NCBI RefSeq assembly: GCF_007673095.1
Contig: NZ_VDYZ01000007.1
Span: 62,001 to 126,000 of the forward strand
Direction: 5' to 3'
Source of the DNA: Corynebacterium glyciniphilum AJ 3170
GTDB lineage: Bacteria; Actinomycetota; Actinomycetes; Mycobacteriales; Mycobacteriaceae
Length of the DNA: 64,000 nucleotides
Notes under the pieces: model-generated
The model's input: only the letters and a program-made list of their open reading frames with translations
Told to the model about the DNA's origin: nothing
The model's database searches: none
In this document: positions 1 to 64,000 of the stretch, piece by piece
How positions within the stretch are numbered: position 1 is the stretch's first letter
How the letters are laid out: each line of letters starts with the position of its first letter
Made by a program: the position numbers and the translations under genes

Positions 1-1
1 C

Positions 2-2839
2 ACCGCGATCCAGATCGCCCTGACGGACCTGATGACCGGGATCGGCCTGCGCCCCGCCGCGATCGTCGGTCAGTCCATGGGTGAGATCGCCGGTGCCTAC
101 GCCGCGGGCGGACTGTCCATGGAGGACGCCGTCACCGTCGCCTGCCACCGCGCCCGGCTCATGGGTGAGGGCGAGACCCTCCTGCCGGAGGACAGGCAGG
201 GGGCCATGGCGGTCGTGGAACTCGGTGTCGAGGACCTCGTGGAGTTCCAGAAGGAACACCCGCAGTTCGCCGCCGTGGAGCCCGCCGTCTACGCCGCGCC
301 GGGTATGACCACCGTCGGTGGACCGGCGCAGCCTGTCGCCGATCTCGTCGAGCACCTGGACGGCCAGGGCAAGTTCGCCCGCATGCTCAAGGTGAAGGGC
401 GCCGGCCACACCAGCATGCTCGACCCCATCCTCGGTGAACTCCACGCTGAGATCAGCGGCATCACACCGCTGCCGATCCATACCCCGGTGTACAGCAGTG
501 TCGACCGCGGAGTGGTGTACAGCCCGGGTGCCGTCCTGCACGACGCCGACTACTTCCTGCGCTGCACCCGGTACTCGGTGTGGCTCTCGGACGCCACCGG
601 CCTGCTCTTCGACGAGGGGTTCCGCACTTTCGTGGAGTTCTCCCCGAACCCGGTGGCCCTGATGCCGATGATGAACACGGCCTTCGCCCACAACGCCGGC
701 GAATCAAGCCTGATGTACCTGCTCAAGCGCAAGGAACCGAGCATCGACACTCTGCTGGCCACGGTCGGCGAACTCTGTGTGCGCGGTGCCGACGTCGACT
801 TCCGTCGTCTCAACTCCGTGGACGGTGAGCCCGCGCGACCCGGGCGTGCCGTCTCCGGCATTCCGGGTGTGCACTGGAACCTGCAGCGTTACTGGACCGC
901 GGCACGTCCCGGTGGCGGCTCGGTCCGTGGCATCCCGGGGCGCCGTGTCGCGTTGCCGGACGGACGGACAGCGTTCGCTGTCGCCGCAGCGGAAGTGCCC
1001 AGTGTCGACGCTGTCGCCGAGGCTGCCGCGCGGGCGGTGGTCCCGGATGCGGTGATCGCCGCGGTGGAGACCTACGGGACCCTGCCGACTGACGGCGAGG
1101 TCACCACCCTGGTCACCCGTACGCTCGGTGGGTTGAGCGTGCACGTCTACGCGATGGACGGTGCTGCCGGTGCTGCGGGTGCAGAGGGAGCCGGTGAGTC
1201 CCGCCTGGCCGGTGAGGCCTTCGCCGCGTCGCCCACCACGGGTGTCGCCGCAGCGGCCTCCCGTGCTGTCCAGGAGGCGCAGGACGGGCAGAACACCGGT
1301 AACCCGGCGCATCCGACTGGGCCGACCGGGCCGACCGGGCCGTCGTCGAGCCGGAACTCCCTGCCGTCGGTGGACACTGACGCCGAACGCTGGAGCCCGG
1401 AATCCGGCGAGAGCGTCGCCGACCGGCTGCGCAGCATCGTCTCCGAATCAATGGGCTACGACATCGACGACCTGCCCGGGGAACTGCCGCTGATCGACCT
1501 CGGACTGGACTCCCTGATGGGCATGCGCATCAAGAACCGGGTCGAGTACGACTTCGCCCTGCCCCCGCTGAATGTGCAGGCGCTGCGCGACGGGTCCGTC
1601 GACGAGGTCATCGCCCTGGTCGAGCAGATGGTGCACGAGAGCAGGGCCGAGACCGCCGAGACCGTCGAGTCCGGTGGAGACTCCGGTGGTTCTGCTGACG
1701 CCGCTGACGCACCCGCAGCCCGCTCCGCGGGGCGTGCCGGGAACGGTGAGGGTGTCGGTGTGGCGCCCCGTGACGCCTCCGAGCGCATGGTCTTCGGTAC
1801 CTGGGCGTCGCTCACCGGAGCGGCCCCGGCCGGCGTGACCAGCACCCTGTCTGAGATCGACGCCGAGACCGCCGCCGCGATCGCCGCGCGGTTGAGCGAG
1901 CGCTCCGGCGCGGACATCACCGCCGGGCAGGTCAGTGCGGCACGGACCCTGGAGCCGCTGGCCAACCTCGTGCGCGACGTCTTCGAGACGTCCGTGGACG
2001 GCAACATCCGTGTCCTGCGGGCCCGTCCCGAGGGATCGGAGAGCCCGGCGGTCTTCGTGTTCCACCCCGCCGGTGGATCCAGCGTGGTCTACGAGCCCCT
2101 GACCCGTAGGCTGCCCTCCGACGTCCCGGTCTACGGTGTCGAGCGCCTGGAAGGTTCACTCGACGAGCGCGCCGACGCCTACGTCGCCGACATCACCGCA
2201 CTGGCGGACGGCCGTCCCGTGGTGCTCGGCGGCTGGAGCTTCGGCGGTGCTCTGGCGTTCGAGGTCGCCCACCGCCTGGAGAAGTCCGGCGAGGTGAGCG
2301 TCGGACATCTCGAACTGCTCGACCTGGTCCGGCCGGCGAACCCGGCACCGGACACGACCGAGGAGATGCACGCCCGCTGGGACCGGTACTCCGCCTTCGC
2401 GAAGAAGACCTACGGCATCGACATGCCGGTGCCGCACGACCTGCTCGAGAGCCAGGGTGAGGAGGCGCTCATCGGGATGATGAGCATGTTCCTGCAGAAC
2501 ACCGACGCCTCCTCGCACGGTCTCGCCGCCGGCGTGCTGGAACACCAACGGGCCAGTTTCGTCGACACCCGCATCCTCAACACGCTGGACTTCGAGCGGT
2601 GGGCCGAGGTGACCGCCCCGGTGACCCTCTACAAGTCGGAGGGGATGCACGAGGGTGCGATCGAGCTGGAACCGTCCTTCGCCGAGATCCCCGCCGACGG
2701 GGGTTGGGACGGCGTCGTCGACGACCTGGAACTCGTCCAGCTCGCCGGTGACCACCTGGCCGTGCCCGATGAGCCCTCGATCGGCATCGTGGGCGCCCGG
2801 ATCACCGAGCACCTGCGCGACATCTCCGAGCGGAACTGA
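2..2839 (+). CDS. pks13: Polyketide synthase Pks13, C-terminal part (AT-ACP-thioesterase), 5' truncated by window
   Basis: Mycolic acid condensing enzyme: joins two acyl chains to give the alpha-alkyl beta-keto precursor of (coryno)mycolate. The reading frame is open from base 2, so the N-terminal ACP and ketosynthase lie outside the window. The 945 visible residues start in an acyltransferase domain with the nucleophile motif GQSMGE near residue 25. A Gly/Pro-Thr-rich linker follows, then a carrier domain with the phosphopantetheine site LGLDSLMG near residue 500, a second acidic/Ala linker, and a C-terminal thioesterase with GGWSFGG near residue 742 and a late GDH histidine. This order matches the C-terminal half of Pks13. 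The following accD gene gives the usual pks13-accD pair, whose carboxyltransferase makes the extender unit. Family identity is firm from domains plus neighbour. Confidence 0.95.
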   Translation, partial: TAIQIALTDLMTGIGLRPAAIVGQSMGEIAGAYAAGGLSMEDAVTVACHRARLMGEGETLLPEDRQGAMAVVELGVEDLVEFQKEHPQFAAVEPAVYAAPGMTTVGGPAQPVADLVEHLDGQGKFARMLKVKGAGHTSMLDPILGELHAEISGITPLPIHTPVYSSVDRGVVYSPGAVLHDADYFLRCTRYSVWLSDATGLLFDEGFRTFVEFSPNPVALMPMMNTAFAHNAGESSLMYLLKRKEPSIDTLLATVGELCVRGADVDFRRLNSVDGEPARPGRAVSGIPGVHWNLQRYWTAARPGGGSVRGIPGRRVALPDGRTAFAVAAAEVPSVDAVAEAAARAVVPDAVIAAVETYGTLPTDGEVTTLVTRTLGGLSVHVYAMDGAAGAAGAEGAGESRLAGEAFAASPTTGVAAAASRAVQEAQDGQNTGNPAHPTGPTGPTGPSSSRNSLPSVDTDAERWSPESGESVADRLRSIVSESMGYDIDDLPGELPLIDLGLDSLMGMRIKNRVEYDFALPPLNVQALRDGSVDEVIALVEQMVHESRAETAETVESGGDSGGSADAADAPAARSAGRAGNGEGVGVAPRDASERMVFGTWASLTGAAPAGVTSTLSEIDAETAAAIAARLSERSGADITAGQVSAARTLEPLANLVRDVFETSVDGNIRVLRARPEGSESPAVFVFHPAGGSSVVYEPLTRRLPSDVPVYGVERLEGSLDERADAYVADITALADGRPVVLGGWSFGGALAFEVAHRLEKSGEVSVGHLELLDLVRPANPAPDTTEEMHARWDRYSAFAKKTYGIDMPVPHDLLESQGEEALIGMMSMFLQNTDASSHGLAAGVLEHQRASFVDTRILNTLDFERWAEVTAPVTLYKSEGMHEGAIELEPSFAEIPADGGWDGVVDDLELVQLAGDHLAVPDEPSIGIVGARITEHLRDISERN

Positions 2840-2858
2840 GTGCGATAGCGTGGAACCC

Positions 2859-4475
2859 ATGACAGGAACACCGGAACACCCCTGGTTCGGCGATGAGACC
2901 GTCGCCGCGGAACGCACCGCACCGGGTACAGGAAGGTCCACCGCCGAAAAGCTGGAGGACCTGCACTCCCGGTTGGAGGAGGCCCAGGATCCCGGTAGCG
3001 AACGCGCGCGGCAGAAGCGCGATGAGGCGGGCGGCACGACCCCACGTCAGCGTATCGACGCGTTGTTGGACGAGGGGTCGTTCACCGAGATCGGTGCACT
3101 CGGGCGTACCCCGGGAGATCCGGAGGCACCCTACGGCGACGGCGTCGTCACCGGGTACGGCAGAGTCGACGGTCGTCCCGTCGCCGTCTACGCCCACGAC
3201 AAGACCGTGTACGGCGGATCGGTCGGCGAGACCTTCGGCAAGAAGGTCTGCGAGGTCATGGACATGGCGACCCGTATCGGTTGCCCGGTCATCGGCATCA
3301 ACGATTCCGGTGGCGCCAGGATCCAGGACGCGGTGATGTCACTGGCGATGTACTCGGAACTGTCGCGGCGCCAGCTCCCGTTGTCGGGGCAGTCGCCCCA
3401 GATCTCGATCCTGCTCGGCAACTGCGCCGGCGGTGCCGTGTACGCCCCGGCGACCACCGACTTCCTGGTGGCGGTGGAGGACCAGACGACGATGTTCGTC
3501 ACCGGCCCCCAGATCATCGAGTCCGTCACCGGTGAGAAGATCAGTATGCAGGACCTCGGCGGCGCCCGCGTCCAGGCCGCCAACGGGAACATCAGCTACG
3601 TCGGCAGCGACGAGGACGACGCCTTCAGCTACGTCCGCGAACTCCTCGCACACCTGCCGAGCAGCGCCTTCGAGGCGACTCCCTACACTCCCGCGCCGCC
3701 GGACACCCTCAACGAGCGGGACGCCGAACTCGTCGACCTGATTCCGGACGACCCGAACTCCGGCTACGACATGATGGACGTGCTCACCCGGATCTTCGAT
3801 GACGAGGACGTGCTGGAGGTCCAGCCGGACTACGGTCAGAACGTGATCACGGCGTTCGCCCGTATCGACGGTCGTTCTGTCGGGGTGGTCGCCAACCAGC
3901 CGATGTCGTTGGCGGGCTGCCTCGACGCCGAGGCCGCGGACAAGGCGTCCCGGTTCATCCGGATCTGCGACGCCTACAACATCCCGCTGGTGTTCGTGGT
4001 GGACACCCCCGGCTACCTGCCGGGCGCGGAGCAGGAGAAGCTCGGTCTGATCCACCGCGGCGCCCGGCTGGGCTTCGCCATGGTGGAGGCCACGGTGCCG
4101 AAGATGACCGTGGTGGTGCGCAAGGCGTTCGGCGGCGGCTATGCGGTAATGGGGTCGAAGAACCTCGGTGCCGACGTGAACCTGGCCTGGCCGACCGCGC
4201 AGATCGCGGTGATGGGTGCCGAGGGTGCGGCCGTGATGATCCAGGGGCGTCAGCTTGCCGCGATGCCGGAGGAACAGCGTCCCGCGGCGAAGAAGATGTT
4301 CATGGACTTCTACAACGCCAACATGACCAGCCCGTATGTGGCCGCGGAGCGCGGTTACGTCGACGAGATCATCGATCCGTCGCAGACGAGGTTGCGGTTG
4401 CGTCAGTCGCTGCGGCTGCTGCGGGACAAGCAGGTGCTGGAGCCGGAGAAGAAGCACACCATCATGCCGATGTGA
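2859..4475 (+). CDS. accD3: Acyl-CoA carboxylase carboxyltransferase (beta) subunit, mycolate-type AccD
   Basis: Carboxyltransferase subunit (538 aa) of a biotin-dependent acyl-CoA carboxylase. It transfers carboxyl groups to long-chain acyl-CoA to make the extender for Pks13; the biotinylated alpha subunit is not in this window. Both crotonase-like halves are present: the N half has NDSGGARIQD and GNCAGGAVYAP, the C half has VVDTPGYLPG and KAFGGGYAVMG, and the end is HTIMPM as in actinobacterial AccDs. The frame is open further upstream inside pks13. ATG 2859 is chosen because homologs begin about there and because TAGCGT followed by 7 nt precedes it, the arrangement of a corynebacterial leaderless promoter. 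Only 19 bp separate it from the pks13 stop. The accD3 symbol rests on synteny. Confidence 0.93.
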   Translation: MTGTPEHPWFGDETVAAERTAPGTGRSTAEKLEDLHSRLEEAQDPGSERARQKRDEAGGTTPRQRIDALLDEGSFTEIGALGRTPGDPEAPYGDGVVTGYGRVDGRPVAVYAHDKTVYGGSVGETFGKKVCEVMDMATRIGCPVIGINDSGGARIQDAVMSLAMYSELSRRQLPLSGQSPQISILLGNCAGGAVYAPATTDFLVAVEDQTTMFVTGPQIIESVTGEKISMQDLGGARVQAANGNISYVGSDEDDAFSYVRELLAHLPSSAFEATPYTPAPPDTLNERDAELVDLIPDDPNSGYDMMDVLTRIFDDEDVLEVQPDYGQNVITAFARIDGRSVGVVANQPMSLAGCLDAEAADKASRFIRICDAYNIPLVFVVDTPGYLPGAEQEKLGLIHRGARLGFAMVEATVPKMTVVVRKAFGGGYAVMGSKNLGADVNLAWPTAQIAVMGAEGAAVMIQGRQLAAMPEEQRPAAKKMFMDFYNANMTSPYVAAERGYVDEIIDPSQTRLRLRQSLRLLRDKQVLEPEKKHTIMPM

Positions 4476-4521
4476 CCGGGGGCGGGCGCCCGGGGCACCT
4501 GGTTCGTCACCGAGAAATGAG

Positions 4522-4556
4522 AACGACCCCGGACAGTGAATCTGTCCGGGGTCGTT
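4522..4556. terminator. Bidirectional intrinsic terminator
   Basis: Perfect 15-bp stem (4522-4536 with 4542-4556) around a 5-nt loop, GC-rich in the middle, with AA/TT at its foot. It lies between the convergent ends of accD and the DUF6114 gene and could end transcripts from both sides. Confidence 0.85.
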
Positions 4557-4576
4557 GTCGGCTTCAGGTGTGAGGG

Positions 4577-6037
4577 TCAGTTCTCGTGCCAGGGGCCGAT
4601 GTCCTTGTGCGGGAAGTCCATGTGGTCTGACATCACATGGTAGGTCTCCAGGTTGACGTCCAGCACGCGGGTTTCCGCGGACAGGAGGTCGGGCAGCCCC
4701 AGTCCGATCTTCGACAGTTCCGCGGCAATGTCGTCGGGAGCCCAGTCGGCGTTGATCGTGATGGGGACCATGGTGTCGACACCGAGCAGCTCCAACGTCA
4801 TCGTCAGTTCCTGGACGAAAATGTGGAAGTTACCGGTCAAGGTGCTTGTCGCGCCTTTGGTGTCGTCCAGCAGGTCCGGGCCCAGCGAGTTCGGGAACTG
4901 CACACGCAGGTTCTCCATGACGGCCTGGTCGGCGTCGATGCGGATCGCCTTCTTCGGGCCCTGCATCGTGTCGATGGTGACGTAGGACAGTTTCATTCCG
5001 GGGGTCATCTTCGCCGTGTCGGTCTTGATGGTGAAGGTACCGCCGAAGGGGGCCCGCATATTCGCCACCGGTTCCGGCGGAGCCACGTTCAGTCCCGGAA
5101 TCTCCACCCCCAGTGACTCCAAAGAGTTGTCCAGGCCGTCCTGCAGTTCGTTGCCGTCGGGGAGACGGAACTGCGGGAGGTTCAGGTCGGGGGCCTCGGG
5201 CAGGTCGGGCAGGTTGGGCAGGCGGGGGCTGTTGTCCGCCCCGTTCTGCCCGCCGTCGGTGTTCCCGTCTCCGTCCTCGCCGTTGTTTTCGTTGCCCTGG
5301 CCCGGGATCTGGAGCTCCGGGAGCTGGATATCGGGCAGGCCGGGGATCTGTGCGCGGGCGTCGGGGGTCTGGATCCCGACGCCGACTGTCACTGCCGCGA
5401 GGACAGCGATGACCGACTTGGCGGTTCCTGCACCCGGCGCGGACTTCTTGCCGGCCTTCTCTGCTTTCCGCGCCTTCTTGGCTTCCTTCTTCTCGGTCTT
5501 CTCCGCTTTCGCGTCCTGTCGGGACTGGGGGTCCCAGGCCAGGGCGAGGGCGCCACCGATCAGTCCGAGGATCAGGCCGATGCCGAAGCCGCCGAAGTTC
5601 GACTGCCAGAGAGCCAGAATGGACAGGATGATCGCCGCGACACCGGCGAGGATCCGTCCTTCACCGCGGAACCAGCACATCAGGCCGCAGGTGATCAGCA
5701 GAATGCCGATGACCAGGGTCGAGACGCCTCCCATGGTGGAGATCTGGATCTGGATGTTGGACACCGAGAAGGAGAGGTAGGCCGGAGCCATGATCACGAT
5801 GCCGGCCAGCATCATCAGTAGTCCGGCACCGAAGGGACGCCCCTTGCGCCACCGGCTGAACCGCCGGTTCTGCTTCTCGAGCTTCTCTGAACGGGAATCC
5901 GTCGCAGCGTCGGTGTCGGCGCCGGTGGCGCCGGGGGCGCTGTCGTCGACGGCGTCGATGGACCGGGTGGTCTCGGTGGAGTCCTCGGCTCCGTCGGCCC
6001 CGTTCACGCCCGAGGGCGTGGTGGAGTCGTCAGGCAT
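4577..6037 (-). CDS. DUF6114-type membrane protein with long extracytoplasmic C-terminal domain
   Basis: 486 aa, function unknown. Residues about 1-55 are an acidic Ser/Thr-rich cytoplasmic tail. Residues about 60-170 carry four hydrophobic segments with the DUF6114 pattern (W-RKGRPFGAGLLMMLAG, then a GGFGIGLILGLIGGALALAW stretch). A Lys/Ala/Glu-rich segment, another hydrophobic segment, a Pro/Asn/Gly-rich linker (about 230-310) and a roughly 170-residue soluble domain follow. The GTG at 6043 is also in frame, but ATG 6037 overlaps the upstream stop as TGATG and is preferred for translational coupling. It pairs with the DUF6230 gene, as seen in Streptomyces. Location after accD suggests an envelope role, which is inference only. 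Confidence 0.8.
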   Translation of the reverse strand: MPDDSTTPSGVNGADGAEDSTETTRSIDAVDDSAPGATGADTDAATDSRSEKLEKQNRRFSRWRKGRPFGAGLLMMLAGIVIMAPAYLSFSVSNIQIQISTMGGVSTLVIGILLITCGLMCWFRGEGRILAGVAAIILSILALWQSNFGGFGIGLILGLIGGALALAWDPQSRQDAKAEKTEKKEAKKARKAEKAGKKSAPGAGTAKSVIAVLAAVTVGVGIQTPDARAQIPGLPDIQLPELQIPGQGNENNGEDGDGNTDGGQNGADNSPRLPNLPDLPEAPDLNLPQFRLPDGNELQDGLDNSLESLGVEIPGLNVAPPEPVANMRAPFGGTFTIKTDTAKMTPGMKLSYVTIDTMQGPKKAIRIDADQAVMENLRVQFPNSLGPDLLDDTKGATSTLTGNFHIFVQELTMTLELLGVDTMVPITINADWAPDDIAAELSKIGLGLPDLLSAETRVLDVNLETYHVMSDHMDFPHKDIGPWHEN

Positions 6038-6606
6038 CAGCACTCAGCCTCGTCGACGTTCACGACACCCACCTTGGCGCCGGCGGCGGTCAACTTGTCC
6101 GCAGAGATAGATGTTGCCTTGATGACCTGGTCCCAACCGTTGAGTGCTTCCGCATGCAGGCCCCAGGAGCCGGAGACAGCCTCATCGTCAAGCTCTCCAG
6201 CGTCCACGCCGATCTGCGCCCCCTCGAGGGTCAGGCCGCCGACGAGGCCAGGGGCACCGAGGACCAGATGCTCGGCGGTGGTGTTCTCACCGGGCACGAG
6301 CATCTGGAAGCGCTTCTCGCCCAGGCCGGGAAGATGCAGCGGTGCGGTCATGCACATGTCAGAGATCGTGGCATCCTGGAAGATGAGGCGTGCGACACCG
6401 GTGGCGCCGTCCTCCTGGTCATCGGTGCCGCCGAAAATAGTGACGTCGGTGGCGTCAAGGTTGCTGACTTCCTGGTTGAAGATGGTGTTGGACAGGGCCA
6501 GGTTGGCGGAGATGCCACCCTGGGCCATGGCCACGCCGACACCGGCCGTAGCCAGCAGTCCGACTGCCATGACCCCGGCGAACCGCTTTCCCTTGATATG
6601 TCCCAT
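6037..6606 (-). CDS. DUF6230 family exported protein
   Basis: 189 aa. The N-terminus has the basic patch MGHIKGKRF and one hydrophobic segment ending near AMAQGG (about residues 10-30), as in DUF6230 proteins, which are thought to be exported or membrane-anchored. The remainder is soluble, with a Cys pair (M-C-M near residue 108 and the terminal EAEC). GGAGGAA precedes ATG 6606 at good spacing, so the start is secure. It is first in a two-gene unit with the DUF6114 gene, coupled by TGATG. No reaction is known for the family. The conserved pairing in actinobacteria argues that the two products act together at the membrane. Confidence 0.8.
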   Translation of the reverse strand: MGHIKGKRFAGVMAVGLLATAGVGVAMAQGGISANLALSNTIFNQEVSNLDATDVTIFGGTDDQEDGATGVARLIFQDATISDMCMTAPLHLPGLGEKRFQMLVPGENTTAEHLVLGAPGLVGGLTLEGAQIGVDAGELDDEAVSGSWGLHAEALNGWDQVIKATSISADKLTAAGAKVGVVNVDEAEC

Positions 6607-6735
6607 GTTCGTTCCTCCGTTGGTGAGGGACGCTGTCAGCGGACCCTCGGTTAGTAAATATGAAGCCGACTGCGGATCATCGTATCGCTGTCGTACTTGT
6701 TTCTGTGAAGAATTCGTAAATTGTAGTGTGCTGTG

Positions 6736-7971
6736 TCACGATCGTCCAGTCGTCCTGGTGCTGAACAGGCATAATACCAGGGCGGATATCTGTAGTACGG
6801 CGAGTGCCACGACCAGTGCCGCCCATCCGATCTGGAAGAAGTACCCGGAGAGCCAACCGATCACCGAGGAGCCGAGGTAGTAGCTCATGACATAGGTGGA
6901 GGACGCTTCCGCACGGTCCCGGTCGGCGACCTGACCCACCAGTGTCGACGCGGTCGAGTGGACGGCGAAGAAGCTGGCGGTGAACACGAGCACACCGAAC
7001 ACCGTGACCACCAGGTTAGGCACGAGGGCCAGGAGGAGCCCTGCGGTCGTGAGGGTGACACCGGTGACCAGGACCCGCGCGGCCCCGTACCTGGTGACGA
7101 GCGCTCCGGCGCGTGCGGAGGACCACGTGCCGGACAGGTAGAGGATGAACACCGCCCCGGCCACGGCCTCAGGGAGGCCGAACTGGCCGGTCAGGCGGAA
7201 GCCGAGGTAGTTGTACAGTGAGACGAAGACGCCCATCATCAGGAACGGGAGGATGAACAGGGCGACGAGTCGCCGGTCGTGCCAGTGTCGTCGGAAGGCG
7301 TCGAGTTCATGGCGCAGGGTGATCTTCTTGGCCACGAAGTTCCGCTGTGGCGGGAGTGCCCACGCACACACCACGCCGAGGAGGAAGGCGACGGCACCGC
7401 CGGCGAGGACGGCGCCACGCCAGTCGGTGAACTCCAGGACGCTGGACGGGACAAGCCGTCCCAGCAGGCCACCGAGAGTCGTCCCGGCGATGTAGAGACC
7501 CATGACACGTCCCAGGTGATCCTGGCGGATCTCCTCGGACAGGAAGCTCATCATCACCGCCGGCACCCCGGCGACGGCGATGCCCTGGAGTGCGCGCAGC
7601 CCCACCAGCGTGCCGATGCCGGGCGCCGCGGCGAGGAGCAGGCTGAGCGCGGTGGCCACGAGGACGGACACCTGCAGCACCCGGCGTCGTCCGACCCTCT
7701 CGGAGAGGATGCTGACGGGGATGACCGCCACGGCGAGCATGCCGGTGGTGGCGGACACGGTCAGCGCGGCGGTGGTGGGGGAGACACCCAGCCCGTCGTG
7801 AATCGCCGGCAGGACGGACTGGGTGAGGTACATGGCGTTGAAACTCGCCAGGCCTGCGGTGGCGGCGGCGATCATGATCCGGCGGTAACCGGAGTCGCCG
7901 GGGGAGAGTCCTGCAGTGGGTCCTGCAGGAGTTTCAGAGTCGGTCGCGTCCATGTGTCCCATGGTGCTCAC
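6736..7971 (-). CDS. MFS transporter (drug/sugar efflux type)
   Basis: 411 aa with twelve predicted hydrophobic segments and the MFS loop motif SERVGRRRVLQVS after segment 2, giving a proton-driven exporter of the YnfM/AraJ-like group. The substrate cannot be read from sequence. The GTG at 7971 gives the listed length; ATG 7962 or 7953 would remove only a few polar residues. It is transcribed divergently from a LysR-type regulator across a 78-bp gap, so that regulator probably controls it. A -10-like TATGAT lies on this strand at 7989-7984. Confidence 0.88.
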   Translation of the reverse strand: MSTMGHMDATDSETPAGPTAGLSPGDSGYRRIMIAAATAGLASFNAMYLTQSVLPAIHDGLGVSPTTAALTVSATTGMLAVAVIPVSILSERVGRRRVLQVSVLVATALSLLLAAAPGIGTLVGLRALQGIAVAGVPAVMMSFLSEEIRQDHLGRVMGLYIAGTTLGGLLGRLVPSSVLEFTDWRGAVLAGGAVAFLLGVVCAWALPPQRNFVAKKITLRHELDAFRRHWHDRRLVALFILPFLMMGVFVSLYNYLGFRLTGQFGLPEAVAGAVFILYLSGTWSSARAGALVTRYGAARVLVTGVTLTTAGLLLALVPNLVVTVFGVLVFTASFFAVHSTASTLVGQVADRDRAEASSTYVMSYYLGSSVIGWLSGYFFQIGWAALVVALAVLQISALVLCLFSTRTTGRS

Positions 7972-8049
7972 TCAGAGCTGACGATCATAATGCATTAACA
8001 TGTTCTTTGTGTCCTGTTCAGTGCATAAATGGAGGAGAGGAGTGAGGCC
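7972..8049. promoter_or_regulatory. Divergent promoter region of MFS transporter and LysR gene
   Basis: AT-rich relative to its surroundings. It holds TATGAT on the minus strand (7989-7984), overlapping the 10-bp palindrome TAATGCATTA (7988-7997), and a GGAGAGGAG ribosome binding site for the LysR gene at 8031-8039. The palindrome overlapping a -10 element is a plausible LysR site; this is inferred from layout. Confidence 0.45.
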
Positions 8050-8961
8050 ATGGCCGCGCCGGTGGATCTCGACTGGTTCCTGGATCTCGTGGAGACCGGG
8101 AACATGGTGGACACGGCGTTGGCGACGGGGGTGAGCCAGTCGACGCTGTCACGGAGGCTTGCCGCGCTTGAACGCGGGGTGGGTGCCGAGCTCTTCGACC
8201 GTCACGGACGTCACCTCGTCCTCAACCGGCGGGGAGAGGTGCTTGCGGCGTCGGCCCGGGCCGCAACCGCGACCTGGCGTGCCGGCGTGGAGGAGGTGCG
8301 GCGTCTGGTTGACCCGGAGCGTGGCACCGTCCGTCTCGGCTTCATGCACTCGCTGGGGACGTGGTTGGTGCCCGATCTGCTCCGCGAGTTCCGCACCCAC
8401 CGGCCGACGGTGGATTTCGAGCTGGTGCAGGGGGCTGCACTCGACCTGGTGGACCAGGTGACGGCGGGCACGGTCGACCTGGCGATCGTCGGCCCGTGTC
8501 CGTCCAGCCAGGTCGCCGCCGGTCAGGTCGGCTGGGAGGAACTGGCGGAGCAACGGCTCGGCCTTGCGGTGCCGTCCGGACACCGGTGGGCGGGACGGGA
8601 GACGATCGACCTCGCCGATGCAGCGGAGGAGCCGTTCGTGGCCATGCTGGAGGGCTACGGGACGAGGCTCCTGCTCGACACGCTGGCCGCCGACAGCGGC
8701 TTCCGCCCCCGACTGGTCTTCGAGTCCATGGAGCTGACCACGGTGGCGGGCCTGGTCACCGCCGGTCTCGGCGTCGCGCTCCTCCCGTTGGGTGACCCGA
8801 ACCTGCAGATGGAGGGGATGTCCGTCATCCCCCTCGACACGGACCGGGTGCGCGAACTCGGCATCGTCTGGGCAACGCCCACAGCCCAGCCAGGGGCGGA
8901 ACTGGTCTCGCCGGTCGCCGGATTCCTCGAGTTCGTCAGGACGTGGGCTGTCGCCGGGTGA
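8050..8961 (+). CDS. LysR family transcriptional regulator
   Basis: 303 aa. The N-terminal winged helix-turn-helix covers residues about 5-65, with the recognition region SQSTLSRRLAALERGVG and the wing GRHLVLNRRGE. The rest is a periplasmic-binding-like effector domain with the usual VRLGFMHSLG start near residue 90. The frame also has an ATG at 8029, but ATG 8050 follows GGAGAGGAG at proper spacing and homologs start near the HTH, so 8050 is used. It is divergent from the MFS gene and probably regulates that gene and itself. Its last 26 bp overlap the convergent DUF3054 gene. The inducer is unknown. Confidence 0.9.
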   Translation: MAAPVDLDWFLDLVETGNMVDTALATGVSQSTLSRRLAALERGVGAELFDRHGRHLVLNRRGEVLAASARAATATWRAGVEEVRRLVDPERGTVRLGFMHSLGTWLVPDLLREFRTHRPTVDFELVQGAALDLVDQVTAGTVDLAIVGPCPSSQVAAGQVGWEELAEQRLGLAVPSGHRWAGRETIDLADAAEEPFVAMLEGYGTRLLLDTLAADSGFRPRLVFESMELTTVAGLVTAGLGVALLPLGDPNLQMEGMSVIPLDTDRVRELGIVWATPTAQPGAELVSPVAGFLEFVRTWAVAG

Positions 8962-9358
8962 CGAAGGAGGCGACGGCGCGCCAGCCGATCAGCAGGATCC
9001 CCAGGAAGATCAGTGACGTCAGGACGAAACCCCACGCCACCGAGACGGTCACGATACTGCGTACCACGATGCCGATGAACCAGGTGACTATCAGGATCCC
9101 CAGCCCGGTGCCCGGTGCCGGACGGACGACCCCGGTCATCAGGAGAGCCCAGGCGACCGCCAACCCGAGGAGGAAGGGCCACGCCGTCCCCAGCCACCCC
9201 AGGACGCTGAAGCCGTCGGTGCTGTGGAAGAGTTTGCCCAGCAGCGCGAAAAGCAGGACGGCGATGGCATCGATGGCCAGGGCCATCGTCGTTGCGGTAC
9301 CGGCGGTGGCGGAGAGCGGACCGGTGTGCCCGGTCGTCGCATCGGGGGAGTTCGTCAT
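8936..9358 (-). CDS. DUF3054 family small membrane protein
   Basis: 140 aa with four hydrophobic segments. It has the DUF3054 features of an Asp in the first helix (ALAIDAIAVLLFALLGK), H-S-T-D-G-F in the first loop and a central W-P-F-L-L-G stretch. Function unknown. ATG 9367 is in frame, but ATG 9358 is preferred: TAGAAT (minus strand, 9371-9366) sits exactly 7 nt before it and there is no ribosome binding site, the pattern of a leaderless transcript. The 3' end overlaps the LysR gene by 26 bp on the opposite strand. Confidence 0.8.
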   Translation of the reverse strand: MTNSPDATTGHTGPLSATAGTATTMALAIDAIAVLLFALLGKLFHSTDGFSVLGWLGTAWPFLLGLAVAWALLMTGVVRPAPGTGLGILIVTWFIGIVVRSIVTVSVAWGFVLTSLIFLGILLIGWRAVASFVTRRQPTS

Positions 9359-9483
9359 GACGCCCATTCTAGGTCGTCTCTAGGTCGTCGTCGCGGCATG
9401 GCGCTGCCGCTCCGGAATCCGTCCTCCCGGGCCCCGGGCCACGTGGCGTATCCCGACGACGGTTGGCGGCTCCGGGGGCTGGT

Positions 9484-10380
9484 TCAGCGCCCGATCAGGG
9501 GCAGTGGATCGAGCATCTCCACGGCCGCCAGCAGGCTGCGGGGGATGAACTCGGCAGCCGTGAGTCCGACGACGTCAACGACCGACGACACGTCGGCGAC
9601 GATCCGTTGCACCTGCGCCCGGGACAGCCCACCCGGTACGGCACCGAGGCCGAGCACGATGTCGTCACTGTCCACCACGTCGACGTCGAGGTGGACCGCC
9701 ACCTTCGAGCACCCTGTCGCGCGCAACCACTCGAGCAGAGGCGTGGATGATTCGCGCAGGTCATCTGGGGTGAACGTCTGCAGCCCCCACTCGGCGACGT
9801 GCGCATAGGCGTCTTCTGTCCAGTCGTGCAGGCCCGTCAGCGCGATACGCGACGGGTCCACGGTGGAGGGGAGCAGCGCGCCGATCTCGGGGGCACCGTG
9901 GCCGGTCAGGTGGCTCACCGCCATTGCGTGGTAGCCGTCGTAGTCGGTGTCAGGCGTGTCGACATCTGGGTGCGCGTCGATCCACACGACGGCGAGATCG
10001 TCGCCGTACTTCTCCGCGAGTGAGGAAAATGGTGCGACGCTGACCGAACACTCCCCACCGAGCGTGAGGATACGGTCGGGGCGGTGCCGACGGATGAGCT
10101 CAAGGGCGGACGACAGTGACCGGGTGACGGCGTGACGCGACTCGATGCCGTCGGTCGTCTCCTCATCGTCGACGACAGGTGTCGGAACAACCTCGGTCGG
10201 GCCGGTGTGGGCGGGGAGGAAAGCGTCGAGCGCCCTGGCACCGACGGCGTAGCCTTTCCTCGCCGTCGCGTAGTCGATCTCGGGGACGAGCTGCGCGACA
10301 TTCTCCCGCGTGGCTCCGTGGAACTGGGGCCAGACGAGCCTGAGGGTGGTGGCGGTGGTAGCAGCATTCTGTTCAGCCAT
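9484..10380 (-). CDS. Arginase/agmatinase-fold (ureohydrolase) family protein
   Basis: 298 aa with the ureohydrolase fold. Metal-binding motifs are DAHPDVDT (residues about 135-142) and HLDVDVVDSDD (about 223-233). In the first motif the usual GG-D/E-H-S reads GGECS, so Cys stands where arginase and agmatinase have a manganese-binding His. That change is seen in uncharacterised arginase-like proteins, and the substrate is therefore open. GTG 10395 is also in frame, but ATG 10380 fits a leaderless start (GAGAAT plus 7 nt). No arginine or polyamine genes are adjacent. Confidence 0.8.
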   Translation of the reverse strand: MAEQNAATTATTLRLVWPQFHGATRENVAQLVPEIDYATARKGYAVGARALDAFLPAHTGPTEVVPTPVVDDEETTDGIESRHAVTRSLSSALELIRRHRPDRILTLGGECSVSVAPFSSLAEKYGDDLAVVWIDAHPDVDTPDTDYDGYHAMAVSHLTGHGAPEIGALLPSTVDPSRIALTGLHDWTEDAYAHVAEWGLQTFTPDDLRESSTPLLEWLRATGCSKVAVHLDVDVVDSDDIVLGLGAVPGGLSRAQVQRIVADVSSVVDVVGLTAAEFIPRSLLAAVEMLDPLPLIGR

Positions 10381-10407
10381 GCCGTCAATTCTCACATCCG
10401 ACGATGC

Positions 10408-11688
10408 TCAGTCGGTCCCCGGCTCCGGGTCGTCGAGACGCTGGGGCCGTATCCTGCGGTCTCTACGCTCGTTACTGTCCTGACGGTCTGGATGACGGGG
10501 AAGGCGGTCAAGGGCATCGTCGTCTGGAGCTTTGCCGTGCCGGTGTTTCCTCGCTGCGGCGCCACCGGTGATCTGCCGGACGGTCAGCCCCCTGCCGGAG
10601 CCCTGCCGGGAGGTATCCGACGTCTCGGCATCCTCGGCGCTGTCCTCCTCCTCCGGACGGACGAACGTCCAGAGGAACACCAGCCAACCGACCAGGGTCA
10701 ACAGGGCGAAACTGATCATGCGGAAGACGATCACCGCGGCCACCGCCTGGCCGGAACCCAGTCCTGCGGTGCCCACCAGCATGGTGGTGAGTGTGATGTC
10801 GACCGAGCCGAGACCACCCGGGGTGATGGGTACCTGGCCGATCAACTTAGCCATGATGAAAGCGAGGACGGCTCCGGCGACGCTGGGCTCTGCACCGATG
10901 GCGAGGATGCAGAGGAAGAGACAGATGATCTCGAGCACCCAGTTGAGCAGCGAGACCGAGACAGCGTAGCCGAGCCATTTCGGTGAAATATCCACCGCAC
11001 GGAGCTGGTCGGAGAAGTTGCGGATCTGGTCGTGGAACCGGTCCAGCGGCTTCTTCCGCTTCCGGTTGAACCAGGTCATGGCCGACAGCAGGCCGGCCTG
11101 TACCTTGTCCGGGTGACGGGCGACCCAGTTCGCCGCCAGGGTCAGGGCGATGAGGGCGATGAGGGAGGCCGTCAGGGAGAAGACGTGCACATTCGCCTGG
11201 AGGAAGAACACGGCCCCGAATCCGAGGATCGCCATGCTCGCCCCGGACAGCGCCCCGGAGATCACCAGGTACCAGCTGGCGATCACGCCGGTGGCGCCCC
11301 ACTTCATCTGCTCGCGGAAGATCATCGCCGCGGAGATCGCGGGACCACCGGGGAACGTGGACGACCAGGCGTTGGCAGACAGGCCCAGGGCATTGGCGCT
11401 GGTGCGTTTCACCGGGACCCCGGCAGGACGTAACAGGGCCACCATCACCTCGGCCTGCGCCACCATGGACAGGCTCATCGCCGCCACAGCGGCGAGGATG
11501 TACCAGTTGTTGGCCTGCAGCATCGCCGCCCACCCCTCTTCGAGGAAGTGGTAGTGGTCGCGGGCCAGGAAGATGATGGCACCCAGCAGCATGAGCGTGA
11601 GCAGCGCCCGGACGCGTGGATCCTTCAGCCAGTGGAGGATCATGCGCCACCGGCGTCGCAGGGGGCTGGTCGTGTGCTCTGCTGCCAT
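10408..11688 (-). CDS. YbhN/lysylphosphatidylglycerol-synthase-TM-like membrane protein
   Basis: 426 aa with about eight hydrophobic segments over residues 25-345 and a charged C-terminal tail rich in Arg and Asp. It has the UPF0104/YbhN pattern (ITPGGLGSVDITLT near residue 305, NAWSSTFPGGPAISA near residue 107). The family includes flippase-like proteins and the membrane half of MprF; the catalytic aminoacyl domain is absent here. It starts 8 bp after the MmpL stop, so the two are probably co-expressed. A role in moving or modifying lipids alongside the MmpL exporter is an inference from this linkage. Confidence 0.82.
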   Translation of the reverse strand: MAAEHTTSPLRRRWRMILHWLKDPRVRALLTLMLLGAIIFLARDHYHFLEEGWAAMLQANNWYILAAVAAMSLSMVAQAEVMVALLRPAGVPVKRTSANALGLSANAWSSTFPGGPAISAAMIFREQMKWGATGVIASWYLVISGALSGASMAILGFGAVFFLQANVHVFSLTASLIALIALTLAANWVARHPDKVQAGLLSAMTWFNRKRKKPLDRFHDQIRNFSDQLRAVDISPKWLGYAVSVSLLNWVLEIICLFLCILAIGAEPSVAGAVLAFIMAKLIGQVPITPGGLGSVDITLTTMLVGTAGLGSGQAVAAVIVFRMISFALLTLVGWLVFLWTFVRPEEEDSAEDAETSDTSRQGSGRGLTVRQITGGAAARKHRHGKAPDDDALDRLPRHPDRQDSNERRDRRIRPQRLDDPEPGTD

Positions 11689-11696
11689 GGTGTCCG

Positions 11697-14111
11697 TCAG
11701 CGCTCCCGGTTCCCGGGACGCTGCTCCTCCTGCAGGCGACGCATGAGCTCGCTGAAGGGGATCGCCTCGTCCGAGGTCGAGTGTGCGCCGTAGGAGTCGG
11801 CGTCGTCGGCGTCGTCGGCGCTGTCATCGACGGCGTGGGCCTCAGGGATGGGCGAGCGTGAGATCACCGCACCGCCGGAGCGGGGGACGTCCGCCGCTGA
11901 CTCGGGGGCGGCGCCGAGGGTGACCGGTTCAACGGGAGCAGTGGCGGGGGGCGGATCGCTGTCGTGGCTGAACCCCTCGAGGCGTTCGTTGTGGCCGATC
12001 CGTTTCGACAGTGCGGTGACCCACTTCGGAGCCCACCAGCAGTCCTCGCGCAACAGGTACATCACGGCCGGGACGAGCAGCATGCGGATCACCGTGGCAT
12101 CGATGACCAGTGCGGCGATCATGCCGAAGGCGATGTACTTCATCATCACGATGTCGGAGAACGCGAACGCCCCGGCGACGACGATCATGATCAACGCCGC
12201 CGCAGTGATGATGCCGCCGGTCGTGGCGGTGCCGAACCTGATGGCCCGCGGTGTCGAGGCGCCGTGCGCCCGGGCCTCGACCATCCTGGACACCAGGAAC
12301 ACCTCGTAGTCCGTCGACAGCCCGTAGATGATCGCCACGATGAGGACCAGCACCGGACTCATCAACGGGCCCGGTGAGAAGTTGAACAGGTCCGCGCCCA
12401 CGCCGTCGACGAACAGCGCCGTCAGGATGCCGAGGGTGGCACCGGTGCCGAGGATGTTCATGATCACCGCCTTGGCGGGCAGGATCACCGAACCGAACAC
12501 CAGGGACAGCAGGATGAACGTGGCGGCGATGATGTACACCAGCATCCAGGGCAGTTTGTCGAAGAGCGCCTCGATCGACTCGACCTCCATCGCGGGGGTC
12601 CCGGCGACAAGGACCTCGCCGTCGGCGGTGAGACCGTGGCCGATGTCGCGGAGTTCGTTGACGATCCGGTCGTTGTCGTCCCGGTCGCCGATACCTGCCG
12701 ACAGGACGGTCACGCCGTCCTGCGTCGGACGCGTGACCTGGAAGGTGCCGGTCAGGCCCTCCACGGCGTTGGCCTTCTGGAAGACCTCGCCCACCGCGGA
12801 GTTGTCGCCTTCGATCACCAGCTTCACCGGATCGGTACGGAACTCCGGGAAGTTCTCGTCGAAGTGGGACTGGGCGACGCGTGTGGTGTTGTCCGGCGGC
12901 AGGTAGGTCTCGTTGATGCCGCCGAACTTCACCCCGCTGAGCGGGATGGTCAGCAGGATCAGCAGGGCGACGATCCCCACGGTCATCAGCTTCGCGTGCT
13001 TCATCGCGAAGGCCGGGATCCTGCCCCACCAGGACTGCACGGTCGCCTCACGGGTCCGTCCGCGGTGGATGATCGTCCATTTGTCGATCCGGTGACCCAG
13101 CATCGAGAAGATGCTCGGCAGCACCGCCACACTGATCAGGGCGGCGAGCCCGACCGCTGAGATCGCACCGTAGGCCACCGACTTCAGGAAGGCCTGCGGG
13201 AACATCAGCAGGCTCGACAGTGCCACCGCCACCATCAGCGCAGAGAACACCACCGTCTTGCCTGCCGAAGCGGTGGTGTTGCGCACCGCGGTCCGGGTGT
13301 CGTTGCCCTCGGCGAGTTCCTCGCGGAACCGCGAGACCATGAACAGGCCGTAGTCGATCGCCAAACCGAGGCCCAGCAGCGTCACCACCGACTGCGAGAA
13401 CGTGTTGACCTGGGTGATCCCGGCCAGGATCGACAGGATCCCCATCGACCCGAGGATCGAGAGGACGCCGACGATCAACGGCATACAGGCAGCGACGACG
13501 CTACCGAAGATGACCAGCAGGAGCAGCGCGACGACCGGGAGGCCGATCAGTTCGGCGCGCTGGATGTCGTCGCCCATGCCCGAATCCAGCGCACCGGCGA
13601 CGGCGGTGGCACCGCCGATCTCGACCGTCGCGCCGTCGACGCTGATGTTGTTCAGGTCGTCCTCGATGTCCCGGAAGTTCTTGAGGACCTCATCCTCGGT
13701 GCCGTGCAGGCTGATCGCGGCGAAGGCGGAGGAACCGTCCTCGGCGAGCATCTGCTGCGGGCCGTTGTCGAAGTAGCTCGTCATCCCGGCGACGGCGTCC
13801 TGGTGTCCGACCGCGATCGCGTTGAGCTGGCTGGTGACGTTCTCCTGCAGCGCCGGGTCGGTCAGGTCGGTGTCAGCGTCGTCACCGGTGACCAGGACGA
13901 TCACATCGCCGGAGGCGTCGCGACCGAAGGTCTCCTGCTCGATCTGCGCGGCGCGGGTGGACTCACTTCCCGGATCATCCCAGCCCTCCTGGCTCATCCG
14001 GTCGTCCAGCTGGGTGCCGATGCCCAGGTAGAGCACACCGATCAGCACGATGATGACGGCGGGGATGATCCGACGGAAGCGGAAGGCGATGTCTCCCCAT
14101 GTCGTGAACAC
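11697..14111 (-). CDS. MmpL/RND family mycolate-type lipid exporter
   Basis: 804 aa with RND architecture: one N-terminal hydrophobic segment, a periplasmic domain (about 50-180), five hydrophobic segments, a second periplasmic domain (about 400-530) and six more segments. The motif GLGLAIDYGLFMVSRFREE near residue 250 and its second-half equivalent IIYGLSTDYEVFLVSRM carry the Asp-Tyr pairs used for proton relay in MmpL3-like pumps. GTG 14111 is preceded by AAAGGAG. The position near pks13 and pck, and next to an NYN gene and trmB, matches the corynebacterial CmpL1 locus (trehalose monomycolate export), but I do not assign a symbol. The acidic, Asp/Ala-rich tail is low complexity. Confidence 0.9.
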   Translation of the reverse strand: MFTTWGDIAFRFRRIIPAVIIVLIGVLYLGIGTQLDDRMSQEGWDDPGSESTRAAQIEQETFGRDASGDVIVLVTGDDADTDLTDPALQENVTSQLNAIAVGHQDAVAGMTSYFDNGPQQMLAEDGSSAFAAISLHGTEDEVLKNFRDIEDDLNNISVDGATVEIGGATAVAGALDSGMGDDIQRAELIGLPVVALLLLVIFGSVVAACMPLIVGVLSILGSMGILSILAGITQVNTFSQSVVTLLGLGLAIDYGLFMVSRFREELAEGNDTRTAVRNTTASAGKTVVFSALMVAVALSSLLMFPQAFLKSVAYGAISAVGLAALISVAVLPSIFSMLGHRIDKWTIIHRGRTREATVQSWWGRIPAFAMKHAKLMTVGIVALLILLTIPLSGVKFGGINETYLPPDNTTRVAQSHFDENFPEFRTDPVKLVIEGDNSAVGEVFQKANAVEGLTGTFQVTRPTQDGVTVLSAGIGDRDDNDRIVNELRDIGHGLTADGEVLVAGTPAMEVESIEALFDKLPWMLVYIIAATFILLSLVFGSVILPAKAVIMNILGTGATLGILTALFVDGVGADLFNFSPGPLMSPVLVLIVAIIYGLSTDYEVFLVSRMVEARAHGASTPRAIRFGTATTGGIITAAALIMIVVAGAFAFSDIVMMKYIAFGMIAALVIDATVIRMLLVPAVMYLLREDCWWAPKWVTALSKRIGHNERLEGFSHDSDPPPATAPVEPVTLGAAPESAADVPRSGGAVISRSPIPEAHAVDDSADDADDADSYGAHSTSDEAIPFSELMRRLQEEQRPGNRER

Positions 14112-14126
14112 TTAAGAAGGCTCCTT

Positions 14127-14819
14127 TCAGCGAACCAGCGCGGAGAGAGGCCGGTACGGCTGGAGCCATGCACCGTCGTCCGGCAGGGAGTCGAGGTTGA
14201 CCCGCGGCAGGGGCGCGCGGAAGACCCCGGGAATGTCCTCGAGGTCGAGGAAGTCCAGGGTCTCATGTTCGACGGCCCAGTGCGCGTGCTCGTGGAAGCC
14301 GAGGACGGTCACCGGGATCTCTTCGGCGAGCTCCTCGAGGAGTTCGCGGAAGTTCTGCCCGTCAGCGCTGGCGACCACCAGGCCGTCGAGCACGCCTTCG
14401 TCGCGTCGGCGCCGGATATGGTCGAGCATGTCCGGGTCGACGTCGGAGTCCTCGGTCAGTTTCGGCTTCGCGAAGACGGCGAAGCCGACGTTGCGCAGCG
14501 CGTCGACCCAGCCACGGATCTGTTCGGCCGACCCGGGTGCGACGTTGGTGAACACCGTCGCCTCCGGCGCCGGTGTCGTGCCGGCGTGTGCGGCGTCACC
14601 GGCCGCACCCGCGACGTCGATCAGCCAGCGCCCCACCGCGTCGAACCGGGGACGGTGCACGGCGTCCGGGCGTCCCCCCAGCAGGGAGCCCAGACCCATG
14701 TCGATGTTCGGCGCATCCCAGACCAGCAGGTACACCGGACTCTGCTCCGGCTGCCCGCTGTAGGACAGGGATTCGTTACTCACTGTGTGCGCTGTGCTCG
14801 CTGTGTTCGAGCCGCTCAT
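14127..14819 (-). CDS. NYN-domain protein (PIN-like nuclease fold)
   Basis: 230 aa. It has the NYN fold start [15 protein letters not shown] near residue 30 and the later aspartate motif [13 protein letters not shown] near residue 145; these acidic residues form the metal site of PIN/NYN ribonucleases. The frame is open far upstream inside trmB. ATG 14819 is chosen because its ATG overlaps the trmB stop as ATGA and the homologous sequence begins there. It is the middle gene of trmB-NYN-mmpL. An RNA-processing role is likely from the fold, but no target is known. Confidence 0.83.
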
Positions 14820-15601
14820 CGTCGTCTCCAGAGGTACTCGCGGATGGTGTGGTCCTTGTCCAGTCCCTTGCCCTCGAACTTCGTGATGATCTGGCGGTCG
14901 GTCAGGACCGGGACGGTACGGTTGCGTTCCGTCTCGTCCTCCGGCCAGCCGAGGTACTCCAGATCGGGTTCCGCCTCGACGAGCTCGTCGATCCACCCGG
15001 CGTAGTCGGCGTGGTCGGTGGCGACGTGAAGGATCCCGCCGGGACGCAGGCGCGAGGCGATGAGGTGCAGCGTACCTGTCTGGATGATCCGACGCTTGTG
15101 ATGTCGGGCCTTCGGCCACGGGTCGGGGAAGTAGATCCGCACCCCGGCCAGGCTGCCCGGGGCGAAGAGCCGCTGCAGAACCTCGACACCGTCCCCCTTG
15201 ACCATGCGGACGTTCCCGATACCGCCACGCACCACGGCCCCGAGGAGTTTCGCCAGCCCCGGACGGTAGATCTCCACGGCGACCACATTCGTGTCCTCCT
15301 CCAACGGTGCCATGGCCGCGGTCGATGTGCCTGTGCCGGACCCGACCTCGACGATGGTGTCGTGGCCGGTGCGGCCGAACCAGTCGTCCAGGTCGACCGG
15401 GTCGGTGAGGTCGTCGGTGAGTTCGATGCCCAACGACGGCCAGTTGTCCTCCCAGAGGGTCTCCTGGTTGTCGGTGAGGGTGCCGCGCCGGAAACTGAAG
15501 CTACCCAGTCGCGGATAGTCGCGTCCGTCGTTAAACTCGGTCTGCAGGGGGCGGCCGCGGCCACCCGAACGCGGTGCTGGGGGATTATCGGGAATAGACA
15601 T
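14816..15601 (-). CDS. trmB: tRNA (guanine-N7-)-methyltransferase
   Basis: 261 aa. It methylates G46 of tRNA using S-adenosylmethionine. Motif I reads [15 protein letters not shown] (about residues 85-99), the TrmB signature is [15 protein letters not shown] (about 158-172), and a C-terminal [12 protein letters not shown] stretch is present. The N-terminal 35 residues are polar and proline-rich. It is first of a minus-strand run with the NYN gene (ATGA overlap) and the MmpL gene. It is divergent from the hypothetical gene at 15650. Confidence 0.95.
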
Positions 15602-15649
15602 CCCTCACATTGTGGCAGAACACAGCGGTACAGGGAACTAGGGGGAAGT

Positions 15650-16594
15650 GTGACGGTCATTTCTGTGATCGGCCCGGACGCGCGGGCCGTCGAGCAGGTT
15701 ACGGCAGGTGTCAGGACAGCCGCAGGACGGCCGGGGCATCCGGGACGACGGTTCACCGCCGGTGCCGGGCACGGGGAGGCTGACGGCGTCGTCGCCGTGG
15801 TCACCTCGCCGGTGGTCACGGCGGAGGACATGGAGGTCGTCCGTGCGGTGCGGGACGCGATGGGTGTGGTGGTCGTGTACACGGGGGACGGGACGGACCT
15901 CGCTGACGAGGCCGGTGTGGTGCACTGCGCGTGGGGCGGTGACGGACCCGCCGGCCCGTCGTCGTTGGCCGGGCTGGTCGATGTCATCGACGGGATGTGG
16001 GTGGACATGGACCGGTGGGAGGCGGATGCCCGACGTGCCGACGCCGACCGGCTCGACCGGGTACGTATCGCCGTGCGTCTCGCGGCCGACCGCATCGCCA
16101 CCGACCTGCTGGATGAGGACCGGGCAGATGTCAGCGGGGCTGGTGGGGCCGACGAGCTGGACAGGCTGTTCCGTGCCCGGCTGAGCGTCGCCGTCCTGCA
16201 GCAGGGCGTGGAGATGCCGCATCTCGCGGAGGTCGGTGCCGGAGAGGCGGAGGAGGGGTCGACTGTGCCGACTGTGCCGACTGTGCCGGGAGCACCCCGG
16301 GAAACGATGTCCCGGGTGGTGACGGGAGTCGCCGCGGTCGGTGCCGGTCTCGCCGCGTCCGCGGCTGCACTGCGCGTGACCGACTCCGTGGTGATCGGGA
16401 TGACGGTCGGGCTGGTGGTCATGGTGACGACGGCGACTGCGCGGTGGTGGACGGGACGTGTGGCGCGGCGGGAGCAGGACCGGGCACGGCTGACGGCCAC
16501 GCTCCGTCGACGCTGGGCGGCGACGGTGACCGACGTCATCGCGCGTATCGACGTTCCGACGGTGGCGGGACGACTGCCCGGAGGTGCGTCATGA
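15650..16594 (+). CDS. Hypothetical protein with two C-terminal membrane segments
   Basis: 314 aa, not recognised. Residues about 1-110 look like a Rossmann-type or GTPase-like domain start (VISVIGPDARAVEQ) but lack a convincing P-loop. A long polar helical region with many Arg/Asp follows, then a TVP triple repeat at about 204-212 (in-frame repeated actgtgccg). Two hydrophobic segments (about 225-265) and a basic tail close the protein. GTG 15650 is used because AGGGGGAAG precedes it. The frame runs open upstream across trmB, but that part has no homology-like character. It is coupled by ATGA to the next gene. The gene pair just before pck resembles the C. glutamicum order. Confidence 0.68.
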   Translation: MTVISVIGPDARAVEQVTAGVRTAAGRPGHPGRRFTAGAGHGEADGVVAVVTSPVVTAEDMEVVRAVRDAMGVVVVYTGDGTDLADEAGVVHCAWGGDGPAGPSSLAGLVDVIDGMWVDMDRWEADARRADADRLDRVRIAVRLAADRIATDLLDEDRADVSGAGGADELDRLFRARLSVAVLQQGVEMPHLAEVGAGEAEEGSTVPTVPTVPGAPRETMSRVVTGVAAVGAGLAASAAALRVTDSVVIGMTVGLVVMVTTATARWWTGRVARREQDRARLTATLRRRWAATVTDVIARIDVPTVAGRLPGGAS

Positions 16595-17115
16595 CCGGGT
16601 GGGACGATATCGGCCTGCCCGGGGCTGCCGGGGTGGACCCGGTGATGATCGGCGCAGAGGGACCGGGTACGACCGGCTCGGGGCTGCTCCTGGACCTCGG
16701 GGACGAGACGTTCGGGCTGCCGGGGTCCTGTGTCCTGCCGGGGGAGGAGTCGGTCACCCTGGCTGACGAGACCGGGATGACCATCTGCGCTGACACGGAC
16801 GGGGACGGACGTGTCGACACCCTGTCGGTGGTGACGTTCGACGGTGGGTGGTCCTCGTGGCGTCGCCAGGACTGTATGGACGGCTCGGCGACGGTAACGG
16901 AGATGGACACAGATGTGTCTTCCGTCACAGCGGAAGGCCCGGGTACTGGGGAGTGTATGCTCGACGGAGGGTCGGCCGAACAGGGTGAACACGCCGGTGA
17001 ACTGGGGCGACAAGCCCACGGCACGCACGACGTCCCCCCGTCTACCCCCGGAAACGGACGTGGATCGTGGGACGCGCGCGGGTGGGAATGTGTGGACAGG
17101 GGGAACTGGGGTTAG
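16591..17115 (+). CDS. Hypothetical protein with acidic DxDGDG repeat (possibly DUF6802-like)
   Basis: 174 aa. ATG 16591 overlaps the upstream stop as ATGA. The central part has the calcium-loop-like DTDGDGRVDT (about residues 67-76) followed by TFDGGWSSWRR, a pattern found in corynebacterial secreted or surface DUF6802 proteins, although no signal peptide is visible here. The C-terminal third is low-complexity Gly/His/Asp and may be poorly conserved. Function unknown; the DUF match is from memory of the motif and is tentative. Confidence 0.6.
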   Translation: MTGWDDIGLPGAAGVDPVMIGAEGPGTTGSGLLLDLGDETFGLPGSCVLPGEESVTLADETGMTICADTDGDGRVDTLSVVTFDGGWSSWRRQDCMDGSATVTEMDTDVSSVTAEGPGTGECMLDGGSAEQGEHAGELGRQAHGTHDVPPSTPGNGRGSWDARGWECVDRGNWG

Positions 17116-17145
17116 TCTTGTGAGACGCAGAAGACCTCATCACTC

Positions 17146-17160
17146 TCAGAACAGTTCTGA
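17146..17160. promoter_or_regulatory. 15-bp palindrome upstream of pck
   Basis: TCAGAACAGTTCTGA is a perfect palindrome centred on base 17153, 24 bp before the pck start codon. Position and symmetry fit an operator in the 5' leader. The protein that would bind is not known. Confidence 0.4.
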
Positions 17161-17183
17161 AACACATCTCGTCAGGAGTTTTC

Positions 17184-19016
17184 ATGACCATCCCCGGGCT
17201 CGTCGGCCAGCCACCCACCCAGCACGAGGGCCTCCTCGCCTGGATTACCGAGGCAGTCGAACTTTTTCAGCCGGAGAACGTGGTCTTCGTCGACGGATCC
17301 CGGGAAGAGTGGGACCGTCTGACCGGTGAGCTCGTCGAGGCAGGCACGCTGACCAAGCTCAACGAGGAGAAGCGTCCGAACAGCTTCCTCGCCCGCTCGA
17401 ATCCGTCGGACGTCGCCCGTGTCGAGTCCCGGACCTTCATCTGCTCCGAGAAGCAGGAAGGTGCGGGCCCCACCAACAACTGGGCGCCGCCGGCGGCGAT
17501 GAAGGAGGAGATGACCGAGCACTTCGCCGGCTCGATGCGGGGGCGAACCATGTACGTCGTGCCGTTCTGCATGGGACCCATCAGCGACCCGGAGCCGAAG
17601 CTGGGTGTGCAGCTCACCGACTCCGCCTACGTCGTGCTCTCCATGGGCGTGATGACCCGCATGGGCCAGGAGGCCCTCGACAAGCTCGGCACGGACGGCG
17701 CCTTCGTCCGGTGCCTGCACTCCGTCGGTGCACCCCTGGCACCCGGCGAACAGGACGTGCCCTGGCCCTGCAACGACACCAAGTACATCACCCAGTTCCC
17801 GGACACCAAGGAGATCTGGTCCTTCGGTTCCGGTTACGGCGGAAACGCCATCCTCGCCAAGAAGTGCTACGCCCTGCGTATCGCCTCGGTCATGGCCAAG
17901 GAAGAGGGCTGGCTCGCCGAGCACATGCTGATCCTCAAGCTGACCAGCCCGGAAGGCAAGGACTACCACATCCTCGGCGCGTTCCCGTCCGCCTGCGGCA
18001 AGACCAACCTGGCGATGATCACCCCCACCATCCCGGGTTGGAAGGCGCAGGTCGTCGGGGACGACATCGCCTGGCTGAAGTTCGGCGAGGACGGCCACCT
18101 CTACGCCGTGAACCCGGAGAACGGCTTCTTCGGCGTCGCGCCGGGCACCAGCTACGGCTCCAACCCGATCGCCATGGAGACCATGGAGGCCGGGAACACC
18201 CTGTTCACCAACGTCGCGCTCACCGACGACGGAGACGTCTGGTGGGAGGGTATCGGTGGAGACACCCCCGAGCACCTCATCGACTGGAAGGGCAACGACT
18301 GGACGCCCGACTCCGACGGGAAGGCCGCACACCCGAACTCCCGCTACTGTGTGCCGCTGGCCCAGTGCCCGGTCGCCGCACCGGAGTTCGACGACTGGAA
18401 GGGCGTCAAGGTCGACGCCATCCTGTTCGGCGGTCGTCGCGCGGACACCGTGCCGCTGGTCTCCCAGACCTACGACTGGGAGCACGCCACCATGGTCGGC
18501 GCGCTGATGGCCTCGGGTCAGACCGCGGCCCAGGAAGGTGCCGTCGGCACCCTGCGCCACGACCCGATGGCGATGCTGCCCTTCATCGGCTACAACGCCG
18601 GAGAGTACCTGCAGCACTGGATCGACATGGGCAAGCGCGGCGGCGACAAGATGCCGGACGTCTTCCTGGTCAACTGGTTCCGACGCGGCGATGACGGTCG
18701 TTTCCTGTGGCCAGGGTTCGGTGAGAACAGCCGTGTGCTCAAGTGGATCGTGGAGCGCATCGAGGGCAAGGTCGGTGCCGACGAGACCGTGGTCGGGCAC
18801 ACCGCCCGCTACGAAGACCTGGACCTGGACGGTGTCACCGAGCCGGAGGAGGACATCCGTACCGCGCTGACCGCACCGCCGGAGCAGTGGGCCAGCGACA
18901 TCGAGGACAACGACGAGTACCTCACCTTCCTCGGCCCCAAGGTGCCCGAGGAGGTCTGGGAGCAGTTCCGCGCCCTGAAGCAGCGCGTCACCGAGGCCAA
19001 GGCCGCCAGCGCGTAA
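17184..19016 (+). CDS. pck: Phosphoenolpyruvate carboxykinase (GTP)
   Basis: 610 aa, full length for the GTP-dependent family. It interconverts oxaloacetate plus GTP with PEP, CO2 and GDP (gluconeogenesis and anaplerotic control). Diagnostic motifs are the P-loop [14 protein letters not shown] near residue 272 with the active-site Cys, the metal-binding [11 protein letters not shown] near residue 289, and [12 protein letters not shown] near residue 415. CAGGAG precedes ATG 17184. Glycerate kinase follows after 31 bp and may be co-transcribed. A 15-bp palindrome lies just upstream. Confidence 0.98.
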
Positions 19017-19047
19017 GAACAGCCTGGGCCCACTGCGGGGGACACCG

Positions 19048-20199
19048 ATGCCGACCGTCTTGATCTGTTGCGACAAGTTCAAGGGGTCGGCATCGTCGCG
19101 TGCAGTGGCGGCTGCCCTCGGGCGGGGGCTGGAGTCCTCGGGCTGCTCCGTGGCCGCTCTCCCATTGGCCGACGGTGGTGACGGTACGCTCGAGGTCTTT
19201 GACGACCTGGGCTACCACCGCAGGGCTGTCGTGGTCCATGGTGCTGACGGGGAGCGGGTGGCGGCGGAGTACGCCTTGGAGAGCGCTTCCGTCGACGGCG
19301 GACGGACGGCGGTGATCGAGATCGCGCGCGCCTGCGGACTGGACATGGTCTCGTCGGGAGGGACGCCGCCCGGCCCGCAGGAGGCCCGTCAGGCAGGTTC
19401 CTGGGGTGTCGGTGAGCTCATCCGCGCCGCGCTCGACGAGGGCGTCGGACGGATCATCCTCGGACTCGGCGGGAGCGCCACCACGGACGCGGGGTTCGGC
19501 ATGGCGCAGGCCCTGGGTGTGGTCTTCCTTGATTCCGCCGGGGCACCTGTCACCCGGATCGGGGATCTCGCTGACGTCGCTGCCGTCGATCTCGACAGGT
19601 TGGACCACAGGTTGTCGGAGTTGGAGGTCGTTGTCGCTTCCGACGTCCAGAATCCGTTGTGCGGCCTGGACGGTGCCGCGGTCGTCTACGGCCCCCAGAA
19701 AGGTCTGGCACCGGAGGACATTGATGAGGTGGACAGCGCCATCCGGGGATTTGCTGCGGTGGCCGAGGATGCGCTCGGTACCTCAGGGGTGGCAGCACAG
19801 CCCGGTGCGGGGGCGGCAGGTGGTCTCGGATTCATGGCGCTAGGGCTACTGGGCGCGCAGATGCGCTCCGGTGTCGGTCTTGTTCTGGAGGAGACCGGCT
19901 TTTCCGGTGCACTCGGCACCGCTGACCTGGTCATTACCGGGGAGGGCCGGTTGGACGCACAGACGCTCAGCGGGAAGGGCCCGGCCGGAGTCGCTGAACG
20001 CGCACAGGAGAGCGACGTCCCCGTCGCCGCTGTCTGCGGGCAGAATCAGCTTGATGCTGGCCAGGCCAGCGCCCTGTTCGCCTCCGTACACGGCCTCGCG
20101 GACTACGAGCCGGACGTGGAGAAGTGTTTCCGTGATCCGCTGCCGATCCTGGAGCGCATCGGATTCGAGATCGGGGCAGGGCTCACACGCGGTCCCTGA
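19048..20199 (+). CDS. Glycerate kinase (GarK/GlxK family)
   Basis: 383 aa. It phosphorylates glycerate using ATP and feeds lower glycolysis. The family patterns are all present: CDKFKGSASS at residues 8-17, LPLADGGDGTLE near residue 45 and the glycine-rich LGLGGSATTDAGFGMA near residue 140. It starts 31 bp after pck with GGGGGA upstream, so joint expression is plausible and metabolically coherent: both enzymes act around the PEP/phosphoglycerate node. Its last 17 bp overlap the convergent cysteine-rich gene. Confidence 0.93.
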   Translation: MPTVLICCDKFKGSASSRAVAAALGRGLESSGCSVAALPLADGGDGTLEVFDDLGYHRRAVVVHGADGERVAAEYALESASVDGGRTAVIEIARACGLDMVSSGGTPPGPQEARQAGSWGVGELIRAALDEGVGRIILGLGGSATTDAGFGMAQALGVVFLDSAGAPVTRIGDLADVAAVDLDRLDHRLSELEVVVASDVQNPLCGLDGAAVVYGPQKGLAPEDIDEVDSAIRGFAAVAEDALGTSGVAAQPGAGAAGGLGFMALGLLGAQMRSGVGLVLEETGFSGALGTADLVITGEGRLDAQTLSGKGPAGVAERAQESDVPVAAVCGQNQLDAGQASALFASVHGLADYEPDVEKCFRDPLPILERIGFEIGAGLTRGP

Positions 20200-20419
20200 C
20201 TCCTGTGGCTCCCGTCCCCTCCCGGGAACAGTTCGCGCAGCAGTAGGTCTCGTCGCCCACGTGGACTCCGTGCCCGAGCACCCGGCACCCGCAGTGGGCG
20301 CAGGTCGGGGCCATCGCGTGTACGGCGCACTCGAAGCTGTCGAATACTCCGCTGCGGTCGCCCTGGGTGATGGTCAGCGGATTGTCGTAGTCGTTACCGC
20401 AGACGTCGCAGGTGCTCAT
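20183..20419 (-). CDS. Small cysteine-rich zinc-ribbon/metallothionein-like protein
   Basis: 78 aa with ten cysteines in CxxC (residues 4-7), a single Cys near 31, CxxCxC (about 40-45) and CCxxC (about 60-64) groupings, plus several His. This suggests two metal-binding knuckles holding zinc. Similar short actinobacterial proteins are annotated as metallothionein-like. The start ATG 20419 is preceded by GGAGGTG. The 3' end overlaps the glycerate kinase gene by 17 bp. No operon partner is visible. Confidence 0.75.
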   Translation of the reverse strand: MSTCDVCGNDYDNPLTITQGDRSGVFDSFECAVHAMAPTCAHCGCRVLGHGVHVGDETYCCANCSREGTGATGVRDRV

Positions 20420-20564
20420 GGTGAAACACCTCCATTCGGACGTGCATTGCCACCGTCAGTGTCGTGTGACATGACGTGTCTCCTTTCCCGTAGGGGATGT
20501 GGGATGCGCTACCCTACGCGGGACGCAGGTATGTGGCTACCCTTCCGGGTGCGGGAAATACGAT

Positions 20565-20577
20565 TATCCTGGGCGGC
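20565..20577 (+). promoter_or_regulatory. Putative -10 element of leaderless budA transcript
   Basis: TATCCT at 20565-20570 followed by exactly 7 nt and the ATG of the acetolactate decarboxylase gene. No ribosome binding site is present in that interval, so translation probably begins at the first base of the mRNA. Confidence 0.5.
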
Positions 20578-21309
20578 ATGACTGACCGTCCTGTCACACG
20601 CCACACCATCTTCCAGAACTCCCTGATGACCGCTCTGCTGGACGGCATCTACGACGGTGAGATGACCGTCGGGGAACTGCTCGGCAAAGGGAACTTCGGG
20701 CTGGGCACCTTCGACGCTCTCGACGGTGAGATGGTGATCATCGACGGCACCTGCTACCAGCTGCGGCACGACGGCAGCGCGGTGCGTGCCGACCTGGAGG
20801 CGAGGAGCCCGTACGCGGTGGCGACGAATTTCGTGCCGCGGATCCGCCGCCGTGCCCCGGAGAATATCCGGCGCTCCGAACTGTCCGACTTCATCGACGA
20901 GATGACCCCGTCGGCGAACTACATGTATGCCGTGCGTATCACCGGACGGTTCAGTGATGTGACCACCCGCACCGTCGTCCGGCAGTCGAAGCCGTACCCG
21001 CCGATGACCGAGGCGGTGGGGGACGACGCCGAACAGCATTTCACCGATGTGTCCGGGGTGATCGCGGGGTTCCGCACGCCGGTGTTCGAGAAGGGGATCT
21101 CGGTGCCGGGATGCCATGTGCACTTCATCGACGACGGTCGCACCGTGGGCGGGCACGTGCTGGACTTCACGCTCGCCGAGGGCAAGATCGAGCTGTGCCC
21201 GGGGACGGACCTCGACCTCCGCCTACCACTGACGTCGACGTTTTCTTCGGCGAATCTCGACCCTGAAGATCTGGACGACCAGTTGCACGCCACCGAGGTC
21301 AAGGGCTGA
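20578..21309 (+). CDS. budA: Alpha-acetolactate decarboxylase
   Basis: 243 aa. It decarboxylates alpha-acetolactate to acetoin, diverting pyruvate away from acid and controlling the acetolactate pool. The catalytic zinc ligands appear as GCHVHFIDDGRTVGGH (H-x-H-x10-H, about residues 180-195), and a Glu-rich lid and an Arg near residue 130 fit the family. N-terminal FQNSLMTALLDGIYDGEMT is typical. The frame is open upstream to 20497, but ATG 20578 matches the family start and the TATCCT element. No acetolactate synthase or butanediol dehydrogenase gene is adjacent, so it works with enzymes encoded elsewhere. Confidence 0.95.
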   Translation: MTDRPVTRHTIFQNSLMTALLDGIYDGEMTVGELLGKGNFGLGTFDALDGEMVIIDGTCYQLRHDGSAVRADLEARSPYAVATNFVPRIRRRAPENIRRSELSDFIDEMTPSANYMYAVRITGRFSDVTTRTVVRQSKPYPPMTEAVGDDAEQHFTDVSGVIAGFRTPVFEKGISVPGCHVHFIDDGRTVGGHVLDFTLAEGKIELCPGTDLDLRLPLTSTFSSANLDPEDLDDQLHATEVKG

Positions 21310-21312
21310 GGA

Positions 21313-22932
21313 TCAGCCCACCGGTCGCGACGGAGCGGCGGTGACGTCGGTGGTTCCGGTGCGCAGGTAGTCCACGACGGTGTCGTCCACAATCGTGTTG
21401 CCCACACCGACCTGGGCGTGACCCGGCCCGTCCACGGTGATGACGTGGCTGTTCATCGCCTCCGCCATCGGGCGGTGGGTGCGGTAGAGGGTCTGCGGAT
21501 CACCGGTTCCCTGGATCTGCAGCGGCCGGACGTCCAGGGCACCACCGTTGACGTCCACGATCGGAGCGTTCGGCTCGATGCCTGCACAGTTGATTCCTGC
21601 CGCGGCAGTGTCACCGGGGAGGGAGAACACGTCCTGTTCGACGAAGTTGTTCCACAGTGCCCCGGGGATTCTCAGGGGGTCAGCGTCAACCTGGTTCTCG
21701 TTGCAGATGACCATCGACTGCATGGCCTGGGTCGCCATCACCTGGTTCAGCGCTTCTGGGTCAGCGTCGGCCTGGGCTTCAATCTGTTCCTCAAGGGAAG
21801 GGAGCTGTGTGGTGCCGTTGATGATCTCCGCCAGCTCGCCCCAGAACTGCGGCTGTGGCAGTACCTGGTGCGTAGCCACCAGGGTCGTTGATGCAGCTTG
21901 AATAGCGCCGGGCGTGCTGACCATGCGGAAGAGGTTCTCCAGCTTTGCCTGCGGTTGGCCCGTCGCGGTGAGGATGTCCGCCGCGGGCTGGCCGGCCCAC
22001 TGCAGCCCTTCGGGCAGATCACCGATCTGGGCTGGTGGCGGGACGACCGTCGGATTCGTTCCGGATTCCTCCACGATCACCCGCGACCATGCCTGGTACA
22101 CCTCCAGAGGCGTCTCACCGAGTCCGTAGGTGTCGTTGTTCTCCGCGGTCCATTCCAGGAAGTCGTGGAGTGCACCGGTGTAGCCGCCGGTCTGATCATC
22201 GAGCGTGCCTGTCCAGGTTCTGTTCTGGTCCGACCCGGAATCGAGGACGAGTTTGTCGGTGCGCTCCGGGAACAAGGTCGCGTAGGCGGATCCGAGATGA
22301 GTCCCGTAGCTCACCCCCGTGACAGAGACGGTGTCCTCGCCGAGGGCGGCACGGACGTCCTCGAGATCGTGTGCAATTTCCGAGGTGTTGATCGAATCGG
22401 TGTAGCCGGGCGTACCGATCTCGCAGGCATCCTGGAAATAACCCGCCGCCTCCGTGAGGTTCGCGCGCAACGGGTCCCAGCCGGTCGGTTCGTGGTCACA
22501 GTCCAGGGGCGTGGAGCCGACGAGGCCGCGTGGTTGGATGGCAACCATGTCCCACTCGTTCTTCATGTCCTGCGGCCACTGGAGCAGGTGGTCTTGAGCT
22601 CCAATGTGGCTATACGCATCGTCTCCGGGTCCACCGGGGACGGCGAACAGCGTTCCCCTGCGTGCGTCAGGGTCGCTGGCAGGGACGCGGACGAAGCCGA
22701 CGGAGATCTGTTCGCCGTCCGGTTCGGCGTGGTACATCGGGACGTCGATGCGTCCGCATTCCGCGGTGTCCACAGTGACCTGGTCGGGACAGGTTTCCCA
22801 GGTGATGTCGCTGGAGGAGGCGGGTTGTGGGATACCGTCTTCCCCGACGGTCCCGGCCGTCGCGGCAGGTAGTCCACCGGCAGCGACGACGATAGCGGCC
22901 AGGATGGCGGGCATAGACGTGCGAGCACACAA
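21313..22932 (-). CDS. Secreted alpha/beta hydrolase, tripeptidyl aminopeptidase (TAP)-like
   Basis: 539 aa using TTG 22932, or 533 aa from ATG 22914. TTG is favoured because AGGAG lies about 10 nt upstream and the extra residues include the Arg expected at the N-side of a signal peptide (hydrophobic core about 8-24, likely cleavage after ATAG). The mature enzyme has the nucleophile elbow GVSYGT near residue 175 and a C-terminal TAP-like domain with GTGDPQT and GPGHAQ supplying the acid and His. The family releases N-terminal tri- or dipeptides, or acts as an esterase. The substrate here is unknown. It is divergent from the sulfur transporter gene. Confidence 0.85.
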   Translation of the reverse strand: MCARTSMPAILAAIVVAAGGLPAATAGTVGEDGIPQPASSSDITWETCPDQVTVDTAECGRIDVPMYHAEPDGEQISVGFVRVPASDPDARRGTLFAVPGGPGDDAYSHIGAQDHLLQWPQDMKNEWDMVAIQPRGLVGSTPLDCDHEPTGWDPLRANLTEAAGYFQDACEIGTPGYTDSINTSEIAHDLEDVRAALGEDTVSVTGVSYGTHLGSAYATLFPERTDKLVLDSGSDQNRTWTGTLDDQTGGYTGALHDFLEWTAENNDTYGLGETPLEVYQAWSRVIVEESGTNPTVVPPPAQIGDLPEGLQWAGQPAADILTATGQPQAKLENLFRMVSTPGAIQAASTTLVATHQVLPQPQFWGELAEIINGTTQLPSLEEQIEAQADADPEALNQVMATQAMQSMVICNENQVDADPLRIPGALWNNFVEQDVFSLPGDTAAAGINCAGIEPNAPIVDVNGGALDVRPLQIQGTGDPQTLYRTHRPMAEAMNSHVITVDGPGHAQVGVGNTIVDDTVVDYLRTGTTDVTAAPSRPVG

Positions 22933-23173
22933 TGGTACGGATTCTCCTGAAACGTCGTGGGAGGATTCTGAGTAAAATGTATATGACGGATCAGACGGGA
23001 TGAAGTACGGGGTCCGGCCAATCAGTGCAAGCGTGCCGGATTCCGGCTTCCGCCGGCAGCGCGGCGTCGTTTCCGGCACGCCCCCACTGATCCGGCCGGA
23101 CAGCGTGCCGCCATGAACGGACCCCTTGTCCGGTGCCGCCGTCCGGTGTAGGGTCCACAGGCACAAACAGACC

Positions 23174-23193
23174 GATCTGTCCATAAGCAGATC
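23174..23193. promoter_or_regulatory. Inverted repeat before the YeeE/YedE gene
   Basis: GATCTG and CAGATC arms separated by 8 nt, between 16 and 35 nt upstream of the start codon, followed by a GGGAGGAC ribosome binding site. It is short but well placed for an operator. No regulator gene is adjacent. Confidence 0.3.
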
Positions 23194-23208
23194 TCACGGG
23201 AGGACCTC

Positions 23209-24666
23209 ATGCTCATCACCGGACTGGCCGTCGGCGCCGTCCTCGGCTTCGTCATGCAACGCGGCCGTTTCTGCGTCACCGGCTTTCTGCGTGACATCTT
23301 CACCCAGCGGACCTGGCGTGGTGTGACTGCGCTCCTGGTCGTCATCGCCGTCCACGCTGTCGGCCTCACTGCGCTGACGAGTACCGGAGTGATCGATCCG
23401 GACGTCAGTGATTTCGCGCCCGCAGCCGTGGTCATCGGCGGCTTCGTCTTCGGTCTCGGCATCGTCCTGGCCGGCGGATGCGCGTCCGGTACGTGGTACC
23501 GCTCCGGCGAGGGCCTGGTCGGTTCGTGGATCGCCCTGGCGATGTACGCACTGTCCTCGGCGGCGATGAACTACGGCCCGCTGTCCGGTATGAACGAGTG
23601 GCTCGGCGGGTACACCGTCGAGGCCACGACCGTCCCGGAGACGCTGGGTGTCACCCCATGGATCTTCGTGGTCCTCATTGTCGTGGTCACGGCACTGATG
23701 GTCCGGCACTACGTCTCACGCGATCGCTCGGTACCGAAGCCGACCACCCTCGCCCCGAAGAAGACCGGTATCGCGCACCTGCTCACCGAGAAGCCGTGGC
23801 ACTTCTACGTCACCGCGGCGATCGTCGGTGTCATCGGTGTGATCGCCTGGCCGCTGTCCGCGGCAACCGGCCGCAACTCCGGGCTCGGTATCACGACTCC
23901 GTCGGCGGATCTGGCGTCCTGGCTGACCACCGCGAATCCGGCGAACTGGAACTGGGGTGTGCTGCTGGTGCTCGGCATCCTCGTCGGCTCCTACATCGCG
24001 GCCAAGGCCTCCGGTGAGTTCCGCGTGCGTGTGCCGGACGGTCGGCAGGCGGTCCGTTCGGTTGTCGGCGGTGTGATGATGGGCGTCGGTGCCGTCTGGG
24101 CCGGCGGATGCACCGTGGGCAACGGCATGGTCCAGACGTCGCTGTTCAGCTACCAGGGGTGGGTGGCGATCGTGGCGATCGCCCTCGGTGTCGGCGCAGC
24201 GGCCAAGATCTGGCTGAAGCCGGACCAGCCCTACAACCCGCAGGACGACGGCCCGTCCGGGCGGGCCGACGACGACCTCGCGCCCGTCGCGCCCGCCGCA
24301 CCCACAGAGCCCGGAGCCGCAGGAACCGCCGGGACGTCGGGCAGTGCCGTGCTCACCGCACCGACGCTGACGGCGTCCGCGCTGGGGGTCGTCGGATCCA
24401 CGACCCGGGACAAGGGAAATCTCACTGACCTGGGCAACGGTCGGTGGAAGATGGACACCCTGGGTGCTGTGTGCCCCTTCCCGCTGATTGAGGCGAAGGA
24501 CGCGATCAAGCGCATCGACGTCGGCGAGGAGCTGGTCATCGAATTCGACTGCACCCAGGCGACGGACGCGCTGCCGCGCTGGGCGGCGACGGACGGTCAC
24601 GAGGTGACGCAGTTCGAGACAGCCGGGGACGCCGGTTGGGTGATCGCGGTGAAGCGCGGCGCATAG
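23209..24666 (+). CDS. YeeE/YedE (TsuA-like) sulfur transporter fused to a TusA domain
   Basis: 485 aa. Residues about 1-345 form about ten hydrophobic segments with the conserved cysteine motifs of thiosulfate transporters (GGCASGTW near residue 90, GGCTVGNG near residue 300). After an Ala/Pro-rich linker (about 350-400) comes a TusA-like sulfur-carrier domain with its CPFP catalytic motif near residue 424. In many bacteria these are separate genes (tsuA and tsuB/tusA-like). The fusion suggests direct hand-over of imported thiosulfate sulfur to the carrier at the inner face. GGGAGGAC precedes ATG 23209. Confidence 0.9.
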   Translation: MLITGLAVGAVLGFVMQRGRFCVTGFLRDIFTQRTWRGVTALLVVIAVHAVGLTALTSTGVIDPDVSDFAPAAVVIGGFVFGLGIVLAGGCASGTWYRSGEGLVGSWIALAMYALSSAAMNYGPLSGMNEWLGGYTVEATTVPETLGVTPWIFVVLIVVVTALMVRHYVSRDRSVPKPTTLAPKKTGIAHLLTEKPWHFYVTAAIVGVIGVIAWPLSAATGRNSGLGITTPSADLASWLTTANPANWNWGVLLVLGILVGSYIAAKASGEFRVRVPDGRQAVRSVVGGVMMGVGAVWAGGCTVGNGMVQTSLFSYQGWVAIVAIALGVGAAAKIWLKPDQPYNPQDDGPSGRADDDLAPVAPAAPTEPGAAGTAGTSGSAVLTAPTLTASALGVVGSTTRDKGNLTDLGNGRWKMDTLGAVCPFPLIEAKDAIKRIDVGEELVIEFDCTQATDALPRWAATDGHEVTQFETAGDAGWVIAVKRGA

Positions 24667-24806
24667 TTGTGCCCGCGGGCCCGAGTGTGGCCCCTGGTTA
24701 CCTCTGGTGAACGAGGTTTCGCTAGCCTGTCGTTATCGACGTTTCAGCACATTCCTCGCCACCGGCCTGGCGGTACATCCCCGGTCGGTCCTTCCGGCGA
24801 TTCCTG

Positions 24807-25763
24807 TTGTGCGGATGTATCGACCTCGCGGGGAGCCTGACGTTCCGGACGTTGCTTGCCCTTTTCCCGGCACTCATCGCCCTGGTGTCGATCCTCGGGT
24901 TGTTCGGGCAGAGTGAAGAATCGGTCGTGTCCATGCTCAACGAGGCAGAGGACATCGTCCCGGAGACCGCGTGGGGAGCAGTGGAACCGGTTCTGTCGGA
25001 GATCCTGAATACCCCGTCCGCGGGCCTGGGGCTTGTCCTCGGTCTGGTGACGACCTTGTGGACCGCGTCCGGATACGTCAAGACCTTCGGCCGGGCGATG
25101 AACAGCATCTACGACACCACCGAGGGGCGGGGGCTGATCAAGTACAACCTCCAGATGTACCTGCTCACCGCATTCCTGCTGGTGCTGATCGCCCTCGGAA
25201 TCGTCGCGTTCAGTATCTCCGGGCCGATCGCCGAGATGATCGGCTCCGCGGTCGGGCTCGAGGAGACGACGCTGCGGATCTGGGGGGTCGCCCGCTGGAT
25301 CGTGATCGCCGTGGTGGTGATCCTGCTGGTCGGGCTGTTGTACCGGACGACGCCGAATATCCGGGTCCGCGGCATGCGTTGGGTCAGTGCCGGTGCCGTG
25401 CTGGCGATCGGGGGAGCGGTCCTGGCGTCACTGGTCTTCTTCTTCTACGTGGCCAACTTCGGCAACTACAACGCCACCTACGGCACCCTCGCAGGCGTCG
25501 TGATCCTGATGCTGTGGTTGTTCATCGTCAACATCGTGCTGTTGTTCGGGGCGGTGGTCGACAGCGAGGTGGAACGGGTGCGGCAACTGAAGGCGGGGAT
25601 GCCTGCGGAGGAGAGTCTGCAGCTTGAGGCCCGCGACACCGTGGCCATAGAGAAGGCGGAGGACCAGCTGGCACGCGACGTGGAACGTGCGCGGACGGTC
25701 AGGGAAGCTGCCGGGACTGCGGAACCGGCCGACACCGCAGGAAACCCTCGGCCGGAGGGATAG
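24807..25763 (+). CDS. YihY/UPF0761 (BrkB-like) membrane protein, N-terminus uncertain
   Basis: 318 aa from TTG 24807. It has six hydrophobic segments with family patterns: FPALIALVSILGLFG, LWTASGYVKTFGRAMN, YGTLAGVVILMLWLF. The C-terminal tail is charged. Function is unsettled in the family; older claims of RNase BN activity were withdrawn. The same frame reads back to the TAG at 24723, and its translation (PPAWRYIPGRSFRRF) resembles the N-termini of relatives, yet no ATG, GTG or TTG exists there before 24807. The gene may start at an unusual codon, or the true N-terminus has been lost. Confidence 0.78.
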   Translation: MCGCIDLAGSLTFRTLLALFPALIALVSILGLFGQSEESVVSMLNEAEDIVPETAWGAVEPVLSEILNTPSAGLGLVLGLVTTLWTASGYVKTFGRAMNSIYDTTEGRGLIKYNLQMYLLTAFLLVLIALGIVAFSISGPIAEMIGSAVGLEETTLRIWGVARWIVIAVVVILLVGLLYRTTPNIRVRGMRWVSAGAVLAIGGAVLASLVFFFYVANFGNYNATYGTLAGVVILMLWLFIVNIVLLFGAVVDSEVERVRQLKAGMPAEESLQLEARDTVAIEKAEDQLARDVERARTVREAAGTAEPADTAGNPRPEG

Positions 25764-25778
25764 CCTGCGGCTCCCTTC

Positions 25779-26435
25779 TCACAGAGCCGTCCGGTGTGTG
25801 TTCTCCGTCCGCTTCCTGGCCGCTTTACGTCGCCTGTCGCGGACAACCAGAAAGACCACGAAGGCCACGACCGCCAGGGCCAGCGCGACGTACACCCAGC
25901 TGGAGTAGCGGTCGATCACGTCTGACACCGTCTTCCAGTTCTCACCCAGGGCGACACCCAGCCAGATCAGCACGCCGTTCCAGACCCCGGAACCGACGAG
26001 AGTGAGCACCGAGAACTTCAGCAGCCCCGTACGGTGGACCCCGGCGGGAATCGAGACCAGGCTCCGCACACCCGGAACCACGCGACCGATGAGGATCGAG
26101 GCCTCCCCGTACTTGCCGAACCAGTGCAGTGCCTTGTCCACGTCCTCGCCCTCGGTGAGCCACATCCTGTCCGCGATGGCGCGCAGACGCTCCGCGCCGA
26201 CCACCGCCCCCAGCCAGTAGAGCAGCCACGCCCCCAACATCGACCCGGTTGTCGCGCCGATGAATGCCGCCCACACGTTGAGCTCGCCCTGCGTGGAGCT
26301 GAACCCGGCCAGAGGGAGGACGAACTCACTGGGGATCGGCGGAAACACGGTCTCGATGAGGATCGCGAGGCCGACACCCAGGGCGCCGAGGGTGTCCATG
26401 AGGGAGACAACCCAGTCGACGAGAGAATCAAACAC
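25779..26435 (-). CDS. DedA family membrane protein
   Basis: 218 aa with the DedA/SNARE-associated pattern: ETVFPPIPSEFVLPLAGF near residue 30, GAWLLYWLGAVVG, then GRVVPGVRSLVSIPAGVH near residue 120. The Arg and Pro residues of these reentrant loops are conserved. DedA proteins are transporters linked to undecaprenyl-phosphate or phospholipid recycling and membrane homeostasis. The C-terminus is basic. It is convergent with the YihY gene and is preceded by a palindrome overlapping a likely -10 box. Confidence 0.9.
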   Translation of the reverse strand: MFDSLVDWVVSLMDTLGALGVGLAILIETVFPPIPSEFVLPLAGFSSTQGELNVWAAFIGATTGSMLGAWLLYWLGAVVGAERLRAIADRMWLTEGEDVDKALHWFGKYGEASILIGRVVPGVRSLVSIPAGVHRTGLLKFSVLTLVGSGVWNGVLIWLGVALGENWKTVSDVIDRYSSWVYVALALAVVAFVVFLVVRDRRRKAARKRTENTHRTAL

Positions 26436-26472
26436 GCGGGTCCTCCGGAACGGTCAGACGGAAACAGGCCAT

Positions 26473-26500
26473 AGTTACGGTAAATATAGCGACCGTAACT
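26473..26500 (-). promoter_or_regulatory. Palindromic operator overlapping the dedA promoter
   Basis: Perfect 9-bp arms (26473-26481 and 26492-26500) around a 10-nt AT-rich centre. On the minus strand that centre contains TATATT, a good -10 hexamer, 48 nt before the dedA start codon. A dimeric repressor bound here would cover the promoter. Confidence 0.5.
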
Positions 26501-26525
26501 GGCAGGGCACTGGCAGACGCCTGGG

Positions 26526-26570
26526 AACGTCGGAGAACGTCGGAGAACGTCGGAGAACGTCGGAGAACGC
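26526..26570. repeat. Tandem 10-bp repeat
   Basis: Four exact head-to-tail copies of AACGTCGGAG starting at 26526, plus a decayed fifth. They lie between the dedA promoter and the fadB terminator, in no gene. Length may vary between strains by slippage. Confidence 0.85.
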
Positions 26571-26573
26571 AGA

Positions 26574-26604
26574 ACGACGGTTACTGGAGGACAGTAACCG
26601 TCGT
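26574..26604 (-). terminator. Terminator downstream of fadB
   Basis: 13-bp perfect stem (26574-26586 with 26592-26604) and a 5-nt loop, 20 bp beyond the fadB stop codon. A uridine tract is weak, as is usual in high-GC actinobacteria. Confidence 0.75.
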
Positions 26605-26623
26605 GGTCGGCAGCCGGGCGAGA

Positions 26624-28915
26624 CTAGCCCTTCAGGGAGTCCAACGGGGCGAACCGGTCGCCGTAGGCGGCCGCGAGCTCCTCGGCACGGGCGACGAACC
26701 CGGCGACACCACTGGTCGGGTAGTCGTCACCGGCGTCGGCCGGCAGTGCGGCAGCGGCCGGACGAGCGTAGTTGGTGATGAACTGGCGGGATCCACCGGT
26801 CCACGCCGGGTAGCCGATGCCCAGGATCGAGCCGATGTTGGCGTCGGCGTCCGAGGTCAACACATTCTCGTCGATGCAACGCTGTGTCTCGAGGGCCTCG
26901 ATAAACAGCATGCGCTCGATGAGGTCGTTGAGTGTCGGGGCACCGTCAGCGGAACCTCCGGTGGAGTTCAGATCAGCGCCGGCAGTGGCTGCTTCACCGT
27001 CGGGGACGGTGACCGGGGTGATGCCCAGCTTGTCGCGGACCTCGCCGCGCAGGCCGGACCACAGGCCGGCACGACGGCCGTTCTCGTCGTACTCGTAGAA
27101 ACCCTTGCCCTCGAGCTTGCCGGGACGGTCGAACTCGTCCAGCATCGCGTCGACCAGCGCATTGACGCCGCCGTCGTCGACGGTGACGCCGGCCGCCTCG
27201 GCGGCCGCCTTGTTCTCTTCGCCGATCTTTCGGGCCAGTTTCAGGTTCAGCTCGTCCTGCAGCTGCAGCTGTGGGGCAGGGTAGCCGGCCTGGCGTCCGG
27301 CCGCTTCGATCACGGCGGGGTCGACGCCCTCGACGAGCATGCGCATCGCCTCGTTGAGCACCGTGCCGATCACCCGGGAGGTGAAGAAGCCGCGGGAGTC
27401 GTTGACCACGATCGGGGTCTTGCGGATCTGGCGGGCGAAGTCCAGGGCCTTGGCGAGGGTCGCCGGGTCGGTCTTCTCGCCGGAGATGATCTCGATCAGG
27501 GGCATCTTGTCCACGGGGGAGAAGAAGTGCAGGCCGATGAAATCGGCGGCGCGGTCGACGCCCTCGGCCAGCCCGGTGATCGGCAGGGTGGAGGTGTTCG
27601 AGCCGAGAACCGCGGTGGACGGCACGGCGGCCTCGATCTCGGCGAAGACCTTGTGCTTGAGCTCGGTGTTCTCGAAGACGGCCTCGATCACCAGGTCGAC
27701 GTCAGAGAGATCCGCGTAGTCGGCGGTCGGGGTGATGCGTTCCAGCAGAGCGGCGGACTTCTCCTCGGTGGTCTTGCCACGCTTGAGGGCCTTGGCCTCG
27801 AGGCCCTCGGAGTAGGCCTTGCCCTTCTGGGCGTTCTCCTCGGAGATGTCCTTGAGGACGACCTCGATGCCGGCCTTGGCGGCGACGTAGGCGATGCCGG
27901 CGCCCATCATGCCGGCACCGATGACACCGACCTTCTTGAAGGTCGTGGCGGGGTACGGGGTGCCGTCCTCCTGCACGGGACGGGAGCCGCCGCCGTTGCA
28001 GTGGTTCAGGTCGAAGAAGAAGGCCTGCATCATGTTCTTGGACGTGGGGCCGGTGACCAGCGAGACGAACCAGCGTGTCTCCACGGCGGTGGCGTCTTCG
28101 AGTCGCTTGAGCTGCGCACCCTCCACGGCGGCGGACAGGATCGCCTGCGGGGCGGGCATCGGTGCGCCCTTGATCTGCTTGGTGACGTTGGCGGGGAAGC
28201 TCGGCAGCATCGCGGCCAGCGCCGGGGTGGTCGGCGTGCCGCCGGGCATGCGGTACCCCTTGCGGTCCCAGGGCTGGGAGGCTTCCGGTCCCGAGGCGAT
28301 CCAGGCCTTGGCCGCGTCGATGAGCTGGTCGGCGGGGACGATCTCGTCGATCAGCCCGGTGTCCTTGGCTGCCTCGGCGCTGAACTGGCGGCCGGTGGTC
28401 AGCACCTTCATCAGGGCGTCCTGGATGCCGAGCATGCGGGTGACCCGTGCCACGCCGCCGCCACCGGGCAGCAGGCCCAGGGTGACCTCGGGGAGGCCGA
28501 ACTTGGCACCCTTGGTGTCCGCGGCGATGCGGTGGTGGGTGGCCAGCGCGATCTCGAGCCCACCGCCGAGGGCGGTGCCGTTCAGGGCGGCGACGACCGG
28601 GACGCCGAGCGTCTCGATGGTGCGCATGTCGGCCTTCATCTTGTCGATCTGCTTCTGCAGGGCAGGGGCGTCGGCCGGGGTGGACTTGATCATGGACTTG
28701 ATGTCGCCACCGGCGAAGAAGGTCTTCTTCGCACTGGTGATCACGACGCCCTTGACCTCGCCTGACTCGACGCTCGCCTGCAACTTGCCGGCGGTCTCGC
28801 TGACGGAGTCGCGGAAGGCGTCGTTCATGGTGTTGACGGACGAGCTGGGGTCGTCGATGGTGAGGGTGACCACGCCGTTGCCGTCGGTCTCCCAGGCGAT
28901 GATGTTGTCGCTCAT
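26624..28915 (-). CDS. fadB: Bifunctional enoyl-CoA hydratase / 3-hydroxyacyl-CoA dehydrogenase
   Basis: 763 aa, trifunctional-alpha type. Residues about 1-290 are a crotonase domain (oxyanion GGDIKSM near residue 70 and GTALGGGLEIALATH near residue 117). From about 335 comes the NAD-binding Rossmann fold of 3-hydroxyacyl-CoA dehydrogenase (GVIGAGMMGAGIAYVAAKAG), then its helical C-terminal domain with GFFTSRVIGTVLNEA. It performs the hydration and NAD-linked oxidation steps of fatty acid beta-oxidation. Thiolase fadA lies 39 bp upstream in the same direction, giving a fadAB unit like Rv0859-Rv0860. A terminator follows. Confidence 0.95.
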   Translation of the reverse strand: MSDNIIAWETDGNGVVTLTIDDPSSSVNTMNDAFRDSVSETAGKLQASVESGEVKGVVITSAKKTFFAGGDIKSMIKSTPADAPALQKQIDKMKADMRTIETLGVPVVAALNGTALGGGLEIALATHHRIAADTKGAKFGLPEVTLGLLPGGGGVARVTRMLGIQDALMKVLTTGRQFSAEAAKDTGLIDEIVPADQLIDAAKAWIASGPEASQPWDRKGYRMPGGTPTTPALAAMLPSFPANVTKQIKGAPMPAPQAILSAAVEGAQLKRLEDATAVETRWFVSLVTGPTSKNMMQAFFFDLNHCNGGGSRPVQEDGTPYPATTFKKVGVIGAGMMGAGIAYVAAKAGIEVVLKDISEENAQKGKAYSEGLEAKALKRGKTTEEKSAALLERITPTADYADLSDVDLVIEAVFENTELKHKVFAEIEAAVPSTAVLGSNTSTLPITGLAEGVDRAADFIGLHFFSPVDKMPLIEIISGEKTDPATLAKALDFARQIRKTPIVVNDSRGFFTSRVIGTVLNEAMRMLVEGVDPAVIEAAGRQAGYPAPQLQLQDELNLKLARKIGEENKAAAEAAGVTVDDGGVNALVDAMLDEFDRPGKLEGKGFYEYDENGRRAGLWSGLRGEVRDKLGITPVTVPDGEAATAGADLNSTGGSADGAPTLNDLIERMLFIEALETQRCIDENVLTSDADANIGSILGIGYPAWTGGSRQFITNYARPAAAALPADAGDDYPTSGVAGFVARAEELAAAYGDRFAPLDSLKG

Positions 28916-28954
28916 GAGGTGTATCTCCTAGAGAAAATCGGTGTTCAGCAGTGG

Positions 28955-30181
28955 TTAGACGCGCTCGATGATGGTGGCCACACCCATGCCCGCGGCGACG
29001 CAGAGGGTGATCAGGGCATAGCGTCCGCCGGTGCGGTGCAGCTCGTCGACGGCGGTGCCGGTGATCATCGCACCGGTGGCACCCAGCGGGTGGCCCATGG
29101 CGATGGCGCCACCGTTGATGTTGAGCTTCTCGTCCGGGATGTTCAGGTCGCGCTGGGCACGCAGGACGACGGAGGAGAAGGCCTCGTTGATCTCCCAGAC
29201 GTCGATGTCGTCGGCGGTCAGGCCGGCCTGCTCCAGGGCGGCGCGAGCTGCCGGCGCGGGGGCGGTGAGCATGATCGTGGGCTCGACACCGGTGGTCACC
29301 GCAGCGACGACGCGTGCCCGCGGAGTGAGGTCGTTCTTCTTGCCGGCGGCCTCGGAACCGATCATCAGCAGGGACGCACCGTCGACGATGCCGGAGGAGT
29401 TACCGCCGTGGTGCACGTGGTTGATGGTCTCGAGCTGCGGGTACTTCGTCAGGGCCACGGCGTCGAAACCACCCTGCTCGCCGATCGCGGCGAAGGCGGG
29501 ACGCAGACCGGCGAGCTTCTCCGGTGTCGTCCCGGGACGGATGGTCTCGTCGCGGTCCAGCACGGTCACGCCGTTGCGGTCCTTGACCGGCACGACGGAG
29601 TTGGCGAACCGGTTCTCATCCCAGGCCTTCGCGGCACGCTCGTGGGAGCGGGAGGCGTAGGCGTCGAGCTCCTCACGGCCGACGCCGTCGAGCGTGGCGA
29701 TCAGGTCGGCGGAGATGCCCTGCGGGATGAAGTCGTTGGCGAAGGAGGTCTCCGGGTCCATGGCCAGGGCGCCGCCGTCGGAGCCCATGGGAACACGGGA
29801 CATCGACTCCACACCACCGGCGAGGACGAGGTCCTCCCAGCCGGAACGGACCTTCATCGCACCCAGGTTCAGGGCGGTCAGGCCGGAGGCGCAGTAACGG
29901 TTGATCTGCACACCGGTCGCCGAGTAGGGCAGACCCGCGTTCAGTGCCGCGGTCCGGGCGATGTCCATGCCCTGGTCGCCGAGCGGGGTGACCACGCCGG
30001 AGATGACGTCGCCGACCGCTGCCGGGTCGAGGCCCGAGTTACGGTCGAGGATCTCGGTGATAAGCCCACTGAGCAGGTCAACGGGTTTGACGGTGTGGAG
30101 GCTGCCGCCGGGCTTGCCTTTACCGCGCGGGGTTCGTACGGCTTCGTAGATGAAAGCCTCGGGGATGCTGTTGTTTGTCAT
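28955..30181 (-). CDS. fadA: Acetyl-CoA C-acyltransferase (thiolase)
   Basis: 408 aa. It cleaves 3-ketoacyl-CoA to acetyl-CoA and a shortened acyl-CoA, the last step of beta-oxidation. Active-site features are the nucleophile Cys in [12 protein letters not shown] near residue 90, [10 protein letters not shown], the His in GHPLGATGA near residue 360 and the second Cys in CVAAGMG near the end. The open frame continues upstream to 30634 but that part overlaps the convergent side of the methyltransferase gene. ATG 30181 begins with the typical [14 protein letters not shown]. It is co-oriented with fadB. Confidence 0.95.
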
Positions 30182-30326
30182 GACGGTCCTCACTTGCCTC
30201 ACTTGTTGGTGCGACGACATCGGTGTGCAACATGTGTCGCCGATCACTCTATCCCCATATGTGGTTGCATGCGGCATTCGGGCGAGGTTCGGGGGTGCCG
30301 TTTTCCTGCGGTTTTGTGTCGTGAAG

Positions 30327-31175
30327 CTACACGGTGACCTGTTTCCGCAACACCAGAACCAGGTTCGAGACCGCCAGTTCCCGCACTCCCGGGACGTTGA
30401 CCATCCACCATGCCCACCACGGGTGGTAGCGGGGGAAGGCGGCGAGGAACTCGGCGTCCTCCGTGCGTTGTCCGGACGCGGCGTCCTGCGCATAGCGCAG
30501 TCCGTCGGCACAGGAGACGTTGAACAGGCTCTCGCCCCAGCGGTTCTTGGGCGGATGGCCGTTCTTCCTCTCATACCGGCGCGCCGCGTACTCCCCGCCC
30601 ACGTAGTGCTGCCACAGGCCGGTCTCATGCCCACCGAAGGGTCCCAGCCAGCAGGTGTAGGAGAAGATCATCAGCCCGCCAGGTCGGGTGACACGCAGCA
30701 TCTCGTCGGCCATCCGCCACGGGTCGGAGACGTGCTCGGCGACATTGGAGGAGTAGGTGATGTCGAAGGCCCCGTCGGCGAACGGAAGGTCCATGCCGGA
30801 CCCACGCACGGAGGACTGCAGACGGATCCCGGCGGCAGCCATCTCGCCGACATCCGGCTCGCAGGTGACGTAGTCACCGGTCGCGACCCCTGCCGCGGCG
30901 AACGCCCGGCCGAAGTAGCCGGGGCCGCCGCCGACGTCGAGGATGCGGCGTCCGGCGAGCGCCTTCCCGGTCGCGCCGTCCTGAAGGTCGCGGATCAATC
31001 GGACCGTGTCCTCGGCGAGGCGCCCGTAGAAACGGTCTGGGTCACTCTGTTCGAAGCGGAAGTCGCTGAGCAGTTCGAGTGAACGGCGCAGCGTCGCGCG
31101 TCGACGGAGGGGCCGGAGGACAGATGATCTGGCTGAGCTTAGCGATGTGGTGGCGCAGGAGGGGACCGCGAACAT
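30327..31175 (-). CDS. mtrP: SAM-dependent methyltransferase, MtrP/Rv0224c-like
   Basis: 282 aa class I methyltransferase. The SAM motif is [15 protein letters not shown] (about residues 76-90), followed by an acidic D-Y-V-T-C-E-P strand and the type-11 pattern [23 protein letters not shown]. The leading [20 protein letters not shown] is characteristic of Rv0224c orthologs. In C. glutamicum the corresponding protein was named MtrP and is needed for normal trehalose mycolate transport. GTG 31193 is in frame, but CATGAT plus 6 nt before ATG 31175 suggests the later start. The divergent GT gene is its usual neighbour, which supports the assignment. Confidence 0.82.
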
Positions 31176-31374
31176 GTCGCCATCATGGCACACCGTGTGT
31201 CGGGCACCACGGTGGACAGTGCGGCCCAGAGGGGTTGTGGGTACAGGTCAGCAGGAGGCATGGAAACTGACCTGAGCGCTCAAGGTGCCGCCCCTCGGGC
31301 ATCGGGGTGCGTCGGACCGCCACGGTGCTGTCGACCCGTGATCAGTCGGTCGTGCCTGTATCGTGAGAACGGTC

Positions 31375-32502
31375 ATGAAGGTTCTGTTGCTGTGTTGGCG
31401 CGACTCCGGCCACCCCGAAGGCGGTGGTAGTGAGGTCTATCTCGAGCGCGTCGCGGAATACCTGGCACGGCAGGGTCATACGGTGACGTTCCGCACCGCC
31501 CGCTATCCCGGATCGGCACCGTCGGAGGAGCGCAACGGGGTCCGCTACAGTCGCGGTGGCGGAGCTCTGACCGTGTATCCGCGCGCCTGGTGGTACATGG
31601 TGCGCAGCGGACGTCCGGACGTGGTCGTCGACACTCAGAACGGTGTGCCGTTCTTCGCGCGCATGATCGCCGGGACAGGACGCGACGGTGCCCGCGCCGT
31701 CTTGCTGACCCACCACTGCCACCGTGAGCAGTGGCCGGTTGCCGGACCCGTGTTGTCGCGGATCGGCTGGTTCATCGAGTCGCGTCTGTCCCCGTGGGTG
31801 CATCGGCGGACGCCCTATGTGACCGTGTCGGAGCCGAGCGCGGAGGAACTCGTGGATCTCGGCGTGGACCGCCGACGGATCACGGTGATCCGCAACGGCG
31901 TGGACATCCCCGACACCGTCACCACCGGTGACGCGGGGGATGAAGGACGGTCAGGACGGTCAGGACGGTTCCGCCTGGTCACCCTGTCACGTCTGGTGCC
32001 GCACAAGCAGATCGAGCACGCCATGGACACCCTGGCCAGCGTCCTCCCCCGGCACCCGGAGACCTACCTCGACATCATCGGGGACGGGTGGTGGTCCGAA
32101 CGGCTACGACGGCACGCCGAGGACCTCGGGGTGTCGGGCCACGTGATCTTCCACGGTCATGTCGGCGAGGAGGTCAAGCACCGCATCCTGGCGCGGGCCG
32201 ACCTGCACATCCTGCCCAGCAGGAAGGAGGGCTGGGGCCTGGCGGTCATCGAGGCAGGCCTGCACGGGGTGCCCACGCTGGGCTACAGCTCGTCAGCCGG
32301 TTTGCGCGACAGTGTCGTCGACGGGATCACCGGTGTCCTGGTCAACTCGGAAGGCGGACTGATCAACATGCTGGGCCAGTTGATGGAGGAGCCGTCCCGG
32401 CTGGCGACGTTGGGGGCGGCTGCACGGGAGCGCGCGGGGACGTTCTCCTGGCAGCGCACCGGCGCGGCCTGGGAGGAGCTGCTCACCGGTCTCGTGGAGT
32501 GA
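31375..32502 (+). CDS. GT4 family glycosyltransferase (Rv0225-like)
   Basis: 375 aa, GT-B fold. The N-terminal motif PEGGGSEVYLERVAEYLA is typical of this actinobacterial group. The C-terminal half has LVTLSRLVPHKQIEHAM and the nucleotide-sugar site SRKEGWGLAVIEAGLHGVPTLG with E-x7-E spacing. GTG 31363 is in frame 12 nt earlier and cannot be ruled out. It faces away from the methyltransferase gene, as Rv0225 does from Rv0224c, and belongs to the block tied to glycolipid/lipomannan or mycolate traffic. Donor and acceptor are not known from sequence. Its last 20 bp overlap the convergent membrane protein gene. Confidence 0.85.
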   Translation: MKVLLLCWRDSGHPEGGGSEVYLERVAEYLARQGHTVTFRTARYPGSAPSEERNGVRYSRGGGALTVYPRAWWYMVRSGRPDVVVDTQNGVPFFARMIAGTGRDGARAVLLTHHCHREQWPVAGPVLSRIGWFIESRLSPWVHRRTPYVTVSEPSAEELVDLGVDRRRITVIRNGVDIPDTVTTGDAGDEGRSGRSGRFRLVTLSRLVPHKQIEHAMDTLASVLPRHPETYLDIIGDGWWSERLRRHAEDLGVSGHVIFHGHVGEEVKHRILARADLHILPSRKEGWGLAVIEAGLHGVPTLGYSSSAGLRDSVVDGITGVLVNSEGGLINMLGQLMEEPSRLATLGAAARERAGTFSWQRTGAAWEELLTGLVE

Positions 32503-32944
32503 CAGTCGAGCGACCCCGGAACAGCCTCCGGGCCACGCGGAACACGAGAACGAGCAGGCATGCCAGCCCCAGCGCACGTCCGAGGGGATAGAGCACGCCG
32601 AGGGAGAAGATGACCGGAAGATCCTGCTCTGCCCGTGACGTGGGGTAGGCGAGAGCCGCAATGATGAAACACGCCGCCGTCACCAGTGCGAGAACCTTGT
32701 CCGGCCACCGGTCACTCACTGCCGCGACACCGACAACGAGGATGAGCAGGATACCGCCCGCCACCAGTGAGCTGATGAGCGGATACAGGTCATCGGCGGT
32801 GTCGCGGGGGAGGAGCTGCGCCAGGGCGGCGGCAATCCCGAAGAGGGCGACGGCTGTCAAGAGGCCGACGACATAGGGACCCGGACGGCGCTCGCGTCGC
32901 GGGGGTTTCTGGAAGGGGACAACGTCTCCCCAGTACTCGTCCAT
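32483..32944 (-). CDS. Hypothetical membrane protein
   Basis: 153 aa with a polar, proline-rich N-terminus (MDEYWGDVVPFQKPPRRE) and four hydrophobic segments at about 25-45, 58-78, 84-103 and 112-138, ending in an Arg-rich cytoplasmic tail. No family recognised. ATG 32944 is used; the ribosome binding site is AGGAGACCTC, with the AGGAG about 5 nt upstream. Overlaps the 3' end of the convergent GT4 gene by 20 bp and lies 36 bp after mntP in the same direction, so read-through from mntP is possible. Confidence 0.7.
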   Translation of the reverse strand: MDEYWGDVVPFQKPPRRERRPGPYVVGLLTAVALFGIAAALAQLLPRDTADDLYPLISSLVAGGILLILVVGVAAVSDRWPDKVLALVTAACFIIAALAYPTSRAEQDLPVIFSLGVLYPLGRALGLACLLVLVFRVARRLFRGRSTVTPRDR

Positions 32945-32980
32945 GAGGTCTCCTGCGGTGCTGCCGACGGGGAAACTAGT

Positions 32981-33538
32981 TTACCCCAGGTGCTCGATCA
33001 GGATGCTCACGCCGATACCGATGAGGACGAGGCCACCGACGATCGTGGCGGGCTTGCCGAGTGTGCGTCCGCCGTGGTGGCCGAGCCAGCCGCCCAGCAG
33101 GGACGCCAAGAACGTGATCACGCCGATCAGCCCGACTGCACAGAGGATGTTGATCGGCACGAGCGCGAAGCCGATACCCACGGCGAGGGCGTCGATGCTT
33201 GTCGCGATGCCGAGAGTGAGGACGGAGCGGACGGTGAATGCCGTCGCCGTCGTGTCGGACGGGCCGGCGGTGACACTGTCGATGACCATCTTCGCCCCGA
33301 TGCCGCCCAGCAGCGCGAAGGCGATCCAGTGGTCGACGCTGGTAACCAGGTCGGCGACGGACGATCCCACCGCCCAGCCGATCAACGGCATCATCGCCTG
33401 AAAGGCGCCGAAGACCAGGGACAGCAGCAGTATCCGGCGCACGACGTGCTCGTGGATCGTCGTTCCCTGGACGACGGAGACCGCGAAGGCGTCGGCGGAC
33501 ACCCCGAGGGCGATGAGGAGAAGTTGGGTGGTTGTCAT
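32981..33538 (-). CDS. mntP: Manganese efflux pump MntP
   Basis: 185 aa, six hydrophobic segments. The paired acidic helix motifs of MntP are clear: GVSADAFAVSV near residue 14 in helix 1 and ATSIDALAVGIGFA near residue 115 in helix 4. It exports Mn(II). ATG 33538 follows a GAAGAAGAGG stretch. The leader contains a yybP-ykoY manganese riboswitch, which independently supports the function and shows that expression rises with manganese. Confidence 0.95.
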   Translation of the reverse strand: MTTTQLLLIALGVSADAFAVSVVQGTTIHEHVVRRILLLSLVFGAFQAMMPLIGWAVGSSVADLVTSVDHWIAFALLGGIGAKMVIDSVTAGPSDTTATAFTVRSVLTLGIATSIDALAVGIGFALVPINILCAVGLIGVITFLASLLGGWLGHHGGRTLGKPATIVGGLVLIGIGVSILIEHLG

Positions 33539-33581
33539 GGTGTCGGTGACCTCTTCTTCGGCTGTTCCGGCAGGGGTGCTG

Positions 33582-33718
33582 GGCCGAAGGTCTCGTTCGC
33601 CTGCGGTGCTGTCGCGGGGTGGAAAACAGCGCAGGTGTGGTGCCGGGCCGTGTGGGACGGCCGGTATGTCGACACAACGCCGACCGGGAACGGCCGGGAA
33701 CTACTCCCCTTCTCGTGG
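33582..33718 (-). promoter_or_regulatory. yybP-ykoY manganese riboswitch upstream of mntP
   Basis: Read on the minus strand, the leader starts with AAGGGGAGTAG near 33711-33701, has the internal GTCGACATAC segment near 33673-33664, and closes with CGAGACCTTCGGCC at 33595-33582. These are the conserved blocks of the yybP-ykoY aptamer, in the right order and spacing, with two GC-rich helices between. A likely promoter lies upstream (TACAGT at 33760-33755, with TTTCGC 17 nt before it). Manganese binding is expected to permit mntP expression. The distance from aptamer to start codon is short, so control of translation initiation is plausible. Confidence 0.88.
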
Positions 33719-33830
33719 GGCGACGCACGGGGGCTTGCCGCGCGTCGGGAGTGGACTGTATCAGCAGGTCAGAGAGTGCGAAAGCACGTTTTTCAGAGTT
33801 CTACCGGAGTAACTCCGGGGAGTTCGGTCA

Positions 33831-33875
33831 TTGACAACGGCACTTCGCCGTGTCAGTGTATTAGGTGCCTAATAC
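33831..33875 (+). promoter_or_regulatory. Promoter and palindromic operator of the GntR-ABC operon
   Basis: TTGACA at 33831-33836 is a consensus -35. The downstream GTATTAGG-TG-CCTAATAC at 33858-33875 is a perfect 18-bp inverted repeat overlapping the expected -10 region. Such symmetry at this place is typical of autorepressing YtrA-type GntR regulators, and the gene encoded next is one. Confidence 0.7.
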
Positions 33876-33914
33876 AGAGAGACAAGATAACGGAAACGCA
33901 GGGAGGAGGTGGCC

Positions 33915-34301
33915 GTGGAATTCGACAACTCGTCCCCGATCTGGAGTCAGCTGCTCGTGGAGTTCTCACGGCGCATCGTGACCGGTCAATGGACACCGGG
34001 GGCACGTCTTCCCGGCGTCCGCGAACTCGCCGCCGAACTGGGGGTGAACCCCAACACCGTCCAACGGTCGCTGAGTGAACTGGAACGGGCCGGACTGTGC
34101 CGCACCGAGCGGACGGTAGGACGGTTCGTCACCGAGGACGGCGACCGGATCAACGAGGAACGCCAGAACCTGGCGCGGGGTGCCGTCGACGATTTCGTCC
34201 GACGCGTCCGCGGACTGGCACTGAGCCGGAGCGAGGCAGAGACCCTCGTCGCGACCAGGTGGGGAAAGACATATACAGACACAGAAACGGAGGAGTCATG
34301 A
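33915..34301 (+). CDS. GntR family regulator, YtrA subfamily
   Basis: 128 aa. The winged HTH covers residues 8-75 with GARLPGVRELAAELGVNPNTV, followed by a short helical dimerisation tail (RVRGLALSRSEAETLVATRW) instead of a large ligand domain, the hallmark of YtrA-type regulators linked to ABC exporters. GTG 33909 is in frame, but GGAGG at 33902-33906 spaces better to GTG 33915. The stop overlaps the ATP-binding gene as ATGA. It probably represses the three-gene operon through the palindrome at 33858-33875. Confidence 0.9.
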   Translation: MEFDNSSPIWSQLLVEFSRRIVTGQWTPGARLPGVRELAAELGVNPNTVQRSLSELERAGLCRTERTVGRFVTEDGDRINEERQNLARGAVDDFVRRVRGLALSRSEAETLVATRWGKTYTDTETEES

Positions 34302-35011
34302 TGGACACCCCACACACCACGGGCCTGATCCACACCCGTGCGCTCAGCAAGAACTACGGCCGTCGGACGGCGCTCGCCAGCATCGACCTGGACCTGCAGC
34401 CCGGCCAGATCGTGGGCCTGCTCGGCGAGAACGGCTGCGGGAAGACGACACTGCTCAAGACGCTCGCCGGCGTCCTGGCCGGATACGACGGCGAGGTGGC
34501 CATCGCCGGGCATGCCCCGGGCCCGGAATCCAAGGCGCTGGTGTCCTTCCTGCCGGACGTGGGATTCCTCATCCCGTCCCACAAGGTCAGCTTCTGCCTG
34601 GCGATGTGGAGCGACTTCTTCGCCGACTTCGACATCGACAAGGCCCGCGCGATGATCGCCGATTTCGGGATCGACGAGGGTCTCCGCATCAAACAACTTT
34701 CCAAGGGCATGCGGGAGAAGGTGCAGGTGGCGATCGCCATGTCACGTCGCACACCGGTCTACCTGCTCGATGAACCGATCTCCGGGGTGGACCCGTCCGC
34801 CCGTGACTCGATCCTCAGGAGCATCATGGCGAACCTCTCGGAGGACTCGCTGCTGCTGATTTCCACGCACCTCGTCCACGACCTCGAGCCGATGCTCGAT
34901 GCGGTGGTGATGATGCGCTACGGCCAGGTGATGCTCCAGGGCAGTGCCGATGACCTGCGCGCCCACCACGGCACCAGCCTGGACGGCATCTTCCGGGAGG
35001 AGTACCGATGA
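34298..35011 (+). CDS. ABC transporter ATP-binding protein
   Basis: 237 aa. Walker A GENGCGKTTLLK near residue 46, signature LSKGMREKVQVA near residue 132 (LSGGQ variant usual in this YtrB-like group), Walker B VYLLDEPISGVDPSARD, and a switch His in LISTHLVHDLE. ATG 34298 overlaps the gntR stop; ATG 34301 directly after it is equally possible and slightly better spaced from GGAGG. It powers the adjacent permease. YtrA-controlled exporters often respond to cell-wall antibiotics, but the substrate here is inferred only from that family habit. Confidence 0.92.
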   Translation: MMDTPHTTGLIHTRALSKNYGRRTALASIDLDLQPGQIVGLLGENGCGKTTLLKTLAGVLAGYDGEVAIAGHAPGPESKALVSFLPDVGFLIPSHKVSFCLAMWSDFFADFDIDKARAMIADFGIDEGLRIKQLSKGMREKVQVAIAMSRRTPVYLLDEPISGVDPSARDSILRSIMANLSEDSLLLISTHLVHDLEPMLDAVVMMRYGQVMLQGSADDLRAHHGTSLDGIFREEYR

Positions 35012-35898
35012 CTACCGCAACGACACCGACGACACCGACGACACCGACGACACCGACGACACCGACCCGCACTCTCTTCCGCTACGAGTGGCTGCGCACC
35101 CGCAGCATGCTCGCCGTCGTCCTCGGTCTGGCGGTGCTGGCTATCTTGTTCTGTGCAGCGCTGATCGCCGTCGACTGGACGGTCTTCAGCACCCTCGCCG
35201 CGGGCGTCGGGATCATGGTGGTCATGGGCTTCACCCCGGTCATGCAGATCGTGCTCGCCGTGGACTACTGGCGCTCCAGCTACGGCGCCTCCGGCTACCT
35301 CACACAGACCATCCCGGTGAAGGGCAGCCGGATCTTCACGGTGAAGATGCTGTGGGCCGTGGTCGTGACCACGGTGAGCCTGGTGGTGACCGTACTCCTC
35401 GGCTGCCTGCTCTGGGTCGGGTTCTCCGCCGGTAACGAGCAGGTCACCGGCCTGGGCGAGATGTTCCGGGAGCTCCGGACGGCAGTCTCCGACTCCGGTG
35501 TGCCGGCGTGGCTGATGATCAGCGTGCTGGTCGGTGGCTACCTGGCCACCCTGACGGGGCCGGTCCAGTACTACTTCTCGATCTCCCTGGGCAAGGAGCG
35601 GTGGCTGCAGACCCTGGGTGCCGGCGGGGCGGTGCTGGTGTTCTTCCTGCTCGGCATGGTCAGCCAGGTGGTGGCGCTGATCGGACTGTTCGCCATCCCG
35701 GTGGGCATCACCGGCGACGCATCAGGGTGGACTCTGGGTGGCTACAGCCTGCTGGACGAGATCGGACGCGATCCGGGCACGACGTCCTCCTATGATTCCA
35801 TGATGCCGCTGGGCTTCATCCCTCCGATGGCGATCCTCATGCTGCTCTGCCTGTGGCGGACCGTGTACTCCTGGAACCGCAAGGTTGAGCTGGAGTAG
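35008..35898 (+). CDS. ABC transporter permease
   Basis: 296 aa with about six hydrophobic segments and a cytoplasmic N-terminus carrying five TPT tripeptides. These are encoded by a 9-nt microsatellite (acgacaccg units, 35020-35062) that could expand or contract. The core resembles ABC-2 type permeases partnered with YtrB-like ATPases (LFRYEWLRTRSMLAVVLGL at the first helix, an extracytoplasmic loop around residues 150-165). ATG 35008 overlaps the ATPase stop (ATGA). It is the last gene of the GntR-ABC operon and is followed by a large hairpin. Confidence 0.87.
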   Translation: MTTATTPTTPTTPTTPTTPTRTLFRYEWLRTRSMLAVVLGLAVLAILFCAALIAVDWTVFSTLAAGVGIMVVMGFTPVMQIVLAVDYWRSSYGASGYLTQTIPVKGSRIFTVKMLWAVVVTTVSLVVTVLLGCLLWVGFSAGNEQVTGLGEMFRELRTAVSDSGVPAWLMISVLVGGYLATLTGPVQYYFSISLGKERWLQTLGAGGAVLVFFLLGMVSQVVALIGLFAIPVGITGDASGWTLGGYSLLDEIGRDPGTTSSYDSMMPLGFIPPMAILMLLCLWRTVYSWNRKVELE

Positions 35899-35921
35899 AT
35901 GGCCTGATCATCCCGGACACG

Positions 35922-35987
35922 GGGCGGTTTGCGCGTCTGGTGGCGTTGAGTCAGCGAACTCAACGCCACCAGACTCGCAAACCGCCC
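35922..35987. terminator. Long inverted repeat, probable bidirectional terminator
   Basis: Two 30-nt arms (35922-35951 and 35958-35987) with one mismatch and a 6-nt loop, between the convergent ends of the ABC permease gene and the GT-C-like gene; the right arm ends 4 bp before the latter's stop. It is far longer than a usual intrinsic terminator and may be a dispersed palindromic element serving as one. Confidence 0.75.
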
Positions 35988-35990
35988 TAT

Positions 35991-37661
35991 CTACCTGTCG
36001 ACGGCGTAGAGGCTCCACCGTCCGGACGACCAGAGCTCATCGTGCTCCTGCAGGACGTCGGCCACGCCGCGGGTGTCGACGCCACCGTTCCCACCGGCCC
36101 CACCGTCCTCGACGACGACCAGGTCGACACCCCGGTCCGCCAGCGTGTCCTCCCCGGACGCCAGCTCGTTGAGAGCGGCGACCGTATCCGGATCACCGTC
36201 GACCAGGGCACCGTCGACGATCAGGTACCCCGGGTCGATAGGCCGCCCGGGCAGCATCTTGAGAGCCGGGTCGAGCGCAGGGCGGCCCCCGATCATCCGG
36301 TAGTTACCGGGCGGCCACAACAGGGTCCGGGCCGTCGTCCCGTGATCGTCCTGCCAGGCAGTGACCTGGTCGGCGAGTTCGTCGTAGACGCCGTCGAGCT
36401 GCACGGGGGCAAGGTCGGCGAGATCCCGCGGCAACACGGGCACCGCGACCCACACCAGGACGAGGACGGCGGTGGCACACGCAGTGGCCGTGCGCCGTCC
36501 TGCCTGCACCACGGGCGTCACCGCCGAGGCGAGGAGGACAACCAGGCCGGGAAGCGCGAGGACCACGAACTTCTGGGAGTCGCGGACAAGGCCGGCCCCC
36601 GGCACGTATTCGAGGAACCAGCCGGTCACAGTGATCCCCGGGGCGGTGAACATCAGGGCGGGGACGACGACGGACACCAGGGCCAGCCAGACCAGGGGTG
36701 CGCCCCGTAGCCGACCGCGACGCCACAGCAGGACCGCAGCCACGACGGCCACGAGCGCCAGGACCACCCCGGCACCGGTGCTCACCGGCGCGAGCGCTTC
36801 GCGGGAAGCGGGGACCGCGTCAGCATTCCAGATCCCGCCGAGCCCGGCCAACGCCCCCAGCACGCCGACGCCCGGTTCTGCCCCCGCAGCGAACAACGCA
36901 GCCCCGGCAGCATCGGTCCGTGTCGCGTTGGCACCCGTGGTGACCAGTGTGGGGATGACCCAGGGGAGGGACAGGACAGCGCCGACGGTGCCGACGCCGA
37001 CGACGGTGAGCGCCCGGACCAGCGGCGCTGCGCCGACGAGAGCCGCCACCGCCGCGGTCAGGGTGGCCAGGATCAGCCCTGTCGGGGTCAGCGCACTGAC
37101 CAGGAGGAGCACGACGAGGGCGACCAGCGATGCCGGCGAGCGTCGCAGCACGCTGACGGCCACGGCGGGCAGCAGCACCCCGGCGAGGACGACCGACCAG
37201 TGTCCCTGCAGCAACCGTTCGGCGACATACGGGTTCCACAGGGTGACTGCCGCGGCGAGGGCGCCGGCCACCCAGGTCCCCCGACGGCCGGCGTCACCGA
37301 CGATCTGCCGCACGAGAGTGGCCGCTCCGAGGGCACCGGCGTAGCCTCCCGCCAGCATGAGGACACTGACCGTCACCGGCGGTGGCACCACCGGTGAGAG
37401 CCAGGCCAGTACGGTGTCCTGGGGGACGGCGCGGGGAAGCCCGTCGCGGGCGGTGGCCAGGTCGTTCAAGGCCATGGAGTGGGGGACGACCATGTCCCGG
37501 AGGATCAGGGACGGTGTCGCGGAGCCCGGGGCCACATAGCTGAACAGGGTGCAGAGGAACGGCCAGAAGACGATGCCGACCAGCAACGCGCACCAGAGGT
37601 GGAGCAGGAGCCGCGGGCGCACCGTGAGCGGGCGCGACGGGCTCTGGTCCTGCGTGGTCAT
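35991..37661 (-). CDS. Polytopic membrane protein, Rv0226c-like (GT-C type candidate)
   Basis: 556 aa with about eleven to twelve hydrophobic segments over residues 15-435 and a C-terminal extracytoplasmic domain of about 120 residues (RTLLWPPGNYRMIGGRPALD). An early loop LILRDMVVPHSMALNDLA lies after helix 1, where GT-C glycosyltransferases carry catalytic acidic residues. Size and context (between the GT4/methyltransferase pair and the DUF3068 gene) match Rv0226c of M. tuberculosis. Catalytic activity has not been shown as far as I recall, so a glycosyltransferase role is inference. Confidence 0.75.
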   Translation of the reverse strand: MTTQDQSPSRPLTVRPRLLLHLWCALLVGIVFWPFLCTLFSYVAPGSATPSLILRDMVVPHSMALNDLATARDGLPRAVPQDTVLAWLSPVVPPPVTVSVLMLAGGYAGALGAATLVRQIVGDAGRRGTWVAGALAAAVTLWNPYVAERLLQGHWSVVLAGVLLPAVAVSVLRRSPASLVALVVLLLVSALTPTGLILATLTAAVAALVGAAPLVRALTVVGVGTVGAVLSLPWVIPTLVTTGANATRTDAAGAALFAAGAEPGVGVLGALAGLGGIWNADAVPASREALAPVSTGAGVVLALVAVVAAVLLWRRGRLRGAPLVWLALVSVVVPALMFTAPGITVTGWFLEYVPGAGLVRDSQKFVVLALPGLVVLLASAVTPVVQAGRRTATACATAVLVLVWVAVPVLPRDLADLAPVQLDGVYDELADQVTAWQDDHGTTARTLLWPPGNYRMIGGRPALDPALKMLPGRPIDPGYLIVDGALVDGDPDTVAALNELASGEDTLADRGVDLVVVEDGGAGGNGGVDTRGVADVLQEHDELWSSGRWSLYAVDR

Positions 37662-37800
37662 CGTCTCATCGTAGGTGGGTGCAGCATATTACGCCTCGCC
37701 GGGAGAGCCCACCGGTAAAACCGCAGGTCGCCACGTGGCGGAGGCGTAATCGGTGACAGGCCCGTGCCGAGCCGGCGGGCGCCAGCGGGCGCCGGAGGTG

Positions 37801-39057
37801 TCAGTTGCGGTGACGGCCGGCGGACCGGGAGAGCAGGAAGCCGATGATGAGCAGGATGACACCGATGATCCCGGCACCCCACGGCACGTAGGTGCCGATG
37901 AGGTCCATGGTCTTCAGGCCGTCCTTCGCGCGTGCCATCTGGTTCTCGTGCGTCTCGTCGTTGAACTCGCCGGGGTAGTACAGGGCGGTGCGGGTCGGGT
38001 TCTCCAGCTCGCGCTCACGGTTCTCCGGCTTGGCCATCTCCTCGGCCTCCGCGTCGTCGCGGGCGTAGAACATCCAGACCTCCTCGGCACCGTGGACGAT
38101 CACGCCGGTGTCGGGCTGGACGCGCAGGACGCGGTTGACGGTGTAGTACCGGCTCATCTCGACCTCCGGACCCAGGTCGGCGTCCGCCGAGTCACCTTCC
38201 TCGGAGTCTTCGTCGTCGTTCGTCGCGGCGGAGTCTTCGTCGTCCGGATCCCATCCGTCGACCTCGTCGGGGGTGAGTCCCCACTTCGCGGCCGGGAACG
38301 CCAGCTTCAGTGAACCGAGGGACTGTCGGTCAGCGGCGCTGAGCTCACCGTCGCCCTTGAGCATGGCCTCCACGTTGGGGTACATCTCCGACGGGCCGAT
38401 CTCCTGCTCGAAGCGGTAGACCGTCTCGCCGTCCATCTTCTCCTGGTCGACGAAGTCGATGTCGTTGGTCTCCATCAACCGGTGGTCGAAGAACGGGTAG
38501 GCCTTCTTCTCCGTGTTGAAGGGGAACTGGAACTGCAGGCCGGTCCGGGTGAACTGCGGGACGTCCTCCTGGACGTTGCCGCCGTCGGCCCCCGGGGCGG
38601 TGATGTTCAGTGACGAGGTCGGCTCGTCGACGGGGAAGGCGGTCTTGCGGTCCAGCGTGACCCGGTCGATCTCGGCGGAGAGCAGGTTCTCCGGCTCCGG
38701 CAGGTCGGCCTGGTAGACCGTGCCGCCGGCCTCCAGGGTGACCTCGTCATCGTCGGTGGGGTCCTGGGCCATGACGAACCGCTGGGACTGGATGTCGGTC
38801 TCCGGCCAGATGAAGCAGCTGACGACCTTGTTCTCCCCGCGGCACTCCGGCAGGGAGTCCTTGCCCGCCACGGGTTCATCGGCGGCGAGTGCCCCGGCAT
38901 CGGTCAGGATCCCCGGCGTGACCTTGGTGACCGTCGCCGACTCGATGTCCTTCGGGATGACCTTGCCTTTGGGCAGGACGTAAATCGGCAAAGCCAGTGC
39001 GATGACCAGCAGTGCGGCGCCGAGGATGATGGCGAGGTGGGAGAAGACCTTCTTCAT
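37801..39057 (-). CDS. DUF3068 envelope protein (Rv0227c / PgfA-like)
   Basis: 418 aa. One N-terminal hydrophobic segment (about 5-25), a large periplasmic DUF3068 domain with an acidic Asp/Glu-rich insertion (about 265-285), and a C-terminal membrane helix with an Arg tail. Orthologs (Rv0227c, MSMEG_0317, C. glutamicum NCgl2760, from memory) are needed for lipoglycan maturation or trehalose monomycolate trafficking. GTG 39105 is in frame, but a TAAAGT box only 4 nt before it implies that the transcript starts at or after that codon. ATG 39057, at the basic MKKV start, is therefore preferred. Confidence 0.85.
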   Translation of the reverse strand: MKKVFSHLAIILGAALLVIALALPIYVLPKGKVIPKDIESATVTKVTPGILTDAGALAADEPVAGKDSLPECRGENKVVSCFIWPETDIQSQRFVMAQDPTDDDEVTLEAGGTVYQADLPEPENLLSAEIDRVTLDRKTAFPVDEPTSSLNITAPGADGGNVQEDVPQFTRTGLQFQFPFNTEKKAYPFFDHRLMETNDIDFVDQEKMDGETVYRFEQEIGPSEMYPNVEAMLKGDGELSAADRQSLGSLKLAFPAAKWGLTPDEVDGWDPDDEDSAATNDDEDSEEGDSADADLGPEVEMSRYYTVNRVLRVQPDTGVIVHGAEEVWMFYARDDAEAEEMAKPENRERELENPTRTALYYPGEFNDETHENQMARAKDGLKTMDLIGTYVPWGAGIIGVILLIIGFLLSRSAGRHRN

Positions 39058-39228
39058 GGTGGCCTGGTTCCTGTCCTGGTGTACGTCAGAGAGCGGGGTA
39101 TTCACGGCTACTTTACCGGCTGAAACTACGATGCCGGGGAAGAACGCGCTGCGAAAAACAATAATGGTGAGAGACGTTCACCCGTGGGAGGCTCGGAGAG
39201 TAGCGTCACCACGGTATCCTGATCGTCG

Positions 39229-40380
39229 ATGAGCACGCCGAGCCGGTCCCCGAAAGCCTTCCTCCCCGCCCTGGAGGGGATGCGTGCGGTCGCGGCGTTG
39301 GGGATCATCGTCGCCCATGTCGCCTTCCAGACCGGCAACGACACCGGGGCACTGGTCAACCGCATGATGGCACGGCTGGACTTCTTCGTCCCCGTCTTCT
39401 TCGCGCTGTCCGGCTTCCTGCTGTGGCGCCGTCACGCTGCAGAGACGAGGTGGGCGTCCTACTACGTGAAACGCCTCGGCCGGATCATGCCGGCCTACTG
39501 GGTGACAGTGGTCGTCGTGTTGCTGTTGTTCCCGGTGGCGTCGGAGGGCGGCGCTCCGGGGCCGGTGGCCACAGTGGCGAATCTTCTGCTGCTGCAGAAC
39601 TACGTGCCGGACGGTCTGGTCGGTGGGCTGACGCACCTGTGGTCGCTGTGTGTGGAAATGTTCTTCTACCTGCTGATGCCGCTGCTGGCGCTTGCGGTGG
39701 GGCGGCGGAGTCGGCGGACGAGGGCGACGGCGATCCTCGCCGTGGGGTGCCTGAGCTACGTGTGGCCGTTCATCGCGTGGCATGACGCGGAGGTGAACGC
39801 GCACATCATGCCGTGGGCGTTCCTGTCCTGGTTCGGGGCGGGACTGCTCGCCGCCGAACTCGAAGGCTGGTTGGCGGACGCCGGGGCGCAGGGACGAGGA
39901 AGTACCGCCCGTACAGTCCGTACCGCCCATACCGTCCGACGGTGGGCGGGGCGACGGTGGATATGGATCCTGCTGGCAGCGCTGGCGGTGTTCGTCGCCG
40001 CCGTGGACGGGCCTGAGGGGCTGGTCACGGCAGGCGACGGTGAGTTCGCCCGGCGCAATTTCTACGGCATGGTGTTCGCCGCCAGCCTGATTGTTCCGTG
40101 GGCGGTGCAACCGGAGTCCCGGGTGCTGGACTCGGCGGTGATGCAGGCGTTGGGTCGGTGGTCGTACTCCATCTTCCTGTGGCACATGGCGATATTGTCG
40201 CTGGTGTTCCCACTGCTGGGGGTCGGACTGTTCCAGGGGCAGACGGTGCTCGTACTGGTGGCGACGGTGGTGCTGACCATCCCGGTCGCGGCGCTGAGTT
40301 ACGCACTGGTGGAGGATCCTGCGCGCCGGGCGGTGAACCGGTGGTGGAGGGGCCGTCTACTTGATAGATCTATCAAGTAG
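39229..40380 (+). CDS. tmaT: Acyltransferase 3 family protein, TmaT/Rv0228-like
   Basis: 383 aa with ten hydrophobic segments and the acyltransferase-3 pattern: FLPALEGMRAVAALGIIVAHV at the first helix with its catalytic His, RLGRIMPAYW and SLCVEMFFYLL. The C. glutamicum ortholog TmaT acetylates trehalose monomycolate before MmpL export. Assignment rests on being next to the DUF3068 gene, as Rv0228 is to Rv0227c. TATCCT lies 8 nt before ATG 39229, so a leaderless start is likely. The last seven codons and stop lie inside repeat copy A, so the native C-terminus has probably been altered by the inserted cassette. Confidence 0.85.
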   Translation: MSTPSRSPKAFLPALEGMRAVAALGIIVAHVAFQTGNDTGALVNRMMARLDFFVPVFFALSGFLLWRRHAAETRWASYYVKRLGRIMPAYWVTVVVVLLLFPVASEGGAPGPVATVANLLLLQNYVPDGLVGGLTHLWSLCVEMFFYLLMPLLALAVGRRSRRTRATAILAVGCLSYVWPFIAWHDAEVNAHIMPWAFLSWFGAGLLAAELEGWLADAGAQGRGSTARTVRTAHTVRRWAGRRWIWILLAALAVFVAAVDGPEGLVTAGDGEFARRNFYGMVFAASLIVPWAVQPESRVLDSAVMQALGRWSYSIFLWHMAILSLVFPLLGVGLFQGQTVLVLVATVVLTIPVAALSYALVEDPARRAVNRWWRGRLLDRSIK

Positions 40381-40457
40381 CTATCAAGTAGAAATGTCAG
40401 CGCAGGTCAACAGGCTTGTCTACTTGTCATCGGATCTATCAAGTAGCTATCAAGTAG
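40356..40457. repeat. 102-bp direct repeat, copy A (CTATCAAGTAG array)
   Basis: It contains an 11-mer in reverse (40357-40367), a 2-nt gap, two forward copies CTATCAAGTAG (40370-40380, 40381-40391), a 28-nt spacer, a half reverse copy CTACTTG (40420-40426) and two more forward copies (40436-40446, 40447-40457). The first two form a 24-bp palindrome. Copy B differs at only three positions, all in the spacer. The TAG stop of the upstream acyltransferase gene is in this copy. Confidence 0.95.
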
Positions 40458-40472
40458 CGCGCGGCGGCGACG

Positions 40473-41885
40473 TCATTGTTGAGTGAGTGTCGTATCTGGC
40501 AGTGACCACACTGCCCGGGGATCTCGAGGGGACTGACCGCTCCATGTCACGAGTCCTTCTTCTCGGAGGGCTTTGAGTGCGCGCTGCACGGCGGGACGGT
40601 TCACGGCCATGATGTCGACGATCTCGCCGGTCCCCAACGGCGTCCGTGCTTCCCGGAGTGCGGCTAATATATCGTCTGCATATCGGGGTAGTCGATCCAT
40701 CGTCCGTGCGTCCACGGCATGTTCGGCGCGGAGGATCAAGGTCACGGTACCGCTCGTCTGCCGGTACTCAGGATCGGTGAAACCGCCAGCGCGCATCTCA
40801 TCGTAGATGCGGCGGATTCCCTCGCCCAGTTCCTGGCCGACGCCCAGGTCGATCGCCACCCGGGCGATCAGGGGGTTGCGAGCGAAACGGGCGATGGTCA
40901 GGGGTGTCCGCGGGTCAGCTAGTCCGGGGAACCTTCCTGGACTGGTGATTTCGATGCGGTCGGGATACAACTCGACCCTGATATGGTCCCCTGCCAGACT
41001 GTACGAGCGGTGAAGGACTGCGTTTACCAGGCCTTCGAGCCACGCATCTTCGGGGAGCGTCGCCTGCCAGGTGAAGGTCCCCGTGTCATTGAGGCGCCGA
41101 TGTCGTGGAAGTAGTCGACGGACGGTAGCTGCGGCTTCTTCGATCATCGACGGGAGAGTTCCCTCGATCCGGATGTCCTCGACGATGTTCTGTCGACGGC
41201 CCGTCTCCCGTCGGGGGCTCTCGTACTGCAGGACACGAATAAGGGCGTTGGGAAAAAACTCCTGTGGGTCGGTGCCGAACAGGAGTTCCGCTGCAACGGT
41301 TACCTCGCCGCGTCGGGTCAGGAGATGTCGGCCTCTCAGGGCGGAGACGGCATCACGTGCGCCGATGGTGTCCGCGTAAGTCTCCACTTTCTCAGTGTTG
41401 AGAGGCGCCAGACCCAGACCTTCTGCTCCACGGGTGGGTTGTGAGTCGAACTGTCGCTCGCCTTTGCTGTATCGGAGCTCAAGTTGGTCATCGAAATTGA
41501 GCTTCATCGACTGATCGCCGATACGGAGATAGCAGGTTCCGTCCGTGGATTCATGGACCTGCTCACTGGCGGGCACGTCGATCAGGCACACCTGGGCAGG
41601 ATTTCCGTCCTTGTCCTGACAGTCGAGAATCGAGAGGTCGTAACGGACGGTCGGGTTGACCTGCTCTACTCCGATCTGACGGAACTGGTTGAGTTGGTCG
41701 GGGCTGGGGAGGCCTTCAAGCTGTCCGCTGTGAATCCCGAGGGCGACGGTACCGCCGTCGGAATTCGCGAATGCGATGATGGTCTTGGCCAGGTCTTTGC
41801 CCTGGATCCGGAAGCTCTTGCGGTCGAACCACTGGTCTTCCGGGGTGCTGATGACCGTGTCACAGGTCCACGCTGGTGGGGTCAT
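40473..41885 (-). CDS. Schlafen/AlbA_2-type ATP-binding regulator with C-terminal winged helix
   Basis: 470 aa, COG2865-like. Residues about 15-130 form an AlbA_2 (Schlafen-type) domain with WFDRKSFRI and AFANSDGGTVALGI. The centre has NALIRVLQYESPRRETG, and LVNAVLHRSYSLAGDHIRVELYP (split by position near residues 290-310) leads into the HATPase_c_4 ATP-binding fold with DRIEITSPGRFPG. The last 70 residues look like a winged helix (TGEIVDIMAVNRPAVQRA) for DNA binding. Base composition is less GC-rich than the neighbours. TAGCGT exactly 7 nt before ATG 41885 suggests a leaderless transcript whose promoter abuts repeat B. It is the only gene of the repeat-flanked cassette and the best candidate to bind the repeats. 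Confidence 0.85.
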   Translation of the reverse strand: MTPPAWTCDTVISTPEDQWFDRKSFRIQGKDLAKTIIAFANSDGGTVALGIHSGQLEGLPSPDQLNQFRQIGVEQVNPTVRYDLSILDCQDKDGNPAQVCLIDVPASEQVHESTDGTCYLRIGDQSMKLNFDDQLELRYSKGERQFDSQPTRGAEGLGLAPLNTEKVETYADTIGARDAVSALRGRHLLTRRGEVTVAAELLFGTDPQEFFPNALIRVLQYESPRRETGRRQNIVEDIRIEGTLPSMIEEAAATVRRLLPRHRRLNDTGTFTWQATLPEDAWLEGLVNAVLHRSYSLAGDHIRVELYPDRIEITSPGRFPGLADPRTPLTIARFARNPLIARVAIDLGVGQELGEGIRRIYDEMRAGGFTDPEYRQTSGTVTLILRAEHAVDARTMDRLPRYADDILAALREARTPLGTGEIVDIMAVNRPAVQRALKALREEGLVTWSGQSPRDPRAVWSLPDTTLTQQ

Positions 41886-41892
41886 GGCGACA

Positions 41893-41898
41893 ACGCTA
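41893..41898 (-). promoter_or_regulatory. Putative -10 element of the AlbA_2 gene
   Basis: TAGCGT read on the minus strand, 7 nt from the start codon. The nearest CTATCAAGTAG motif of repeat B (41906-41916) begins 7 nt further upstream, that is, inside the expected -10/-35 spacer. Confidence 0.5.
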
Positions 41899-41904
41899 CT
41901 GCAT

Positions 41905-42006
41905 TCTACTTGATAGATCTATCAAGTAGCTATCAAGTAGAACTGTCAGTGCAGGTCAACGGGCTTGTCTACTTGTCATCGGATCTATCAAGTAGCTATC
42001 AAGTAG
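41905..42006. repeat. 102-bp direct repeat, copy B (CTATCAAGTAG array)
   Basis: Same layout as copy A: reverse 11-mer 41906-41916, forward 41919-41929 and 41930-41940, 28-nt spacer, half site 41969-41975, forward 41985-41995 and 41996-42006. The TGA stop of aftD (42001-41999) is contributed by the last motif copy. It lies immediately upstream of the AlbA_2 gene and so also contains that gene's promoter region. Confidence 0.95.
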
Positions 42007-45000
42007 GCTCATCGTGTCGCGCCCGGGTCCCACCGGCAAGCGCACCGCACGCCGTGGACACCAGGCAACCGAGGAACAGCAGCTCCGGGATCCACGAGTA
42101 GCCCGCGTAGTCTCCGCCGCCCCACGACCCACGCACCATCAGCACCGCGCCTGCGCCGCCCAGGATCATCGCCAGGGTGGTCGGCCTGGTCAGGTGGCGG
42201 AGGATCCGGACACCCCGCGAGCCGGCGATTCGCCCGGGGAGACGGCGGACACCAGCGGGCACACCGAGGACGAGTGCCGTCGTCGCCGCACCGACGATCC
42301 CGCCGGGAACACCGGCGACTCCGACCGACAACGCGAGCATACCTGCACCGGCAAGTACCCGCCGGGGGGCGACGGGCCGACTGCCAGACGCCTCCACCAC
42401 CTGGTCCGTCCCGGCGGAACGTCGTGCGGGCCACCGTGCGTTCCGTGCGCTCCAGGCGCACAGCCAGCCGAGCAGCAGCACCAGCGCGCCGAGCAGTCCC
42501 GCGCCCAGCCACCGCTGGTAGGTGTCCGTCGCAGTGAACCTGACCTCGAGGGTCGACGTGATCTCCTCGTCCGACATGCCGTCGGCCACGCCCGCCGGGA
42601 TGACCCACCCCTGCTGCCAGCCGTTGACCGTCACCGACTCCAGTGCGGTCCCGTCGAGTTCGGCGGCGCGTCCGCTGTTCACGGCGGTGGAGGTCACGAC
42701 GATCCGGTCGTCGGGCGCGGTTCCGTCGCTGTCGACCGCTGTCGCTGCGCCAGACCTCTGCGTCTCGCCGTCCTGCACATCGAGGGAGACCCACCGGTCG
42801 CGGCTGCGGACCTCGTGCTCGCCGGGGGCCAGCGTCACCGTGCCACCGCAGTTCACCGGCGCCCCGTCGAGGGTGCTGGCAGTGTCCCTGCCCGCGGCGC
42901 AACGGTCGGATGTCAGTGACACCCTGACCGGTTCCGCTCCCTCGGGCACGGTGATGACACGCCTCATCTCGAACTCGTAGATCTCCTGCCCCAGGACCCA
43001 CCGGCGCGGTGTCCCTTCCCCGGACGGCACGACGATGTCGCGGCGCGGGGTCACGTCCTGGCCGCTGGCCAGCTCGGTGAGGGTGATCTCGCTGAGCCCC
43101 GGGTCCCCCCAGGAACCGACGATGCGCAGCTCGACCCGGTCCGCCTCCCCGCTGGGCAGGACGATGGGCCGGTCACTGCTGTCGGTCTCGCGGTAGCCCG
43201 GTACCAGCGTGGTCGTGGAGGCCACGGTCTCGCCGTCGAGGTACGTGGTGGCCTGGACACGTACCGGGCTGCCGGCGGCACGTGCCGACAGTGACATCTG
43301 GGAGCGGGGTTCGTCCAGGTCGACGGTGAGTGTCTGGTTGATCGGGGACCCGGTGCCCGGTCGCCAGGCCGTCTCCGTGACACCGTCGACCGCGGCGGAC
43401 GGCCCGGAATACGGTTCCGCCCCGTTCAGGGACGTCGGGTCGGCGGCGGAGGAGCTTGCGGTGATCCCGCCGCCACGCTCCCGGACCTGGGTGAGCTCGG
43501 CGTCATCGAGTCCGGTGGGGTAGTCGCGGACCGGGTTCCGGGTGTCGCGCGCGTCGTCGACGGCGCGGATGTCGGATTCGGCCCCGGTGACGTTGCCGTA
43601 GTTGTGCTCCCGCAGGGTCGGGGTGTCGGTCACCGTGTCGGGAACAGGAGCCCTGTCAGCACCGGTACCGTCAGGAAGATCCTGGACGAGGATCCGGTCG
43701 CGGGGCGTCCGTCCCGCTGCGGCATCGGCGGCGGCGAGACGGGGCAGTACCTCCGGGCCCCCGGCCGTGACCTCCAGGTCGGCGGCGTCGACCACGTGCG
43801 AGCGACCCCCTGTGTAACCGCCGTCCACCCGGAAGATCCGGATGTCCCCGTCGCCGATGTCGGCGACCTCGGTGAATCCGCCCGCCGCCGCGGAGTCGGT
43901 GAGCGTGCGCAGGACGGCCCGGGCGCCGGGCGTGTCGGCGGTGCGCGCCAGGTCGGTACGCACCAGCAGATATCCCACGCCCTGCTGCAGCAGGGCGTCC
44001 GCCAGCGCCGGGTTCGCACCGGCCGCCCCGTCGGCGACGAACTCGCGTTGGATCCCGTCGAGTCCGCGGATCGCCTCCGGCGGCACCAGGGGGACGGCGT
44101 CACGCACCACCCACGGCACGTCCAGCAGCGACTGCGCCGGTTCGTCCCGCGTATTTCCCCAGGTCTGCCGGGCGGTACGCGCCTCCGGCAGGATCATGGT
44201 GCGGGTCTCGTCGGCGCCGTTGGCCGGGTCGTTGAGCCAGTCCGCGGCCTCCTGCCAGGACGACGGCACACCGCGGTAGCCGTCCTCGGGCACCAGCCGC
44301 CCGGTCCACGCCGGCGCGGTGGCGACCGCCACGACCAGGGCAACCGCAGTGGTCGTCACCACCGACCGGTTCTTCTCCGGATGCAGCCACGTCGTGGCGT
44401 CCCGCGGGACGGTGAGCCCGCCGAGGACGTGGGCGACCCCGACGACCAGCGGGAGATGGATCAGGGGGTCGAACTTGTGCAGGTTGCGCAGCGGTGCCCC
44501 GGCACCGTCGAGGAACGCCTGGACCTGCTCGGCGACCGGGGAGAACGGTGTGGCGGCCACACCGAAGACGGCCACGCCGACACCGAGGATGACCAGCCAT
44601 GACCCCGCGAACGGTACAGGACGGCGTGGACGTCCCGTCCCCGCCAGCCCTGCCAGCCCCAGCAGGGCCACCACCAGTGTCGCAGCCACGAACACCGCTT
44701 CGGTGGCCACGGCGAACCCGGCCTGGCGCTCGGTCGACAGGAACGCCGTCCAACTCGTCGCCCCCCGCAACACCTCACCCAGGTTGAACCAGTGGGTGGT
44801 CAGCCCGGCGGCCTCGATGTAGTCGGTGAACGGCGGGGAGTACCGCCCCAGGATCACCAGTGGTCCGATCCACCAGAAACAGGCGAGCACCCCACCCGGG
44901 ATCCACCAGACGGCGAACCGCCATGCCGTGCGGCGACGCACCGCTGCGTCGCCGCCGGTCGCGAAGACCCCCTGTGTCAACCACCACAGCACCGCGGGCA

Positions 45001-45583
45001 CCACCGCCGCCAGCGTCGCCACCGCATTGACCGCCCCCAGGCAGAGCACCGCGACGGCGGAACCCAGCCCGGCGACGGCGAGCCGTCGGGTCGTCGGACG
45101 CGGCCCCGGCAGCAGTACGCGAACGACCGGCAGCATGATCCACGGCACCAGCGCCACCGTCCACGCCTCCGAGGAGATCGCCCCGAGCGTGGTGAGGATG
45201 CGTGGGCTCAGGGCGAACAGGACCGCCGCCACCAGCCGTGACAGCCGCGACCCGGCCCCCGTCGCCTCCAGGAGTCTGACCACCCCGGCGAAGGCGAGGA
45301 ACAGCAGCAGCGCCCACCACAACCGCTGGGTCAACCAGTCGGGGAGTGGGTCGAGCAGGGCGAAGAAGAGGCCCTGGGGGAAGAGGTAGCCGTAGGCCTG
45401 GTTCTGGAGCTGTCCCAGGGGGAAGACATCCGTCCAAGGGGACAGGGCCTGCGTGAGGAAACCCCACGGGTTCGCCGTGAGGTCGTGTTTGGTGTCGGCG
45501 ACGGTCAGGCCCGGCCCCTGGATCAGGGCCAGGAGAAGCCAGAGGAGGCCGGCCAGGCTCCAGCCGCGACGGGAGAGTGTCAC
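41999..45583 (-). CDS. aftD: Alpha-(1->3)-arabinofuranosyltransferase AftD-like
   Basis: 1194 aa, GT-C membrane glycosyltransferase of arabinan (arabinogalactan/lipoarabinomannan) synthesis using decaprenyl-phosphoryl-arabinose. The N-terminal 440 residues carry about eleven hydrophobic segments with the early acidic loop (TVADTKHDLTANPWGFL). Next come a large periplasmic region (about 450-1060) with discoidin-like carbohydrate-binding stretches (TAWRPGTGSPINQTLTVDL) and C-terminal hydrophobic segments. It is shorter than mycobacterial AftD (about 1400 aa), as is common in corynebacteria. GTG 45583 follows the DUF2613 gene by 22 bp, like Rv0236A-Rv0236c. The last codon and stop come from repeat B, so the extreme C-terminus is altered. 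Confidence 0.9.
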   Translation of the reverse strand: MTLSRRGWSLAGLLWLLLALIQGPGLTVADTKHDLTANPWGFLTQALSPWTDVFPLGQLQNQAYGYLFPQGLFFALLDPLPDWLTQRLWWALLLFLAFAGVVRLLEATGAGSRLSRLVAAVLFALSPRILTTLGAISSEAWTVALVPWIMLPVVRVLLPGPRPTTRRLAVAGLGSAVAVLCLGAVNAVATLAAVVPAVLWWLTQGVFATGGDAAVRRRTAWRFAVWWIPGGVLACFWWIGPLVILGRYSPPFTDYIEAAGLTTHWFNLGEVLRGATSWTAFLSTERQAGFAVATEAVFVAATLVVALLGLAGLAGTGRPRRPVPFAGSWLVILGVGVAVFGVAATPFSPVAEQVQAFLDGAGAPLRNLHKFDPLIHLPLVVGVAHVLGGLTVPRDATTWLHPEKNRSVVTTTAVALVVAVATAPAWTGRLVPEDGYRGVPSSWQEAADWLNDPANGADETRTMILPEARTARQTWGNTRDEPAQSLLDVPWVVRDAVPLVPPEAIRGLDGIQREFVADGAAGANPALADALLQQGVGYLLVRTDLARTADTPGARAVLRTLTDSAAAGGFTEVADIGDGDIRIFRVDGGYTGGRSHVVDAADLEVTAGGPEVLPRLAAADAAAGRTPRDRILVQDLPDGTGADRAPVPDTVTDTPTLREHNYGNVTGAESDIRAVDDARDTRNPVRDYPTGLDDAELTQVRERGGGITASSSAADPTSLNGAEPYSGPSAAVDGVTETAWRPGTGSPINQTLTVDLDEPRSQMSLSARAAGSPVRVQATTYLDGETVASTTTLVPGYRETDSSDRPIVLPSGEADRVELRIVGSWGDPGLSEITLTELASGQDVTPRRDIVVPSGEGTPRRWVLGQEIYEFEMRRVITVPEGAEPVRVSLTSDRCAAGRDTASTLDGAPVNCGGTVTLAPGEHEVRSRDRWVSLDVQDGETQRSGAATAVDSDGTAPDDRIVVTSTAVNSGRAAELDGTALESVTVNGWQQGWVIPAGVADGMSDEEITSTLEVRFTATDTYQRWLGAGLLGALVLLLGWLCAWSARNARWPARRSAGTDQVVEASGSRPVAPRRVLAGAGMLALSVGVAGVPGGIVGAATTALVLGVPAGVRRLPGRIAGSRGVRILRHLTRPTTLAMILGGAGAVLMVRGSWGGGDYAGYSWIPELLFLGCLVSTACGALAGGTRARHDEPT

Positions 45584-45605
45584 ACCTGTCAGTTACCGGC
45601 GAGGG

Positions 45606-45806
45606 TCACCGGCGCTCGCCGTACTGGATCGACCCCATCACCGCATCATCCACGGCGATCTGGTTCGTCGGCAGGTCCGAGGAGTCGGCGATGCTGCCGG
45701 CGAACAAGGCCGCAGCCCCACCGAGGACGATGCCCACGACCGCAGAGGCGATGGCGGGGCCGAGCGTGCGGCGGGGCTGAGAGTCAGTCTCGGTGGGCAT
45801 GGTCAT
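45606..45806 (-). CDS. DUF2613 small membrane/secreted protein (Rv0236A-like)
   Basis: 66 aa: a polar N-terminus, one hydrophobic segment (GPAIASAVVGIVLGGAAALF, about residues 16-35), and a short extracytoplasmic tail ending GSIQYGERR. This matches the small DUF2613 proteins encoded next to aftD in mycobacteria (Rv0236A). ATG 45806 or ATG 45800 can serve; the difference is two residues. It is probably co-transcribed with aftD. Function unknown; an accessory role to the arabinosyltransferase is suggested only by conserved linkage. Confidence 0.8.
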   Translation of the reverse strand: MTMPTETDSQPRRTLGPAIASAVVGIVLGGAAALFAGSIADSSDLPTNQIAVDDAVMGSIQYGERR

Positions 45807-45849
45807 TCCCGTCGGTGGAGGAAAGGTGGATCAGATTCACCAGATGATA

Positions 45850-46467
45850 CTACCTGGTCTCCGCGTCCGCGACGTTTTCCCCGGCCGTGTCGGTCTCACC
45901 GTCGTCACCGTCGTCACCGTCGTTGTCGTCGTCGCCGATCGACGGGACCAGCAGCACCGGGCGTCCCGCATGTTTGACCAGGCTGTCGGACACGCTGGAC
46001 TGCAGCAGCGACCGCCACCCGCTCAGTGCGCGGGTTCCGGCGACGATGATGCTGACGTCGAGTTCACGGGCGGCGTCGACGATCGCACTCCAGATCGCGG
46101 TGGCGGACTCCACGAGGAAGGGTTCGGTGGAGAAACCGTGTCCTTCGGCAAGGCTCACACCTTCCCTGCAGATCGCCACCGCATCGGCGTAGGCGGGGTC
46201 CTCGGTGTCGTCGGTGACGGCCGACCAGTCGTGCTGCATCATGCCGCTCATGCCCGCGGTGCGTGCCGCCTGCCGGTGGATCGGCTCCCACACGGTGAGG
46301 ATGTAGGCGTTCCTGGTCGACAGGAAACGACCTGCGTAGTCAATGGCACCACGGGCCTCGTCGGAGCCGTCGAAGGCGATGAGGACGGTGTCCCCGTCGA
46401 AGGAGCCGACGTGGGCTGCCGAGTTCTCGTGGCTCTCGGATGTCTCATTCCTGGATTCGCTAGCCAT
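45850..46467 (-). CDS. Universal stress protein (UspA family)
   Basis: 205 aa with a single Usp domain. It has VLIAFDGSDEARGAIDYAG near the N-terminus and the ATP-binding loop IIVAGTRALSGWRSLLQSSVSDSLVKHAGRPVLLVP (positions about 140-175, G-x2-G-x9-G-S/T type). The tail is an Asp/Gly-rich low-complexity run encoded by gtcaccgtc repeats. The open frame extends to 46581; ATG 46467 is preferred because TACGCT sits exactly 7 nt before it (leaderless pattern), though ATG 46473 is close. It is divergent from the lpqI gene, sharing a 106-bp region. Confidence 0.88.
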   Translation of the reverse strand: MASESRNETSESHENSAAHVGSFDGDTVLIAFDGSDEARGAIDYAGRFLSTRNAYILTVWEPIHRQAARTAGMSGMMQHDWSAVTDDTEDPAYADAVAICREGVSLAEGHGFSTEPFLVESATAIWSAIVDAARELDVSIIVAGTRALSGWRSLLQSSVSDSLVKHAGRPVLLVPSIGDDDNDGDDGDDGETDTAGENVADAETR

Positions 46468-46573
46468 GCCCATGAGCGTAGTACGGTCGGGGGGTGATGC
46501 GACGGCAAGGTCGAGAAAAGGTCGCGAAGTCGTCCCGAATTTTCCGAGTTTTGTAGAAAGCAGGAGGTCACGC

Positions 46574-47797
46574 GTGGTCACTGTTCAACGACGCACCCCC
46601 GCCACCGTGCTCGCCGCCGCAGCGGCGGGTGCCCTGGCGTTCAGTCTGGTGGCGTGTTCCTCGCAGGACGACGCCGCAGAGGACGCCGCGGGCGGCGCGA
46701 CCTCGCCCGCTTCGTCGTCCCCGTCGTCCCCGTCAGTGTCGTCTGGCTCTGGCGCCCCGGGAGACGAGCCCACCTCCTGCGTGGACGGCGAGCAGGACCT
46801 GGCGACACTCGCCGCGTCGACCCTGGCGGTCGGGGTGGTCGGCTTCGACGACGCCGCGGAGGCCGTCGACGCCGGTGTGCGCCACATCTTCATCGGGTCG
46901 TCCACCGACCTGTCGATCCTGGACGGTCAGGGGGACCCGGAACGCAGCATCACCGCGCTCAAGGAGCGTGCCGCGGACGCCGGCGGTGAGCTGACCGTCT
47001 CCGTCGATGAGGAAGGGGGCCAGGTCCAGCGGCTCGGCGAGATCATCGGGGACCTGCCGTCCGCCCGGGAACTGGCGGACACGCTGTCCCCGGAGGAGGT
47101 GCGCGGTGTCTTCGCCGAGCACGGCCGCAAGATGCACGACCTGGGCATCACCATGGACTTCGCGCCGGTGGTGGACCTCGCCGGCGGGGAGTCGATCAGC
47201 GACAACGCCGTCGGCGACCGGGCGTTCTCGGACGATCCGGGTGCGGTCACCGACTACGGCCGTGCCGCGGTCGAGGGGCTGCTCGACGCCGACGTCACCC
47301 CGGTGATCAAGCACTTCCCGGGACACGGCCACGCCACCGGGGATTCCCACGAAGGCACCGTCACCACGCCGCCGATCGCGGAGATGGGGATGGACCTCGC
47401 GCCGTTTGCCGAGCTGTGGCAGATCCCGGGTGTCGCGGTGATGGTCGGGCACATGCAGACACCGGGGCTCGATGCCGGCGACGTCCTCGGTGCGGAGACC
47501 CCGTCCTCGCTGAACCCGGCGGCCTATGCGCTGCTCCGTGACGGGCTTGAGGGTGACGGCCCCGGCTTTGACGGCATCGTGTTCACCGACGACCTCACCG
47601 GCATGCAGGCCATCACCGACCTGCACGACGGCCCCCAGGCGGTGGTGCAGGCACTGCGTGCGGGGGCGGATGCGCCGCTGACCTCCACGGCCGCCGACGT
47701 GCCCGCGACGGTGGACGGCCTCGTGGCCGCGGTGGAGAACGGTGATCTGGACCGCGACCGGCTGACGGAGGCGGCGGACCGGCTCTGCGCCGTGTGA
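46574..47797 (+). CDS. lpqI: Beta-N-acetylglucosaminidase lipoprotein (NagZ/LpqI, GH3)
   Basis: 407 aa. Signal peptide with lipobox LVAC, Cys28 being the lipidated residue, followed by a Ser/Pro-rich linker. The GH3 domain has DEEGGQVQRL, HFPGHGHATGDSHEG (carrying the Asp-His dyad typical of NagZ) and the nucleophile Asp in FTDDLTGMQAI near residue 336. The enzyme removes N-acetylglucosamine from muropeptides for wall recycling. AGGAGG at 46562-46567 fixes GTG 46574; the frame is open further upstream. Position next to aftD/DUF2613 matches Rv0237 (LpqI) in M. tuberculosis. Confidence 0.92.
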   Translation: MVTVQRRTPATVLAAAAAGALAFSLVACSSQDDAAEDAAGGATSPASSSPSSPSVSSGSGAPGDEPTSCVDGEQDLATLAASTLAVGVVGFDDAAEAVDAGVRHIFIGSSTDLSILDGQGDPERSITALKERAADAGGELTVSVDEEGGQVQRLGEIIGDLPSARELADTLSPEEVRGVFAEHGRKMHDLGITMDFAPVVDLAGGESISDNAVGDRAFSDDPGAVTDYGRAAVEGLLDADVTPVIKHFPGHGHATGDSHEGTVTTPPIAEMGMDLAPFAELWQIPGVAVMVGHMQTPGLDAGDVLGAETPSSLNPAAYALLRDGLEGDGPGFDGIVFTDDLTGMQAITDLHDGPQAVVQALRAGADAPLTSTAADVPATVDGLVAAVENGDLDRDRLTEAADRLCAV

Positions 47798-47842
47798 GCC
47801 TCGGGTACCGCCGGGGGATAATCACCGGTTATTGTGAGGAGT

Positions 47843-49606
47843 GTGAGCAGTAGCAACCCCAACGCCAGCAGCCCCACAGGACCGACTGACCCGTCGGACG
47901 ACCAGTGGGGCTCCCAGGGCAGCAACAAGCACCGGCGGAAGCGTCGTCTGTGGCCGGTGTGGACGGTCGCGGGCATCGTCGGGCTCGGGGGAATCCTCTA
48001 CGCCACCGACATCATCATGACCGAGGGCAACGTCCCCCGCGGTGTGACGGTCGGTGGCATCGACGTAGGGTCGATGTCGAAGTCCCAGGCGGAGGCGCGG
48101 CTGAAGAACCAGCTGTCGGACGGTGCCCGCGCCGAGGTCGAGGTCGCCGCCGGCGACATGTCGACCACGCTCGACCCGGCGCAGTCGGGCCTGTCCATCG
48201 ACTGGGCGGCGACGATCGACCAGGCCGGCCAGCAGCCGTTGAATCCGGTCACCCGGGTCATGAGTTTCTTCCAGCAGCGCGAGGTCGGCACGGTCAGCGC
48301 CTTCAACGACGAGTTGCTGGACCAGACCCTGACCCGCGTCGAGCAGGACCTCACCCGTGACCCGGAGAATGCTGAGCTCTCCATCGACGACACGGGTGCG
48401 GCGGACATCGTCGACGATGTCGCCGGGCAGACCGTCGACACCGACGACGTGCGCACCGCAGTGAAGGACCACTGGCTCAACGACCAGCGCCGGGTGAGCG
48501 TGGACGCGGACGTCACCGAGGCGGATGTGCGCCGTGACGCCGCCGATGACGCCGTCGAGGAGGTCGTGGACAAGGTCACCGACGGTGACGTCGTCTTCGC
48601 CGGCCGCGACGACACCGACGGGGTGCTGCGTCCCGCCGACATGGGACGTATCGTCACCTTCGTCCCGGAGGACGGTGCTTTCCGGGCGGACTGGAACCGC
48701 GACGCCGCCCAGGAGATCCTCGACGCACAGCTCGGTGACACCGAGGTGGAGCTGCGTAACGCCGGATTCACCGGCACCGGGCGCAACCTCGACGTCACCC
48801 CGTCCCAGGACGGTGTGCTCATCGACTGGGAGAAGACCCTCGACCCGATCGAGGAGAAGCTGCTGGACACCGCCGAACGCCGTCACGAGGTGACCTACGA
48901 GGAGAAGAAGGCGACGTACACCACGGAGATGGCGGAGAAGGCCAGCTTCAACGACGTCGTCGGGTCCTTCACCACCGGTGGCTTCGCGGACGACTCGGGT
49001 GTGAACATCCGCCGGGTCGCCGAACAGGTGGACGGGGCGATCGTCCTGCCCGGCGAGACGTTCAGCCTCAACGGTCACACCGGGCCGCGTGGCGAGGCGC
49101 AGGGGTACGTCGACGCCGGCATCATCCAGGACGGGCACGCCGACAAGGCTGTCGGCGGCGGCATCAGCCAGTTCGCCACCACCCTGTACAACGCCTCCTA
49201 CTTCGCCGGTATGGAGGACGTGGCACACACGCCGCACTCCTACTACATCGACCGGTACCCGGCCGGTCGTGAGGCGACCGTCTTCGAGGGGGCCATCGAC
49301 CTGCAGTTCAAGAACACCTTCGACACCCCGGTGCTGATCGAGACGCAGGCGGACTCCAGTTCGCTGACGGTGGACCTGCGCGGGGTGAAACAGGTCGAGG
49401 TCGAGTCCGACACCGGTGCCCGGACGAACTACACCGATCCGGAGCGGATCGAGCTCTCCGGTGACACCTGTTCGCCGTCCTCGGGTGCCCGCGGCTTCAC
49501 CGTGACCGACACCAGGACCGTGCGTGATCTCAACGGTGGTGTGCTGTCGCGGGACACCACGACCACGGTGTACGACCCGGCGCCCATCGTGAGCTGCAGC
49601 GACTGA
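47843..49606 (+). CDS. VanW family protein with peptidoglycan-binding-like domains
   Basis: 587 aa. Short polar cytoplasmic N-terminus, one membrane anchor (WPVWTVAGIVGLGGILYAT, about 33-51), two YoaR/PG_binding_4-like repeats (about 65-340), then the VanW domain (about 370-520) with NIRRVAEQVDGAIVLPGETF and GGGISQFATTLYNASYFAG. The anchor plus wall-binding repeats place it on the outer membrane face in contact with peptidoglycan; its activity is not established. GTG 47834 is in frame, but TATTGT followed by exactly 7 nt before GTG 47843 supports a leaderless start there. It stands alone between lpqI and the tiny peptide gene. Confidence 0.88.
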   Translation: MSSSNPNASSPTGPTDPSDDQWGSQGSNKHRRKRRLWPVWTVAGIVGLGGILYATDIIMTEGNVPRGVTVGGIDVGSMSKSQAEARLKNQLSDGARAEVEVAAGDMSTTLDPAQSGLSIDWAATIDQAGQQPLNPVTRVMSFFQQREVGTVSAFNDELLDQTLTRVEQDLTRDPENAELSIDDTGAADIVDDVAGQTVDTDDVRTAVKDHWLNDQRRVSVDADVTEADVRRDAADDAVEEVVDKVTDGDVVFAGRDDTDGVLRPADMGRIVTFVPEDGAFRADWNRDAAQEILDAQLGDTEVELRNAGFTGTGRNLDVTPSQDGVLIDWEKTLDPIEEKLLDTAERRHEVTYEEKKATYTTEMAEKASFNDVVGSFTTGGFADDSGVNIRRVAEQVDGAIVLPGETFSLNGHTGPRGEAQGYVDAGIIQDGHADKAVGGGISQFATTLYNASYFAGMEDVAHTPHSYYIDRYPAGREATVFEGAIDLQFKNTFDTPVLIETQADSSSLTVDLRGVKQVEVESDTGARTNYTDPERIELSGDTCSPSSGARGFTVTDTRTVRDLNGGVLSRDTTTTVYDPAPIVSCSD

Positions 49607-49725
49607 TCTGGAACGGCCCTTACGGAACTGTAGTGCGCGTGAAACTGGCCGGTTACACGGCGGTCCTAACGTAGTGACCAGTTCCCGGGAATGCCGGGGA
49701 CCCACCCCTCATAAGGAGAATCACC

Positions 49726-49794
49726 ATGGGTCTTGTTGCTGGTCTCGTTGCTATCGTCGGCGATCTTCTTCACCTGCTGCTCGGCGGTCTGTGA
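49726..49794 (+). CDS. 22-residue hydrophobic/amphipathic peptide
   Basis: ATG 49726 is preceded by AAGGAG with 7-nt spacing, one of the best ribosome binding sites in the window, and the frame ends with TGA at 49794. The peptide starts MGLVAGLVAIVGDLLHLLLG and ends GL; only one Asp and one His interrupt the hydrophobic run. Drawn as a helix, Gly and polar residues fall on one side. This recalls the very short corynebacterial channel-forming peptides (PorA/PorH class) or membrane-active peptides, but it is shorter and no homology can be claimed. It stands alone, 119 bp after the VanW-like gene, with a possible TAACGT promoter box near 49667. Confidence 0.6.
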   Translation: MGLVAGLVAIVGDLLHLLLGGL

Positions 49795-50449
49795 CCTGAC
49801 GCTCCGCTCCACCGGGGCCTGTACGTGACGTTCTGTCGGGTACGGGTCCCTTTTCCCGTGCCTGATCTGCCCGGGTGGGGCGCGGGACAGAGATCACAGG
49901 GTGGAACTCCCCACCAATTCCAACCCACAGTTGTCGTCCGGCCGTGGGGCGCCCTGCGCACACAGTCGGGCCCGCTACCGGAGGGTGCTCCGGCGGCGGG
50001 CCCGACTGTTCTCATGTGTCGCGCCACCGGGTTCGTGAGGAGGGACTCCGGACGTTTTCCACGCGGTGCACCGCCAAGAGAGGAGAGGAGGACGATGCAT
50101 CGTGGGCGTTGAGGGGTGTGTTGCCCGGAGGGGCCGATGGCGAACTGTTGAGTTGTGTACCAGGGGCGGAGACCGGAGGTGAGGAGAGAACCGAGGATCA
50201 CCGGTAGCTCGTTGCTGGCGTGCCATGAAGATAGGCAGGCCAACTGGTCATCTGCAACGGCGGAAAAAGCACTGTGGGGGTAGCCAGGTGGCCACCCGTA
50301 CATCGTCCCCCGAGGAAATTGACAGCGTTCTTCCAGTACAGGTGCACTATCGTTTTCCTGCCGTGTTCGTTACGCTCCCGGCAGATAATTTCTTCCGGGG
50401 GTAGAACATCACCAAGTATATGCTTAGCTCATATTCCTGACATGATCTG
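49795..50449. other. 655-bp stretch without a convincing gene
   Basis: Open frames here are short or of shadow-like composition. It holds a compound hairpin (49962-50009), a purine-rich GAGAGGAGAGGAGGACG followed by a five-codon ATG frame near 50095, and a distinctly AT-richer end (about 50330-50450) next to the stop of the acyltransferase gene. It could contain a 3' UTR or small RNA of the peptide gene, or remnants of older sequence; nothing is firmly supported. Confidence 0.5.
49962..50009 (+). terminator. Compound hairpin downstream of the peptide gene
   Basis: 14-bp outer arms ACAGTCGGGCCCGC (49962-49975) and its complement (49996-50009), enclosing a smaller CCGG-based hairpin, followed by TTCTC. 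Likely end of the transcript that begins before the 22-residue gene. Confidence 0.55.
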
Positions 50450-51529
50450 TCAAGTTCGGGGAAACGCCTCGGTAACCGTGGGAGGGGGAACGGTCCGGAC
50501 GGGCAGGGTGTTCGCACCCTCGCCCGGCCACGGGGCGATGAACAGGCCGGGCACCGGACGCAGGATCCGCCAGACTGCCAGCGTCCCGCAGACCGTGAGC
50601 ACGGTCAGGACCAGGGTGCCTGCTGTCGCCGTCACCGGGGAGGACGTGATCCCCGGGTCGTAGACCAGCAGCACGCCGAGGACGGGGAGGTGGAGCAGAT
50701 AGACCGGGAGGGTGTTGCGGCCGAACCAGTCCAGGTGCAGCCAGGGCACGTGACGGGCGATGAGGGTGGCGGCGATGATCCCGGTGGACATCCCCAGCGC
50801 GGTCAACGGCAGCCAGCACACCGAGGACAATCCGATGCCGGTCACGGTCACCCCGGCGATCCCCGCCGCCCAGCTCCCGCCCGCCACCAGCAGGGACAGC
50901 ATCGACGCCCGCTCAGCGACGGCGGCGATGATCCGGTGCCCGTACACCCCGAACTGGAACACCACGAGGTGTGTCAGGGTGCGCTCCCAGGCGAAGTTGT
51001 CGACGGTGATCCAGTCGAACGCCACCGGCAGTGAGATGACCGCACCGATGCTGAACTGCAGCCACAGCGGCAGGGGACGCATCAGCTTCACCACGGCGTA
51101 GTAGATCGCCAGGGCGTAAATGAACCAGGGTCCGTAACTCGGGTCGAGCGGGACGCCGACCAGGTGCATCAGGGTGTAGTCGGCGTCGTTCCAGGGGAAC
51201 ACCTGGGCAGACACCGTCCACAGGGCGCTCCACAGGAGGAAGAGCCAGAGGAACGGTCCGAGACGGTTCTGCACCTGCCAGGGCCAGGGGCGGTCGATCC
51301 TGCGGAGGAAGAAGTAGCCGGCCATGGCGAAGAACAGCGGCATGCGCACGGTGCGCAGCGGTGACATGGCGTCGAGGACACGAGGGTCGTACCAGGACTG
51401 ATCCACTGCCGCGGTGGCGACGTGCATCAGGACGACCAGCAGGATTGCGGCGCCCTTGACGGTGTCGATCCAGGCGACGCGTGTCGTCGGTGTGCCGGTG
51501 GCGGTGTTCTGGTGTGTGCGTACGGGCAT
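50450..51529 (-). CDS. Acyltransferase 3 family membrane protein
   Basis: 359 aa, about ten hydrophobic segments. It has the acyltransferase-3 start WIDTVKGAAILLVVLMHVATA with catalytic-region His, then RTVRMPLFFAMAGYFFLRR and a late NTLPVYLLHLPVLGV. It probably adds acyl groups (often acetyl) to an extracellular polysaccharide or glycolipid. AAGGAGG precedes ATG 51529. It is last of a minus-strand group with a YdcF-like gene, a phosphatase gene and a second acyltransferase gene, at the edge of the polysaccharide locus. Confidence 0.85.
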   Translation of the reverse strand: MPVRTHQNTATGTPTTRVAWIDTVKGAAILLVVLMHVATAAVDQSWYDPRVLDAMSPLRTVRMPLFFAMAGYFFLRRIDRPWPWQVQNRLGPFLWLFLLWSALWTVSAQVFPWNDADYTLMHLVGVPLDPSYGPWFIYALAIYYAVVKLMRPLPLWLQFSIGAVISLPVAFDWITVDNFAWERTLTHLVVFQFGVYGHRIIAAVAERASMLSLLVAGGSWAAGIAGVTVTGIGLSSVCWLPLTALGMSTGIIAATLIARHVPWLHLDWFGRNTLPVYLLHLPVLGVLLVYDPGITSSPVTATAGTLVLTVLTVCGTLAVWRILRPVPGLFIAPWPGEGANTLPVRTVPPPTVTEAFPRT

Positions 51530-51572
51530 GGGGCCTCCTTGGAGAGTGGAGAGGGAGAGTGGAGGGTAGCGG

Positions 51573-52175
51573 TCAGCAGTCGAGGGTGGTCATGGCGCGG
51601 GCCCATCCGGCGGTCTGGTAGCCGGCCTGTTTGACGTGGGTGAGGAACGACCGGGAGCTGGCAGGCCGGTTGACGGACAACTCACCGTCCCAGCACCGGC
51701 TGAAGTACAGTCGGACCCGCTCGACGTGTTCGCGTCCGGTCGCCAGCACCATGGCGGAGGCCCACTGGTGCTCGGACGCCAGGCGGGCGAACTCCTGGGC
51801 TTCCCCACGGGTGGTCGACGGGTCGGGTGCGAAGCAGTGCACCCGGACGCCCTCCAGTGGGGCGCACCAGGTGTCGTGGAAACGCTGCACCCCTGTGGGG
51901 TCCGAGATCACCAGGTCGGGGATGCTGTTGTCCTGTGCAAGTTCCCTGGCGCGGAGGGCATCGGTGGGTGTTGCGCCGCCGACCTGCATCAGAACGTCCA
52001 CGTCCGTAGGGAGGGGGTCGAGGCGTGGGAGGTAGATCTTCGTCAACGCGAACCAACACCACAGACACACGGTGAACGTCAGAATCAGAATGACGACGTG
52101 GCGTAGCCGACGTACAGGAGACGTCGGTTTCCGGGATGGTGATGGCGTCCGGGATGACGGTGAGGTGTGGGTCAT
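51573..52175 (-). CDS. YdcF/DUF218-like membrane-anchored protein
   Basis: 200 aa. Polar N-terminus, one membrane helix (VVILILTFTVCLWCWFALT, about 27-46), then a DUF218-like domain: VDVLMQVGGATPTDALRARELA, an SDPTGVQRFHDTW stretch and STTRGEAQEFARLA with the T-x2-E-A pattern of SanA/ElyC proteins. The family acts in envelope polysaccharide or wall precursor metabolism, with no firm enzymatic role. Three Cys in the outer domain may form a disulfide. It starts 12 bp after the phosphatase stop, within an operon of the polysaccharide locus. Confidence 0.78.
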   Translation of the reverse strand: MTHTSPSSRTPSPSRKPTSPVRRLRHVVILILTFTVCLWCWFALTKIYLPRLDPLPTDVDVLMQVGGATPTDALRARELAQDNSIPDLVISDPTGVQRFHDTWCAPLEGVRVHCFAPDPSTTRGEAQEFARLASEHQWASAMVLATGREHVERVRLYFSRCWDGELSVNRPASSRSFLTHVKQAGYQTAGWARAMTTLDC

Positions 52176-52187
52176 GACCGGTGCCCG

Positions 52188-52709
52188 TCAGCGTGCGAGC
52201 AGGTCGCGGAGTTCGGCGACATCCTGCGCGACGTCGTCGAGGAGCGCGTTGTAGGCATGAGTAGAACTGAACCCCACCGGGTCCTGGTGGTCGTGCTGGA
52301 CCCTGGGGAGATCGTGGCGTACATGGGGAAGTTGTGTGAGCGAGGTCAATGCGCCGCTGCGGTGCCATTCAGCGAGCTGATGGAGACGGAATGTCCGCGT
52401 CATCGCCGTCGGCGCTGTACGCAGGCAACGGTCCACGTGAACCTTCTCTAGCCCGACAACGAGGTCGGCGTCCTGCAGCAGACGGCGGCTCACCCGACGT
52501 GCGACGAAGCCGCGCCCGTCGATCCCGTGATTGTCGAGGAAAGCCATCGACCGGTCGTCCATCGGGTAACCGGTCATCCCCGCAGTTCCCGCACTGCCGA
52601 CCGTCAGCGACGTGAACCCAGATGCCCCGTGGGAGACGGTCTCGCGCAGCAGGTGCTCGGCGACGGGGGACCTGCAGATGTTGCCGGTACACACGAAAAG
52701 AATCCTCAT
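52188..52709 (-). CDS. Low-molecular-weight protein tyrosine phosphatase
   Basis: 173 aa. The P-loop is FVCTGNICRSP with nucleophile Cys7 and Arg13, and the general-acid loop appears as DPVGF near residue 145, the LMW-PTP layout. Such phosphatases (Wzb type) dephosphorylate the tyrosine-rich tails of polysaccharide co-polymerase kinases; the likely partner is the kinase at 59442-60986. ATG 52709 overlaps the upstream acyltransferase stop (ATGA). The frame is open further upstream through that gene, but homology starts at ATG 52709. Confidence 0.92.
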   Translation of the reverse strand: MRILFVCTGNICRSPVAEHLLRETVSHGASGFTSLTVGSAGTAGMTGYPMDDRSMAFLDNHGIDGRGFVARRVSRRLLQDADLVVGLEKVHVDRCLRTAPTAMTRTFRLHQLAEWHRSGALTSLTQLPHVRHDLPRVQHDHQDPVGFSSTHAYNALLDDVAQDVAELRDLLAR

Positions 52710-53785
52710 CGGTTCCTCCGTCCGGCATTCTCGCCGAGGACGACCTTGCCGGCCCGGAAGCGGCGCAGCAGCGTCACGCCCAGGATCGACAAGGCCACGC
52801 CTCCGGCCGACAGGATGATGAACATCAGTGGTCGGGAGGTTATGCCCAGGGCAGAAGCTGTGACACTGCAGGCGCCGATGGCGAAGGAGTGCAGCAGGAA
52901 GATGCCGGAGGAGTAGCCGCCGATCCACGCCAGCGCCCGGTTGGACAGTCGCCATCCGAGGAAGACGAGGGGAAAGAGGATTCCGAGACCGATGCCGACC
53001 AGGCTGTGCCGTGAATCGAAGGCACCGTCCACCCCGGGCATGCGTCCCGTCAGGGAGAGTTGGACGGCCACAACGACCAAGAGCAGCACTATGGTGCAGG
53101 CCCAGCGGACGGTACGGGTGGACGGGACCAGAGAGAACCGGCTCAACGCGACGCCAGCGAGGAAGAATGGTGCGAGCGACAGTGCCTGGCCCCACTGGAG
53201 GAACCGGAATGACTCGGTGTGCGCGAACAGGGCGACCACCAGTGACACCGTGAAGAGGGTGCCGAAAGCACGCCGGGAGGAGAGGAGGTTCCTCGAATCC
53301 AGGAGAGCGACCATAGCGAAGAGCCAGAACGTGGTCAACAGGAACCAGTAGGGGTTCAGTGAATACAACAGCCACTGGACCGGCTCGAGGGGCCGGGCGT
53401 CTCCTCCCCTGGGCAGAAAGTGCTGCGTCAGCCCGATGGCGGGGACGAAGATCACGTAGGGCACGAGCAGGCGACGGACCTTCTTGCCCATGAAGCTGAG
53501 GTAGCCCGACGGGTCATGCAACGGACGCCACGCGTACACCAGACCGGAGAGCAGCGTGAACAACGGCATCCGCAGGTAGTCCACGGAGTCGGTGTAGTAG
53601 CGCAGGGCACTGTCGTCGTCGACGTGGAGTCCGTCGGTGGAGCTGTACCCGATGACGTGGAAGCTCACCAGAAGCAGGCAGGCGACGCCGCGGAGGGTGT
53701 CGACGGCGAGGTTGCGTGACGGGGGACTGGAGGCGTGGGCGGGTGCCACGGCAGTCTCCTGCCGGATCTTGTTGGAGGTCATCAA
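52706..53785 (-). CDS. Acyltransferase 3 family membrane protein
   Basis: 359 aa with ten hydrophobic segments. It has the family signature NLAVDTLRGVACLLLVSFHVIG and YLRMPLFTLLSGLVYAWRP, and a cytoplasmic basic tail. It likely acylates the surface polysaccharide. It is first gene of the minus-strand group that continues with the phosphatase (ATGA overlap), YdcF-like protein and another acyltransferase. It is divergent from the glycosyltransferase-pyruvyltransferase gene across 128 bp. Confidence 0.87.
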   Translation of the reverse strand: MMTSNKIRQETAVAPAHASSPPSRNLAVDTLRGVACLLLVSFHVIGYSSTDGLHVDDDSALRYYTDSVDYLRMPLFTLLSGLVYAWRPLHDPSGYLSFMGKKVRRLLVPYVIFVPAIGLTQHFLPRGGDARPLEPVQWLLYSLNPYWFLLTTFWLFAMVALLDSRNLLSSRRAFGTLFTVSLVVALFAHTESFRFLQWGQALSLAPFFLAGVALSRFSLVPSTRTVRWACTIVLLLVVVAVQLSLTGRMPGVDGAFDSRHSLVGIGLGILFPLVFLGWRLSNRALAWIGGYSSGIFLLHSFAIGACSVTASALGITSRPLMFIILSAGGVALSILGVTLLRRFRAGKVVLGENAGRRNR

Positions 53786-53900
53786 ACCGTCCTACGGGGT
53801 GTGAGGGGTGAATCGGAGAGGCTGGCTGGGAGGGGAGAGAAGGAGAGAAGGTGGTCTCATCCTAGGCAGGCTCCACGAGGCGGGCAACGCGAACACCCCC

Positions 53901-53906
53901 TACAAT
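53901..53906 (+). promoter_or_regulatory. Putative -10 element of leaderless GT4-pyruvyltransferase gene
   Basis: TACAAT, close to the TATAAT consensus, with exactly 7 nt (GTCTTTC) before ATG 53914. There is no ribosome binding site in that gap. Confidence 0.6.
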
Positions 53907-53913
53907 GTCTTTC

Positions 53914-56397
53914 ATGACCAACGTCGACAGGTCCCTCACCCTGCCGTCGGAAGCCAGGACACTCTGGGTTCACTGGGGTCGCACCGGTGGCGGCCCCAGA
54001 TTCCTCGCCGATCTTGTCGACGGGGACCGGAACCGCGAGTCTCTCCGGGTCGGCGACGCCGACCAGCATGTCCAGACTTCCGTTACGCCCGCAGTGTCTC
54101 AGGCGCCGAACTCTCCGCACCCTCTGTCCTTCCTCTCCTACAATCCGGACGCCGAGATCGCGCCGCGTTTCGCCGCCCAGGCCCGTGGCGGCGTCCCGGC
54201 GTTCCCGGTACCGACCTACACCTCGACGACCGGAGTCATCCTCGGCCTGCCCCGACTGGTGTGGAACTCCCTCCGGTTGCGCCGGTGGATCCGGTGGCAC
54301 CGCATCGAGCGGGTGGTGTGCGTGATGGAGAGCGTCTACCAGTCGCTCGCCCTGCCCGTGCTGGTCCCCGGTGACGTGGAGTACGTCTCCTGCATCCACG
54401 ACGGGTCCGCGCACCCCGGGGAGGGCAGTGTGGTCCAGTCAGTCGGTCGGCACAACGAGCTGCGCCGCGCCGACCGGGTGGTGACCTTCTCGGAGGCGGT
54501 GACCGGGATCCTCGCCGACCAGGTGACGGTGCCGGTCACGACCGGCGACCACCCTCCGTTCGATCTAAAGGATGCGGCGACCAGGCCGCGCGACCTGCCA
54601 CAAGGCTCGGGGCAGCTACCGGTCATCGGCCTGTTCGGACGCCTGCAGAAGTACAAGGGCATCGACGTCGCCCTGGCGGCGATGCGCATCCTGGAGGAAC
54701 GGGGAGCTCCGGCATGCGAGCTGCGGATCATCGGCTCCGGACCGGAGGAACGGCTGCGCGAGACCCCGCTCGGAAACTACGCCACCTGGGACAACCGGTG
54801 GATCCCGGAGGACGAGGTCACCGACGTCGTCCGTGGCTTCGACATCATGCTGCTGCCCTACACCGAGGCCAGCCAGTCCGGGCCGGTGACCCTGGCACTG
54901 GCACATGCGGTGCCGTGTGTGGCGACCCCGGTCGGGGCGATCCCCGACCAGGTGGACGGGTTCGGGGTGGTCACTGATGACATCAGCCCGGAGGCCATCG
55001 CCGACGGGATTGAGAGTCTGCTCACCGACCCCGCCCTCTACCGCGCGCTGTCGTCCGGCGCGATACGTCGAGTGGCCGAGCAACCCGACTGGTCGGATCT
55101 GGCGTCCCTGATCCGCAGTGGTTCGCAGGCCCACCCGGCCCCGTCGCCGTCCGCCGATCCGGTGCTCTCGCGCCGGGAACGGGCAGTGGCACAGGCCAAG
55201 TGGGCGGGTCAGCGCGTTGTCGGCCTGATCAACTCTCACCGGCCGTTGCCCCGTGCCCGCCCTGCCAACGGTGGGTCAGCGACCGGGCGGGTGAGGGTGG
55301 TGCTCCCGGCCTCCCACGGCTCCTTCGGCGACGAGGCCATGGGGCTCGTCGCGGCATCCTCCCTGCAGCACCTGCTGGCAGAGGCGGGCCTCGACACCGG
55401 TGTGGACCTCGTGGTCCCCGGTGACGCAGGCCCGTGGCGGCGCCTGGTGCCCGCGGATGTCGGTGTCATCCCACTGAGCGACCTGACCGTCGGACGCGGT
55501 ACTGTCCCGACCGCCACGACGGTGCGGGAACTCGCGTCCGGACCGTTGGTGGTCATCGGTGCGGACACCCTCGCCGGCGACTATGAACTGGCGTTGCTGG
55601 CGACCCGGGTGCGGATGCTGAACGTCGCTGCTGCGGCGGGCCACCCGGCGGCGTTGGTCAACTTCAGCCTGCCGACGACGGTCCACCCCGCCGCCGCCCG
55701 TATCCTCCGGAGCCTGGATCCGGGAGTGCTGGTGCGCGCCCGCGACCGGCTGTCAGCGCAGCGCGCCACGGAGATCCTCGGGCGGACGGTGTCGAGCACC
55801 CCCGATATCGCGGCACTGCTTCCGCCGACACCACGTAGCGAGCGCTCGACGGCACCTGTGGTCTTCGTACCGAACGCCCACCTCGGTGGCATGTACGGCG
55901 TCGGCACAGGGCACCTCGTCACCCTGTGGCGCGACCTCGGCCTCAGGATGCGGGAGCAGGGGGGTGACCGCCCGGTCGAGGTCGTGGTGCACGACATCCG
56001 CGACAGTGTGGGCGATGTCGCGCTCGGCCGCCGCATCGTCGACTCCCTGGCGGAGGCGGGCGTGGAGGCCACGCTGACCGTCCCCGCCACGGCCGCCGAG
56101 GCAAAGGCTGCCATCGCCGGCGCGGGCTACTGCGTGTCGGCTCGGATGCACGCCTGCGTGGCCGCGTTGAGTAGCGGGGTCCCCACCGTCGGGATCGGCT
56201 ACGTGGGGAAGTTCAGTGGTCAGTTCGACTGGTACGGGGACCTGGGCTCGGTGCTGGAGTACCGTCCCGACCTCACGGCCGACGAGATCCTGGAAAGGAT
56301 CGCCATCGTCCAGGGAGGCGCGGTGACCACGTGCGCATCCGTTACCGACCTGGTCCGCAGTGACTACGGCGCGCTGGTCGGTGCGGCGTCCCGGTAG
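53914..56397 (+). CDS. Fusion of GT4 glycosyltransferase and polysaccharide pyruvyltransferase
   Basis: 827 aa. Residues about 1-400 are a GT-B glycosyltransferase (VIGLFGRLQKYKGIDVALAA, then LPYTEASQSGPVTLALAHAVP). After a linker rich in Pro/Ser/Arg (about 400-450), residues about 455-825 form a polysaccharide pyruvyltransferase domain: SFGDEAMGLVAASSLQHLL at its start, VSARMHACVAALSSGVPTVG and KFSGQF near its end. One polypeptide would thus add a sugar and a pyruvate ketal, giving an acidic polysaccharide. ATG 53905 is in frame but lies on the TACAAT promoter box, so ATG 53914 is used. It is convergent with the lipoprotein gene and opposite to the rest of the locus. Confidence 0.87.
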   Translation: MTNVDRSLTLPSEARTLWVHWGRTGGGPRFLADLVDGDRNRESLRVGDADQHVQTSVTPAVSQAPNSPHPLSFLSYNPDAEIAPRFAAQARGGVPAFPVPTYTSTTGVILGLPRLVWNSLRLRRWIRWHRIERVVCVMESVYQSLALPVLVPGDVEYVSCIHDGSAHPGEGSVVQSVGRHNELRRADRVVTFSEAVTGILADQVTVPVTTGDHPPFDLKDAATRPRDLPQGSGQLPVIGLFGRLQKYKGIDVALAAMRILEERGAPACELRIIGSGPEERLRETPLGNYATWDNRWIPEDEVTDVVRGFDIMLLPYTEASQSGPVTLALAHAVPCVATPVGAIPDQVDGFGVVTDDISPEAIADGIESLLTDPALYRALSSGAIRRVAEQPDWSDLASLIRSGSQAHPAPSPSADPVLSRRERAVAQAKWAGQRVVGLINSHRPLPRARPANGGSATGRVRVVLPASHGSFGDEAMGLVAASSLQHLLAEAGLDTGVDLVVPGDAGPWRRLVPADVGVIPLSDLTVGRGTVPTATTVRELASGPLVVIGADTLAGDYELALLATRVRMLNVAAAAGHPAALVNFSLPTTVHPAAARILRSLDPGVLVRARDRLSAQRATEILGRTVSSTPDIAALLPPTPRSERSTAPVVFVPNAHLGGMYGVGTGHLVTLWRDLGLRMREQGGDRPVEVVVHDIRDSVGDVALGRRIVDSLAEAGVEATLTVPATAAEAKAAIAGAGYCVSARMHACVAALSSGVPTVGIGYVGKFSGQFDWYGDLGSVLEYRPDLTADEILERIAIVQGGAVTTCASVTDLVRSDYGALVGAASR

Positions 56398-56406
56398 GCT
56401 GCCCCG

Positions 56407-56874
56407 TCACCACTGCGGTTCGACCACCAGCCATTCCGCATGGTCGTCGACCCACCAGACCGCACCGGTGATGTCGCGCGGCTCCTGGCCGTCCTGCAGG
56501 AGCGTCTCCGGGTTCCCCTGTGCCGCCCGGTACACCGCGGCGGCGTCGTCTCCGCTGATGGTGCCGCGCTCACCGGACGGCGCGTCGGGCGCCAGGAACT
56601 CCGATGGGTCGGGCCCGGGCCAGGCGGGCACGTCCTCGGCGGTGAAATTGTTGTCGATCGCCCCCGGACGGTGGACGACGACCTCGTCGGGGACTGACTC
56701 GGGGGCGGGCTCGGACGCCGCATCCGACGTGGTGCCTGCCACCGGCGGCGCCGTCACCGTACTGGTGCCCGTGCCGGTAGTGTCCGCGTCCGTCTGATCG
56801 TCTGCACTGCACGCGGACACCAGCAGTGCGGTCGCGGCGGCGGCGGCAGCCAGGCCGACGGATGTGTGTCTCAT
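56407..56874 (-). CDS. Small lipoprotein of unknown function
   Basis: 155 aa. Signal peptide with Ala-rich core and lipobox VSAC (Cys22 or so), then a Thr/Asp-rich linker and a soluble region ending WWVDDHAEWLVVEPQW. No family recognised. GAGGAGGAA before ATG 56874 settles the start. It follows the M20 amidohydrolase by 22 bp in the same direction and probably belongs to that operon; its 3' end lies 9 bp from the convergent fusion gene. Surface location suggests a partner of the polysaccharide system, but this is inference. Confidence 0.75.
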   Translation of the reverse strand: MRHTSVGLAAAAAATALLVSACSADDQTDADTTGTGTSTVTAPPVAGTTSDAASEPAPESVPDEVVVHRPGAIDNNFTAEDVPAWPGPDPSEFLAPDAPSGERGTISGDDAAAVYRAAQGNPETLLQDGQEPRDITGAVWWVDDHAEWLVVEPQW

Positions 56875-56896
56875 GGCTGTTCCTCCTCGGGCTGCT

Positions 56897-58156
56897 CTAC
56901 GGTGTCGTACCCAGGTGACTCCACAGGACGGCCAGTGCTGCCCGGGTGCCCGTGGACAGAGTCGTCTCGACATCGGTGGGGATGAAGAACGGGGAGTGGT
57001 TGCTCGGCAGGGCGCGGACCCCTCCCGCCTGGTCGATGGTGTCCTGGTCATTGCCTCCGAAGAACCAGAACACGTACGGCACCCCGATGGCCTGTCCGAG
57101 AGCTCCGAAGTCCTCCGAGCCCATGCGTGGTGCGGGGTGTCCGACATTCTCCCCACCGAACTCGCCGCTCAATGTGGTGTCGACCCGGGCGGCGAGATCC
57201 TCGTCGTTGTGGCACTCCGGGAAGTCGTACAAGGTCCGGATGTCCGGTTCCGGGGCTCTGCTGGCCAGGGCTTCGGCGGTGACGATGCGCCTGATGGAGG
57301 CCAGCACCCGGGTACGCACCTCGGGGTCCAGGGTGCGCACATTCACGGTGAACACCGCCTTGTCCGGGATGATGTTCTCCTTCAGCCCCGAGTGGAACGA
57401 CCCCACGGTGACCACGGCGGCCTCCTGGGCGCCCAGCTCGCGTGAGACGATCGTCTGCAACCGCACTACCGTGGTGGACGCCAGGACGATCGGGTCCAGG
57501 GACGCTTCCGGCTGTGATCCGTGCGCCTGTGTGCCGAACATCGTCACCTCCAGGGCGTCCGCCGTTGCCATGGCCGGGCCGACGATGACGTCCACGGTGC
57601 CCGCGAGGCCTGGCCACACGTGCTGGCCGTAGATCGCGGCCGGTCGGGGCGCTGTGTCCCACAGACCGTCCTCGACCATCGCACGGGCACCGGCGGCGGT
57701 CTCCTCACCGGGCTGGAAAATCATGACCAGGGTGCCCGACCATGTACCGGTGTGCTCGGCCATGAGTTTGGCGGTCTCAAGCCCGACGGTGATGTGGGTG
57801 TCGTGCCCGCACCCGTGCATCACCGGGGTGTCGGTGCCGTCGTCGAGTGTTCCCCGGGCGGTGGAGGCGAAAGAGACCCCCGTGGCTTCCTCGATGGGCA
57901 GTCCGTCGGTGTCGGCGCGGAAGGCGATGACCTCGCCCGGGCCGTTCTCCAGCACACCGACGACGCCGGTGCCACCGCAGCTGAACGTCCGGTAGCCGTA
58001 GCCGGCCAGCATCCTGTCGATGGTGGCGGCGGTCTCGACCTCCTGCATGGACAGTTCGGGGTGGGCGTGGAAGTGACGGTAGGTCTCCACGACGCCCGGG
58101 AGGTCGGAGCTCAACTGGTCGGTGAGGGATTGCGGGAGGGTGTGGGGCGTGGTCAC
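56897..58156 (-). CDS. M20 family amidohydrolase (hippurate/IAA-amino-acid hydrolase type)
   Basis: 419 aa. The metal site is shown by RADTDGLPIEE near residue 80 and MHGCGHDTHITVGLETAK near residue 115; a later Glu-rich GEETAAGARAM and HPAPRMGSEDFG complete the M20D pattern. It hydrolyses an N-acyl amide bond such as in N-acyl amino acids or N-acetyl-sugars; the substrate is unknown. GAGGAG precedes GTG 58156. It lies inside the polysaccharide operon between the flippase and the lipoprotein, an unusual place for a catabolic amidohydrolase, and might modify a precursor. Confidence 0.88.
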   Translation of the reverse strand: MTTPHTLPQSLTDQLSSDLPGVVETYRHFHAHPELSMQEVETAATIDRMLAGYGYRTFSCGGTGVVGVLENGPGEVIAFRADTDGLPIEEATGVSFASTARGTLDDGTDTPVMHGCGHDTHITVGLETAKLMAEHTGTWSGTLVMIFQPGEETAAGARAMVEDGLWDTAPRPAAIYGQHVWPGLAGTVDVIVGPAMATADALEVTMFGTQAHGSQPEASLDPIVLASTTVVRLQTIVSRELGAQEAAVVTVGSFHSGLKENIIPDKAVFTVNVRTLDPEVRTRVLASIRRIVTAEALASRAPEPDIRTLYDFPECHNDEDLAARVDTTLSGEFGGENVGHPAPRMGSEDFGALGQAIGVPYVFWFFGGNDQDTIDQAGGVRALPSNHSPFFIPTDVETTLSTGTRAALAVLWSHLGTTP

Positions 58157-58167
58157 GGGCAGTCTCC

Positions 58168-59394
58168 TCAGTGGGACGAGATGCCCCGGTGGTGGTCGGT
58201 GTACTTTCCCCCACCGTAGCTGTTCTCGTGCCGCACCGGCCGCAGCGCGATCACCAGGAAAGCCACCGCGGCGAGGATCTGCACCACCACGATGCCGCCC
58301 AGCAGGACGGCACCTGAGGTCGCCAACAGAGCGAGGAGCGGGACGAGGCGTCCGACCGACCACACGAGGAATCCCCTGTCATGGCCTTTCATCAGGGGGA
58401 TCTTCACCGACAGGTTCGTCGCCAGCGACGCCACGCAGAACACGGCGGTCGTGGCGAGGACCAGGGGGGTCAGGGCGTCGTCCTCCGGCAGGGAGAAGAC
58501 CAGCGCCCCGGTCTGGATCACAGCGCTCACAGCGCCGAGCAGCAGGCCGCCGACGGCACAGATCCGGCACCAGCGTCGGGTGACCGCGGCGTCACCCTTC
58601 CGGATCGCCGCAGCGATCTTCGCCTCCAGCGACGGGGCGATGACCTGCTGGGCCAGGGACCCGAAACCACCGGTGAGACGCACGACGACCGCCCAGATCT
58701 CCTGGTACTGGCCCAGGAACGGGGTGAGGAAGCCCTGGATCTGGAAACCGCACTCCGACAGCAGCGTCGCACCTGTGGCCCGCGACGAGACGGCGAGGTA
58801 GCCGCGGTGTTCCCGGTCCAGGAGCCGCGGCAGGTCGCGGACGAACACCGTGACCAGCCGGTTACGGGTACGGGCCACGATCAACACCGCACCCACGAGC
58901 GGATTCACGATCGCAGCGACGATGAGGCCGGCCTGGAACGGGACGACGAACACCACCACGACGGTCACCAGGACGTTCACCACCCCGTAGACCAACCGGG
59001 CAGTGGAGTAGACGTCCATCCGCTGCTCCTGGGTCGCCACGGCGACGGCCATGAGGTAGACCCCGTTCGAGATGACGAGCAGCGCCGTCCACCCGGCCAC
59101 GGCCGCTGCTCCGGGCACACCGACGGTGGCCAGGATGCCGGCGACACCCGCGCACACCAGTGTGGTCGACAGCAGTGCACCCAGGGACACCGATGTCGCG
59201 GTGCGCCGCACCGGGTCCGCCAGCGTCAGATACCGGCTGTGGAACCCGAGGACCGAGGTCCGGGACAGTACCGTGGCGAGCGCCAACGGCAGCATCAGGT
59301 AGGCCAGTTGTCCGGTCTCCTGCCCGATGACCGGCAGGAGCATCGCCAGGAAGTTCAGACCCTGGCCGATCAGTGCGGGGCCCATGCGTACCAC
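58168..59394 (-). CDS. Wzx-like polysaccharide flippase (MATE/oligosaccharide exporter fold)
   Basis: 408 aa with about twelve hydrophobic segments and few charges in the membrane, a basic loop pattern (SLEAKIAAAIRKGDAAVTRRW near residue 265) typical of Wzx/polysaccharide biosynthesis proteins. It would flip undecaprenyl-linked repeat units across the membrane. The start is uncertain (GTG 59394, or ATG 59385 three codons later). It is 11 bp upstream of the M20 gene and 47 bp after the kinase in the same direction, so part of a Wzx/Wzy-like operon. Confidence 0.82.
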   Translation of the reverse strand: MVRMGPALIGQGLNFLAMLLPVIGQETGQLAYLMLPLALATVLSRTSVLGFHSRYLTLADPVRRTATSVSLGALLSTTLVCAGVAGILATVGVPGAAAVAGWTALLVISNGVYLMAVAVATQEQRMDVYSTARLVYGVVNVLVTVVVVFVVPFQAGLIVAAIVNPLVGAVLIVARTRNRLVTVFVRDLPRLLDREHRGYLAVSSRATGATLLSECGFQIQGFLTPFLGQYQEIWAVVVRLTGGFGSLAQQVIAPSLEAKIAAAIRKGDAAVTRRWCRICAVGGLLLGAVSAVIQTGALVFSLPEDDALTPLVLATTAVFCVASLATNLSVKIPLMKGHDRGFLVWSVGRLVPLLALLATSGAVLLGGIVVVQILAAVAFLVIALRPVRHENSYGGGKYTDHHRGISSH

Positions 59395-59441
59395 CGACGA
59401 CAGTCGGCCGGCCTGGGGTGGACGGGACGGACGGGACGGAC

Positions 59442-62159
59442 TCAGCGGTCCGCTCCCACCGTCTCCCCGGAGGCGGCGTCCGATGAGTCGGCAGCGTCGA
59501 CCGCATGCCGCGCCGGCTGGGCCGCAGGCTGCGACGTCTCCGACGCCGTCGCTGCCTGTGAGGCCCGCTGGACGGCGGCCGCGGTGTTTCCGTAGCCGTA
59601 CCCGTTGCGGTAGTAGCTCTTGCCCTCGGACTTCGGGGTCATGGTGAACACGGTACCCAGGACGTGCGCTCCGACCTGGGTGAGGTTGCTGGTGGTCCGG
59701 GTGAGCTGGTCGACGGTGGTGTCACCGTGGCTCACGGCCAGGATCAGACCGTCGACGGCGGAGGACACCAGGGCGGCGTCGGTCACCGGAATCACCGGAG
59801 AGGCGTCGACGATGACGTAGTCGTACCGGGCGTCCAGATCGGTCAGCACGTCACGGAAACGCCGGGAACCGAGGAGCTCGGCGGGGTTCGGCGGCTGAGG
59901 ACCGGAGGTGACCACAGTCAGCCCGTCGCGACCGGACTCCTGCACGATGTCGTCCACGCCGGCGGCACCGGACAGGACGGTCGACAGTCCGACCTCGGAC
60001 TGCAGGTCTCCACCGAGGTAGTCGGCGACGCGGGGGCGACGCAGGTCCGCGTCGACGAGGCACACCCGTTCACCGTCGTCCGCCAGGGCGAGGGCGAGGT
60101 TCGTGGCCACCGTCGACTTGCCTTCACCGGGCATGCCGCTGGTGACGGCGATGACCGTCGGCGGGTTGTCGACATCGAGGAAACGCAGGTTGGTGCGCAG
60201 TTCGCGGAACTGTTCAGCGGCGATCACCGGTGCCGCGGCGAAGTCGAGGACATGGGAGCCCGCGGACCCGGAGAGGTTGTCACTGGTGCTGATCGTGCCG
60301 ATCGCCGGTGCACCGACGATGTCGGCGATCTGACGACGGTCACGGATCCGGTTGTCGGTCATGCCGCGGACGACGGCCGCGACGAGGCCGAGGACCAGTC
60401 CGGCGCCGGCACCGATACCCACGTTCTGCAGGATCTTCGGTGAGGACGGCGCATCGGGGGTCAGCGCATCGTTCAACGGTGCCAGCTGGGGTGCGCTGGA
60501 CGGCCCGTCGGGCGCGGTGGTGGTGTTGAGCTCGGCGACCATGGCGGTCAGCTGGGCGGCGGCGGAGTTGGCGAGATCGCGGGCCTCCTCGGCGTCCCCC
60601 GCCACGGCGTTGATGTTGAGGATCACCGTGTCGCGGTTGGCCCCGGCGGTGAGCATCGAGGCGACCTCCGCCGGGCTCTGGTCGAGCCCGAGGTCCCGGG
60701 CGACGCGCTCACCGAGCGCCCGGCTGGTGGCGATCTCGGCGTAGGTGCCGACCTGGCTCTGGCTCAGCAACGTGCCGCGGTAGGCGTCGGTGGAGTTGCC
60801 GGTGTTCGCCGCGCCGACGTACAGCTGGGAGGTCGCGGTGTACTGCTTGGTCATCAGGGCGGACGCGCCCCAGCCGAGGAGGCCGCCGATGACGGCACCC
60901 ACGATGAGCATCCAGAACGACGTGCGCAGGTACCCCAGATAGGTGGCCAGATGGTTCTGTTCTGAAGGGGAGGAGGGGGTGGTCATGGGGATCCTTTTCT
61001 GGTTGGTGTGTTCTGTCTGTTGCGTCCGGTACTTCTCCATGAGCGCGACGGCACCCACGATCAGCGGCACCATCGGGGTGGCGTGGCGTAGTGCTGACCC
61101 CCAGTCCGGCTCGAAGAGCCCCTGGACCACGAGGAAGGACAGGGGCACCGCGGCGAAGCGGGCCATCATCCGGCGGTCACGGACCGGGACACGGTGGCGG
61201 TCACCGCCGTGGGCGCGTGCGGTGGCCGTCGCCGCAGCCACCGCGCTGATCCAGACCAGGGCGAAGAGAAGACCGATCACCAGGTAGTACGGGGAGAACT
61301 TCGCGGCCATCGGCAGCGGGACGATGAAGAACATCGTGGTCAGCACCACGTTCACCACACCGCCGAAAGGCTCAGGCAGATCAATGAACCGCCCGATGAT
61401 CGACCCGGTCATCGCCTGCCGGGCCTCACCCTCGTTCACCGCGGTGCGGAAGTAGTCGGCCGGGTCGCCGGTCCCGATCCAGACCGCCAGCCCGGCCAGC
61501 GCGCTCAACAGGGCCAGGATGCGCAGCACCCGCCAGGGCGTCGCGGCGATGCGGCGTCCCGACACGGTGGACCGTCGGGCCAGCAGGAGCCGCAGGACGA
61601 CGTAGATGACCGCGACGACGGACCAGTACGTCCGGTACTCGGTGCCGAGCAGGGCGAGCGCGGCGACGACCACGATCTCCCCGGCCAGGTTCACCGGCAT
61701 CAGCACGATCACGATCATGCCCAGGGATATCAGGATCTCCTTGGTGTAGGTCGCCTGGTACAGGCCGATGAGTACCGGGGTGGCCAACGCCAGGACGAGC
61801 GATATCCTGCCGGCGTGCACCCCGCCGACGCGCACCAGGACGATACCCAGTGCCGTCGACCCGATCACCGCGCCGAACACAGAGGCTGCGGTGGGCGCGT
61901 CCTCCATGCCGAGGGCGGTGTAGAACTGTGCGATCACCGAGTACGAGCCGTAGCCCAGGTCCATCGCACTGAACGGGGAGGTCATGATCTCCCGGATGGT
62001 GCCGGCGTCGTTACCGAAACCACCGAATCGTCCGGTGATCGTGGCGCGGGCCACCAGGCCCACGACCACCGCCACCGTGCCGAGCAGCACCGCAACCAGC
62101 AGTGGCGAGTTCAGACTGGTCGTCAGCGGGCTACGTCCGGCGTCTGAGCTTCTGCGCAT
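59442..62159 (-). CDS. Membrane polymerase-like protein fused in frame to polysaccharide tyrosine autokinase
   Basis: 905 aa open frame. Residues about 1-391 are a polytopic protein with about ten hydrophobic segments, resembling EpsG/Wzy-type polymerases (GFGNDAGTIREIMTSPFSAM loop). From residue 392 it is a complete Wzc/CapAB kinase: Wzz-type segment (FWMLIVGAVIGGLLGWG), outer domain, second helix, then a BY-kinase domain with Walker A GMPGEGKST, Walker A' VCLVDADLRRP, Walker B YVIVDASP and a tyrosine-rich KSYYRNGYGYGN tail. No stop separates the halves. The junction reads like non-coding sequence and contains its own start. ATG 62159 is preferred (AAGGAGG upstream); ATG 62216 has no such site. 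Either a real fusion or two products from one frame. Confidence 0.8.
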   Translation of the reverse strand: MRRSSDAGRSPLTTSLNSPLLVAVLLGTVAVVVGLVARATITGRFGGFGNDAGTIREIMTSPFSAMDLGYGSYSVIAQFYTALGMEDAPTAASVFGAVIGSTALGIVLVRVGGVHAGRISLVLALATPVLIGLYQATYTKEILISLGMIVIVLMPVNLAGEIVVVAALALLGTEYRTYWSVVAVIYVVLRLLLARRSTVSGRRIAATPWRVLRILALLSALAGLAVWIGTGDPADYFRTAVNEGEARQAMTGSIIGRFIDLPEPFGGVVNVVLTTMFFIVPLPMAAKFSPYYLVIGLLFALVWISAVAAATATARAHGGDRHRVPVRDRRMMARFAAVPLSFLVVQGLFEPDWGSALRHATPMVPLIVGAVALMEKYRTQQTEHTNQKRIPMTTPSSPSEQNHLATYLGYLRTSFWMLIVGAVIGGLLGWGASALMTKQYTATSQLYVGAANTGNSTDAYRGTLLSQSQVGTYAEIATSRALGERVARDLGLDQSPAEVASMLTAGANRDTVILNINAVAGDAEEARDLANSAAAQLTAMVAELNTTTAPDGPSSAPQLAPLNDALTPDAPSSPKILQNVGIGAGAGLVLGLVAAVVRGMTDNRIRDRRQIADIVGAPAIGTISTSDNLSGSAGSHVLDFAAAPVIAAEQFRELRTNLRFLDVDNPPTVIAVTSGMPGEGKSTVATNLALALADDGERVCLVDADLRRPRVADYLGGDLQSEVGLSTVLSGAAGVDDIVQESGRDGLTVVTSGPQPPNPAELLGSRRFRDVLTDLDARYDYVIVDASPVIPVTDAALVSSAVDGLILAVSHGDTTVDQLTRTTSNLTQVGAHVLGTVFTMTPKSEGKSYYRNGYGYGNTAAAVQRASQAATASETSQPAAQPARHAVDAADSSDAASGETVGADR
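60984..60998 (-). promoter_or_regulatory. Internal start and ribosome binding site for the kinase half
   Basis: AAAAGGA (minus strand, 60998-60992) lies 5 nt before ATG 60986, where MTTPSSPSEQNHLATYLGYL opens exactly like a normal Wzc/CapA-type protein. Independent initiation here would give a 514-residue kinase ending at 59442. Confidence 0.55.
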
Positions 62160-63246
62160 ATGTCCTCCTTCCTGTGAGTTCGAGGGCCAGCGAGTAAGCC
62201 TCCGTGAGTGCCGCACGCTGGCGTTCGGGTGTGTGGGATTCGTCGAGGCCGGCCCAGTGCGACGGGTCGCGGCGGTCCCGCAGGATCGCCACCGCCTTCG
62301 CCGCAGCGTCCCCTGGAGAGTCGAACCGGGCGGTGGCCGGGCACTCCCGCAACGCGGGGATGTCGCGCACCAGCAGCGGGACGCCGACTCGTCGCGCTTC
62401 GAGCACCGCCATGGGGAATCCGTCCCACCGGGCGGTGTGCAGGACCAGGGACAGCCCGGCGACCTGTCGGCGTAACTCCTCTCCGGACAGCCACCCGGTC
62501 ACCTCCACACCGGCAGTGGTCAGGACGTCGACCAGCGAGGCGTCCTTACCGTCCCCGGCACCGACCCACACGAACCGCGCGTCGGGGACCTGCCGACGGA
62601 TCAGTCGCGCGGTCTCGGCGAAGAACGCCGGGTCACGTTGTGGTGTCACCCGGGAGACCACCCCGACGACGGGGCGCGCCACGTCCTGCGGGGGCGACCA
62701 GCTTCCCGGCACCGCCGGGTGGTCGTCCATCAGGGCGTTGGGCACGACGACGACAGGTGTCCGGCCCAGGCCGACCATCAGCTCGCCCTCCCACTGTGCG
62801 CAGGACGCGCCGACGGTGGTCAGCGGGTGCAGGGAGCGCTCCATCGCACGGAACGCCCGACGTTTCCACCGGGGGATGTCGGCACGCTCGAAGGCGAAGC
62901 TGTGCGGGGTGTAGACCACGGGCCGTGCCGGGCGTCCCGGGGTGACCAGGTCGAGGGACCGGGCGACCCGGGTGTAGGCCCCGGCGAAACTCGAGTGGGC
63001 GTGCACCACGTCGGGACGGTGGTCGGCGACGGTTCGGCGCACCGCCGTGACCGCGGAGGCGAGGGACGACGGAAGCCGCTCGTCCACGGCGAACGCGCCG
63101 GGGGAGCGGGCGGCGGTCGGTGCGGTGCTGCGGGCGTTGTTGGACAGCAGCAGGTGGCGGTACTCCGGGGTCAGCCTGGCGTACTGGTTGACCGCGGTGG
63201 CCACCCCACCGTCGAAGCAGTCGGTGACGTGCAGGATGCTGGTCAT
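62131..63246 (-). CDS. GT4 family glycosyltransferase
   Basis: 371 aa, GT-B fold: N-terminal DCFDGGVATAVNQYARL, HAHSSFAGAYTR loop, and C-terminal VVGVVSRVTPQRDPAFFAE with TARWDGFPMAVLEARRVGVPLL, which carries the nucleotide-sugar-binding Glu. It probably extends the undecaprenyl-linked repeat unit. Its ATG 63246 directly follows the stop of the priming transferase gene (no gap), and its end overlaps the start of the polymerase-kinase gene by 29 bp, both signs of tight operon packing. Confidence 0.9.
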   Translation of the reverse strand: MTSILHVTDCFDGGVATAVNQYARLTPEYRHLLLSNNARSTAPTAARSPGAFAVDERLPSSLASAVTAVRRTVADHRPDVVHAHSSFAGAYTRVARSLDLVTPGRPARPVVYTPHSFAFERADIPRWKRRAFRAMERSLHPLTTVGASCAQWEGELMVGLGRTPVVVVPNALMDDHPAVPGSWSPPQDVARPVVGVVSRVTPQRDPAFFAETARLIRRQVPDARFVWVGAGDGKDASLVDVLTTAGVEVTGWLSGEELRRQVAGLSLVLHTARWDGFPMAVLEARRVGVPLLVRDIPALRECPATARFDSPGDAAAKAVAILRDRRDPSHWAGLDESHTPERQRAALTEAYSLALELTGRRTYAQKLRRRT

Positions 63247-64000
63247 CTAGTACGCCCCCCTCGACAGGAGGACCGCGCGGACGGTGTGCAGAATGGTGCG
63301 GATGTCCAGCATGAGCGACCAGTTGTCCACGTAGTACAGGTCCAGTTTCTCCGCCTGCGTGGGGGTGAGGTCCGAGCGGCCCGAGATCTGCCACAGTCCG
63401 GTGATGCCGGGCCGGACCTCCATACGCATGCGCATGTCGTCGCCGAAGGCGTCGACCTCGTGCTGCAGGTGTGGACGGGGCCCCACGACGCTCATCGTCC
63501 CGAACAGGGCGTTGACGAACTGCGGGAGCTCGTCGATGCTGGTCTTCCGGATGAACCTGCCGACCTTCGTGACCCGCGGGTCGTCCTTCATCTTGAACAG
63601 CCCGTCGGCGCCGACGTCCTCGCGGAGCTTCTGCAACCGTTCCTCGGCGTCGGTGTGCATGCTGCGGAACTTGAAGATCCGGAACGACTGGCCGCGGTAG
63701 CCGATGCGGTCGCTGACGTAGAACACCGGGCCGCGGTCCTCCAGCTTGATCGCCAGAGCCGTGACCGCCAGGATCGGCGAGACCGCCACCAGGGCGAACG
63801 CGGAGACGGCGATGTCGAAGAGCCGCTTGGACAACCCGTTGGCCGCGTTGAACCGGGGGCGGTCCACGTACAGCGTGTGGCTGGGGCCGAACGGCACCAC
63901 GTTCAGCCGGGTGCCGGCGATGCCCTCGATCATCGGGTCGAGGTAGAGGCGCATGTTCAGCCGGTCCAGGTGCCAGGAGAGCCGACGCAGGTTGCGGTGG
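63247..64000 (-). CDS. Exopolysaccharide priming sugar transferase (undecaprenyl-phosphate), N-terminus outside window
   Basis: About 251 visible residues; the frame stays open to the right edge, so the polytopic N-terminal part lies beyond 64000. The last membrane helix (LFDIAVSAFALVAVSPILAV) leads into the catalytic domain: KFRSMHTDAEERL, KTSIDELPQFVNALFGTMSVVGPRPH with the DE catalytic pair, and RPGITGLWQISGRSDLT, then an end typical of WbaP/CpsE proteins. It transfers a sugar-1-phosphate to undecaprenyl phosphate, the first step in repeat-unit assembly. It is upstream in the same operon as the GT4 and kinase genes. Confidence 0.93.
   Translation of the reverse strand, partial: HRNLRRLSWHLDRLNMRLYLDPMIEGIAGTRLNVVPFGPSHTLYVDRPRFNAANGLSKRLFDIAVSAFALVAVSPILAVTALAIKLEDRGPVFYVSDRIGYRGQSFRIFKFRSMHTDAEERLQKLREDVGADGLFKMKDDPRVTKVGRFIRKTSIDELPQFVNALFGTMSVVGPRPHLQHEVDAFGDDMRMRMEVRPGITGLWQISGRSDLTPTQAEKLDLYYVDNWSLMLDIRTILHTVRAVLLSRGAY

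Follow-up and report, generated by a model that had tools for sequence, protein, structure and literature searches.

Proteins of the Wzc, Etk and CapAB type (PCP-2a) combine a Wzz domain with two flanking transmembrane segments, Walker A and B motifs and a cluster of tyrosines in the tail. Wzc is an octamer, and in the enterobacterial common antigen system the polymerase WzyE and the co-polymerase WzzE form a physical complex, with WzyE in the middle of a WzzE ring at a WzzE:WzyE ratio of approximately 8:1, as described in PMC10030265. PMC12004945 gives 10-14 transmembrane segments for O-antigen Wzy, and describes the association of Wzy with its co-polymerase, and their ratio, as still to be worked out. 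Here we describe a locus of Corynebacterium glyciniphilum AJ 3170 that likewise pairs a putative polymerase with a co-polymerase. Whereas WzyE and WzzE are two separate proteins at about 1:8 (PMC10030265), the two parts would here be linked in one chain, and the subunit needed in excess would probably come from an internal start. The kinase half has the PCP-2a features listed above and is related in sequence to members of solved structure (e.g. 3bfv and 7nhr) but, unlike the PCP-2a type, is preceded in frame by a polytopic, polymerase-like domain. Among the matches listed in the open-access literature, none was recognised as describing a polymerase fused in nature to its kinase, which does not prove that no such account exists.

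The DNA analysed is a stretch of 64,000 nucleotides, referred to below as the window. On its minus strand a frame of 905 codons runs from an ATG at 62159 to a stop codon that ends at 59442, with no internal stop (Table 1), confirming what a sequence-only reading had claimed for this region. The first 376 residues make up a polytopic membrane domain; a linker (residues 377-391) and a complete Wzz and BY-kinase protein (residues 392-905) follow. The start codon sits 29 bases within the 3' end of the upstream GT4 glycosyltransferase gene. The linker had been said to resemble intergenic DNA, which is a fair description given its GC content of 0.53 against 0.69 over the whole fused frame. Because 79% of shuffled 15-codon linkers from the window were also free of in-frame stops, the window junction taken alone is weak evidence for a fusion. 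No sigma-70-like site was found in a promoter scan of positions 60700-61500, a scan that says little for this organism.

Table 1. Positions in the window of the fused gene, its parts and its neighbours.
Feature	Position	Strand	Remarks
Fused frame: putative Wzy-type polymerase domain, linker and Wzz/BY-kinase	59442..62159	-	905 aa + stop
Shine-Dalgarno AAGGAGG of the full-length start	62164..62170	-	Strong; duplex with 16S tail -15.8 kcal/mol
N-terminal polytopic membrane domain, residues 1-376, putative polymerase	61032..62159	-	21-row alignment, hydropathy
Linker, residues 377-391	60987..61031	-	Low-GC, unconserved; 15 codons here, 15-36 in relatives
Internal Shine-Dalgarno AAAAGGA	60992..60998	-	Read in frame via rare Arg codon AGG
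Internal ATG (Met392), predicted start of free 514-aa kinase	60984..60986	-	Invariant in 12/12 aligned fused frames
Wzz (chain-length determinant) domain, residues 406-490	60690..60944	-	PF02706 30.9 bits, cut-off 25.5
BY-kinase ATPase domain, residues 669-814	59718..60155	-	AAA_31 42.8 bits, cut-off 27
Tyrosine cluster of kinase tail (Y849, Y850, Y854, Y856)	59592..59615	-	
Upstream GT4 glycosyltransferase	62131..63246	-	29-base overlap with fused gene
Phosphoglycosyl transferase (Bac_transf)	63247..63954	-	As listed in window; open frame continues past window end
Wzx-type flippase candidate	58168..59394	-	About 8 hydrophobic segments; PF13440 below cut-off; no NCBIfam match
Low-molecular-weight protein tyrosine phosphatase (Wzb-type)	52188..52709	-	Start set at Met of MRILFVC

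The kinase half is an ordinary Wzc-type protein, with Walker motifs, a Wzz domain ahead of them and C-terminal tyrosines as in BY-kinases of the PCP-2a class. Its Wzz and AAA_31 domains score above their cut-offs, and it passes the NCBIfam tyrosine autokinase model TIGR01007 (163.9 bits, cut-off 108.05), bearing out the earlier description of a complete Wzc-type kinase. The Wzc equivalog model NF008568 gave 109.9, far below its cut-off of 1068. Walker A (SGMPGEGKS) is found at residue 674 and Walker B (VIVDASP) at 782; a pattern search for Walker A' returned no match in the kinase, yet LVDADLRRP is present at 701-709.

For the membrane domain, hydropathy suggests approximately 10-11 transmembrane segments, the exact number being uncertain. 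The loop that precedes the final two segments is basic, which points to a C-terminus in the cytoplasm, where the Wzz part needs it, and the topology of the two parts is compatible with a fusion without proving it. An alignment of 21 members revealed a conserved EPDxGSxLRH motif close to the end of the domain, and invariant charged residues that include D51, K140, E141, R176, D235, R238, E350, D352, R358 and H359. None of the 21 members matched a Wzy, EpsG or O-antigen polymerase model of Pfam at E values up to 1; two matched DUF1290 weakly (best E 0.054). NCBIfam likewise returned no polymerase for the window domain, its sole match being a weak one to SecY2 (0.0048), far below the cut-off of that model, and neither PHROGs (three members) nor a PDB profile search gave a polymerase match, the latter linking the domain to no solved structure. 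AlphaFold models had a mean pLDDT of 37.6 for the membrane domain (5-row alignment) and 32.8 for the whole fusion (4 rows), and were unusable. As no such model matches, the domain lies outside the curated polymerase families. The label 'Wzy/EpsG-like' given to it earlier finds support in operon position and none in family models, and we describe the domain as Wzy-type by context, not as a curated Wzy member.

That context consists of an operon-like order of phosphoglycosyl transferase, GT4 glycosyltransferase, fusion and flippase candidate, with the Wzb-type phosphatase and two acyltransferases nearby. These are the components of a polysaccharide locus that depends on Wzx and Wzy. Polytopic proteins were surveyed in window positions 40001-64000 and in the 19.5 kb L142, counting frames of at least 150 codons with GC3 above 0.8. 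Besides the fusion, those with at least five hydrophobic segments were the phosphoglycosyl transferase, the flippase candidate, the two acyltransferases, AftD, an MFS transporter and a histidine kinase. A neighbouring protein with nine segments was tested and is the MFS transporter. With the other polytopic proteins of the surveyed stretch assigned, the fused membrane domain is therefore the remaining polymerase candidate, and its operon position, multiple membrane segments and invariant charged residues lead us to infer a polymerase function. Two further genes of the region deserve mention. An AftD-type arabinofuranosyltransferase lies near the locus at 42002-45583 on the minus strand (PF11847, E 1e-233), and at 53905-56397 on the plus strand the locus has another fused architecture, an 830-aa frame that begins with a GT4 glycosyltransferase domain and continues into a polysaccharide pyruvyl transferase domain.

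To place the junction in a wider setting, 242 genomes of the genus were searched with the membrane domain, records present in two collections being counted once. The domain was detected in 21. In 13 of these it runs into the kinase with no stop at the junction (G000, G200, G209, G029, G039, G115, G237, G027, G023, G229, G206, G038 and G236), while in four genomes of a single lineage (G223, G012, G076 and G189) a long linker leads up to an in-frame TAA that immediately precedes the ATG of the kinase. No kinase was found in the 14 kb covered at the domain in the other four (G214, G238, G154 and G155), nor anywhere in the genome in the three of these that were searched (G154, G214 and G238). The stop-free junction is thus present in 13 of the 17 genomes with adjacent parts. 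Its linkers span 15-36 codons and differ in sequence, the frame is kept in all, and identity to the window over the whole fused protein falls to 36%. This recurrence lifts the window junction above chance. We conclude from the comparison that the frame is best taken as a genuine, conserved fusion gene of the Corynebacterium group and not an accident. The sequence-only reading had proposed that sister strains be checked for a junction stop; the relatives compared here are species, not strains, and they mostly favour that reading, 13 of 17 lacking the stop and one lineage of four having it. The fusion is not needed for a locus of this kind, since those four genomes retain the stop.

Several individual genomes have features of their own. 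The TAA-ATG junctions, with their long, low-complexity linkers, can be seen as the natural equivalent of the fusion with a stop codon. In the close relative Corynebacterium sp. CNJ-954 (G200) the junction is open, and a separate frameshift farther into the kinase divides that part in two beyond about residue 587, which may be real or an assembly error. The linker of G115 is made up largely of TRQ repeats with a 9-base unit, a possible source of length change that keeps the frame. G154 and G155 carry, in place of the kinase, a long, acidic, low-complexity extension at the C-terminus of the polymerase-type domain, in an open frame of 672 aa.

Outside the genus the membrane domain is rare. A search at the level of the family found it in 3 of 301 genomes, all of the window's genus, and a search of the class found it in one other genome of 394, from family f45; both scored 5-6 candidates per genome, and misses are possible in either. 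Within f45 the domain occurs in 5 of 60 genomes, and the window kinase was not found at the five loci concerned (18 kb searched for one, about 4 kb each for four). The kinase itself is present in 115 of 296 class genomes at E 1e-40. At eight loci opened elsewhere in the class, six of them taken for their long open frames, no polytopic domain lay upstream in frame of the kinase; one locus had a lone hydrophobic stretch upstream. None of 112 matching plasmid records reached 80% query coverage. In trees of the membrane domain and of the kinase the main fused clade had support of 100/100 and 100/99, respectively, and a second fused clade (G236, G206 and G038) was supported at 92/91 and 100/98 in the two trees; several rows have long branches. 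The TAA lineage falls beside the main fused clade in the membrane-domain tree (93/89) and beside the second fused clade in the kinase tree (99/98). As this lineage is placed differently in the two, the trees make no choice between a single origin followed by a split and two origins.

A second feature of the frame is a potential start codon at Met392, preceded by an A-rich Shine-Dalgarno sequence as had been pointed out earlier. Met392 is unchanged in all 12 intact fused frames aligned, although it lies within an unconserved linker, and a Shine-Dalgarno core precedes it in 12 of the 13 fused genomes, G236 being the exception. In all ten genomes of the main clade this core is supplied by an AGG codon followed by A, 3-4 codons upstream of the Met; AGG accounts for 51 of the 672 Arg codons in the 13 fused frames, those ten included. 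When the same peptide was redrawn with synonymous codons at each gene's own codon usage, a core arose with P 0.02-0.19 in each of the 12 carriers. Sites as strong as the internal one do occur at 11%, 20% and 17.5% of codon positions in G237, G027 and G023. The region from -30 to +20 is weakly structured, with 0.00-0.052 of frame windows folding as weakly in 12 of the 13 genomes (0.249 in G236), and in the nine genomes compared it carries less structure than the region of the 5' start. Against synonymous redraws, the weak fold reached P < 0.05 in no more than 6 of the 13 genomes, so the weak structure is partly borne by the peptide. In the window, the duplex energy with the presumed 16S tail sequence is -6.3 kcal/mol for the internal site against -15.8 kcal/mol for the 5' site, and because the latter is so much stronger the free kinase may be a minor product.

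Only one kinase of this type is encoded in each of the 13 fused genomes (E 1e-12), its two pieces in G200 belonging to one gene. With the kinase in single copy, a lack of internal initiation would leave these genomes with no free co-polymerase of this kind. The frame has what marks a candidate dual-product gene, a conserved in-frame start with its Shine-Dalgarno sequence inside an open frame, and we consider that the one gene probably yields a free kinase of 514 aa besides the fusion of 905 aa. A comparable arrangement is found in SctQ, where a single frame produces the full-length protein and a C-terminal product from an in-frame internal start. For the HrcQ/SctQ sorting-platform genes, PMC8553256 reports an internal translation start that is important for this secretion component; the SctQ/HrcQ proteins are, however, unrelated to the fusion, whose parts are two separately known kinds of protein.

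The explanation that we favour, and hold to be probable, is a genuine polymerase-kinase fusion in a Wzx/Wzy-dependent locus with a second start that also gives free kinase. It could be argued instead that two separate proteins are made, a sequencing error, frameshift or processing having hidden the junction stop. The intergenic look of the linker would fit this, as would the lineage that does have a stop. Four fused genomes (G029, G229, G038 and G236) are, however, assemblies of one or two contigs, and for this reason assembly error is not the general explanation; the 13 open junctions moreover have different linkers, and the frame is kept despite their differing lengths. We regard this alternative as highly improbable. 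There is also some chance, though a small one, that only the fusion is made, every kinase bearing a polymerase and the internal ATG and Shine-Dalgarno sequence being an unused relic of a formerly separate kinase gene. G236 speaks for such a relic, being fused with neither the core nor an unstructured site at the Met even though 85% of its synonymous redraws have a core, and in the window the strong 5' Shine-Dalgarno sequence favours full-length translation. On the other side, AGGA and the ATG have been kept in all ten main-clade genomes while the linker diverged in sequence and length, and four-fold sites are near saturation between the two halves of that clade (identity 0.44-0.49, expected 0.37-0.39, for G000 against G237, G027 and G229). 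Given this divergence across the clade, a relic start throughout it was thought less likely. Conservation within the window's half alone is weak evidence, as four-fold sites there are not saturated (G000 against G039, 0.577, expected 0.406). One polymerase on every co-polymerase subunit would also conflict with the 8:1 ratio described in PMC10030265.

A different objection concerns the identity of the membrane domain, which could be another envelope glycosyltransferase or a scaffold, tying the kinase to a different enzyme. The lack of a polymerase assignment from Pfam, NCBIfam, PHROGs and the PDB profiles agrees with this. Against it, the domain is the unassigned polytopic protein in a locus with a phosphoglycosyl transferase, a glycosyltransferase, a flippase candidate, a co-polymerase and a phosphatase, and the stand-alone copy in G214 follows Bac_transf and GT4 genes arranged as they are in the window. 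A non-polymerase identity accordingly seems unlikely to us. The earlier proposals of a genuine fusion, and of a frame giving both a fused and a free kinase, are both supported by the comparison, and they are mutually compatible.

Under the favoured explanation of a fusion accompanied by free kinase, a single chain would hold the Wzy-type polymerase domain, a hydrophilic and presumably cytoplasmic linker, and the Wzc-type co-polymerase and tyrosine kinase. Ribosomes that start at 62159 must make the 905-aa fusion, no stop intervening, and those that start at the conserved Met392 signals would give the free 514-aa kinase. In a Wzc-like ring one fused subunit could then tether one polymerase while free kinase supplied the remaining subunits, so that the polymerase would never be without its chain-length regulator and the ring would not be overfilled with polymerases. 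As to the suggestion that fusion fixes the stoichiometry, a fixed 1:1 ratio fits poorly with the approximately 8:1 Wzz:Wzy ratio of PMC10030265: a ring of this sort would be crowded if every subunit were fused, but not if fused and free protein were mixed. By this analogy the fusion may have a role in stoichiometry, and the free kinase would probably be the important part of the proposal. The complete proposal, a natural Wzy-Wzc fusion that fixes stoichiometry through an internal start supplying extra kinase, with about one tethered polymerase per ring and a domain that has no Pfam model, is put forward tentatively, and we judge it somewhat more likely to be wrong than right.

A fusion kept across many species is natural evidence, from a Gram-positive lineage, that polymerase and co-polymerase act as a single complex. 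Because of the internal start, altering one codon is enough to test the ratio of polymerase to kinase, and sequence motifs are now available for a polymerase-like family outside the reach of Pfam.
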